DNA of 32,806 nt from assembly GCA_012521405.1 (NCBI GenBank), contig JAAYMK010000114.1, positions 1 to 32,806 of the forward strand. Direction: 5' to 3'. Numbering within the stretch: position 1 is the first letter of the stretch; every line of letters starts with the position of its first letter. Origin of the DNA: Bacillota bacterium (GTDB taxonomy: Bacteria; Bacillota; Dethiobacteria; Dethiobacterales; Dethiobacteraceae). A program made the position numbers and the translations under genes. This document shows, in pieces, positions 1-32,806 of the stretch. A model generated the notes under the pieces. It was not told where the DNA came from and searched no databases. It saw only the letters and a program-made list of their open reading frames with translations.

Positions 1-612
1 GAAGGATATCTTGACGTTCGCCAAGAGATGCGCCGCTTAATGGAACTTTATGCAGATTTGCAAGTCTATAAACATTTGCAAGTGCAGGTGCGGACAGAGA
101 AATTAATTTCTTGGTGTAGCGGCAAAAAAGGTTGTCATACAGATGTTTATTGGTGGGAGTTTGCAGCGGCTTGCGGTTCAACCCTGGGGATTTTTATGCT
201 GGCCGCCATGGCGGCGGCAGGCCCTGTTTCACCGCATGACATCTCGCAAATGCTTTCCTGTTATTTTCCCTGGCTTTGTGGGTTGCATATACTTTTGGAT
301 TATTTTATTGACCTGGATGAAGATGAAGATTTTAATGATTTAAATTTTGTCAACTTTTATCCTACAGCTTTGGCAGCTGAAAGAGGCCTTTTACATTTTT
401 TACAGGAAACATTGACCCGTGTGCAAAAACTTCCCCGGCCGGCCTTTCACTTTACAGTCAGCATAGGACTTTTAGCTCTTTATCTTTCCGATCCCAAAGC
501 TTCACAGCACGGCCGCAAAAAAACAGCGCAGGAAATGCTGCGCTGTGCAGGGGCTGAAGCTAGATGGTTGCACCGGTTTTGCTTGTATCTGCGTAAAAGC
601 GGCATTATCTAA
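1..612 (+). CDS. ytpB: YtpB-like (DUF2600) tetraprenyl-beta-curcumene synthase, 3' part
   Basis: The reading frame is open from base 1, so the start lies upstream and about 203 C-terminal residues are present; B. subtilis YtpB is about 367 residues. The stretch at 283-330 encodes an aspartate-rich motif, LLDYFIDLDEDED, that matches the DUF2600 signature (hILLDYfID..ED). In Bacillus this family cyclises heptaprenyl diphosphate to tetraprenyl-beta-curcumene, the precursor of C35 sesquarterpenes. The convergent neighbour is a heptaprenyl diphosphate synthase, which would supply that substrate; the two stop codons overlap by 4 bases. The family assignment rests on motif recognition and context; the product is inferred. 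Confidence 0.8.
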   Translation, partial: EGYLDVRQEMRRLMELYADLQVYKHLQVQVRTEKLISWCSGKKGCHTDVYWWEFAAACGSTLGIFMLAAMAAAGPVSPHDISQMLSCYFPWLCGLHILLDYFIDLDEDEDFNDLNFVNFYPTALAAERGLLHFLQETLTRVQKLPRPAFHFTVSIGLLALYLSDPKASQHGRKKTAQEMLRCAGAEARWLHRFCLYLRKSGII

Positions 613-1625
613 TGCCGGCGTTGCGCAATATAATCGGCCAGGCGGGCTAAAATTACCCGACTTGGTTTTTGCGGTAAAATGTTTAAAGCTAGTTTAGCCT
701 TGGTCGTAAAGGCGCGGACATCATTTTCCAGTTGCTTTATAATGCCGCTTTCGTGTAAGTTTTGTCGAATAAGAGTGAGGTTTTGGTCCGTAAAATCACG
801 TTGTGCAATGATTTTTTTTGTTTGTACACCATAAAAGGGGTGCTGCAAAAGTTTAATCACCGGCAAAGTAAGGTAGCCTTCCCGTAAATCATGCAGGGCC
901 GGTTTTCCGGTAATTTCAGTATGGCTGGTAAAATCCAAAAGATCGTCTTTTAATTGGAAGGCATAGCCCAATTGCAAACCAAAGGCTGCCAGAGCTTTGC
1001 CGATAATCGGCGGTGTGTTTTTGCTCGCTTGCGTGCCGGCCAGACAGCAGGCGGAAAGAAAAAAAGCCGTTTTTTTATAAATATAATCGTAATAGTCTTT
1101 TTCCGTTAAACTGCAATTATAAAGCTGGTTAGCCATTTTAATTTCACCCTCACACATGAGGCTAATGGCTTTGGTCATGTTGGCTAAAATTTGCGCCAGA
1201 TGTGGCTTGGTTAAAAGGGAAAAAGCCCTGGCAAACAAAAAATCCCCGTAAAGAACTGCCTGGTGATCTCCCCACTGGGCGGAAATGGTGGGGAGTCCGC
1301 GTCGCAATGTAGCATGATCGACAATATCATCATGTACTAATGATGCCGCATGGATTAATTCCACAGCGCAAGCCACATCAATTAAAACTTCCGTTGGTGC
1401 GGAAGCGAGGGAACCGCATAATAATACCAGCGATGGACGTAATCTTTTGCCACCGCCGGTGACAAATTTGGCAAAAAGAGGAGTATATGCATCAAAACCG
1501 GTGCTCAATTCCTGCAGGCGGCTTTCCACTTCTTTTAGGCCAGGCAAGGTAAAGAGTTGGGAAAACGTTTTTTCACTCGTCAAGTTTGCATCACCTATTT
1601 CTTTGTTAACTTTAGCCTGACCCAT
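609..1625 (-). CDS. hepT: Heptaprenyl diphosphate synthase component II (trans-polyprenyl synthase)
   Basis: A 338-residue all-trans polyprenyl diphosphate synthase. It has GGGKRLRP (57-64), the first aspartate-rich motif DDIVD (99-103) followed by RRG (108-110), and the second motif KDDLLD (226-231), the metal and allylic-substrate binding sites. It elongates farnesyl diphosphate with isopentenyl diphosphate, most likely to a C35 chain for menaquinone and, given the YtpB neighbour, sesquarterpenes. Firmicute HepT normally needs a small HepS subunit; none is seen here. The ATG at 1625 has only a weak ribosome site; a TTG at 1583, preceded by GGTGAT, is an alternative start that would trim 14 residues. 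It lies 20 bases downstream of the YqhV-like gene, probably in one operon. Chain length cannot be read with certainty. Confidence 0.88.
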   Translation of the reverse strand: MGQAKVNKEIGDANLTSEKTFSQLFTLPGLKEVESRLQELSTGFDAYTPLFAKFVTGGGKRLRPSLVLLCGSLASAPTEVLIDVACAVELIHAASLVHDDIVDHATLRRGLPTISAQWGDHQAVLYGDFLFARAFSLLTKPHLAQILANMTKAISLMCEGEIKMANQLYNCSLTEKDYYDYIYKKTAFFLSACCLAGTQASKNTPPIIGKALAAFGLQLGYAFQLKDDLLDFTSHTEITGKPALHDLREGYLTLPVIKLLQHPFYGVQTKKIIAQRDFTDQNLTLIRQNLHESGIIKQLENDVRAFTTKAKLALNILPQKPSRVILARLADYIAQRRH

Positions 1626-1645
1626 TTAGAAAAGAAGTATTCTTC

Positions 1646-1909
1646 TTATGTACGCGTTCCCCAAAAAATTAATAAGGCTCCGGCATAAATGAGAATTAAA
1701 CGGTAGAGGGGCAGGCGTGAGGTTAGACCGGTAATGCCTGTAAAAATACCGATAATGAGTAAAGAAGGTCCCATAACGGCTAAAAGGCTGTTTATGCGCA
1801 AAGCAGTTTCGATGCGATTGTAACGAAAAATGAGATAGGCGGCTAAGATTTCCACAAAGCCTGAGATGAGCCGCAGTGCCGACATGATGTAAATGGTTGA
1901 GTTTTTCAT
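1646..1909 (-). CDS. yqhV: YqhV-like (DUF2619) small membrane protein
   Basis: An 87-residue protein made almost entirely of hydrophobic helices (about 3 membrane segments), with the pattern of the DUF2619 family, whose B. subtilis member YqhV is encoded near spoIIIA. Function is unknown. The start at 1909 is well supported by GGGAGGA 6-7 bases upstream on the minus strand. It precedes hepT by 20 bases and probably shares its transcript. A longer minus-strand reading frame covering the same bases (1626-1940) has no family features and is a shadow. Confidence 0.7.
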   Translation of the reverse strand: MKNSTIYIMSALRLISGFVEILAAYLIFRYNRIETALRINSLLAVMGPSLLIIGIFTGITGLTSRLPLYRLILIYAGALLIFWGTRT

Positions 1910-2087
1910 TAGTTCCTCCCGGTAAACTATTCTTTGTCATAAATATACGTGGAAAAGAAAAAAAGTGACGTGAGAGAAGGCCACAAAAAATTCAAAATTT
2001 GTGCAAAGGATTTTTTGGCGCTGAAAGCGAAATGATAGAAAACAAAGAGCATAGACGTGGAAAGAACTGCTCCAGGAGGTTTATGTA

Positions 2088-2774
2088 GTGAAAAAGAAAA
2101 AGACGGCATCTGCAAAAAATTTCATGACAAGTATGAAAAAAAATAAAGCGGCAGTTTATATTCTTGTTTTTTTAATTGCAGGCGGATTAATACTCTCTTC
2201 CCTTATCGCGGTGTTTGCCAATCCTGTCGCTAACCGGGAGGAGCCATTGGATTATGAAAGCCAAATTGCCCAGATTAATGATTTAATTGCCCAATATGAA
2301 GAAAAGCTGGCGGATACACCGGAAGACGTCAGTTTACTGACACAATTGGGTTACGCTTATTATAATCTGGGTGTGCTTTACACTTTAACGGAAGAAGGGG
2401 AAAAAGCAACCACAAGCTTTATAAACGCCATGGATACTTACGGCAAGGCACTGGAGTTGGAGCCGGAAAATGTCAATTTGCATGTGGACCGGGCGGTGGC
2501 TGCTTATTATGCCGGCGAGATGGAGCTGGCCGACACAGAATTTCAACAGGCCATTGAACTGGACCCTGAACATGCCGTGGCTCGTTATCAGTACGGTGTT
2601 TTTCTCTATTATGGTGCCAATAAGCCGGAAGAAGCTTTGGCCCAATGGGAGGCAGTTGTTGCCCTTGATAATGAGGAGAATGCGGAATTGGCAGAGGCGG
2701 CACGTGCTTGGGTTTCTGCCGTGAAAGACCAATTGGAAAATGCGGATAAAGAGAATACCGTTGAGGAAGATTAA
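2088..2774 (+). CDS. Membrane-anchored tetratricopeptide repeat protein
   Basis: A 228-residue protein starting with GTG at 2088, chosen because AGGAGG lies 8 bases upstream and the only nearby ATG is followed at once by a stop. A lysine-rich cytoplasmic N-terminus is followed by one membrane helix (about 21-44). The rest is acidic and alpha-helical with TPR pattern at about 80-190, including the repeated 'Ydkale L.P.n...h...a...y..g....A...f.qAieLdP.h' phasing. The topology suggests a single-pass anchor with the TPR domain outside the cell, probably a protein-protein scaffold. It is divergent from yqhV-hepT and appears monocistronic. Partner and role are unknown. Confidence 0.75.
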   Translation: MKKKKTASAKNFMTSMKKNKAAVYILVFLIAGGLILSSLIAVFANPVANREEPLDYESQIAQINDLIAQYEEKLADTPEDVSLLTQLGYAYYNLGVLYTLTEEGEKATTSFINAMDTYGKALELEPENVNLHVDRAVAAYYAGEMELADTEFQQAIELDPEHAVARYQYGVFLYYGANKPEEALAQWEAVVALDNEENAELAEAARAWVSAVKDQLENADKENTVEED

Positions 2775-2828
2775 AAAATTAATAATTTATTTTACATTTT
2801 GGATTGTAATGTTCCTCATTTTATTGTA

Positions 2829-2837
2829 TGGTATAAT
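2829..2837 (+). promoter_or_regulatory. Candidate extended -10 promoter for the DUF1858 gene
   Basis: A TG-G-TATAAT extended -10 lies about 72 bases before the DUF1858 start. No good -35 is present at the normal distance, which extended -10 promoters tolerate. Confidence 0.45.
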
Positions 2838-2908
2838 GTGAATGACGGTTTTTTCTCTTAGTCCGTGACTAATAATAATGGTAAGATAGCAAAAGGAGTG
2901 TGAATTAA

Positions 2909-3106
2909 ATGGCGAAAATTACTGGTGATATGACAATTGCCCAGGTTATAGAAAAGTATCCGGCAACGGTGAAAATTTTAATGTCTTTGGGTATTCATTG
3001 TTTAGGTTGCCCGTCTGCTACTGCTGAATCCATCCGGGAAGCAGCTTTGGTACACGGTCAAGATCCCGATGAATTCTTGAAAAAGTTAAATGAGGCAGTC
3101 CAATAA
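2909..3106 (+). CDS. DUF1858 hybrid-cluster-associated redox disulfide protein
   Basis: A 65-residue protein consisting of a single DUF1858 domain. It begins with the typical 'T.dmTi.qvi.kyP....il..lGi.ClgC' pattern, and C31 and C34 form the family's CxxC (HCLGC). The start follows AAAGGAG at a normal distance. This domain is found beside or fused to hybrid-cluster proteins and other anaerobic redox enzymes; its role is poorly defined but a thiol/disulfide or Fe-S related function is presumed. It has its own promoter and a terminator before spoVAC, so it looks monocistronic. Confidence 0.85.
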   Translation: MAKITGDMTIAQVIEKYPATVKILMSLGIHCLGCPSATAESIREAALVHGQDPDEFLKKLNEAVQ

Positions 3107-3125
3107 AAAAAGAAAGTTAAAAAAC

Positions 3126-3150
3126 AGGGTCATGTTTGTGGCCCTTTTTT
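3126..3150 (+). terminator. Rho-independent terminator after the DUF1858 gene
   Basis: GGGTCA and TGGCCC form a 6-bp stem (one G-U pair) with a 6-base loop, followed by a run of eight T. Confidence 0.65.
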
Positions 3151-3154
3151 TTAT

Positions 3155-3184
3155 GTATTTTTGTTTGCTTTATGAAAAATACTA
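3155..3184 (+). promoter_or_regulatory. Candidate sigma-G-type promoter for the spoVA operon
   Basis: GTATT at 3155-3159 and AATACTA at 3178-3184, 18 bases apart, match the forespore sigma-G consensus (GHATR and CATNHTA) with one mismatch in the -10. It lies 36 bases before the chosen spoVAC start; sigma-G control of spoVA is established in Bacillus and Clostridia. Inference from pattern and context. Confidence 0.45.
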
Positions 3185-3219
3185 TGCTTGGTATAGCTTT
3201 TCAGTTGGAAGGTGTAAAG

Positions 3220-3693
3220 ATGCCAAAACAGCAGAATTATTTGCCTACGCAAGCGGAATATCAACAGCTGGTTAAACAATACGAGCCCAAGCGGCCGCTT
3301 TTAAAAAATTGTCTCCGTGCTTTTTTTGCCGGCGGTATTATTTGCACTATTGGCCAGTTTTTTCAATGGTTTTATATGACTTTTTTTGACTTTACTGAAG
3401 TTACAGCATCTAATCCTACTGTGGCAAGTATGATTATTCTTTCCATGTTGCTGACAGGGCTTGGTGTCTATGATCATATTGCCCAATGGGCCGGTGCCGG
3501 TACCATTGTGCCGGTAACAGGGTTTGCCAATACCATTACTTCCGCCGCCATTGAGCACCGCAGTGAAGGCTATGTTTTAGGTGTTGGCGGCAACATGTTT
3601 AAAATTGCCGGTCCGGTCATTACCTTTGGTGTCTTTGCCGCTTTTGTGGTGGCCATTGTCAGAATCCTGGTGGAAAAGCTTGGGGTAATATAA
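3220..3693 (+). CDS. spoVAC: Stage V sporulation protein AC
   Basis: A 157-residue membrane protein, part of the SpoVA channel that moves calcium-dipicolinate into the forespore and releases it at germination. The segment 'Y.pkrPllkNclrAFfaGGiICtiGQ' and the later 'Ga Gt ivPvtGFANtitsaA' are characteristic of SpoVAC. I place the start at ATG 3220, after AAGGTG and matching the usual N-terminus of the family; an upstream ATG at 3136 would add 28 residues overlapping the terminator and promoter and is unlikely. Its stop overlaps the spoVAD start by one base (TAATG), indicating translational coupling. Confidence 0.95.
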   Translation: MPKQQNYLPTQAEYQQLVKQYEPKRPLLKNCLRAFFAGGIICTIGQFFQWFYMTFFDFTEVTASNPTVASMIILSMLLTGLGVYDHIAQWAGAGTIVPVTGFANTITSAAIEHRSEGYVLGVGGNMFKIAGPVITFGVFAAFVVAIVRILVEKLGVI

Positions 3694-4703
3694 TGCTGCA
3701 AGGCCAACAAAGCTGGCTTTTTAGCAACCGTCCGGTGTTGCTTGCCACTGCCGTTGCCGGCGGCCCCTTTGAAGCACGTAGTGCCATTGCCGCCGATTTT
3801 GATATTCTGCATGATGATCTTTGGCTTGGACAAAACAGTTTTGAAAAAGCGGAAAAAAAACTGTTGGAAGAAGCATGCCTTGCTTCTATTCAAAAAGCAG
3901 GCATACAAAAAGAAGAGATACAGTTTTTTTTCAGCGGTGATCTCATGAATCAAATTATCTCCTCAAGCTTTACTGCCCGGACTTTAGGCATACCGTATTT
4001 TGGTTTGTTTGGCGCTTGTTCTTGTTCCATGGAAGGTTTAGCGCTGGCGGCCTTTGTGGTCAATGCTAAAGGTGCCAAATATGCTTTAACTGCGTGTTCC
4101 AGCCATAATGGTTCTGTCAATAAGCAGTATCGCTATCCTACGGAATACGGTGCGCAATTGCCGCCTACAGCGCAATGGACAGTGACCGGTGCCGGCGCCG
4201 CCGTTGTTGCCGCTGAAGGTACAGGACCGCGGATTACCGGTGCCACTATAGGACGTGTCCTTGATCTAGGAGTAACCGATCCATTTAGCATGGGTGCCGC
4301 CATGGCCCCGGCCGCGGTAGATACAATTCTGGCTCATTTTCGCGATTTTAATGTAGATGCTTCCCATTATGATTTGATTGCCACAGGAGATTTGGGAGAA
4401 ATAGGGCATGCCATTGCCACTGATTTGTTGCGCCGTCAAGGCATTGAGATGCCGGGAAATATCTTTACGGACTGCGGTGTGATAATTTATCAAGACAACC
4501 AGCCGGTGATGGCGGGCGGCAGTGGTTGTGCTTGTTCGGCAGTAGTAACTTACGGACATTTCTACAACCGCATGCTTAAAGGGGAGCTAAAAAGAATTTT
4601 AGTGGTTGCCACAGGAGCTTTGCTTTCACCGCTGTCATACCAGCAAAAAGAAAGCATCCCCTGTGTTGCCCATGCTGTGGCGCTGGAATGGGAGGGAGTA
4701 TAA
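3693..4703 (+). CDS. spoVAD: Stage V sporulation protein AD
   Basis: A 336-residue soluble member of the SpoVA complex with a thiolase-like fold; B. subtilis SpoVAD binds dipicolinic acid. Diagnostic stretches include the N-terminal 'P.l la Ta [10 protein letters not shown]', '[15 protein letters not shown].aR.[23 protein letters not shown]', and '[34 protein letters not shown]'. Full length for the family. It starts in the TAATG overlap with spoVAC and ends in an identical TAATG overlap with spoVAE, so the three are produced together. Only the C-D-E core is present; spoVAA, AB and AF are not in this window. Confidence 0.96.
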
Positions 4704-5056
4704 TGGAAAAATTTATCCTGGCCTTTGTGGTTGGCGGGGCAATTTGTGTGCTGGGACAAATTCTTTTGGATGTTTTTCGTTTAACGCCGGCACATATGAC
4801 AGTAACTTTAGTGGTGATTGGCGCAATTTTAGGGGGGCTAGGTTTGTATGAACCTTTAATCGAATTTGCCGGAGCCGGAGCATCTGTACCTATCTGTAGT
4901 TTTGGCAACTCCCTTGTCAACGGTGCTTTAACAGAAGCAAAACGACATGGAATTATTGGGGTACTCACAGGCATTTTTGAAGTAAGCAGTGCAGGCATCT
5001 CGTCGGCCATTATCTTTGGCTTTATTGCTTCTTTAATTTTTAAACCTAAAGGTTAA
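4703..5056 (+). CDS. spoVAE: Stage V sporulation protein AE (SpoVAEb type)
   Basis: A 117-residue membrane protein paralogous to SpoVAC, with the shared core 'F.[13 protein letters not shown]' and '[21 protein letters not shown].GAl'. Start is the ATG at 4703 in a TAATG overlap with spoVAD, with GGGAGGGAG just upstream; an in-frame ATG at 4688 lies in front of that ribosome site and is rejected. It would be the third subunit of the dipicolinate channel. No strong terminator follows, so some read-through into the coat genes is possible. Confidence 0.95.
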
Positions 5057-5080
5057 TCTCCTTTGGCGCCACTTGTTTTT

Positions 5081-5109
5081 GCATATTGCATAAATTACGT
5101 GGCAAACTA
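5081..5109 (+). promoter_or_regulatory. Candidate late-sporulation promoter for the coat-like genes
   Basis: GCATA at 5081-5085 and CAAACTA at 5103-5109, 17 bases apart, resemble forespore sigma-G/F elements (one mismatch in the -10). CATA-containing mother-cell sigma-K alternatives overlap, so the sigma factor is uncertain. Confidence 0.35.
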
Positions 5110-5148
5110 CAACGGAACAAAACTATCTAAGAAAGGAGTAAGGCACAT

Positions 5149-5334
5149 ATGAGTATGCTGAATCAACAGGAACTGGAAAATTTACGCCATTTAATTGGAG
5201 CACATGAAACCGGCGCACAAAAGTTGGAAGCGTACGCCCAGCAATGCAGCGATCCTGAAATTAAGCAGATGTTCCAGCAATCAGCCAATAGGGCACGCCA
5301 AACTAAACAAAAATTATTGCAATTTTTAAACTAA
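5149..5334 (+). CDS. Small helical spore-coat-associated protein (CotF N-terminal-like)
   Basis: A 61-residue glutamine-rich helical protein (LNQQELENLRHLIGAHE start). No catalytic motif. It lies 13 bases before a CotF-family gene and follows the spoVA operon, and its composition resembles the small partner often paired with CotF-like coat proteins; the two may correspond to the two halves of a longer CotF. Start at 5149 follows AAAGGAG with an 11-base spacing; ATG 5155 is a less likely alternative. Family call is by context and general resemblance, not a diagnostic motif. Confidence 0.6.
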   Translation: MSMLNQQELENLRHLIGAHETGAQKLEAYAQQCSDPEIKQMFQQSANRARQTKQKLLQFLN

Positions 5335-5347
5335 AGGAGGTAAACAC

Positions 5348-5596
5348 ATGCAAGATAAAGATATGGTCAATGACGTCCTTTCCATGGTAAATGCCAGCCT
5401 TACCACTTATGCCATGGCCATTGCTGAATCTTCCAATCAGCAGTTGCGGCAGACCCTCGTACAAATTCGTGATGCTGATGAGCAGTTCCAATTTCAATTG
5501 AGTCAAGCAGCCATGCAAAAGGGTTATTATAAGCCGGCCAAACAAGCCGACCCCAGCACCATTCAGGAATATAAAAGTCAGTTAAGCAGCAGTTAA
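5348..5596 (+). CDS. cotF: CotF-family spore coat protein
   Basis: An 82-residue protein with the coat F pattern 'DKDmvnDvLsm.nasLttYa.AiaEssnqqLRqtlvqir..de.fqfqlsq.AmqkGyYkPa', a helical domain related to ferritin-like DUFs. The start follows AAAGGAGG at a good distance. It is co-transcribed with the preceding 61-residue gene and closed by a strong terminator. In Bacillus CotF is a mother-cell-made inner coat protein; location here is inferred. Confidence 0.82.
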   Translation: MQDKDMVNDVLSMVNASLTTYAMAIAESSNQQLRQTLVQIRDADEQFQFQLSQAAMQKGYYKPAKQADPSTIQEYKSQLSSS

Positions 5597-5628
5597 GCAG
5601 CTAAATATCCTATCGGGTAGCGGATACA

Positions 5629-5663
5629 AGCCTGTTGACATCTTCCCGTCAACAGGCTTTTTT
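5629..5663 (+). terminator. Strong Rho-independent terminator after the coat genes
   Basis: AGCCTGTTGAC and GTCAACAGGCT form a perfect 11-bp stem with an 8-base loop, followed by six T. Confidence 0.92.
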
Positions 5664-5690
5664 AATTCCACAATTCCCATTTTTATTGTA

Positions 5691-5699
5691 TGTTATAAT
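5691..5699 (+). promoter_or_regulatory. Candidate extended -10 promoter upstream of the DUF1538 gene
   Basis: TG-T-TATAAT at 5691-5699, with no clear -35. It would give a leader of roughly 190 bases before the DUF1538 start. A second TATAAT at 5789-5794 could serve a shorter transcript. Confidence 0.4.
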
Positions 5700-5818
5700 A
5701 TAATTCGGAGAGATAGAGAACGAAGTGTCGGAGGTTTTTACCAGAATATTTTTCAAGCAAGGATGATTCGTGATTAATTCTATGGTACTATAATGGAGAA
5801 AGTTTAAATAATACAGTA

Positions 5819-5896
5819 ATGCAGGTTGCCAAAGAAGTTAAAGTACCGTCCCCACGCCTTCCTCCAAAAAGAGAAAAAGGAGTTGAGGAAAAATAA
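5819..5896 (+). CDS. Possible 25-residue leader peptide before the DUF1538 gene
   Basis: An in-frame ATG at 5819 opens a 25-codon frame, rich in K, E and P, whose TAA ends at 5896, directly abutting the ATG of the membrane protein at 5897. There is no clear ribosome site before it, and the AGGAG/GAGG that serves the downstream gene lies inside it. It may be chance, or a leader whose translation exposes or blocks the downstream start. Confidence 0.2.
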   Translation: MQVAKEVKVPSPRLPPKREKGVEEK

Positions 5897-7417
5897 ATGT
5901 TACAATTGCTTTTGGAAAAACTTAAAGAATCTTCTTTCTCAGTTATCCCCATAATAATTCTGGTCTTAATTTTAAATTTTACTTTAGCTCCCATGCCTTT
6001 CTGGAGCATGATCTTATTTTTAATTAGTGCCATTTTTGTGATTTTAGGCATAACGCTTTTTAATTTAGGCGTTGATATGTCTCTGATTCCCATCGGCGAG
6101 CACATCGGTTCTTCAGTAGTGAAAAGCCGCAAATTATTTCTCATTGTCAGTTTGACTTTTCTGATTGGTGTTTTTATTACTATAGCAGAACCGGATTTAA
6201 TTGTACTGGCAGGTCAGGTAAGCGGTGTGCCTGATTCTGTTATTATTTTTTTCGTGGCTGCCGGGGTGGGCTTGGCGGTTGTAGCTGCATTTTTGCGAAT
6301 TCTATTCCAATTCCCGCTTTCTTATATTTTAATTATTTGTTATGTTCTGGCCTTCATTCTTTCCGGTTTTACCAGTGCTGAATTTCTTGCCATTGCCTGG
6401 GAGTCGGGTGCAGTAACAACCGGCCCCATTCTGGTCCCCTTTATTATGGCTCTAGGTTTTGGTTTAGCTTCTGTGCGGGTAGATAAAACTACTGAAGAAG
6501 ACAGTTTTGGGTTGGTGGCCCTTTGCCTCATTTTTCCGATACTTGCCGTGTTGATTTTAGGTATGTTAATGACTCCATCCGGTGGCAGTGCCATCGTTAA
6601 TCCCCAGGTACAATCTTTTTCCGCGATCATTTCACTTTATGTGGCTAATTTCCCTGAATATTTTAAACAAATTGCCATTGCCTTATTGCCCCTCATTGTG
6701 CTGTTTGTCATCTTTCAAATTTTTCGCTTGCGTTTAAAAACCAAAGCGATTTTGCGTATTTCCGTAGGTACTATTTATACCTACTTGGGTCTTGTTTTAT
6801 TTTTAGCCAGTGTTAATATAGGTTTTATGCCGGCAGGTTATCTTTTGGGCAGTACTGTCATGAAAAATAACAGTGCTTGGTTACTGATTATTATAGGTTT
6901 TATTATGGGGTATTTTGTCGTTGCTGCGGAACCGGCCGTTTTTGTGCTGAAAAGGCAGGTGGAGGAAGCTACGGAAGGAGCAATTTCCCCTAAAGCCATG
7001 GGACTAGGCCTTTCCATTGGTGTAGGTATTTCTGTAGCTTTAGCCATGGTTCGTGTTGTTACGGGATTGTCGATTATGTATTTTGTCATTCCCGGCTATA
7101 TATTAGCCTTGCTTTTAACATTTGTTGTTCCCCATCTTTTTTCCGCCATTGCCTTCGACTCCGGGGCTGTTGCTTCAGGGCCTTTGGCAGCCACATTTAT
7201 GCTGCCCTTTACCATAGGTGCTTCTGAAGCAGTGGGCGGTAATATCTTCACCGATGCCTTCGGTATTGTTGCTTTAGTGGCCATGACGCCGGTGATTACA
7301 ATTCAGCTTTTTGGCTTGTCCTACGCTCTGAAAGCGAAAAAAGCAGAAAAAGAATTGGTGGTGCCGGAAGAAGCAGATACTATTATCGAGCTGGATTATT
7401 CTGCAGATGAAGGGTAA
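5897..7417 (+). CDS. DUF1538 family membrane protein (internally duplicated, probable transporter)
   Basis: A 506-residue very hydrophobic protein with about 12 or more membrane helices. It is built from two copies of the DUF1538 domain. Matching signatures recur about 250 residues apart: AEPDLIVL..QV (97-108) with AEPAVFVL..QV (344-355), and WESGAVTTGP (168-177) with FDSGAVASGP (420-429). Conserved acidic and AEP/SGAV motifs within helices suggest a substrate path. No substrate is established for the family. The downstream gene is a PII-like protein, a pairing I recall as common for DUF1538, which suggests allosteric control of transport by a small signal. The short hydrophilic tail is charged (K/E rich). 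Confidence 0.82.
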   Translation: MLQLLLEKLKESSFSVIPIIILVLILNFTLAPMPFWSMILFLISAIFVILGITLFNLGVDMSLIPIGEHIGSSVVKSRKLFLIVSLTFLIGVFITIAEPDLIVLAGQVSGVPDSVIIFFVAAGVGLAVVAAFLRILFQFPLSYILIICYVLAFILSGFTSAEFLAIAWESGAVTTGPILVPFIMALGFGLASVRVDKTTEEDSFGLVALCLIFPILAVLILGMLMTPSGGSAIVNPQVQSFSAIISLYVANFPEYFKQIAIALLPLIVLFVIFQIFRLRLKTKAILRISVGTIYTYLGLVLFLASVNIGFMPAGYLLGSTVMKNNSAWLLIIIGFIMGYFVVAAEPAVFVLKRQVEEATEGAISPKAMGLGLSIGVGISVALAMVRVVTGLSIMYFVIPGYILALLLTFVVPHLFSAIAFDSGAVASGPLAATFMLPFTIGASEAVGGNIFTDAFGIVALVAMTPVITIQLFGLSYALKAKKAEKELVVPEEADTIIELDYSADEG

Positions 7418-7454
7418 AAGCCTGATAACAGCCGGAACAAATTTAACATAATTA

Positions 7455-7482
7455 TTGATAAAAAAGGCAATCAGGGTAAAAT
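7455..7482 (+). promoter_or_regulatory. Candidate sigma-A promoter for the PII-like gene
   Basis: TTGATA at 7455-7460 and TAAAAT at 7477-7482, spacer 16. Suggests the PII-like gene can be expressed separately from the membrane protein. Confidence 0.4.
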
Positions 7483-7517
7483 AAAATGTGATGTATCCGG
7501 AAACGGAGGGAAATTAA

Positions 7518-8243
7518 ATGGAAAGTAAGCGCGAAGCCAAGTTGGATGCTCTCATTGTCATTATGGATTATGGCTTAAATAATATCTTGAAAGATATCTT
7601 TTTAAAAAATAACATTCCTTTACTGATCCTGACACATGGCTATGGTGCAGCCAAGTCTTTTATTCATGAGATCCTCGGTTACGGCGGTACTAAAAAAATT
7701 ATTTCTTTAAGCATTCAGACAAAAAAAATGTCACATTATCTTCTGCAGGAGATTAACAAAAAAATTGACCTGTCCAAACCGGGAACAGGAATTGCTTTTA
7801 CCATAAAGTTGAGCAGCATAACCAGTGTGCTATCAAATATTTCCCAACAGGCCGAAGAGAATTTAAGGATAGGAAGTGAGGATATGACCATAAAATCCAA
7901 GGAGCCATACCATTTAATTGTTACCATCGTCAACGGCGGCTATTTTGATCAGGTGATGGAAGTTGCCAAAAAGGCGGGAGCTACCGGCGGTACTGCCATT
8001 CATGCCCGTGGTTTAGGTTCAAAGGAAGGTATGAAATATCTTGGTATCACTATCCAGCCGGAAAAAGATCTAGTCTTAATTGTGGCACCGAGTGAACGGA
8101 AACGGGCCATTATGGAAAATATTCTGCATGAATTTGGGCTGAATACACCCGGCCATGGGATTTGCTTTTCCTTACCGGTTGACAGCGTTATGGGACTCGG
8201 CGCCAATCTGGAAAATATTGAGGAACTTAATGATCCGCGTTAA
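7518..8243 (+). CDS. Tandem-domain PII-like nitrogen-regulatory-type protein
   Basis: A 241-residue protein with two PII/GlnB-like ferredoxin-fold domains in one chain. The C-terminal copy (about 128-232) keeps the signatures GATGGTAIHARG and PGHGICFSLPVDSVMGL. The N-terminal copy (about 9-110) is divergent but retains LTHGYG and the parallel PGTGIAFTIKL. Canonical PII proteins are about 112 residues and trimeric; a fused pair implies a pseudo-symmetric assembly. The usual uridylylated T-loop tyrosine context is not evident. GGAGGG precedes the start. Adjacent to the DUF1538 membrane protein, whose activity it probably controls. The ligand (ATP/ADP, 2-oxoglutarate, a cyclic nucleotide or other) cannot be told from sequence. 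Confidence 0.85.
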   Translation: MESKREAKLDALIVIMDYGLNNILKDIFLKNNIPLLILTHGYGAAKSFIHEILGYGGTKKIISLSIQTKKMSHYLLQEINKKIDLSKPGTGIAFTIKLSSITSVLSNISQQAEENLRIGSEDMTIKSKEPYHLIVTIVNGGYFDQVMEVAKKAGATGGTAIHARGLGSKEGMKYLGITIQPEKDLVLIVAPSERKRAIMENILHEFGLNTPGHGICFSLPVDSVMGLGANLENIEELNDPR

Positions 8244-8270
8244 AAACCCACATGTGTGGGGTTTTTTTTT
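8244..8270 (+). terminator. Rho-independent terminator after the PII-like gene
   Basis: AACCCACA and TGTGGGGTT form a palindromic stem (8247-8263), followed by nine or more T. Confidence 0.8.
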
Positions 8271-8358
8271 GGAATTTTACGTTTGTAGCTTTTTACCGGT
8301 AAATGGGGTCATAAAACTAAAAGTGGTTCAGTAGGAAAAATTTTTTAAAAAATTTTAA

Positions 8359-8373
8359 TGAGAATAATTCTCA
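8359..8373. promoter_or_regulatory. Fur box 1 upstream of feoA
   Basis: TGAGAATAATTCTCA is a perfect 7-1-7 inverted repeat, one substitution per half from the consensus Fur site TGATAATNATTATCA. It sits just upstream of the -35 element. Confidence 0.82.
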
Positions 8374-8379
8374 TAATCA

Positions 8380-8410
8380 TTGACAATTGTGCCGCTCTAT
8401 GCGATATTAT
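8380..8410 (+). promoter_or_regulatory. Promoter of the feo operon
   Basis: TTGACA at 8380-8385 followed by an AT-rich -10 region; GATATT (8403-8408, spacer 17) or TATTAT (8405-8410, spacer 19). It is bracketed by two Fur boxes, so iron-replete repression is expected. Confidence 0.75.
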
Positions 8411-8415
8411 ATAAA

Positions 8416-8430
8416 AGAGAATAATTCTCA
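8416..8430. promoter_or_regulatory. Fur box 2 over the feo transcription start
   Basis: AGAGAATAATTCTCA contains a perfect 13-base palindrome (8417-8429) with the same core as box 1, centred 57 bases downstream of it and just after the -10, positioned to block RNA polymerase. Confidence 0.8.
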
Positions 8431-8490
8431 ATATCAATTAGCCTTTTCGGGATTGAAATAGAAAAGAATTAGCTAAAGGAGAGAGCAAAA

Positions 8491-8745
8491 ATGATCTTTG
8501 CGCGCAGAAAACAAAAGCAAAATAAAGAAGCTGCAAACAGCATTTATTATGCTAAAGATAATTCTAAATATGTCATTGAAATGGCACCGGAAATTGGTCT
8601 TTTGAAAAGCTTGGGTATTGTTAAAGACGCCATTGTAGAGAAAATCATGACTTACAAATTGGGAGGCCCGGTATTACTTCAGGTGGAATCCTGCGAGATC
8701 GCCGTTTCCAAAGATATTGCAGAAAAGATCATAGTAAGGGGATAG
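8491..8745 (+). CDS. feoA: Ferrous iron transport protein A (FeoA)
   Basis: An 84-residue FeoA-type SH3-like beta-barrel protein with the pattern 'iglLkslGi.kda.v.ki......gPvll.ve.ceiAvskdiAekIiV' and a basic N-terminal extension of about 12 residues. FeoA is a cytoplasmic partner of the FeoB ferrous iron transporter. AAAGGAG precedes the start, and the stop is 4 bases before feoB. First gene of a Fur-box-controlled operon. Confidence 0.85.
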   Translation: MIFARRKQKQNKEAANSIYYAKDNSKYVIEMAPEIGLLKSLGIVKDAIVEKIMTYKLGGPVLLQVESCEIAVSKDIAEKIIVRG

Positions 8746-8749
8746 AGCT

Positions 8750-10531
8750 ATGGCCACTTGTCATGATATTAAAGCAGATCCTAGCGTCTATGAAAAACCA
8801 AACAAGATTCTGTTGATGGGTAACCCCAATGTGGGAAAAAGTGTATTCTTCTCCAGTATGACGGGAGTGCATGTTGTCAGTTCCAACTATGCCGGAACTA
8901 CGGTAAGTTATACCGAGGGGCAAATTAAATTAGGTGATAAAAATTATACTTTAATTGACGTTCCCGGTACTTATTCTTTGGAAGCAAATTCTGAGGCCGA
9001 AGCTGTTGCTGTCAGCTTTTTGCACAGCAACCCGGTTGCCGTTTTATGCGTTTTAGATGCCACAAACCTGGAACATAATATCAAACTGGGTCTTGAACTG
9101 AAAAAATTCAATATTCCCATAGTGTACGCTTTAAATTTAATCGATGTGGCCAAACGACACGGCATGGAAATTAACGCCGGTTTGTTATCACAGGAGCTTG
9201 GTGCACCTGTTATTCCCACGGTGGCTGTAAAAGGGGAAGGTTTAGCAGAAGTCAAAAAAGAGCTGCAAAAAATTTTAGAACAGCAGCAAAATAGCTGCAG
9301 TCACTGTGCAGCTTGCCCAGGTTGCGGCAGCACTGGCACTGAGCAGGATACATGGGAAAGAGCAAGGGAAATTGCAGCGCGGGTCAGGAAAAAAGGTGAG
9401 GGCCGGTTAAGCTTTTTAGACAGATTGGGAGATGCCATGTTAAGGCCCTTGACAGGGCTTCCCCTGGCAATTTTAGTTATTGCTTTGTCTCTGGGGGTAA
9501 TTGTGGGCGGCGGTAAAGCGTTGCGTGCAGTTTTTCTGTTGCCACTGGTAAATAAAGTTTTAGTGCCGCTTTTTAAAATGATTTTTTCTTCCTTTATACC
9601 GGAAGGCGTTTTACTGAATGTGCTCATTGGTGAGTACGGTATTTTTGTTATCGGTTTCGAGTGGATTATTGCTTTAATTTTTCCCTATGTATTCTTGTTT
9701 TATATTGTGTTTTCTTTCTTGGAAGACTCGGGCGTTTTACCCCGTTTAAGTGTGCTTTTTGATAATATCATGCGGAAAATGGGTATTCAAGGCGGCAGTA
9801 TGATTACCATTTTAATGGGCTATGGTTGTGCCGTTCCGGCCATTATCGGCTCAAGGACGGCAACTACGTACAAAGAACGTATTATGATTGCCACCATTGT
9901 CTGCTTTTCTGTACCCTGCATTTCGCAAACAGGCGCTTTAATCAGCTTGTTTGCGGGATTTTCGCCTCTGCTTTTAGTGTTAATGCTGTTATTGTCTTTA
10001 GCCGTTATGGTATCGGTATCACTGGTTTTAGGGCGTGTCATTAAAGGGAAAGTGGATCCCATGGTGCTAGAGATTCCCAATTTATTAATGCCCAACGCCA
10101 AAGCTTATGCCAAAAAACTTATGCTGCGTATGAAACACTTCTTGTTGGAAGCAGAAGTACCCATGTTATTTTCCGTAATCATTGCTGCCCTTTTGAAAGA
10201 AACAGGTTTATTGGATCTGCTGGCCGTCTATTTTGAACCTTTGGTCAGCGGCTGGCTCGGTTTGCCCCGGGATGCAGTGATAGCTTTAATTTTAGGAATT
10301 GTGCGCCGTGAGATGGCAGTAGCCCCCTTGTTGGCCATTGAGGGCTTAACGGCACTGCAAGCTTTTGTGGGCGGCGCAGTAGCTTTATTGTACTTGCCCT
10401 GCTTATCGGTTTTTGGCGTTTTAAGTAAAGAGTTTAGTCCTAAAGTTGCCCTAGCCATGGGCTTGGCTACCACTGTAACCGCCTTTATTGTGGCAGGGCT
10501 CATTAACCAAATTGCACATTTGTTTCTTTAA
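8750..10531 (+). CDS. feoB: Ferrous iron transport protein B (FeoB) with an inserted four-cysteine motif
   Basis: A 593-residue polytopic Fe2+ transporter with an N-terminal GTPase. G1 is GNPNVGKS (24-31), G3 DVPG (70-73) and G4 NLID (129-132); the G5 region is VAVKGEG (158-164). The membrane part has the gate signatures LEDSGVLPR (323-331) and GYGCAVPA (356-363) with conserved C359. It is shorter than the roughly 770-residue E. coli protein. Unusual is C183-x2-C186-x2-C189-x2-C192, between the GTPase and the first helix, resembling a metal or Fe-S ligand set. Membership in a Fur-regulated operon directly after feoA supports iron uptake. Confidence 0.95.
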   Translation: MATCHDIKADPSVYEKPNKILLMGNPNVGKSVFFSSMTGVHVVSSNYAGTTVSYTEGQIKLGDKNYTLIDVPGTYSLEANSEAEAVAVSFLHSNPVAVLCVLDATNLEHNIKLGLELKKFNIPIVYALNLIDVAKRHGMEINAGLLSQELGAPVIPTVAVKGEGLAEVKKELQKILEQQQNSCSHCAACPGCGSTGTEQDTWERAREIAARVRKKGEGRLSFLDRLGDAMLRPLTGLPLAILVIALSLGVIVGGGKALRAVFLLPLVNKVLVPLFKMIFSSFIPEGVLLNVLIGEYGIFVIGFEWIIALIFPYVFLFYIVFSFLEDSGVLPRLSVLFDNIMRKMGIQGGSMITILMGYGCAVPAIIGSRTATTYKERIMIATIVCFSVPCISQTGALISLFAGFSPLLLVLMLLLSLAVMVSVSLVLGRVIKGKVDPMVLEIPNLLMPNAKAYAKKLMLRMKHFLLEAEVPMLFSVIIAALLKETGLLDLLAVYFEPLVSGWLGLPRDAVIALILGIVRREMAVAPLLAIEGLTALQAFVGGAVALLYLPCLSVFGVLSKEFSPKVALAMGLATTVTAFIVAGLINQIAHLFL

Positions 10532-10543
10532 GGGTGGAGGCAG

Positions 10544-11122
10544 ATGCGCACTCTGATACCTAAACTTACAAAACTGATAGAAAGATTGGCAGCAAAAAAT
10601 CTTTTTCTCTATCGACTTATCTCACTGTATTACAGCAATGTGGTAAAAAATGAGGTGGCTTTAGCCAAAATAAAAGCAACCGACAGGGTCCTCTGCATCG
10701 GGGGCGGCCACTGCCCCATCAGCGGAATCTTATTACATGAGTATACGGGGGCCCCTGTCACAATCATCGATAATGATGCTTTTTGCGTGCGCGTAGCAAA
10801 GGAACTGATTAAAAATTTAGGGTATACTGATGCCATTAAGGTTGTGCACGGTGATGGTAAAGCTATTTCTCCCACAGATTACAATGTTATTCATGTGGCA
10901 ATGCAGGTAAGCCCCCTGGAACAAGTTTTTTGCCATTTGCGCCAAGGCTGCCGGCTGGGTGCCAAGATTTTGGTGCGTTTGCCCAAAAGGGCATTGGCAA
11001 AATTTTACTCCTCTAGTGATTGTACCGTTTTTTGTCATTGTAACGGGAAGGTGCTACACAGCCGGAGAAATATTGAAAGTACTGCCTTATTCATTAAATC
11101 CGGAGCCGAGTACGGAATATGA
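10544..11122 (+). CDS. Nicotianamine-synthase-like class I SAM-dependent enzyme
   Basis: A 192-residue Rossmann-type protein. Residues 49-58 (VLCIGGGHCP) form the SAM-binding glycine motif I, and D76 in TIIDNDAF is the acidic end of the next strand. The run 'GGGhcPiSgilLheytGapVtiiDnDafcvrvAkelik.lG' resembles nicotianamine/staphylopine synthases, where SAM donates an aminocarboxypropyl group; ordinary methyltransferases share the fold, so this is a hypothesis. It follows feoB by 12 bases with GGAGG in front, and its last bases overlap the next start (ATGA). Position in an iron-regulated operon favours a metal-ligand or metal-stress role. No peptide synthetase or exporter for a metallophore is adjacent. 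Confidence 0.6.
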   Translation: MRTLIPKLTKLIERLAAKNLFLYRLISLYYSNVVKNEVALAKIKATDRVLCIGGGHCPISGILLHEYTGAPVTIIDNDAFCVRVAKELIKNLGYTDAIKVVHGDGKAISPTDYNVIHVAMQVSPLEQVFCHLRQGCRLGAKILVRLPKRALAKFYSSSDCTVFCHCNGKVLHSRRNIESTALFIKSGAEYGI

Positions 11123-12099
11123 AAAAGTTACGTTTAATCCTTTTATTTTTACTTTTGGCGGTTTTGTTTTGGCAATTTGATTTAAACAGTTTTCTTGACA
11201 GCTTAAGACAAGTGCCCCTGGTTGCCTTTTTAGCATTGTTGGTTTTACAAGTAATTAGTCAATTGCTTGTTAATTATCAATGGTGCAGTATCGGCAAGTT
11301 GATGGGAGGGGCACATAATTTTTTACAGATGCTTTATGTGAACGCCCGTGGCGCCATTATTGAATCCATCACCCCCGGCGTAAAAGTGGGCGGGGAAATT
11401 ACCAGAGCCATACTTTTAAAAAAAGAACTTCATTATTCGGCACAGGAAGCGGCTACCTTGGTAACGTTGCAAAAAATGGTCAGCTTCTCCAGCTTTTTTT
11501 GCCTTAATCTTTTTGCCTTTGCCCACCTTGCAAATAAAATCGAGTTTTTCCAAGCCTGGGCGGCGAAAGTTGCTTTTTCTGTTTTCTGCCTAAGCTTGAT
11601 GAGCCTTATTTTTTCTCTTTTTTTCCTTACCAACCTGTGGGAAAAGAAAATTTCCGAAAAAAGCTTTAAAAACAGATGGTTGCTGATTTTACAGGATTAT
11701 TTACTCACATTAATTGCCAAGCTTAAGCTTTTAAAAAGGAATAAAGGCGAATTGAGGAAACAATTTCTGCTGTCTTTTGCCATTTGGCTGCTTTTTCCTC
11801 TCAAAATGATTTTTTTAGTGCACTTCTTTACGCCCCATTATGACCCGCTTTTGCTCGCGGAAATTACTTTTCTCTCTTATATGGTTGGCATGATTCCTTT
11901 ATTTCCCGGCGGTTTGGGTAGTTTTGAAGCAACCATGGCAAGTTTGTTGCGCTTGCTGCAGGTGCCGGCAAGTGCTTCCCTTGCCATTACTTTACTTTTT
12001 CGTTTTCTCACCTTCTGGTTTGTCTTGCTTTTGAGTCTTTTGTATGCCGTTTTGTGGAAAAGAGGTGAAATGGGGAAATGGAACCGGCAAAAAAGTTAA
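11119..12099 (+). CDS. UPF0104 / lysylphosphatidylglycerol-synthase-TM-like flippase protein
   Basis: A 326-residue integral membrane protein with about 7-8 helices and the UPF0104 (YbhN/AglD2) features: N-terminal hydrophobic pair, 'araaIiesitPGvkvGGEitRAillkkel' near 75-105, and 'mipLfPGGLGsfEatmasll' near 258-277. The family includes the flippase half of MprF and is thought to move lipids or lipid-linked substrates. It overlaps the preceding methyltransferase-like gene by 4 bases and the following pssA by 22 bases, so these three genes are tightly coupled to feoB. The substrate is unknown; the PssA neighbour hints at a phospholipid. Confidence 0.75.
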   Translation: MKKLRLILLFLLLAVLFWQFDLNSFLDSLRQVPLVAFLALLVLQVISQLLVNYQWCSIGKLMGGAHNFLQMLYVNARGAIIESITPGVKVGGEITRAILLKKELHYSAQEAATLVTLQKMVSFSSFFCLNLFAFAHLANKIEFFQAWAAKVAFSVFCLSLMSLIFSLFFLTNLWEKKISEKSFKNRWLLILQDYLLTLIAKLKLLKRNKGELRKQFLLSFAIWLLFPLKMIFLVHFFTPHYDPLLLAEITFLSYMVGMIPLFPGGLGSFEATMASLLRLLQVPASASLAITLLFRFLTFWFVLLLSLLYAVLWKRGEMGKWNRQKS

Positions 12100-12635
12100 A
12101 AAAATATGCGCCCACTGTACTTACTTTTTGCAATCTGATCCTGGGCGTCACAGTAATTTGCCTTTTACTGCAAAACAATTCTTTAGAAACAAGAAGATTG
12201 GCTTGTTACCTGGTTTTTCTTGGGGTGGCCTGTGATTTTTTTGACGGATTTTTGGCCAGGCGTTTGCAGGCGGTCACGGAATTGGGCAAGCAATTGGATT
12301 CCTTTGCCGATCTGGTGACCTTTGGCGTGGCCCCGGTGGCAATTTTCCTTGCCGGCAGCCATTCCTTTTCCTGGTTTACCCTGCCGATACTTTTGCTTTA
12401 TCCCCTAGCCGGTGCTTACCGGCTGGCGCGCTTTAATTTACAGGGATATGCTAAATATTTTACCGGCCTGCCCATTACGGCGGCAGGTTTTGTGCTGGCG
12501 GCAACTTTGTTGTGGTATAATATCTTTTCCGGGAAGTATACAGATAGTTTCATGATTTATTTTTTAAGCCTCTCTTTTATTTTGTCGCTTTTAATGGTGA
12601 GTAGGCTCCGGGTAAAACATCTTGACAAAAAATAA
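12078..12635 (+). CDS. pssA: CDP-diacylglycerol-serine O-phosphatidyltransferase
   Basis: A 185-residue CDP-alcohol phosphatidyltransferase. The signature D-x2-DG-x2-AR-x8-G-x3-D-x3-D is intact (D53, D56, G57, A60, R61, G70, D74, D78), and 'LDSFADLVTFGVAP' is typical of the Firmicute PssA subgroup, which makes phosphatidylserine from CDP-diacylglycerol and serine. About six membrane helices. The start at 12078 lies inside the end of the flippase-like gene, with GAGGTG about 10 bases before it. No psd (phosphatidylserine decarboxylase) is seen in the window. Last gene of the feo transcript, closed by a terminator. Confidence 0.88.
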   Translation: MEPAKKLKKYAPTVLTFCNLILGVTVICLLLQNNSLETRRLACYLVFLGVACDFFDGFLARRLQAVTELGKQLDSFADLVTFGVAPVAIFLAGSHSFSWFTLPILLLYPLAGAYRLARFNLQGYAKYFTGLPITAAGFVLAATLLWYNIFSGKYTDSFMIYFLSLSFILSLLMVSRLRVKHLDKK

Positions 12636-12645
12636 TTCCTTTTTT

Positions 12646-12668
12646 GCCGTTTGGAAACGGCTCTTTTT
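12646..12668 (+). terminator. Rho-independent terminator of the feo-pssA operon
   Basis: GCCGTTT and AAACGGC form a 7-bp inverted repeat around GG (about 5 bp usable), followed by TCTTTTT. Confidence 0.7.
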
Positions 12669-12760
12669 ATTCTGGCAAATTTACTGTATACTAAAGTGTA
12701 GCCGTTGTCGCAACGGTAATCTCTGCCACAAGATTTTATGGATGAGAGGAGCGAAGCAAG

Positions 12761-13339
12761 ATGATTAAACTGGAAACGGAAAGACTTGTGCTGCGACCCT
12801 TGGGAACGCAAGATTTTGATGCCTATTACAGCTATACTTCCGTGCCGGAAAATATGACTTACATGATTTTTGGACCGTATACACCGGAGGAAGCCATGAG
12901 ATTTTTAAAAATGTGCGAAACCTGGTGGAAAGAAGAGCTCCCTAGAGTTTATGAGTTTGCCGTGGTGCTGAAAGAAAACGGTAAAATGATCGGCAACTGT
13001 GGTTTATACATGGATGATGAAAGACGTCTTACCGGCATGCTGGGCTGGTGTTTTCATAGAGATTATTGGAATAAAGGCTATGCCACCGAATCTGTACGGG
13101 CGCTGCTTAAATTTGGTTTTGAAGAGTTAAATCTGCACCGTATTCACGCAGAGTGTAACGCCGATAACATTGCTAGTGCCAGGGTGATGGAGAAAGTAGG
13201 TATGCGCCGGGAAGGCCATTTTATTAAAAACCGGTTTGACCGGGTGGGCGATAAAAAAATGTGGTACGATGAATTTTTCTACGGGATTTTACGGGAAGAA
13301 TACCTGGCAGCCAAAGAAAAGCAAAATAATCAAGGTTAA
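12761..13339 (+). CDS. GNAT-family (RimJ/RimL-type) N-acetyltransferase
   Basis: A 192-residue acetyltransferase of the Acetyltransf_3 type. It starts 'LeTeRLvLRpl...Df.ayy.yt', has the acetyl-CoA region 'lgwcfhrdyWnkGYAtEsvrallkfgFeelnlhRihAeCnadNiaSaRvMEKvGMrrEGhf' (about 90-150), and ends with a charged tail. Enzymes of this group acetylate N-termini of ribosomal proteins, amino-sugars, drugs or small molecules; substrate cannot be assigned. A GAGAGGAGC ribosome site precedes ATG 12761. It appears monocistronic, between the feo terminator and the CoA-transferase promoter. Confidence 0.85.
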   Translation: MIKLETERLVLRPLGTQDFDAYYSYTSVPENMTYMIFGPYTPEEAMRFLKMCETWWKEELPRVYEFAVVLKENGKMIGNCGLYMDDERRLTGMLGWCFHRDYWNKGYATESVRALLKFGFEELNLHRIHAECNADNIASARVMEKVGMRREGHFIKNRFDRVGDKKMWYDEFFYGILREEYLAAKEKQNNQG

Positions 13340-13347
13340 ATGCGACA

Positions 13348-13376
13348 TTGTCTTGCCCCAAATTTAGTGGTAAGAT
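13348..13376 (+). promoter_or_regulatory. Promoter of the CoA-transferase gene
   Basis: TTGTCT at 13348-13353 and TAAGAT at 13371-13376, spacer 17, with a TGG extended -10. A short hairpin (ACCGC at 13402-13406 with GCGGT at 13414-13418) lies in the leader. Confidence 0.55.
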
Positions 13377-13449
13377 GTAAGAAGCCGATCTACATAAAAA
13401 CACCGCTATAGTGGCGGTTGGGGTAATAATAAATGAGGGAGAGATAAAG

Positions 13450-14655
13450 ATGGATAAGGCTTTGAAGGATGTCAGAGTTTTAGACTTTACGCAGTATTTA
13501 TCCGGTCCCCATTGCACATCAGTTTTATGTGAGCTGGGGGCTGAAGTAATAAAGGTAGAGCGTCCGGGTACCGGTGAACCGGAACGGGTAGCCGCTCCTT
13601 TGACGCCAAAGGGAGAATCGTATCAATTTCTCTCATATAACCGGGGGAAAAAGAGCATCACCTTGAATTTAAAAGATCCGGATGGCATGGAAATTGCTAA
13701 AAAACTGGTGGCCAAATGCGATGTGCTGGTGGAAAATTTCTCCCCCGGTGTTTTGGAACGTCTTGGTTTGGGCTATGATGTGGCAAAGGAGATTAACCCC
13801 GGTATCATTTATGCCTCCATTTCCGGTTTTGGTCAAACGGGTCCACGCCGTGACGAGGTAACCTATGATGTGGTGGGCCAAGCCATGGGCGGGCTCATGA
13901 GTGTCACCGGTTATGAAGACGGGGAGCCGCTTAAAGTAGGAATTTCTTTGGCTGATTATATGGGAGGATACAACGCGGCCATTGCCATTTTAGCGGCCCT
14001 GTATTATAAAAAATTAACCGGTGAGGGACAGCGCATTGATATTTCCATGCAAGACAGTATTTGGGCCATGGTTTTCCCGGACCGGGCTGATTATTTTGAT
14101 ACCCTGGTTCCCCCCAAAAGACTGGGCAACCGTCTTAGCAGCTCTGCTCCCTTTGGTGCTTACAAAGCCAAGGACGGTTATGTGGTGATTTGCACCATTA
14201 CCGATGGTCAGTGGCATAATGTACTTAAAGCCATTGGACGTGAAGATTTAAAGGATGATGAACGTTTTGCCACCAGGGTTTTAAGGGCCAAGCATATGAA
14301 GGAAGTGGAAAGCGTCCTTGATGCCTGGTTGCGGGAAAAAACTGTGGAAGAAGCAGTGGCTATTTTTAGAAAATACAATGTTCCCAGTTCTCCGGTTCCC
14401 ACCTTTGAACAAGTTGCCAATGATCCCCAAATTCGTCACCGGGAAATGATTATTGAAGTGGAGCAACCCCTTTCCGGAAAGGTTAAACTGACCGGTTCTG
14501 TGTATAAAATGTCCAAGACCCCGGGGAACAGGAAGCAACGCATTCCTTTGGTGGGCGAACATAATGAGGAAGTTTTATGTGGGCTTTTAGGTATGAGCAA
14601 AGAGGATTTAGAAAAACTTGCCGCCAAGGGAACCATTAGCTTGTATCAAGAATAA
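13450..14655 (+). CDS. Type III (CaiB/BaiF, formyl-CoA transferase family) CoA-transferase
   Basis: A 401-residue CoA-transferase of family III, which swaps CoA between a CoA-thioester and a carboxylic acid through an enzyme-aspartyl anhydride. The N-terminal 'vRVLDfTqylsGPhcts.LcelGAeVIKVErPGtGepeR' and 'LVaKcDVLVENFsPGvleRLGLgYd' are diagnostic. The catalytic aspartate is D169 in ISLADYMGG, the same number as in Oxalobacter formyl-CoA transferase. I start at ATG 13450 behind GAGGGAGAG; an upstream ATG at 13411 lacks a ribosome site. It is monocistronic with its own promoter and strong terminator. Substrate unknown; the glycyl radical enzymes downstream make a product acid of theirs one possibility. 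Confidence 0.9.
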   Translation: MDKALKDVRVLDFTQYLSGPHCTSVLCELGAEVIKVERPGTGEPERVAAPLTPKGESYQFLSYNRGKKSITLNLKDPDGMEIAKKLVAKCDVLVENFSPGVLERLGLGYDVAKEINPGIIYASISGFGQTGPRRDEVTYDVVGQAMGGLMSVTGYEDGEPLKVGISLADYMGGYNAAIAILAALYYKKLTGEGQRIDISMQDSIWAMVFPDRADYFDTLVPPKRLGNRLSSSAPFGAYKAKDGYVVICTITDGQWHNVLKAIGREDLKDDERFATRVLRAKHMKEVESVLDAWLREKTVEEAVAIFRKYNVPSSPVPTFEQVANDPQIRHREMIIEVEQPLSGKVKLTGSVYKMSKTPGNRKQRIPLVGEHNEEVLCGLLGMSKEDLEKLAAKGTISLYQE

Positions 14656-14673
14656 CGAGATTTTAGTGCAGGG

Positions 14674-14705
14674 ACAAAACAGCCCGTAGGGCTGTTTTGT
14701 TTTTT
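14674..14705 (+). terminator. Strong Rho-independent terminator after the CoA-transferase gene
   Basis: ACAAAACAGCCC and GGGCTGTTTTGT form a perfect 12-bp stem with a GTA loop, followed by six T. Confidence 0.93.
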
Positions 14706-14746
14706 GGACTAATTTTGGCGGGCGAAAAATTTCTCGAAAATGTAAT

Positions 14747-14775
14747 TTGTGATTCGCCTATCTTGCTGGTATGAT
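14747..14775 (+). promoter_or_regulatory. Promoter of the GTPase-nuclease fusion gene
   Basis: TTGTGA at 14747-14752 and TATGAT at 14770-14775, spacer 17, with a TGG extended -10, about 25 bases before the start codon. Confidence 0.55.
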
Positions 14776-14800
14776 AAAGACAACAGCGAGGTAGAGAAAA

Positions 14801-17449
14801 ATGAAGAAACTAGTAATTGGTCTTTTAGCGCATGTTGATGCCGGTAAAACAACTTTAATCGAAAGTTTACTGTATGTAAGCGGCAATCTTCGTAAATTAG
14901 GCCGGGTCGATAAAAAAGATGCTTACCTGGATCATGAGGAGCTAGAAAGAGACAGGGGAATAACCATTTTTTCCAAACAGGCAATTTTGCAAACACCCGA
15001 TCTGCAAATTGTTTTTTTAGATACACCTGGACATATTGATTTTTCCGCCGAAATGGAAAGGACTCTGCAGGTTCTTGATTATGCCATTTTAGTTATCAGC
15101 GGGGCAGATGGTGTGGTAGGATACACAAAAACATTATGGCAGCTTTTAAAGGTGCAGCAAATACCTGTGTTTATTTTTGTCAATAAAATGGACCAAGAAG
15201 GTACCCTGCGGGATAAATTAATGGCTGAACTGCAAAAACAGTTAAGCGACTGCTGCCTCGATTTCGGGCAAGTGGGGACGAAAGTTTTTTCTGAACAGGC
15301 TGCCTTATGTGATGATAAATTGCTGGAAGCTTATCTGGAAAAGGAATACTTGGATAAGTCAGAGCTGCAAAGGGCTATTTATCAACGAAAAATTTTCCCC
15401 TGTTTTTTTGGTGCGGCTTTAAAACTTGAGGGCGTTAAAGCCCTGCTGGATGGTTTGAACCAGTATACAGTCATGCCTGCTTATCCCCGGGAGTTTAAAG
15501 CCAGGGTCTTTAAAATTGCCAGGGATAAACAGGGTAATCGCCTGACCTTTTTAAAAATCACCGGCGGGAAGTTAAAAGTTAAGGACGTTGTGCAGAGCAG
15601 TCTTTGGGAAGAAAAGGTTGATCAGATTCGTATCTATTCGGGGGAAAAATATGAGGTTGTTAATGAAGTGGAGGCGGGCAGTATTTGCGCCGTCACAGGT
15701 CTTACCCAAGCTAAACCGGGTGAAGGATTAGGCGCGGAAACCGGCGTCGCTACTTCCCTTTTAGAGCCGGTACTAACTTATCAGTTATTACCGCCGCCCG
15801 GCTGCAACCCTAAAGCGATTCTGCCTAAAGTGCGCCAGCTTGAAGAAGAAGATCCGCAGCTTAATATTTCCTGGGATGAAGAGACTCAGGAAATTCGCGT
15901 CCAAGTCATGGGTGAGATGCAGGTGGAAATCCTGCAGAGTCTGCTTAAAAACCGGTTTGCTCTGGATGTGACTTTTGCTTTTGGCAAAATTGTTTACAAG
16001 GAAACCATTGCTGAGGCGGTGGAAGGAGTAGGCCATTTTGCCACGGCGGAACAATATGCAGAAGTCCACCTTTTATTGGAGCCGGCAGAGCCGGGAAGTG
16101 GTCTTGTTTTTGCCGATGCCTGTAGTGAAGAAATGCTGGCACAAAACTGGAGAAGTTTGATTTTAAAATGTCTACAAAAAAAGGTGCATAAAGGCGTTTT
16201 GGTGGGTGCTCCCGTCACCGATCTGAAAATTACTTTGGTAGCCGGTCGCGGGCACAATAAGTATACTGATGAAATTGCTTTGCAAGAAGCCGCTTTGCGG
16301 GCAGTGCGTCAAGGTTTAATGGAAGCACAGTCCATTTTGTTGGAGCCCTACTATGCCTTTGAATTGGAAGTGCCGCAAAATTTAATTGGACGTGCCATGA
16401 CAGATATTGAAAGGATGCACGGTACCTGCCGGGTTTCACATTTGGAAGGGGAGCTGGCTGTACTGGAGGGAAAAGCGCCGGTTGTAAATTTGAGAAAGTA
16501 CCAGCCGGAAGTGAGAAGATATAGCGAGGGGCGGAGCAGACTTTTTTGCCGTGTAGCGGGATACGAGCCTTGCCATAATGCGGAAGAAGTGTTGTCCACG
16601 GTGGATTATGATGCGGAAAATGACGTGGAAAACCCTGCCGGTTCTGTTTTTTATCTAAACGGGGAAACGGTGATGGTACCTTGGCGGCAGGTAAAAGCAT
16701 ACATGCATGTCCCTAGTATTTTCCATAAGGAAAAACGAGACAGCAAAAAAGCGCGAACAAAGACGGAAGACCAAAACTGGATAGACCAGGAAGAAATTAA
16801 AAAAATTTTTGCGAAAACCTTTTTTGCCAACAAGAAAGAAAAAGTTTGCAAACGCAAACAGCAAAATTTACGCCGGCCGCCGGCAGGCGAGAAAGCCGAC
16901 AGCGAAAAAACAAAATCGCTTGCACCGCCCAAAGAGGAATATTTACTGGTGGACGGTTATAATATTATTTTTGCCTGGCCTGAGCTGAAGGCACTGGCTG
17001 AAGAAAGCCTTGATGCAGCCCGCTTAAAACTACTTGATTGCTTGAGTAAATACCAGAGTATACGTCAAAGTAAAATGATGGTTGTTTTTGATGCTTACCG
17101 GGTTCAGCGCCACCAAGAAGAAATTTTTGATTATGATAATTTACGGGTGGTCTTTACCAGAGAAGCACAGACGGCGGATCACTTTATTGAAAAATTTGCC
17201 CATGAACACCGGGAAGATTATAAAATCACCGTTGCCACTTCAGACAATTTGCAGCAAATTATCATTAGGGGAGCCGGGCATGCGGTCATGTCCGCCGCCA
17301 AGTTAAAGGAGGCAATGGTCGCAGCCGGTGAAAAAATTATGCAGGTTTATCGTGAGCAGCAGGTAGCACCGCAGAATGATCTTTACGGTGTGCTTTCAGA
17401 AGAAAACAAACGGCAGGTGAAAAAAATTTTGAGCAAGAACAATAAGTAA
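14801..17449 (+). CDS. EF-G/TetM-like ribosomal GTPase fused to a Rae1/YacP-like NYN endoribonuclease
   Basis: An 882-residue two-part protein. Residues 1 to about 640 form a translational GTPase of the TetM/TetO (ribosomal protection) branch of EF-G: G1 AHVDAGKT (10-17), 'DRGITIFSKQ' switch I, G3 DTPGH (74-78), G4 NKMD (128-131), then EF-G-like domains II-V. A basic Lys/Arg-rich linker (about 645-710) follows. Residues about 713-860 are a YacP/Rae1-type NYN domain starting VDGYNII, with four acidic residues typical of a PIN/NYN active site: D718, D764 (VFDAY), D793 (TADHFIE) and D815 (TSDN). TetM-like proteins enter the ribosomal A site; B. subtilis Rae1 cleaves mRNA in the A site. The fusion suggests a GTPase-delivered ribosome-associated nuclease. 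Tetracycline resistance is possible but not shown. Confidence 0.9.
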   Translation: MKKLVIGLLAHVDAGKTTLIESLLYVSGNLRKLGRVDKKDAYLDHEELERDRGITIFSKQAILQTPDLQIVFLDTPGHIDFSAEMERTLQVLDYAILVISGADGVVGYTKTLWQLLKVQQIPVFIFVNKMDQEGTLRDKLMAELQKQLSDCCLDFGQVGTKVFSEQAALCDDKLLEAYLEKEYLDKSELQRAIYQRKIFPCFFGAALKLEGVKALLDGLNQYTVMPAYPREFKARVFKIARDKQGNRLTFLKITGGKLKVKDVVQSSLWEEKVDQIRIYSGEKYEVVNEVEAGSICAVTGLTQAKPGEGLGAETGVATSLLEPVLTYQLLPPPGCNPKAILPKVRQLEEEDPQLNISWDEETQEIRVQVMGEMQVEILQSLLKNRFALDVTFAFGKIVYKETIAEAVEGVGHFATAEQYAEVHLLLEPAEPGSGLVFADACSEEMLAQNWRSLILKCLQKKVHKGVLVGAPVTDLKITLVAGRGHNKYTDEIALQEAALRAVRQGLMEAQSILLEPYYAFELEVPQNLIGRAMTDIERMHGTCRVSHLEGELAVLEGKAPVVNLRKYQPEVRRYSEGRSRLFCRVAGYEPCHNAEEVLSTVDYDAENDVENPAGSVFYLNGETVMVPWRQVKAYMHVPSIFHKEKRDSKKARTKTEDQNWIDQEEIKKIFAKTFFANKKEKVCKRKQQNLRRPPAGEKADSEKTKSLAPPKEEYLLVDGYNIIFAWPELKALAEESLDAARLKLLDCLSKYQSIRQSKMMVVFDAYRVQRHQEEIFDYDNLRVVFTREAQTADHFIEKFAHEHREDYKITVATSDNLQQIIIRGAGHAVMSAAKLKEAMVAAGEKIMQVYREQQVAPQNDLYGVLSEENKRQVKKILSKNNK

Positions 17450-17479
17450 ATCTTGCTAGATATTTACACTCACTGCTTG

Positions 17480-17557
17480 TATAATAGAGATAGTAAAGAA
17501 AATTTACCGTTAAATTTTGCCTCTTTGTTCCTGTTTCCTTCGGGAATAAAGGGCAAA
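17480..17557 (+). promoter_or_regulatory. Candidate -10 and leader hairpin before the MoaF-like gene
   Basis: TATAAT lies at 17480-17485 (best upstream match TTGCTA at 17453 is too far for an ordinary -35). The leader then holds an imperfect hairpin, TTTGCC...TTTGTTCC pairing with GGAATAAAG...GGCAAA (17516-17557), without a T-run, so it is more likely a regulatory or mRNA-stabilising structure than a terminator. Confidence 0.35.
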
Positions 17558-17596
17558 GCCGGTACTAAAATCACAATTTTGAAAGGAGTCTGAATA

Positions 17597-19327
17597 ATGG
17601 ATTTTTTCCGCGCAACTTTCTATGACCGGTATACCCGGCTCACGGAGGAGCAGATCAGGGAAAAGCTTACACCGACACCAAAGGCGGCAAGTTTTTCTGC
17701 CACATCTGCAGCTTTAGCCGGAAAAACTTTAAAGCTTGTCTTGGATGACGGCCCTACTTTGGAATACTCCTTTGAGCAGGATACTTTAACACTTAAGGAA
17801 AATGGTCAAGCAGCCGTTGAAGCTCCCTACACAGCAAAAGAACTGCATGAAATTATGCTCTTTACCCATATGATTCCTGATACCGTCCGTGGTTACAATG
17901 TGATTTGGGACAGGAAAACAAATTTAGTTACCGTTTTTGAAGTTTGGTTCTGTGGCTTTGAACATGACAAACGGGAAGTTTGGCGCCATTATATGTTCGG
18001 TTATGTTGATACCGGGGAAGGCGCACCGGAAAAACGGCACACTTTAACCAATAGGCTGGAAGGTTTAGGCACATACTGGAAAAATGACAATGGTGAGGAA
18101 ATACTTTACTTCTTCCCCTCCGTTGTGTGGTCATCCTATGTGGAATTGAGCCATCCCCGCGGCGGCATCACCATCACCGGTCCTTCCGACTTTATCAAAA
18201 TAAGCGACAAATACTATGTTTTTTCCCGTGTTGACTGTGAATATTCCGGAAGTTTTATTTTAGAGGTCATAGACCTTTTTGAAGTGAAACATATTGGTGT
18301 GCGCCTGGGCTTTAATCTTGAGGATGAGCTGGACTATTATCTCTATAGCGGCTGCGGTGAAGTGACCGGAAAAGTAACTAATTTGGAACCGCTTTCCGAC
18401 TATGGTACGGAATTGCCGGAAGGGATAAAACCGAAACCAGGTGATCCTAAAGGCACCCGTCCTTCCTATCGTCCCCGCTTTTTATATCCTGACCTGACTA
18501 AAGAACAAGTTGATGAAATTATTAAAAACAAATGCAAAGTTTTTGCCGGCCGCTCCATTATGGCCAGCATGAATACCATGGAAGCGAGCGATTACATGGT
18601 GGGGAAAAAATTTACCCTCCGTTATGATGACGGTCCCGCTTGGGAATACGAGATTATTGATATCCAAACTTTAAGGTGGAGAGCAGAGGGCGAAGAAACT
18701 TGGCATGAAGAACTTTATCAAGGTTTTGAAGCGGCAAAAGACATTGTGCTCTTCAGTCATATTTGCACCGGTACCAATCCTTTACGCTGCCTGACCCATG
18801 CCGTTGATTTTTCCAAAGCTCTTGCCACTTGCGTGGACGCCCAGCTGGGTAATGGGCGGAAACCCTGGGAAGTTGGACGCCGGGCAATTTTTGGCGTGCT
18901 GGAAATGGAGGGAGGTCCTACGGCGCCGGCAGTGGAACGACACAGTTTCACAACCGAGTTGGTGGGCAGGGCGCAAGCCAACGTCTACAGTGATTTTATG
19001 CAGTCTGTTCATGTTTACAGCTCCCCCAATTCTTGCTCCTGGACAATTATGCTGCCCAATAACGCCGGCGGAGTTATGTGGAGTTCACCTTGTCTCTACG
19101 TGAAATTGCGCGATGATGCCTATCTTATCAGCTGGACGGAAGATACTTGCAACGGCAACCAGGGGACTTTTATCCTCAATACGCAGCTGTGGCAGGATTC
19201 CGGCTTCTTCTTTGGCATCGGCGGGCAAGGTGATGATGTAAGTGTGATGCTCACCACTTTGGGTGCTTATGTCCGTCCCCTTTTCGGTTACAATATTTTA
19301 AAATATTTTGCTAAAAAACGTAAGTAA
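17597..19327 (+). CDS. Duplicated MoaF-like (calycin-type barrel) protein
   Basis: A 576-residue protein made of two related MoaF-like halves (about 25-275 and 325-575). Each half starts with an equivalent strand pair, AGKTLKL..DDGPTLEY (DDGP at 50-53) and VGKKFTL.YDDGPAWEY (DDGP at 344-347), followed by 'ivLFsHi', a central 'G..W.vgRrai.fG' or 'REVWRHYMFGYVD', and a C-terminal beta segment. MoaF was named for the Klebsiella monoamine regulon; 'molybdenum cofactor biosynthesis protein F' is a misleading label and no molybdopterin gene is near. MoaF domains resemble lipocalin-like barrels that could bind a small ligand. No signal peptide. It has its own terminator, and lies directly before the glycyl radical enzyme pair. 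Function unknown. Confidence 0.75.
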   Translation: MDFFRATFYDRYTRLTEEQIREKLTPTPKAASFSATSAALAGKTLKLVLDDGPTLEYSFEQDTLTLKENGQAAVEAPYTAKELHEIMLFTHMIPDTVRGYNVIWDRKTNLVTVFEVWFCGFEHDKREVWRHYMFGYVDTGEGAPEKRHTLTNRLEGLGTYWKNDNGEEILYFFPSVVWSSYVELSHPRGGITITGPSDFIKISDKYYVFSRVDCEYSGSFILEVIDLFEVKHIGVRLGFNLEDELDYYLYSGCGEVTGKVTNLEPLSDYGTELPEGIKPKPGDPKGTRPSYRPRFLYPDLTKEQVDEIIKNKCKVFAGRSIMASMNTMEASDYMVGKKFTLRYDDGPAWEYEIIDIQTLRWRAEGEETWHEELYQGFEAAKDIVLFSHICTGTNPLRCLTHAVDFSKALATCVDAQLGNGRKPWEVGRRAIFGVLEMEGGPTAPAVERHSFTTELVGRAQANVYSDFMQSVHVYSSPNSCSWTIMLPNNAGGVMWSSPCLYVKLRDDAYLISWTEDTCNGNQGTFILNTQLWQDSGFFFGIGGQGDDVSVMLTTLGAYVRPLFGYNILKYFAKKRK

Positions 19328-19337
19328 GGGTAACTTG

Positions 19338-19365
19338 TGCCGCCATTTTTTTGGCGGCATTTTTT
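19338..19365 (+). terminator. Rho-independent terminator after the MoaF-like gene
   Basis: TGCCGCC and GGCGGCA form a 7-bp stem with an 8-base T-rich loop, followed by six T. Confidence 0.85.
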
Positions 19366-19381
19366 ATGCGTAAAATTATGC

Positions 19382-19437
19382 TTTGCCAGCGGTTGAAGCG
19401 TTATTAAGTAATTTTTATAACTATTGCCGCTGGCAAA
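19382..19437. promoter_or_regulatory. Long inverted repeat at the glycyl radical enzyme promoter (candidate operator)
   Basis: TTTGCCAGCGG (19382-19392) and its exact reverse complement CCGCTGGCAAA (19427-19437) are separated by 34 bases. The right arm overlaps the -35/spacer of the promoter. Lacking a T-run and having a long spacer, it looks like two operator half-sites or two sites for a dimeric regulator that loops or spans the DNA. No regulator gene is in the window. Confidence 0.55.
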
Positions 19438-19450
19438 AATATGATACAAT
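19424..19450 (+). promoter_or_regulatory. Candidate promoter of the glycyl radical enzyme genes
   Basis: TG-A-TACAAT extended -10 at 19442-19450; TTGCCG at 19424-19429 is a weak -35 with a 15-base spacer. Weak -35 plus overlapping inverted repeat fits an activated or repressed catabolic promoter. Confidence 0.45.
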
Positions 19451-19542
19451 CAATTAAGAAGTGTAGTAATAATCAGTCTTTTCCCAGTGCTTCGCCGCTT
19501 CAGTAAAGGTTCCGGAAATATAACCACAAGGAGGAGCAGTTG

Positions 19543-21996
19543 ATGCACGCGTCAAGACCTGTTACAGAGCGCATTCAGTATATGCGAGATTTGATACGCA
19601 ACAGAGTTATACGCAACGATGCTGAACGTGCCGTTATCATTACGGAAGCTTACAAAAAATATCAGCATGTGCTTCCCATTATTAAAAAACCGCTGGCAAT
19701 TTTGGAGTACTGTAAGAGAAAGAAAGTACGGGTGGAAGATTTTGAAGTAATTGTAGGCAACCGGGGCGAGCATTTTCTCGGGAATACTTATTGGGTTGAA
19801 TGGAATGGTGTTTTTCTTGAACCTTTTACCAATCCTGATTTTCCCGGCGCTTGGCACCTGGGGGAAGACGGCTTGTACCACAACCCCGAATCGGACTTGG
19901 TACGGCTGACCATTTCTCCGGAAGATGTGGAAAAGCTAAAAAGCATTAAAGAGTACTGGGATGAGAATGTCCTGACACGGATCGCAGATGCGTGGCAGCC
20001 CGACGGCTATGATGAGCTGTGCAAGCTGAATGTTTGTAAAAACGTTCCCGGGGCACCGCTGATTATGATGCAGTCCGGTCATGTCTCTCCCGGCTATAAA
20101 AAAATTATTAACACCGGTATTGGTGTCATCAGAAAGCAAGCTCAAGCTTGGATTGACAAACATAACGGCAATCTCATGGGCGATAAAATAAAGAAATATC
20201 TTTTCTATAAAGCTGTCGTCATTACCTGTGATGCCATGTCCATCTTGATTAAACGGTATGGTGAGGAATGCTACCGTAAGATGGAAGAGTGCAAGGATGA
20301 AAAACGTAAAGCGGAACTGAAAATGATGGGCGACGGGCTGATGTGGATTTCGGAAAATCCCGCGCGCACCTTCTGGGAAGCTTTGCAGCTCACCATTATG
20401 TACCAGCTGTATTTATATTCAGAAACCTGTTTCCCGGGTCCAGCTTTTGGGCGTATCGATCAATATACCTGGCCCTTTTTAAAGGCAGATCTTGAAGCGG
20501 GCCGCATTGATATGGACACAGCCCAGGAATATCTTGATGCCTTTTTCCTGAAAGCCAACTGTTTTTATGCAGGCGGCACAGGTAAACTGGCGGAAACCAC
20601 CGGTATCGGCAATACATACCAGCATACCACCATTGGCGGGGTAGATCCCAAAACCGGTGAAGATGCCACAAACCCTGTTACTTATATGGTGCTGGATACC
20701 ATGCGGCGTTTGCGCTTACATGATCCCACCATTTCCCTGCGGATCCATAAAAATACACCGGAAGATTTATGGGACTTAGCCATTGAGACGACAAAAGTTT
20801 GCGGCGGTATCCCCCTCTTACAAAATGACGATGTAATTATTCCGGCTTTAATGCGGGAGCTGGGCTTTTCCCTGGAAGATGCACGTGATTACTGCATTAT
20901 TGGTTGTCAAGAGATTGTGGGCAGCGGCAATGATTATCCGGCTTGTAACGGTGTTTCGCCGCCATATGCCAGTATCCACCATGGCGTGGTTCTGGCCATG
21001 ACCATTAATAACGGTATTAACCCTTTTAATGGCGAGCAGTGTAAGATCCAGCGCGGCTACCTGTATGAAATGACTGATTTCGAACAGGTAAAGAATGCTT
21101 ACAAGGAAATCCTTGAATATGTGACTAAACTGCAAGTTACCTTTGATAACTATGCGGAATATATTATTCAGCATTATGCCCCGCAGCCTGGCCTTTCCAT
21201 TTCCATTGAAGGCTGCATGGAAAAAGGTATGGACTGCACCTGGGGTGGTGCCAAGTACAATTCCTACGGCGGCACCGCCAGCGGCCTTGCCACCATTGCC
21301 GATTCCCTCACTGCCATTAAGTACATGGTCTTTGATAAAAAACTGTGTACGGCACGGGAAATGTATGACGCCATTATGGCCAACTGGGAAGGCTATGAGG
21401 AGCTGCGGCAGACTATCATTAATGAAGTTCCCCACTTTGGCAATGCCGATCCTTATGCCGATGAAATGATGAAGTGGGTTTGCGATACTTATTATGAAAT
21501 TTGCAAAAAATGTTACAGTGAAAGATCTCCCGTTTATAAAGCAGGACTTTACAGTGCTGCCGACCATATTGCGCAAGGTTACACAACTTGGGCTACACCG
21601 GATGGCAGGCGTACAGGCGAACCTATTGCCGATGCTGCTTCTCCGGTACAGGGCAGGGACCGCAACGGCCCCACTGCCGTCTGTATTTCCGCCACTTGCT
21701 ATGATCACAAACAATTTGTCAATGGTGTTTGTCTCAATTTACGCATTCATCCCTCTGCCCTTAAAGGCGAGGACGGCAAGAAAAAATTGCGCCAGTTGAC
21801 GCAAGCTTATTTTGCGCGGGGCGGCCTTGAGATCCAGTACAATATTGTGGATGCCGAGACCATGCGTGCCGCGCAAAAAGACCCCGATGCCTATCGCGAT
21901 CTGGTGGTGCGCATTGCAGGATTTTCGGCTTACTTTGTGGAACTAGGCCGTGACGGGCAAGACGATCTGATCAGGCGGACGGAGAATTTACTGTAA
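19543..21996 (+). CDS. Glycyl radical enzyme 1 (PFL-like, unusual GCQE active site)
   Basis: An 817-residue glycyl radical enzyme of the pyruvate formate-lyase/diol-dehydratase superfamily. The C-terminal radical motif RIAGFSAYF carries G793, 24 residues from the end. The active-site loop is GCQEIVGSGNDYP, with thiyl cysteine C455 and E457; the residue between them is Gln, where decarboxylases and dehydratases usually have Val or Ile. The Cys-x-Glu pattern places it among non-PFL members. ATG 19543 follows AAGGAGG at 8 bases; a TTG three bases upstream is not needed. Activity requires a radical-SAM activase, which is not in the window. Substrate unknown. Probably co-transcribed with the second enzyme. 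Confidence 0.9.
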   Translation: MHASRPVTERIQYMRDLIRNRVIRNDAERAVIITEAYKKYQHVLPIIKKPLAILEYCKRKKVRVEDFEVIVGNRGEHFLGNTYWVEWNGVFLEPFTNPDFPGAWHLGEDGLYHNPESDLVRLTISPEDVEKLKSIKEYWDENVLTRIADAWQPDGYDELCKLNVCKNVPGAPLIMMQSGHVSPGYKKIINTGIGVIRKQAQAWIDKHNGNLMGDKIKKYLFYKAVVITCDAMSILIKRYGEECYRKMEECKDEKRKAELKMMGDGLMWISENPARTFWEALQLTIMYQLYLYSETCFPGPAFGRIDQYTWPFLKADLEAGRIDMDTAQEYLDAFFLKANCFYAGGTGKLAETTGIGNTYQHTTIGGVDPKTGEDATNPVTYMVLDTMRRLRLHDPTISLRIHKNTPEDLWDLAIETTKVCGGIPLLQNDDVIIPALMRELGFSLEDARDYCIIGCQEIVGSGNDYPACNGVSPPYASIHHGVVLAMTINNGINPFNGEQCKIQRGYLYEMTDFEQVKNAYKEILEYVTKLQVTFDNYAEYIIQHYAPQPGLSISIEGCMEKGMDCTWGGAKYNSYGGTASGLATIADSLTAIKYMVFDKKLCTAREMYDAIMANWEGYEELRQTIINEVPHFGNADPYADEMMKWVCDTYYEICKKCYSERSPVYKAGLYSAADHIAQGYTTWATPDGRRTGEPIADAASPVQGRDRNGPTAVCISATCYDHKQFVNGVCLNLRIHPSALKGEDGKKKLRQLTQAYFARGGLEIQYNIVDAETMRAAQKDPDAYRDLVVRIAGFSAYFVELGRDGQDDLIRRTENLL

Positions 21997-22003
21997 AAAA
22001 TTA

Positions 22004-22040
22004 GCCTCAAAACTGCAGATCGTTTTGAGGCCTTTCTCTC
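22004..22040 (+). terminator. Hairpin between the two glycyl radical enzyme genes (weak terminator or attenuator)
   Basis: GCCTCAAAAC and GTTTTGAGGC form a perfect 10-bp stem with an 8-base loop, but the downstream tract CTTTCTCTCCTTTTCC is interrupted by C, so partial read-through is likely. Confidence 0.6.
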
Positions 22041-22102
22041 CTTTTCCTTATAAACTTGATTACCGGGCTGGGACAAAAAGCGTGCTGTAGTAGAGGGGAA
22101 GA

Positions 22103-22124
22103 AGTGGTGCTTTACAGTACCACT
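22103..22124 (+). promoter_or_regulatory. Leader hairpin before glycyl radical enzyme 2
   Basis: AGTGGTGCT and AGTACCACT pair over 9 bp (one G-U) around a TTAC tetraloop, with no T-run, 42 bases before the start codon. Possibly a stabilising or regulatory mRNA element. I see no convincing separate promoter in 22032-22166. Confidence 0.35.
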
Positions 22125-22166
22125 AATCAGCAGTTAATTGCAAAAAAAGAACTGGAGGCAAGAATT

Positions 22167-24620
22167 ATGGCTTGGCAATTTAAACCTTTGACTGAACGTG
22201 TGGCAAGAATGCGCGAACGTTGGCGTAGTACAAAACCGGAAATTTGTATCGCGCGCTATAAAATTATTACCGAATTTTACAGGAAACATCCTGAACTTAA
22301 CGGTATCTTGCGCCGGGCAAAGGCTATGCATGAAATCTTTTCCAAAATCCCGGTGCGCATTGATGATGACGAAGTAATTGTAGGAGCCCAAGCGGCCAAA
22401 TTTAAAGCGGGAGCATTGTACCCGGAAAATTGCGTTACTTTTATTAAAGACGAAATTTGCAGCGGTTCCATCCGCACACGGGATATAGATCCTTACGATG
22501 TTTCCGACGAGGATATTGAGTATCTTAAAGAGACCATTGATTACTGGCTGTATGGAGAAAGTACACATGCGAAAACACAAGCTTATTATCCGGAAGAATA
22601 TGCGCCGCATGATTTTAACGGCGTGACCATGATTGGCCGCATGTGTATTAGTGATACCCCCGTGGGCCATTTTGTGGCCGGCTACGAGAAAGCCATCAAG
22701 GTTGGTTTTAAAGCCATTAAAGAAGAAGCGGAACGGAAAATGGCGGAAATCGTGGCGCAAGCTATGCCCGGCAACACCAATGAACAGTATAATTTTTATC
22801 GCGCCATTGCCATTGTCTGCGACGGTATGATTACGCTGACAAAACGCTATGCGAAGCTGGCCGCGGAAAAGCTGGCGGCAGAAACTGACCCGCAGCGGAA
22901 AAAAGAGCTGGCAATGATGGTGGAAACATTAAATTGGATTATGGAAAACCCGGCCCGTAATTTTGTGGAAGCGCTGCAATGCCTCTACATGTACCATACT
23001 TGCCTGTGTCTGGAAGGAAATATACATGGTATCAGTTTAGGCCGTGTCGATCAATACCTGGGTGAATTTTTGGAAAAAGACTTGCAAAACGGCACCATCA
23101 CAGAAGAATACGCGCAGGAACTGCTGGATCTCTTTTTCCTGAAAATAGTGGAAATCAATAAGCCCTGGAGTTATGGCGCTACCCAGTCTGCTCCCGGTTA
23201 TACCACGGGACAATTAATGACCTTAGGCGGCGTTGATAAAGACGGCAATGACGCTGCCAATAAAGTAAGTTATATGATGCTACAAAGTGTGGGACGTCTC
23301 AAACTGCATACGCCGCTGGCGCTTAGGGTGCATAAAAATACACCGCCCGAGCTTTGGGAAGCGGCCATTGAAACCAGCAAAATTTGCGGTGGTATTCCCA
23401 CTTTTGAAAATGACGATGTTATTATCCCGGCCCTGCTGAATAGAGGTTTTACCCTGGAAGACGCCCGCGATTATTCACTGATTGGTTGTGTGGAGCCGGG
23501 CGGTACCGGTAACGACTGGCCTGCCTGCGGCGGCACCGGCAGTGTCTCCTATATTAACCTTCCTAATGCCCTGTGGCTGGCCATTAATGACGGCTACCTG
23601 CCTGTACCGCTGCGTTTCGGCGCACCGAAAAAAGGTGACAAAGAACCCGAAATGATTAAGCAGCGGGTTGGCCTGCCTACAGGTTACCTGTATGAGATGG
23701 AAACCTTTGAGGAAGTGCTGGAAGCTTTCCGCAAACAGATGGAGTTTTTCGTCAGGTGGCATGTAATTGTCAACAATAATGCCGAATACGTCACGCGCGA
23801 AGTTTTACCGCTGCCGGTTGTTTCCGCAACCATGGAAGGCTGCATGGAAAAAGGTAAAGACGTAATGTACGGGGGAGCCAAGTATAACGGCACCGGTGTC
23901 CCCGGCATCGGCATTGGCAATATTGCCGACTCGCTCTTTATGATTAAACATCTTTGTTTTGATACGAAAAAATGTACCACCCGTGAATTATATGATGCCC
24001 TGATTAATAACTGGGAAGGTTATGAGGAGCTGCAGCAATATATTAAAGGTTCTGAGCTGCACTACGGTAACGGCAACCCAGAAGTGGATCAATGGGCGGC
24101 TTGGGCGGCGGAAAAATATGCAGAAATAGTTACTTCCTGCACCGGTCCCAGGGGACGTTACACGGCGGCTTTGTTCCCGGTAACAGCCCACGTCATGTTT
24201 GGTATGATGACTGCCGCCACCCCGGATGGACGTAATGCAGGTGTACCGCTGTCCGATGGTATTTCGCCCGTGCAGCAAATGGACAAAAAGGGTCCCACCG
24301 CCATTATCAGGTCTGTGGCCACCATTAAGCAGGGTGACTTTGCCAACGGGACCTTGCTCAATATGAAATTTAGTCCCTCTTGCCTAAGAGGCGAAGACGG
24401 TATTAAGAAATTAAGCCAGTTAATTCAAACCTACTTTAACCTTGGCGGTATGGAAGTGCAGATCAATGTGCTTTCCGCCGATATCCTGCGGGAGGCGCAA
24501 AAGAATCCGGATGAGTATAGAGATCTGGTGGTCAGGATAGCAGGCTTTTCCGCATATTTTGTGGAATTGCATGTGACCAGCCAAAATGAACTAATTTCCC
24601 GGACTGTTTTGGAAATGTAA
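22167..24620 (+). CDS. Glycyl radical enzyme 2 (diol-dehydratase/C-N-lyase-like GCVEP active site)
   Basis: An 817-residue glycyl radical enzyme, exactly the length of its upstream neighbour and with the radical glycine at the same position (G793 in RIAGFSAYF). The active-site loop is GCVEPGGTGNDWP, with thiyl cysteine C441 and base E443. GCVEP is the form seen in glycerol/propanediol dehydratases and choline trimethylamine-lyase, so a dehydration or C-N cleavage is plausible; the substrate cannot be read. I start at ATG 22167, behind GGAGG at 8 bases; an upstream in-frame ATG at 22056 would add 37 uncharacteristic residues. No microcompartment shell genes and no activase are present here. 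No clear terminator follows before the tyrS promoter. Confidence 0.9.
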   Translation: MAWQFKPLTERVARMRERWRSTKPEICIARYKIITEFYRKHPELNGILRRAKAMHEIFSKIPVRIDDDEVIVGAQAAKFKAGALYPENCVTFIKDEICSGSIRTRDIDPYDVSDEDIEYLKETIDYWLYGESTHAKTQAYYPEEYAPHDFNGVTMIGRMCISDTPVGHFVAGYEKAIKVGFKAIKEEAERKMAEIVAQAMPGNTNEQYNFYRAIAIVCDGMITLTKRYAKLAAEKLAAETDPQRKKELAMMVETLNWIMENPARNFVEALQCLYMYHTCLCLEGNIHGISLGRVDQYLGEFLEKDLQNGTITEEYAQELLDLFFLKIVEINKPWSYGATQSAPGYTTGQLMTLGGVDKDGNDAANKVSYMMLQSVGRLKLHTPLALRVHKNTPPELWEAAIETSKICGGIPTFENDDVIIPALLNRGFTLEDARDYSLIGCVEPGGTGNDWPACGGTGSVSYINLPNALWLAINDGYLPVPLRFGAPKKGDKEPEMIKQRVGLPTGYLYEMETFEEVLEAFRKQMEFFVRWHVIVNNNAEYVTREVLPLPVVSATMEGCMEKGKDVMYGGAKYNGTGVPGIGIGNIADSLFMIKHLCFDTKKCTTRELYDALINNWEGYEELQQYIKGSELHYGNGNPEVDQWAAWAAEKYAEIVTSCTGPRGRYTAALFPVTAHVMFGMMTAATPDGRNAGVPLSDGISPVQQMDKKGPTAIIRSVATIKQGDFANGTLLNMKFSPSCLRGEDGIKKLSQLIQTYFNLGGMEVQINVLSADILREAQKNPDEYRDLVVRIAGFSAYFVELHVTSQNELISRTVLEM

Positions 24621-24621
24621 C

Positions 24622-24650
24622 TTGCATCTTAACCAGGAAAAAAGTATAAT
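24622..24650 (+). promoter_or_regulatory. Promoter of the tyrS leader
   Basis: TTGCAT at 24622-24627 and TATAAT at 24645-24650, spacer exactly 17; starts a leader of about 310 bases. Confidence 0.8.
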
Positions 24651-24684
24651 AGGTGCTAATAAAACGAAACAATTTCATGGCGGA

Positions 24685-24937
24685 CAAGTGATGAAGGGAA
24701 GGAGTAGTTCAGTTAACATCTTTACAGAGAGTATCCGGCCGGTGTAAGGATACAGATGTACTGATACGAATACATCCCGGAACTGCGGCCTGAAATAATA
24801 GTAGGGTTTGCCGGGTACGCCCGTTACAGCGTACGAGTGTCTTTGACACTCACTGAGGGAAATTTCGTGAGGAATTTCCGTCACAGAGGTGGTACCGCAA
24901 TTTTTGCCCTCTGTTCCGGCTGGAACAGAGGTTTTTT
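24685..24937 (+). promoter_or_regulatory. Tyrosine-specific T-box riboswitch
   Basis: A tRNA-sensing T-box leader. Stem I has the AGTA element (24703-24706) opposite GAA-TAC-A, giving specifier codon TAC (Tyr) at 24771-24773. The conserved T-box core GGTGGTACCGC is at 24888-24898. The intrinsic terminator is CCTCTGTTCC (24908-24917) pairing with GGAACAGAGG (24922-24931), then six T. Uncharged tRNA-Tyr would stabilise the antiterminator and let transcription enter tyrS. The leader occupies the whole gap between the glycyl radical genes and tyrS. Confidence 0.95.
24908..24937 (+). terminator. Conditional terminator of the tyrS T-box
   Basis: Perfect 10-bp stem with GGCT loop and six T; the 5' arm lies just after the T-box sequence with which the antiterminator would compete. 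Confidence 0.9.
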
Positions 24938-24967
24938 GTTGAAGATAGCAAGATTGGAGGGTGTAAG

Positions 24968-26191
24968 ATGCAAATTTATGAAGAACTGGAAGCTCGCGGC
25001 TTAATTGCCCAGGTTACAGACGAAGAAGAAATCAAAAAACTTGTCAATGCAGGTAAAGCTGTTTTTTATATTGGTTTTGATCCCACCGCCGACTCTTTAC
25101 ATGTAGGACATTTTTTGCAGTTGAGCCTCATGAAGCGTTTGCAAATGGCGGGTAATACACCTGTAGTTTTAATCGGGGGGGGAACCGGCTATATTGGTGA
25201 TCCTTCCGGGCGGACAGATTTGCGGCAATTAATGACGCCGGAAGAAATAGAATATAATTGCCAGTGTTTTAAAAAACAGATGGAGAGGTTTATTGAATTT
25301 GGCGAAGGCAAAGCCATTATGGTCAATAACGCCGAGTGGCTGCTTAAACTGAACTATATTGAATTTTTGCGCGAAGTGGGGCCCCATTTTTCGGTGAATA
25401 CCATGCTGCGCGCCGAATGCTACAAGCAGCGGATGGAAAGAGGGCTTTCCTTCTTGGAATTTAACTATATGATTATGCAAGCCTATGATTTTTACCATCT
25501 TTTCCGGCATTACGGCTGTAATATGCAGTTTGGCGGCGATGACCAGTGGTCCAATATGCTGGCCGGTACGGAACTGATTCGCCGCAAATTGGGTAAAGAC
25601 GCCTATGCCATGACAGTGCCCCTTTTGATGACCGCAGAAGGACATAAAATGGGCAAAACCGCCAAAGGCGCCGTCTGGCTCGATCCGGAAAAAACATCAC
25701 CGTATGAGTTTTATCAGTACTGGCGCAATGTAGATGACGCTGATGTGATAAAATGCTTGCGGATGCTGACCTTCTTACCCCTGGAACAAATTGCGGAAAT
25801 GGAGACGTGGGAAGGGAGCCAGTTAAATGAAGCAAAAACTATTTTAGCCTTTGAACTGACAAAACTGGTGCACGGCGAGGAAGAAGCCCAAAAAGCCAAA
25901 GATGCAGCCTATGCTCTTTTTGTCAGCGGTACCGACAGTGCCACCATGCCCACCACGGAAATTGCAGCGGCAGACCTGACTGACGGAGCCATCAGTATTA
26001 TTGATTTGCTGGTGGCAACCGGTTTGACAAAATCAAAAAGTGAAGCCAGGCGTTTAGTACAGCAGGGGGGCGTCTATGTTGACGATGCCAAAGTGGATTC
26101 CATATCGGCTCTGGTCACAAAAGAGCAGCTGCAAGCCGGCGTCAAAATCCGCAAAGGCAAGAAAACTTACCATAAAGCTATCCTAAAATAA
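24968..26191 (+). CDS. tyrS: Tyrosyl-tRNA synthetase
   Basis: A 407-residue class I aminoacyl-tRNA synthetase that charges tRNA-Tyr. It has the HIGH-type motif HVGH (45-48), the '[13 protein letters not shown]' loop (70-82), the tyrosine-pocket region 'YDFYHL' and '[10 protein letters not shown]' (187-196), and the KMSKS-type loop KMGKT (227-231). The last about 65 residues are an S4-like RNA-binding domain ('[30 protein letters not shown]'). GGAGGGTG precedes the start. Expression is controlled by the tyrosine T-box upstream, which independently confirms the amino acid. A terminator follows. Confidence 0.97.
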
Positions 26192-26197
26192 AGTAAA

Positions 26198-26234
26198 CGG
26201 CCAAGGGATGTACGGCTCCTTTGGCCGGTTTTTT
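26198..26234 (+). terminator. Rho-independent terminator after tyrS
   Basis: CGGCCAAGGGA and TCCTTTGGCCG form an 11-bp stem (one G-U) with an 8-base loop, then G and six T. Confidence 0.88.
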
Positions 26235-26283
26235 CACAAGTTGCGGTCCGGTAAAATATTTTAAAATAAAGGAGTTTTCGGTG

Positions 26284-26937
26284 ATGAAGCGCATGCTTAC
26301 AGTTAAAGGAGTAGGCAAAAGGCGTATTAAACCGGATTTAATGGTGGTGAAAATGAGGCTTTCCGCTTTGCGGGCAGATTACCGGGAGACCATGAAATTT
26401 GCCGCGCAATCTGTTAAAGCTTTGCAAGAGGCAATGCAGGCAGCAGGTTTCACCAAGGAAGATTTAAAAACAACAGATTTTACCCTCAACACCCATTATG
26501 AAAACTACTATGATCAGGACGGCACTTATAAAGAGAAATTTGCCGGCTACCTTTGTGAACAGGAATTAAAACTTGAATTTGCCTACGATCTGGACGTTTT
26601 ATCGGGGGTGCTTACGGCCCTTGCGCAAGCGCCTGTAGAGCCGCAATTAAAGCTGCAGTTTACTGTCAAAAACAAAGCTGCCGTACAGGAAAAGCTGCTT
26701 GTAGAAGCTACGGAAAACGCCAAAGCAAAAGCAGAAATTCTCGCCCGGGCAGCGGGGGTTTCCCTGGGGAAATTATTAAGGATCCATGATAACTGGAGTG
26801 AAATGCAGTTCACTTCCCCAACAAATTTTGCTCTGGAAGCAAAATATCCGGCTCTGGCGGCATCTGCGCCGGAAATTGAGCCGGATGAGATTACAGTGAG
26901 CGCTACAGTTACGTTTGTCTGGGAGATTAAGGATTAA
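26284..26937 (+). CDS. SIMPL (DUF541) domain protein
   Basis: A 217-residue protein with the SIMPL/YggE-like pattern: N-terminal 'ltVkGvGkrrikPDlmvvkmrlsalradY', a central amphipathic 'L.eAm.aaGft.eDlkTtdFtLn.hye', 'AtenAkaKAeiLArAaGvsLGkLl' near 160-180, and a final 'itVsAtVtfvWei' strand. The family is thought to act in stress or envelope-related assemblies; a molecular role is not established. No signal peptide, unlike periplasmic YggE. Start ATG 26284 is preceded by GGAG at 9 bases; GTG 26281 is an alternative. The last 11 bases overlap the convergent DUF3006 gene. Confidence 0.82.
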   Translation: MKRMLTVKGVGKRRIKPDLMVVKMRLSALRADYRETMKFAAQSVKALQEAMQAAGFTKEDLKTTDFTLNTHYENYYDQDGTYKEKFAGYLCEQELKLEFAYDLDVLSGVLTALAQAPVEPQLKLQFTVKNKAAVQEKLLVEATENAKAKAEILARAAGVSLGKLLRIHDNWSEMQFTSPTNFALEAKYPALAASAPEIEPDEITVSATVTFVWEIKD

Positions 26938-27151
26938 GATTTTTCTTTTTTAGTTTGTTTAAGAGGTTGGAGATTTTTTCTTTTTGTTTTGCCGTTCCTT
27001 CCGGGTCCAAGGCGAAGGAGACCTTTAGCCAGCTGCCTTCCTTTGCTCCCGGTGGGAGAAGTTTTTTAGGGATGTTGACTTTGATTTCCTCATCACCAAA
27101 GAGTACCACCGCATAATCTGCTTCAAAACGATCAATTACAGCCTTCATCAT
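26927..27151 (-). CDS. DUF3006 family protein
   Basis: A 74-residue protein with the DUF3006 pattern 'avIDRFE.dyAVvlfgdeei.vnIPkklLPpgakEGswlkvsf.lD', likely a small beta-barrel, with a lysine-rich tail. DUF3006 genes commonly sit next to ComEC-like metallo-beta-lactamase genes, as here (21 bases downstream of one). The first two codons are both ATG; the second (27148) has the better spacing from GGAGG. Its stop overlaps the end of the convergent SIMPL gene. Function unknown. Confidence 0.82.
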   Translation of the reverse strand: MMKAVIDRFEADYAVVLFGDEEIKVNIPKKLLPPGAKEGSWLKVSFALDPEGTAKQKEKISNLLNKLKKKNLNP

Positions 27152-27172
27152 CTGCCTCCAGTTGCTTTTTGT

Positions 27173-28561
27173 TTATGGTTTACAGACCCCGCAGGGGACA
27201 TAGCCTTGAGTTTTGGCGTCTTGAATTGATGTAAACCAGATTTCATTTTCCGGTAAAATTTTTTTTGCATGCCTGCAGGTTGGTTTGTGGTATTTATCTG
27301 ATTTGATGCTACCCAGATACAATTTTGGGGCCGGTTCTGCTTTTGGCGCCTGTTCATGATTGGGAGCAGGTTTTGTTTCCTTGGTTGGTTGCGTTTCCGG
27401 GGCAGGAGCCGGTTTTGCTGTTGAAACCTGTTTTTCAGGTTCCTTGGGGGAAACATACCGGTATGGCTCCTTAATATTGATTTTATAGTCTTGGCCGTCT
27501 GTGGTGATGACAATGGTCCCGTGGAGATCGGTGCGATAGATTTTTACCTGGGCTTCTGTGAGTCTTTGGAGAATTTCTGCATGCGGGTGGCCATAAGTAT
27601 TGCCACTGCCCGCCATGATCACGGCAACTTCCGGGCTTACCGCATTGAGAAAAGCAGTTGACGTACTTGTGCGGCTGCCGTGGTGGGCAATTTTTAAGAC
27701 TGTGCTGCTTAAACTGCCTTTGCGGCCCAAAATTTCTTTTTCCGCGTCACTTTCGATATCCCCGGTAAACAAAAAAGCAATTTGCCCGCAGATTATCCTG
27801 GTGACAAGGGAAGCATTGTTAAGATTGTCCCCGGAGGGAGATGTGGGGTGGAGAATTTCCAAATTGATGTTTGGTGCCAGCGTGCGGGAAAGGCCGGCCC
27901 GTCCCTCTGTAAATTTAATATTTTTTTCATCAATTAAAGTAAGATATGCTTCAAAAGTTTTTGTGGTATGGACAACACCGGGATCAATTACTTCTTTTAC
28001 GGGGAAAGCTTGTAGCACATCAATAAGGCCGCCGATATGATCGGCATGCGGGTGGGTACCAATGACTAAATCAATTTCTGCCACACCCAGATTTTTTAAA
28101 TAGTTAACCACTGTCTTGCCGCGTTCTCCCGCATCGATAAGTACATTTTGTTGTTCCGTCTGGACAAAAATAGCGTCACCCTGACCTACATCAATGAAAT
28201 GTACTTGCAGCCGGCCTGCCGGGATAGGCAGGTTAACCGCCTCTTTGTTTTGCGGATTTTGGTATGTACCGTTTGCTTCTGAAGCTGCAGGAGCGGGTTC
28301 TTTACTGGATTCAGGGGGATCTGCACCGGTTTCTGTATGCCTTGTGCCTTCCTCTGTTTGTGGCGCCATCGGTTGAGCCGTTGTGCCGGTCTCGTTGCCG
28401 GGCGGGTCAGATAATGCAGCTCCTACAACAAATGCAAGTAAAGAGAAGAAAATGATAAAAGCGGCAGTTTTTTTGTTTTGCTTTTTCAAGAGATTATATA
28501 CCAACAAAAAGCAGCCCGCAAAGAAACCTAAAAATCCTGCTACAGCCAAAAAATCAGCCAA
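27173..28561 (-). CDS. ComEC/Rec2-like metallo-beta-lactamase hydrolase with C-terminal Ada-like zinc motif
   Basis: A 462-residue protein starting with TTG at 28561 (AGAGGTGAT just upstream; no suitable ATG). Two N-terminal membrane helices (about 5-24 and 32-50) are followed by a Pro/Glu/Thr-rich linker (50-115). The hydrolase domain (about 117-372) begins LQVHFIDVGQGDA and has HPHADH (170-175), 'FTGDIESDAE' and 'IAHHGSRTST', the metal-binding set of ComEC-type nucleases. A second proline-rich linker leads to a C-terminal 'YHKPTCRHA..I......F.s..dA...GY.PCGVC' unit with C429, C457 and C460, like the Ada zinc-binding fold. Probably faces outside the cell; a secreted or membrane-tethered nuclease role is inferred. 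Upstream of DUF3006. Confidence 0.88.
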   Translation of the reverse strand: MADFLAVAGFLGFFAGCFLLVYNLLKKQNKKTAAFIIFFSLLAFVVGAALSDPPGNETGTTAQPMAPQTEEGTRHTETGADPPESSKEPAPAASEANGTYQNPQNKEAVNLPIPAGRLQVHFIDVGQGDAIFVQTEQQNVLIDAGERGKTVVNYLKNLGVAEIDLVIGTHPHADHIGGLIDVLQAFPVKEVIDPGVVHTTKTFEAYLTLIDEKNIKFTEGRAGLSRTLAPNINLEILHPTSPSGDNLNNASLVTRIICGQIAFLFTGDIESDAEKEILGRKGSLSSTVLKIAHHGSRTSTSTAFLNAVSPEVAVIMAGSGNTYGHPHAEILQRLTEAQVKIYRTDLHGTIVITTDGQDYKINIKEPYRYVSPKEPEKQVSTAKPAPAPETQPTKETKPAPNHEQAPKAEPAPKLYLGSIKSDKYHKPTCRHAKKILPENEIWFTSIQDAKTQGYVPCGVCKP

Positions 28562-28895
28562 AATATCACCTCTGTCAGTTATATTCTTTGTCTATTTTTA
28601 TGTTATTACCGTAGCTTTGCAGTAACGGAAACACTGCAGCTTTAAAAAAACTGCCGGCCGGGCGACGGTTTAAGCAAGAGAACTTTCCGGCATGATTTAC
28701 TTGTTTTTTTGTTTTTTTGTAGTCATCACTCCCCGGAAATACTTTGGTAGTTCCCCCAAAAATTATCTGCCCCTATCTCTATATTATAATGGCAAAAGGC
28801 ATGATTGCGCAGATGATAAAAGCCGGATATAATGGCAGAAGTTAAGTTTATGTTCACAGCACCTAAGGGGTAGAATCAAGCTTGGAGGTTTAACC
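28562..28895. other. 334-base divergent intergenic region
   Basis: Lies between the minus-strand hydrolase gene and the plus-strand homocysteine methyltransferase gene. It holds a small hairpin (GCAGT 28619-28623 with ACTGC 28633-28637), T-rich tracts near 28700-28722, a TATAAT at 28785-28790, and the promoter listed separately. I looked for a SAM, SAH, cobalamin or T-box element, which could suit a methionine gene, and recognise none. Confidence 0.5.
28805..28833 (+). promoter_or_regulatory. Promoter of the homocysteine methyltransferase gene
   Basis: TTGCGC at 28805-28810 and TATAAT at 28828-28833, spacer 17. A second TATAAT at 28785-28790 lacks a recognisable -35. Confidence 0.55.
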
Positions 28896-30176
28896 ATGAG
28901 GAATTTTTTACACTCTCTGCAGGAGAGAGTCTTATTATATGACGGTGCTAAAGGTGTGCTGCTACAAGCCCATGGACTAAAAGGGGATGAAGCCGCTGAA
29001 TCCTGGAATTTATTAAAACCGGATGTGGTTAAGGGTGTTTACCGGCAGTACATAGAAGCCGGGTCCGCTGTTATACAAACAAATACTTTCCCCGGTAATG
29101 CCGTGACTCTGCAAGGCCACGGTTTAGCGGCAAAAGTCTATGAGATTAATTATGCCGGCGTAAAATTAGCCAAGGAAGTTGCAGGGGAAAAAACCTTTGT
29201 CGCTGCTTCAGTGGGTCCCACCGGATTGTTTTTTGTCCCTGTAGGAGAGCTTACTTTTACGCAGGCTTATCAAATTTTTCAAGAACAGCTTGCAGCCCTG
29301 GCCGAGGCCGGCGCAGACCTGGTAAATTTTGAAACTTTTACGGATTTACAAGAATTAAGGGTGGCCATCCTGGCAGCTAAAGAAAAGACACAGCTGCCCA
29401 TTATTGCTTCTTTAACTTTTGGCCCTAAAAACAGTACCATGGCCGGCAATCCTGCAGAGGTATGTGCCATTGTTTGTGAGGCGCTGGGGGTGGCGGCGGT
29501 GGGTGCAAACTGTTCCGGTGGTCCGCAAAGTTTATTGGTACCCATTAAAAAAATGTCTACCGTTGCCACTGTGCCCCTGGTGGTGAAAGCCAATGCCGGT
29601 TTGCCGGAAACGGTGCAGGGGCGGACTATCTATAAAGAAACGCCTGAACAGTTTGCTGCTTATACAAAAGCATTTGTTGAAAGCGGTGTCAGGTTAATTG
29701 GCGGCTGCTGCGGGACAACACCTGCACATATACGGGCAATTAAAAGGGAACTGGAAAAACTTCAAGCACCGCCTTTAAAGACAAAAAAACGTCCCTTCAT
29801 AGCATCGGCATATCGCTATTTTGATTTTTCCCAAAACCCCAATCCTACAGTGCAAAAACTGGCACTGAAAGATTTTTTCTGCAAAGCCAACGGGCTGAAT
29901 GCATTGCTTGACTTGGCACAGAGCTTTGATGCGGAAGGTATAGATTATCTTGTTCTGGACTTTACCGCTTGCTCTGATTTTGATGTCTGGGAATTTGTCA
30001 GTAACTTTAGCTTCTCTGTAAGGGTTCCTGTAGTGATAAAGTCCCATCAGCCGCATGTTTTAACGGAATTTTTAAAGTACTATCCGGGCAGAGCCGGCGT
30101 TATTTTGACAGAAGCTGCTGCAGCCGTAGCGGAAAAATTAGTGCATTACGGCGCCTATGTCCTGCATGAAGCATAG
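28896..30176 (+). CDS. Homocysteine S-methyltransferase family protein with a reduced C-terminal domain
   Basis: A 426-residue protein. Residues 1 to about 290 are a homocysteine S-methyltransferase (MetH N-terminal type) barrel: 'llyDGAkGvlLqahGl', 'GsaviqTNTFpgN', 'DlvnFETFtDlqElr', and the three zinc-binding cysteines C206 (ANCSGGP), C271 and C272 (GGCCGTTP). The remaining about 130 residues show 'NaLLDLAqsFdaegidylvlDf', faintly like the start of a pterin-binding (methyltetrahydrofolate) barrel, but it is too short and there is no cobalamin domain. Clostridial MetH proteins with both modules are about 800 residues. So this could use another methyl donor, or cooperate with separate corrinoid and folate proteins. 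GGAGG precedes the start. Confidence 0.85.
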   Translation: MRNFLHSLQERVLLYDGAKGVLLQAHGLKGDEAAESWNLLKPDVVKGVYRQYIEAGSAVIQTNTFPGNAVTLQGHGLAAKVYEINYAGVKLAKEVAGEKTFVAASVGPTGLFFVPVGELTFTQAYQIFQEQLAALAEAGADLVNFETFTDLQELRVAILAAKEKTQLPIIASLTFGPKNSTMAGNPAEVCAIVCEALGVAAVGANCSGGPQSLLVPIKKMSTVATVPLVVKANAGLPETVQGRTIYKETPEQFAAYTKAFVESGVRLIGGCCGTTPAHIRAIKRELEKLQAPPLKTKKRPFIASAYRYFDFSQNPNPTVQKLALKDFFCKANGLNALLDLAQSFDAEGIDYLVLDFTACSDFDVWEFVSNFSFSVRVPVVIKSHQPHVLTEFLKYYPGRAGVILTEAAAAVAEKLVHYGAYVLHEA

Positions 30177-30203
30177 ATTTTGCTGCCGTTACTCTGGTTT
30201 GAT

Positions 30204-30232
30204 TTGACATTCCGAAAATTGTTGTTTATGCT
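30204..30232 (+). promoter_or_regulatory. Promoter of apt
   Basis: TTGACA at 30204-30209 and TATGCT at 30227-30232, spacer 17. Confidence 0.75.
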
Positions 30233-30324
30233 AAAAATGGATAAAGATTATCATAAGCACCCATCCGGTAAGGAAACGCCAGGAGAAAAATTGCATAATT
30301 TTAGAAGAAAAGAGGTAGCTTGCA

Positions 30325-30843
30325 ATGGATTTAAAAGCGAAATTAAGACATGTGATGGATTTTCCCCAAGAAGGTGTGGACTTTATTGATATTACTACAG
30401 TTTTGCAAGATAAAGATGCTTTTAAATACGCCATGGATCAATTATTGGCAGCGGCAAAGGATATTGAGTTTGAGCTGATTGTGGGGCCGGAGTCCAGGGG
30501 CTTTATTTTCGGAGCTCCTATGGCTTATTTGCTAAATAAAGGTTTTGTTCCTATTCGCAAGAAAGGTAAGTTGCCCTATAAGACCATTGCCGTTGAATAT
30601 GAACTGGAATATGGTACCGATGTGATGGAAATGCATGCAGACGCCATCAAGGAAGGGCAGAAAGTGCTCATTGTAGATGATTTGCTGGCAACAGGCGGGA
30701 CAACCCTGGCAAATATTAAGTTGGTGGAAAGGTTGGGCGGAATTGTGACCGGCATTATTTACCTTGTTGAACTGGAATACCTGCATGGCAGAGAAAAACT
30801 AAAAGGTTATAATGTACACTCCATCGTTAAAATCCAGGAATAA
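30325..30843 (+). CDS. apt: Adenine phosphoribosyltransferase
   Basis: A 172-residue type I phosphoribosyltransferase that converts adenine and PRPP to AMP (purine salvage). It shows 'fPqeGVdFiDITtvLqD', 'ivGPESRGFIFGaPmAyllnkGFvPiRKkGKLPykti', and the PRPP-binding loop VLIVDDLLATGGT (about 115-127). Full family length. The start at 30325 follows AAAGAGGTAG. It has its own promoter and terminator, so is monocistronic. Confidence 0.96.
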   Translation: MDLKAKLRHVMDFPQEGVDFIDITTVLQDKDAFKYAMDQLLAAAKDIEFELIVGPESRGFIFGAPMAYLLNKGFVPIRKKGKLPYKTIAVEYELEYGTDVMEMHADAIKEGQKVLIVDDLLATGGTTLANIKLVERLGGIVTGIIYLVELEYLHGREKLKGYNVHSIVKIQE

Positions 30844-30856
30844 CCGGCCGGAGGGG

Positions 30857-30880
30857 AAAGCTCCCGTGGGGGAGCTTTTT
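30857..30880 (+). terminator. Rho-independent terminator after apt
   Basis: AAAGCTCCC and GGGAGCTTT form a 9-bp stem with a 4-base loop, followed by T residues. Confidence 0.85.
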
Positions 30881-30899
30881 GTTTTCCAAAGAATTTGTT

Positions 30900-30929
30900 T
30901 TGGCAAGATTTGAGAAATAATGCTATACT
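30900..30929 (+). promoter_or_regulatory. Promoter of the secreted protease gene
   Basis: TTGGCA at 30900-30905 and TATACT at 30924-30929, spacer 18, with a TGC extended -10. Confidence 0.65.
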
Positions 30930-30970
30930 TAAAGAGAGCTATATGCTTTTGCAAGCGAGGGGAAATTTCT

Positions 30971-32659
30971 ATGCATAGCAAAAATAAATTTTTTGGTTTG
31001 CTTTTTATTTTACTTGTTGTTTTCTTGTGCAGTAATCTTTTGCCTCCGGTGGTTTTTGCCGCTAAATACCAGACTTATGCGGAAAAATTGGCTAAAATTA
31101 ATGTTTTTCGTGGCACAGGTGAAGGTTTTGATTTGGAGCGGGAGCCCACACGGCTTGAGGGGCTGGTTATGCTCATTAGACTTTTAGGGGCGGAGGAAGA
31201 AGCAAAGCAAATTACCAAGTATACTTTTCCTTTCGCTGATGTGCCCAATTGGGGCAAAGGTTATGTCCAATATGCATATGAAAACGGTCTCACCAAAGGT
31301 ATTAGTCAAACAAAATTTGGCACAAATAACTTAATTGATGCTAAATCGTACTTAACTTTTTTACTGCGGGCCCTGGGGTACAGTGACCAGCACGGTGATT
31401 TTTCCTGGGGGGAAGCCGTAGAATTTGCCTTGGAAAAAGGTATTATTAGTGAGAGTATGTATTTTGAATTGAGCTCGCAAACTTTTTTACGGGATCATAT
31501 GGCTAAAACTTCCTATGATGCTTTAAATGCTTACATGAAAGGTACGGAAAAGAAATTAATCGGTTATTTAATCGAAAAGGGAAGTATTGATCCCATCAAG
31601 GCGCAGGCTGTTTTGGCCGGCGGCAATGGTAGTGAGGCATCCGGGGGACTTGATTTCGAAAAATTAATGGAAGCTTGTGTGTACATAGAAGTGGAAACAA
31701 AAAACGGCCGCAAAAGCGGCAGTGGGTTTTATCTTGACCGGCAGGGCACCATTGTTACCAATTACCATGTTATTGCTAAGGCACAAAAAATTAGCATTAT
31801 CAACAGTGACGGCAGTGCCTACACCGGCGAGGTAATCATTAAAGGTTATGATAAGGAATTGGATCTTGCCCTTTTAGCAATTGACCAAAAAAATAAATCA
31901 TTTTTACCCCTAGGTGACAGCAGCAGCGTTAAAGTGGGACAACCTGTTTATGCCATCGGCAGCCCTTTAGGCCTGCCCAATACTGTCTCGGAGGGTATCA
32001 TCAGCGGCATTAGGGAAAACGGTATTCAAACTACCGCTCCCATTAGTCCCGGAAGCAGCGGCGGTGCCCTCATTACACAAAAGGGTGAAGTTATCGGTAT
32101 AACCTATGCGGTAATGCAGGGTGGGGAGAATCTAGGGTTTGCCATCCCCATTGAGAAAATTTTTACCGTGCAAACAGATTTAAACTTGACGGTGGCAGAA
32201 TTTTTCGCCCGGGAAACCCCTGATCTGAAAAAATTTACTGAGCGCTTGGAGCGCCAATATCAAACAATTACTCTCAACGGCAAAAAAATTCGTATTGACG
32301 AAATCCATGTAAGTGGAGGGGAAAGTGGGATAGTTTTTATTGAGTTCATTTTTACGCATGATCTTGAAGCCTACTTGGATGCGGAAACGCTGGGCAGAGA
32401 CAGTTTATTGCGTGATTTTTCAGCACTGGCTTATACTTTTAGTAAGGATTTAAATGCCAATGTCTTTTTGCAGCTGTCGCTGATGACGGAAATGACTCGC
32501 TATCCTTACGCCTTTACTGAAAACGATATTTTAGACGAATTAAATTTAAATCCCATCACTTATCTGGGGAATAATACTTGGCTTGTTTACTTTCCTTTTG
32601 TTTATGTTTATGTAAACAACAGCAACAATATTTATTTGCATGGTTTTTGGTTTAATTAA
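30971..32659 (+). CDS. Secreted HtrA-like (S1C) serine protease with S-layer-homology-type N-terminus
   Basis: A 562-residue exported protein. Start ATG 30971 follows GAGGGGA and gives a classical signal peptide (1 to about 30, ending VFA-A). Residues about 35-195 resemble degenerate S-layer homology modules ('aeKLakinVFrGtgegFdLereptRlEglvmliRLLGaee', 'FaDVPnWgkgYvqYAyenGLtkGis...fg'), which would hold it on the cell wall. A trypsin-like domain (about 222-400) has the triad H266 (NYHVI), D298 (LDLALL) and S363 (GSSGGA). No PDZ domain follows, unlike most HtrA/DegP proteins; instead there is a roughly 160-residue tail of unknown type. Probably an envelope quality-control or processing protease. 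Confidence 0.88.
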   Translation: MHSKNKFFGLLFILLVVFLCSNLLPPVVFAAKYQTYAEKLAKINVFRGTGEGFDLEREPTRLEGLVMLIRLLGAEEEAKQITKYTFPFADVPNWGKGYVQYAYENGLTKGISQTKFGTNNLIDAKSYLTFLLRALGYSDQHGDFSWGEAVEFALEKGIISESMYFELSSQTFLRDHMAKTSYDALNAYMKGTEKKLIGYLIEKGSIDPIKAQAVLAGGNGSEASGGLDFEKLMEACVYIEVETKNGRKSGSGFYLDRQGTIVTNYHVIAKAQKISIINSDGSAYTGEVIIKGYDKELDLALLAIDQKNKSFLPLGDSSSVKVGQPVYAIGSPLGLPNTVSEGIISGIRENGIQTTAPISPGSSGGALITQKGEVIGITYAVMQGGENLGFAIPIEKIFTVQTDLNLTVAEFFARETPDLKKFTERLERQYQTITLNGKKIRIDEIHVSGGESGIVFIEFIFTHDLEAYLDAETLGRDSLLRDFSALAYTFSKDLNANVFLQLSLMTEMTRYPYAFTENDILDELNLNPITYLGNNTWLVYFPFVYVYVNNSNNIYLHGFWFN

Positions 32660-32662
32660 AAG

Positions 32663-32694
32663 ATAATGCCTGCCGCAGCGGCAGGCATTATTTT
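32663..32694. terminator. Terminator between convergent genes
   Basis: ATAATGCCTGCC and GGCAGGCATTAT form a perfect 12-bp stem with a 5-base loop. It can end the protease transcript on the plus strand (TTTTA follows) and, being symmetric with A/T-rich flanks, probably also the minus-strand gene. Confidence 0.8.
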
Positions 32695-32806
32695 ATGTGG
32701 TCAATTCCTCCAAAAGTCTTGCGGTATGGAAACCTTCATGGACGGCATCAATGACTTTGGCCGGCCTTACATTGTCACCAATGACAAGTACCCTCTTGAT
32801 TTTTCC
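32693..32806 (-). CDS. C-terminal end of an FAD/NADH-dependent flavin oxidoreductase
   Basis: A minus-strand frame is open from the window edge to TAA at 32693-32695, giving the last 37 residues. The pattern 'vlVIGDnvrPaKViDAvHEGfhtArlLeeL' matches the C-terminus of the old-yellow-enzyme/2-enoate-reductase group (IGDC..P.ki.dAihegf..a..i), where it closes over FAD in the NADH-binding part. The start lies beyond the window. The usual Cys after IGD is Asn here. Substrate cannot be assigned. Confidence 0.72.
   Translation of the reverse strand, partial: GKIKRVLVIGDNVRPAKVIDAVHEGFHTARLLEELTT

Follow-up and report, generated by a model that had tools for sequence, protein, structure and literature searches.

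The gene at positions 14801-17449 on the forward strand of the window (the whole stretch of 32,806 nucleotides that was analysed) encodes a translational GTPase fused to a Rae1/YacP-type NYN nuclease, and this fusion replaces the standalone Rae1, apparently in the same genomic role. Since it has taken the place of standalone Rae1 in many gut and soil Clostridia, the fusion is more likely a means of directing the nuclease to stalled ribosomes than simply one of antibiotic resistance. As the fusion is the cell's only Rae1 and has displaced the separate gene from the genome, the best reading is mRNA cleavage in the A site under guidance of the GTPase, and to such a ribosome-targeted Rae1-type mRNA nuclease we assign a probability of roughly 60 %. 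What is new here is the replacement of Rae1, the single clade of fused NYN domains with three lost arginines, and the position of the GTPase in a clade that is not that of the Tet proteins.

Domain organization of the fusion protein

The gene is one unbroken frame of 882 amino acids with an ATG start. Five EF-G-type domains come first, then a basic linker that is disordered, and a YacP/Rae1 NYN domain forms the C-terminal part. All six Pfam matches lie above the curated cut-off, namely GTP_EFTU (residues 5-222, E-value 3.3e-47), EF-G_D2 (231-303, 2.3e-9), EFG_III (323-392, 1e-12), EFG_IV (395-510, 4.2e-19), EFG_C (513-593, 4.4e-15) and NYN_YacP (715-876, 4.7e-46; 157.3 bits against a cut-off of 24.6). 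The GTPase domain (residues 1-222; 14801-15466, like all parts of the protein on the forward strand) carries the motifs G1 AHVDAGKTT, G2 RGITIF, G3 DTPGH with the catalytic His78, and G4 NKMD, whose residues are invariant or nearly so in an alignment of 31 rows. The G1, G3 and G4 motifs of a TetM/EF-G-like GTPase, named in a preliminary description of this DNA, are thus borne out by direct reading and by Pfam; with the G1-G4 motifs, the catalytic histidine and domains II-V, the protein is a translational GTPase of the EF-G/EF-2 superfamily. Domains II and III (residues 231-392; 15491-15976) and domain V (residues 513-593; 16337-16579) are assigned by Pfam, and domain IV (residues 395-510; 15983-16330) by Pfam together with the full-length model (pLDDT 83, with the linker below 50), whose structural match is EF-G. 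In the alignments the tip loop of domain IV reads GRGHNKYTDEIALQ (residues 482-495; 16244-16285; family consensus GRAHxKHTEGGDFR), and domain V is followed by a family-specific extension of the GTPase (16580-16720) with the consensus GSVFC..G.GF.V.WD.VK.YMH, which is also found in relatives that have no NYN domain.

The linker (residues 641-711; 16721-16933) is rich in lysine and arginine, in line with the basic linker of the preliminary description, and is predicted to be disordered apart from one short helix, with pLDDT mostly below 50 (at residues 645-662 and 674-707). It is poorly conserved, its identity to a relative, L039, being 49 % as against 83 % for the NYN domain. The nuclease domain itself covers residues 712-855 (16934-17365), and the C-terminal tail (residues 856-882; 17366-17446), judged by motif counts and by the columns of R165 and R166, is without the W-R-R motif of standalone Rae1. 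Scans for promoters and terminators gave matches no more numerous than in shuffled sequence.

Directly downstream of the fusion, at 17597-19327, lies a gene for a 576-residue protein with two MoaF-like stretches and a MoaF_C domain, a neighbour conserved in the closest relatives only. Further along the window are two adjacent glycyl-radical enzymes of the PFL-like type (19540-21996 and 22056-24620; below every NCBIfam equivalog cut-off), an ordinary T-box leader (24682-24914; Rfam RF00230, E-value 1e-24) immediately before a gene for tyrosyl-tRNA synthetase (24968-26191), and a trypsin-like protease that includes an S-layer homology stretch (30920-32659).

The C-terminal domain belongs to the Rae1 nuclease family

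Rae1 was reportedly characterised in 2017. Searched against PDB sequences, the C-terminal 182 residues match Rae1/YacP only (1e-19). On comparison of predicted structures with Rae1, which the preliminary description had proposed as a check, the model of residues 708-882 (pLDDT 88) has B. subtilis Rae1 (5mq9, 5mq8) as its sole PDB matches at E-values of 0.001 or less, the Foldseek match to 5mq9 having an E-value of 6.8e-11 and TM-scores of 0.69-0.76. The four aspartates on which the earlier assignment of a C-terminal NYN domain had rested, D718, D764, D793 and D815, are each identical in 31/31 aligned fusions, so that this assignment stands on their invariance as well as on Pfam NYN_YacP; N721, R741, E797 and S814 are likewise invariant in the 31. 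The aspartates are the counterparts of D7, D53, D81 and D104 of B. subtilis, the catalytic acidic residues, and their sequence positions taken with the match to the Rae1 fold suggest that they would be clustered in space. In a separate comparison of 37 standalone with 44 fused NYN domains the catalytic set is identical between the two groups, and the catalytic residues are invariant in 44/44 fused domains. Both halves of the fusion are under purifying selection, the ratio of dN to dS against L039 being 0.067 for the NYN domain and 0.099 for the GTPase, values that are rough because dS exceeds 1 and is near saturation. Rae1 is described in one report as an A-site endoribonuclease (PMC6613710), and in another its activity is stated to need translation (PMC10100781).

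Distribution and history of the fusion

The combination of a Tet-type GTPase with a YacP-like NYN domain was reported for ten Clostridiales in one paragraph by Atkinson 2015, where an antibiotic-resistance mechanism with RNase activity was suggested without test (PMC4342817), and the protein of the window, a TetM-like GTPase and a YacP-like NYN domain in a single polypeptide, is of the same kind. The long TetM-like proteins in Clostridia mentioned in the preliminary description therefore do exist, as reported in 2015 (PMC4342817), and its remark that they had no described mechanism was nearly right, failing only in that the resistance and RNase suggestion had already been made (PMC4342817). 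The architecture is thus already known, and its distribution is far wider than ten Clostridiales. Among 398 genomes of the phylum with completeness of at least 90 %, a single-frame fusion is present in 27, which are spread over 12 families, so that their independence of one another is limited. Ten genomes of the window's own family carry it, and all the fusion-bearing relatives in this family have it in a single frame, one of them being broken by a run of N at an assembly gap. Two separate genes in related genomes, which the preliminary description had named as a finding that would speak against it, are not what the recurrent single-frame fusions in the phylum and in the family show. On scanning the GTDB contig collection, at least 594 stretches were found to encode a relative of the C-terminal half of the GTPase, and in the best 80 of these the NYN domain is present in almost all that have a readable frame. 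Solo GTPases, which are without the NYN domain, number six in the phylum sample (standalone rae1 is kept in four of these genomes and is absent from two) and are also seen in further Bacilli.

Quick trees were built without bootstrap, and support is given as SH-aLRT. The fused NYN domains group together in a single clade (97) and are of single origin. The GTPases of the fusions and of their solo relatives likewise form one clade (99), apart from that of Tet(M/O/S/W/36) (100), and most of the solo GTPases from Bacilli branch as sisters of the fusions. Nested within the fused clade is an NYN-less GTPase from a Ligilactobacillus salivarius plasmid (44 Ligilactobacillus records matched), for which a secondary loss of the NYN domain is likely. 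The fusion of the window's family clusters, in the NYN tree as well as in the GTPase tree, with sequences of another class (f11, with Desulfosporosinus among its members), and other families of the window's class keep standalone rae1; these two grounds suggest, as the simplest reading, that the fusion was gained horizontally and that the native rae1 was lost afterwards.

On the L. salivarius plasmid pR1 (L119, 4530-6920) the NYN-less relative adjoins a paralogue of rpsN (S14) on the megaplasmid, and genes related to it are present in many L. salivarius plasmids. Two metagenomic records labelled 'Bacteriophage sp.', MT835514 (L129) and MT835563, encode relatives of the fusion that are close to full length; these records lack annotation, may be bacterial contigs wrongly filed as phage, and were left out of the analysis. 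One genome with an intact fusion (G450) has in addition a second, stop-containing fragment of GTPase domain IV (L250; C4:58574-59239).

Replacement of standalone rae1

If the fused NYN domain does the job of Rae1, a standalone rae1 gene is expected to be dispensable. The genome of the window has no NYN_YacP gene besides the fusion, and exactly one such gene is found in each of 35/35 fused genomes (the 27 of the phylum set and 8 more from a class set). A standalone NYN_YacP copy is present in 187 of the 371 non-fused phylum genomes, and the chance of finding none in the 27 is 6e-9 if genomes are taken as independent and, approximately, 2e-4 if counted by the 12 families. Weak extra matches in fused genomes were, on inspection, 5'-nuclease domains of DNA polymerase I. 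Two genomes with two real NYN_YacP matches had in one case an identical duplicate and in the other a gene split over contigs, and neither genome has the fusion.

Gene order tells of the same displacement. In B. subtilis the order is cysS-mrnC-rlmB-rae1-sigH, and in 15 of the 16 fused genomes tested sigH comes next after rlmB and rae1 is missing, the remaining genome being without synteny; the gap between rlmB and sigH in the window's genome is 156 bp. All unfused controls (4/4), among them a member of the window's own family, have rae1 in place between rlmB and sigH.

Relationship to tetracycline protection proteins

One alternative, following Atkinson 2015, is a ribosome protection protein against tetracycline or another A-site drug with an added RNase, in which the GTPase would dislodge the drug and the NYN domain would trim rRNA or clear mRNA from the drug-stalled ribosome (PMC4342817). 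Besides that published proposal, it is favoured by the profile match, since tet_protect is the best NCBIfam match of the protein, and by the names given by NCBI, where several relatives are called TetM/TetW/TetO/TetS family. Tetracycline resistance is indeed conferred by a chromosomal TetM-like GTPase of 647 residues from B. toyonensis (PMC5209696), which may belong to the solo branch of the clade; on a search with the published primer sequences of this gene, none of 397 Bacillales genomes matched, nor did any plasmid record.

The tet_protect match, however, amounts to 412.8 bits and lies below the equivalog cut-off of 775, and the GTPase falls outside the Tet clade. Tet proteins, the divergent tet(36) included, have YYSPVSTPADFR (the YYSPVSTPADF loop) at the tip of domain IV, with a proline that occupies the drug site (PMC8161019), and EF-G has SFHEVDSSEMAFK at the same place. 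In the fusion family and in its solo relatives the tip loop is HxKHTxGGDFR, and YYSPVSTPADFR with its drug-contacting proline is absent. In the 95 loci analysed no neighbouring gene family occurs in more than 13, none stands at a fixed place, and no link to an operon or mobile element was seen. The fusion is tied to the loss of a housekeeping nuclease and not to resistance islands. A phylogeny of the GTPase against TetM, one of the comparisons proposed in the preliminary description, does not group it with Tet(M/O/S/W/36). These observations weaken the ribosome-protection half of that description: a role in tetracycline protection is the less likely one, and the resistance protein with an added RNase is, in our judgement, unlikely.

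Loss of conserved arginines in the fused domains

In the comparison of 37 standalone and 44 fused domains (B. subtilis numbering) three arginines conserved in standalone Rae1, R118 (36/37), R165 (34/37) and R166 (32/37), are lost from the fused domains, and in B. subtilis the rae1 allele R166P causes loss of function (PMC6613710). The tail is also altered. A strict W-R-R pattern is present in 24/37 standalone and 0/93 fused proteins, a relaxed one in 35/37 and 7/44 respectively, and some fused proteins have no C-terminal tail. Free Rae1 may use the three arginines to hold the ribosome, and they would have become unnecessary if the GTPase took over this holding. Equally, their loss could reflect a fused nuclease that has ceased to act in the A site or has a different RNA as its target.

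A second alternative is that the two halves are functionally unrelated, an EF-G-like factor (which might, for example, restart or recycle stalled ribosomes) being joined to a nuclease for tRNA or rRNA maturation or for free RNA. The lost arginines agree with it, as do the long and variable linker, the existence of solo GTPases without the NYN domain and a former proposal, as cited in PMC4342817, that NYN domains are processors of tRNA and rRNA. Yet the fusion is kept across 12 families with standalone Rae1 absent each time, and the nuclease belongs to the Rae1 family by sequence and by fold, and we therefore regard unrelated halves as rather improbable. A catalytically dead NYN relic that merely binds RNA or the ribosome is very improbable, for even with the tail missing from some fused proteins and with an NYN domain that can evidently be lost, given the L. 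salivarius member nested among the fusions, all catalytic residues are invariant (31/31 and 44/44) and the dN/dS ratio is about 0.07.

A proposed mechanism for ribosome-targeted mRNA cleavage

EF-G and TetM put domain IV into the A site. For a GTPase-guided nuclease we infer ribosome binding, A-site entry, mRNA cleavage and an order of the GTPase and nuclease steps as follows. The EF-G/TetM-like module would recognise ribosomes with an accessible A site, whether paused or stalled, and domain IV would dock towards the decoding centre. Because domain IV and the Rae1 domain would compete for the same space in the A site, the steps would have to be sequential: GTP hydrolysis or withdrawal of domain IV would free the A site, and the NYN domain, on a flexible tether some 70 residues long that starts from the end of domain V, could then enter the vacated site and cut the mRNA there. 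The fusion would in this way do the job of the separate, operon-encoded Rae1 of Bacillus, with the GTPase substituting for the arginine contacts of the free enzyme with the ribosome. That GTP gates the cut is a tentative element, held at somewhat below even odds. Some Bacilli have a solo GTPase together with a standalone Rae1, so the modules can work apart, which counts against a joint mechanism.

The combined reading of the preliminary description, a single polypeptide that recognises stalled or drug-bound ribosomes and cuts the mRNA, accordingly survives as far as the GTPase, the Rae1-type nuclease and the fusion as the only Rae1 are concerned, and is weakened in its drug-resistance half. 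At its most ambitious, the proposal is of a one-protein, GTP-gated no-go decay machine in many Lachnospiraceae-type Clostridia, in which the GTPase replaces free diffusion and arginine contacts and which took over from the standalone Rae1, with horizontal transfer on at least one occasion; we consider this possible and lean slightly against it. If this is true, bacteria would have a counterpart of no-go decay in a single protein. A natural fusion that has replaced Rae1 in a large group of bacteria from gut and soil joins the nuclease to a putatively ribosome-binding GTPase, and the way in which Rae1 selects its ribosomes, perhaps with gating of the cut by GTP, thereby becomes directly testable. 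Many such housekeeping-like genes are labelled as tetracycline resistance in public gut genomes, and counts of the resistome may be inflated by these labels.

Comparison with known systems

The solo GTPases of Bacilli and L. salivarius share with the protein of the window the GTPase clade, the tip loop and the extension, and differ in having no nuclease domain. The Clostridial fusions of Atkinson 2015 have the same architecture, and in RefSeq are named 'translation factor GTPase family protein'; that account covers ten species, and the replacement of Rae1 and cleavage in the A site lie outside its scope (PMC4342817). Tet(M) and Tet(O), the closest named family by profile, resemble the GTPase in having five EF-G-like domains, a similar size and a C-terminal helix after domain V, whereas identity is about 29 %, the clade is separate, and the protein of the window lacks the YYSPVSTPADF tip loop, has the additional WD.VK.YMH extension and the NYN domain, and is in no mobile context that could be seen. 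Unlike Rae1/YacP of B. subtilis (5mq8, 5mq9), it is without R118, R165, R166 and the W-R-R tail, is encoded outside the cysS-mrnC-rlmB-rae1-sigH operon and is fused to a translational GTPase, and it shares with Rae1 the NYN fold, the catalytic set of Asp, Asn, Arg and Glu, and the occurrence of one copy per genome.
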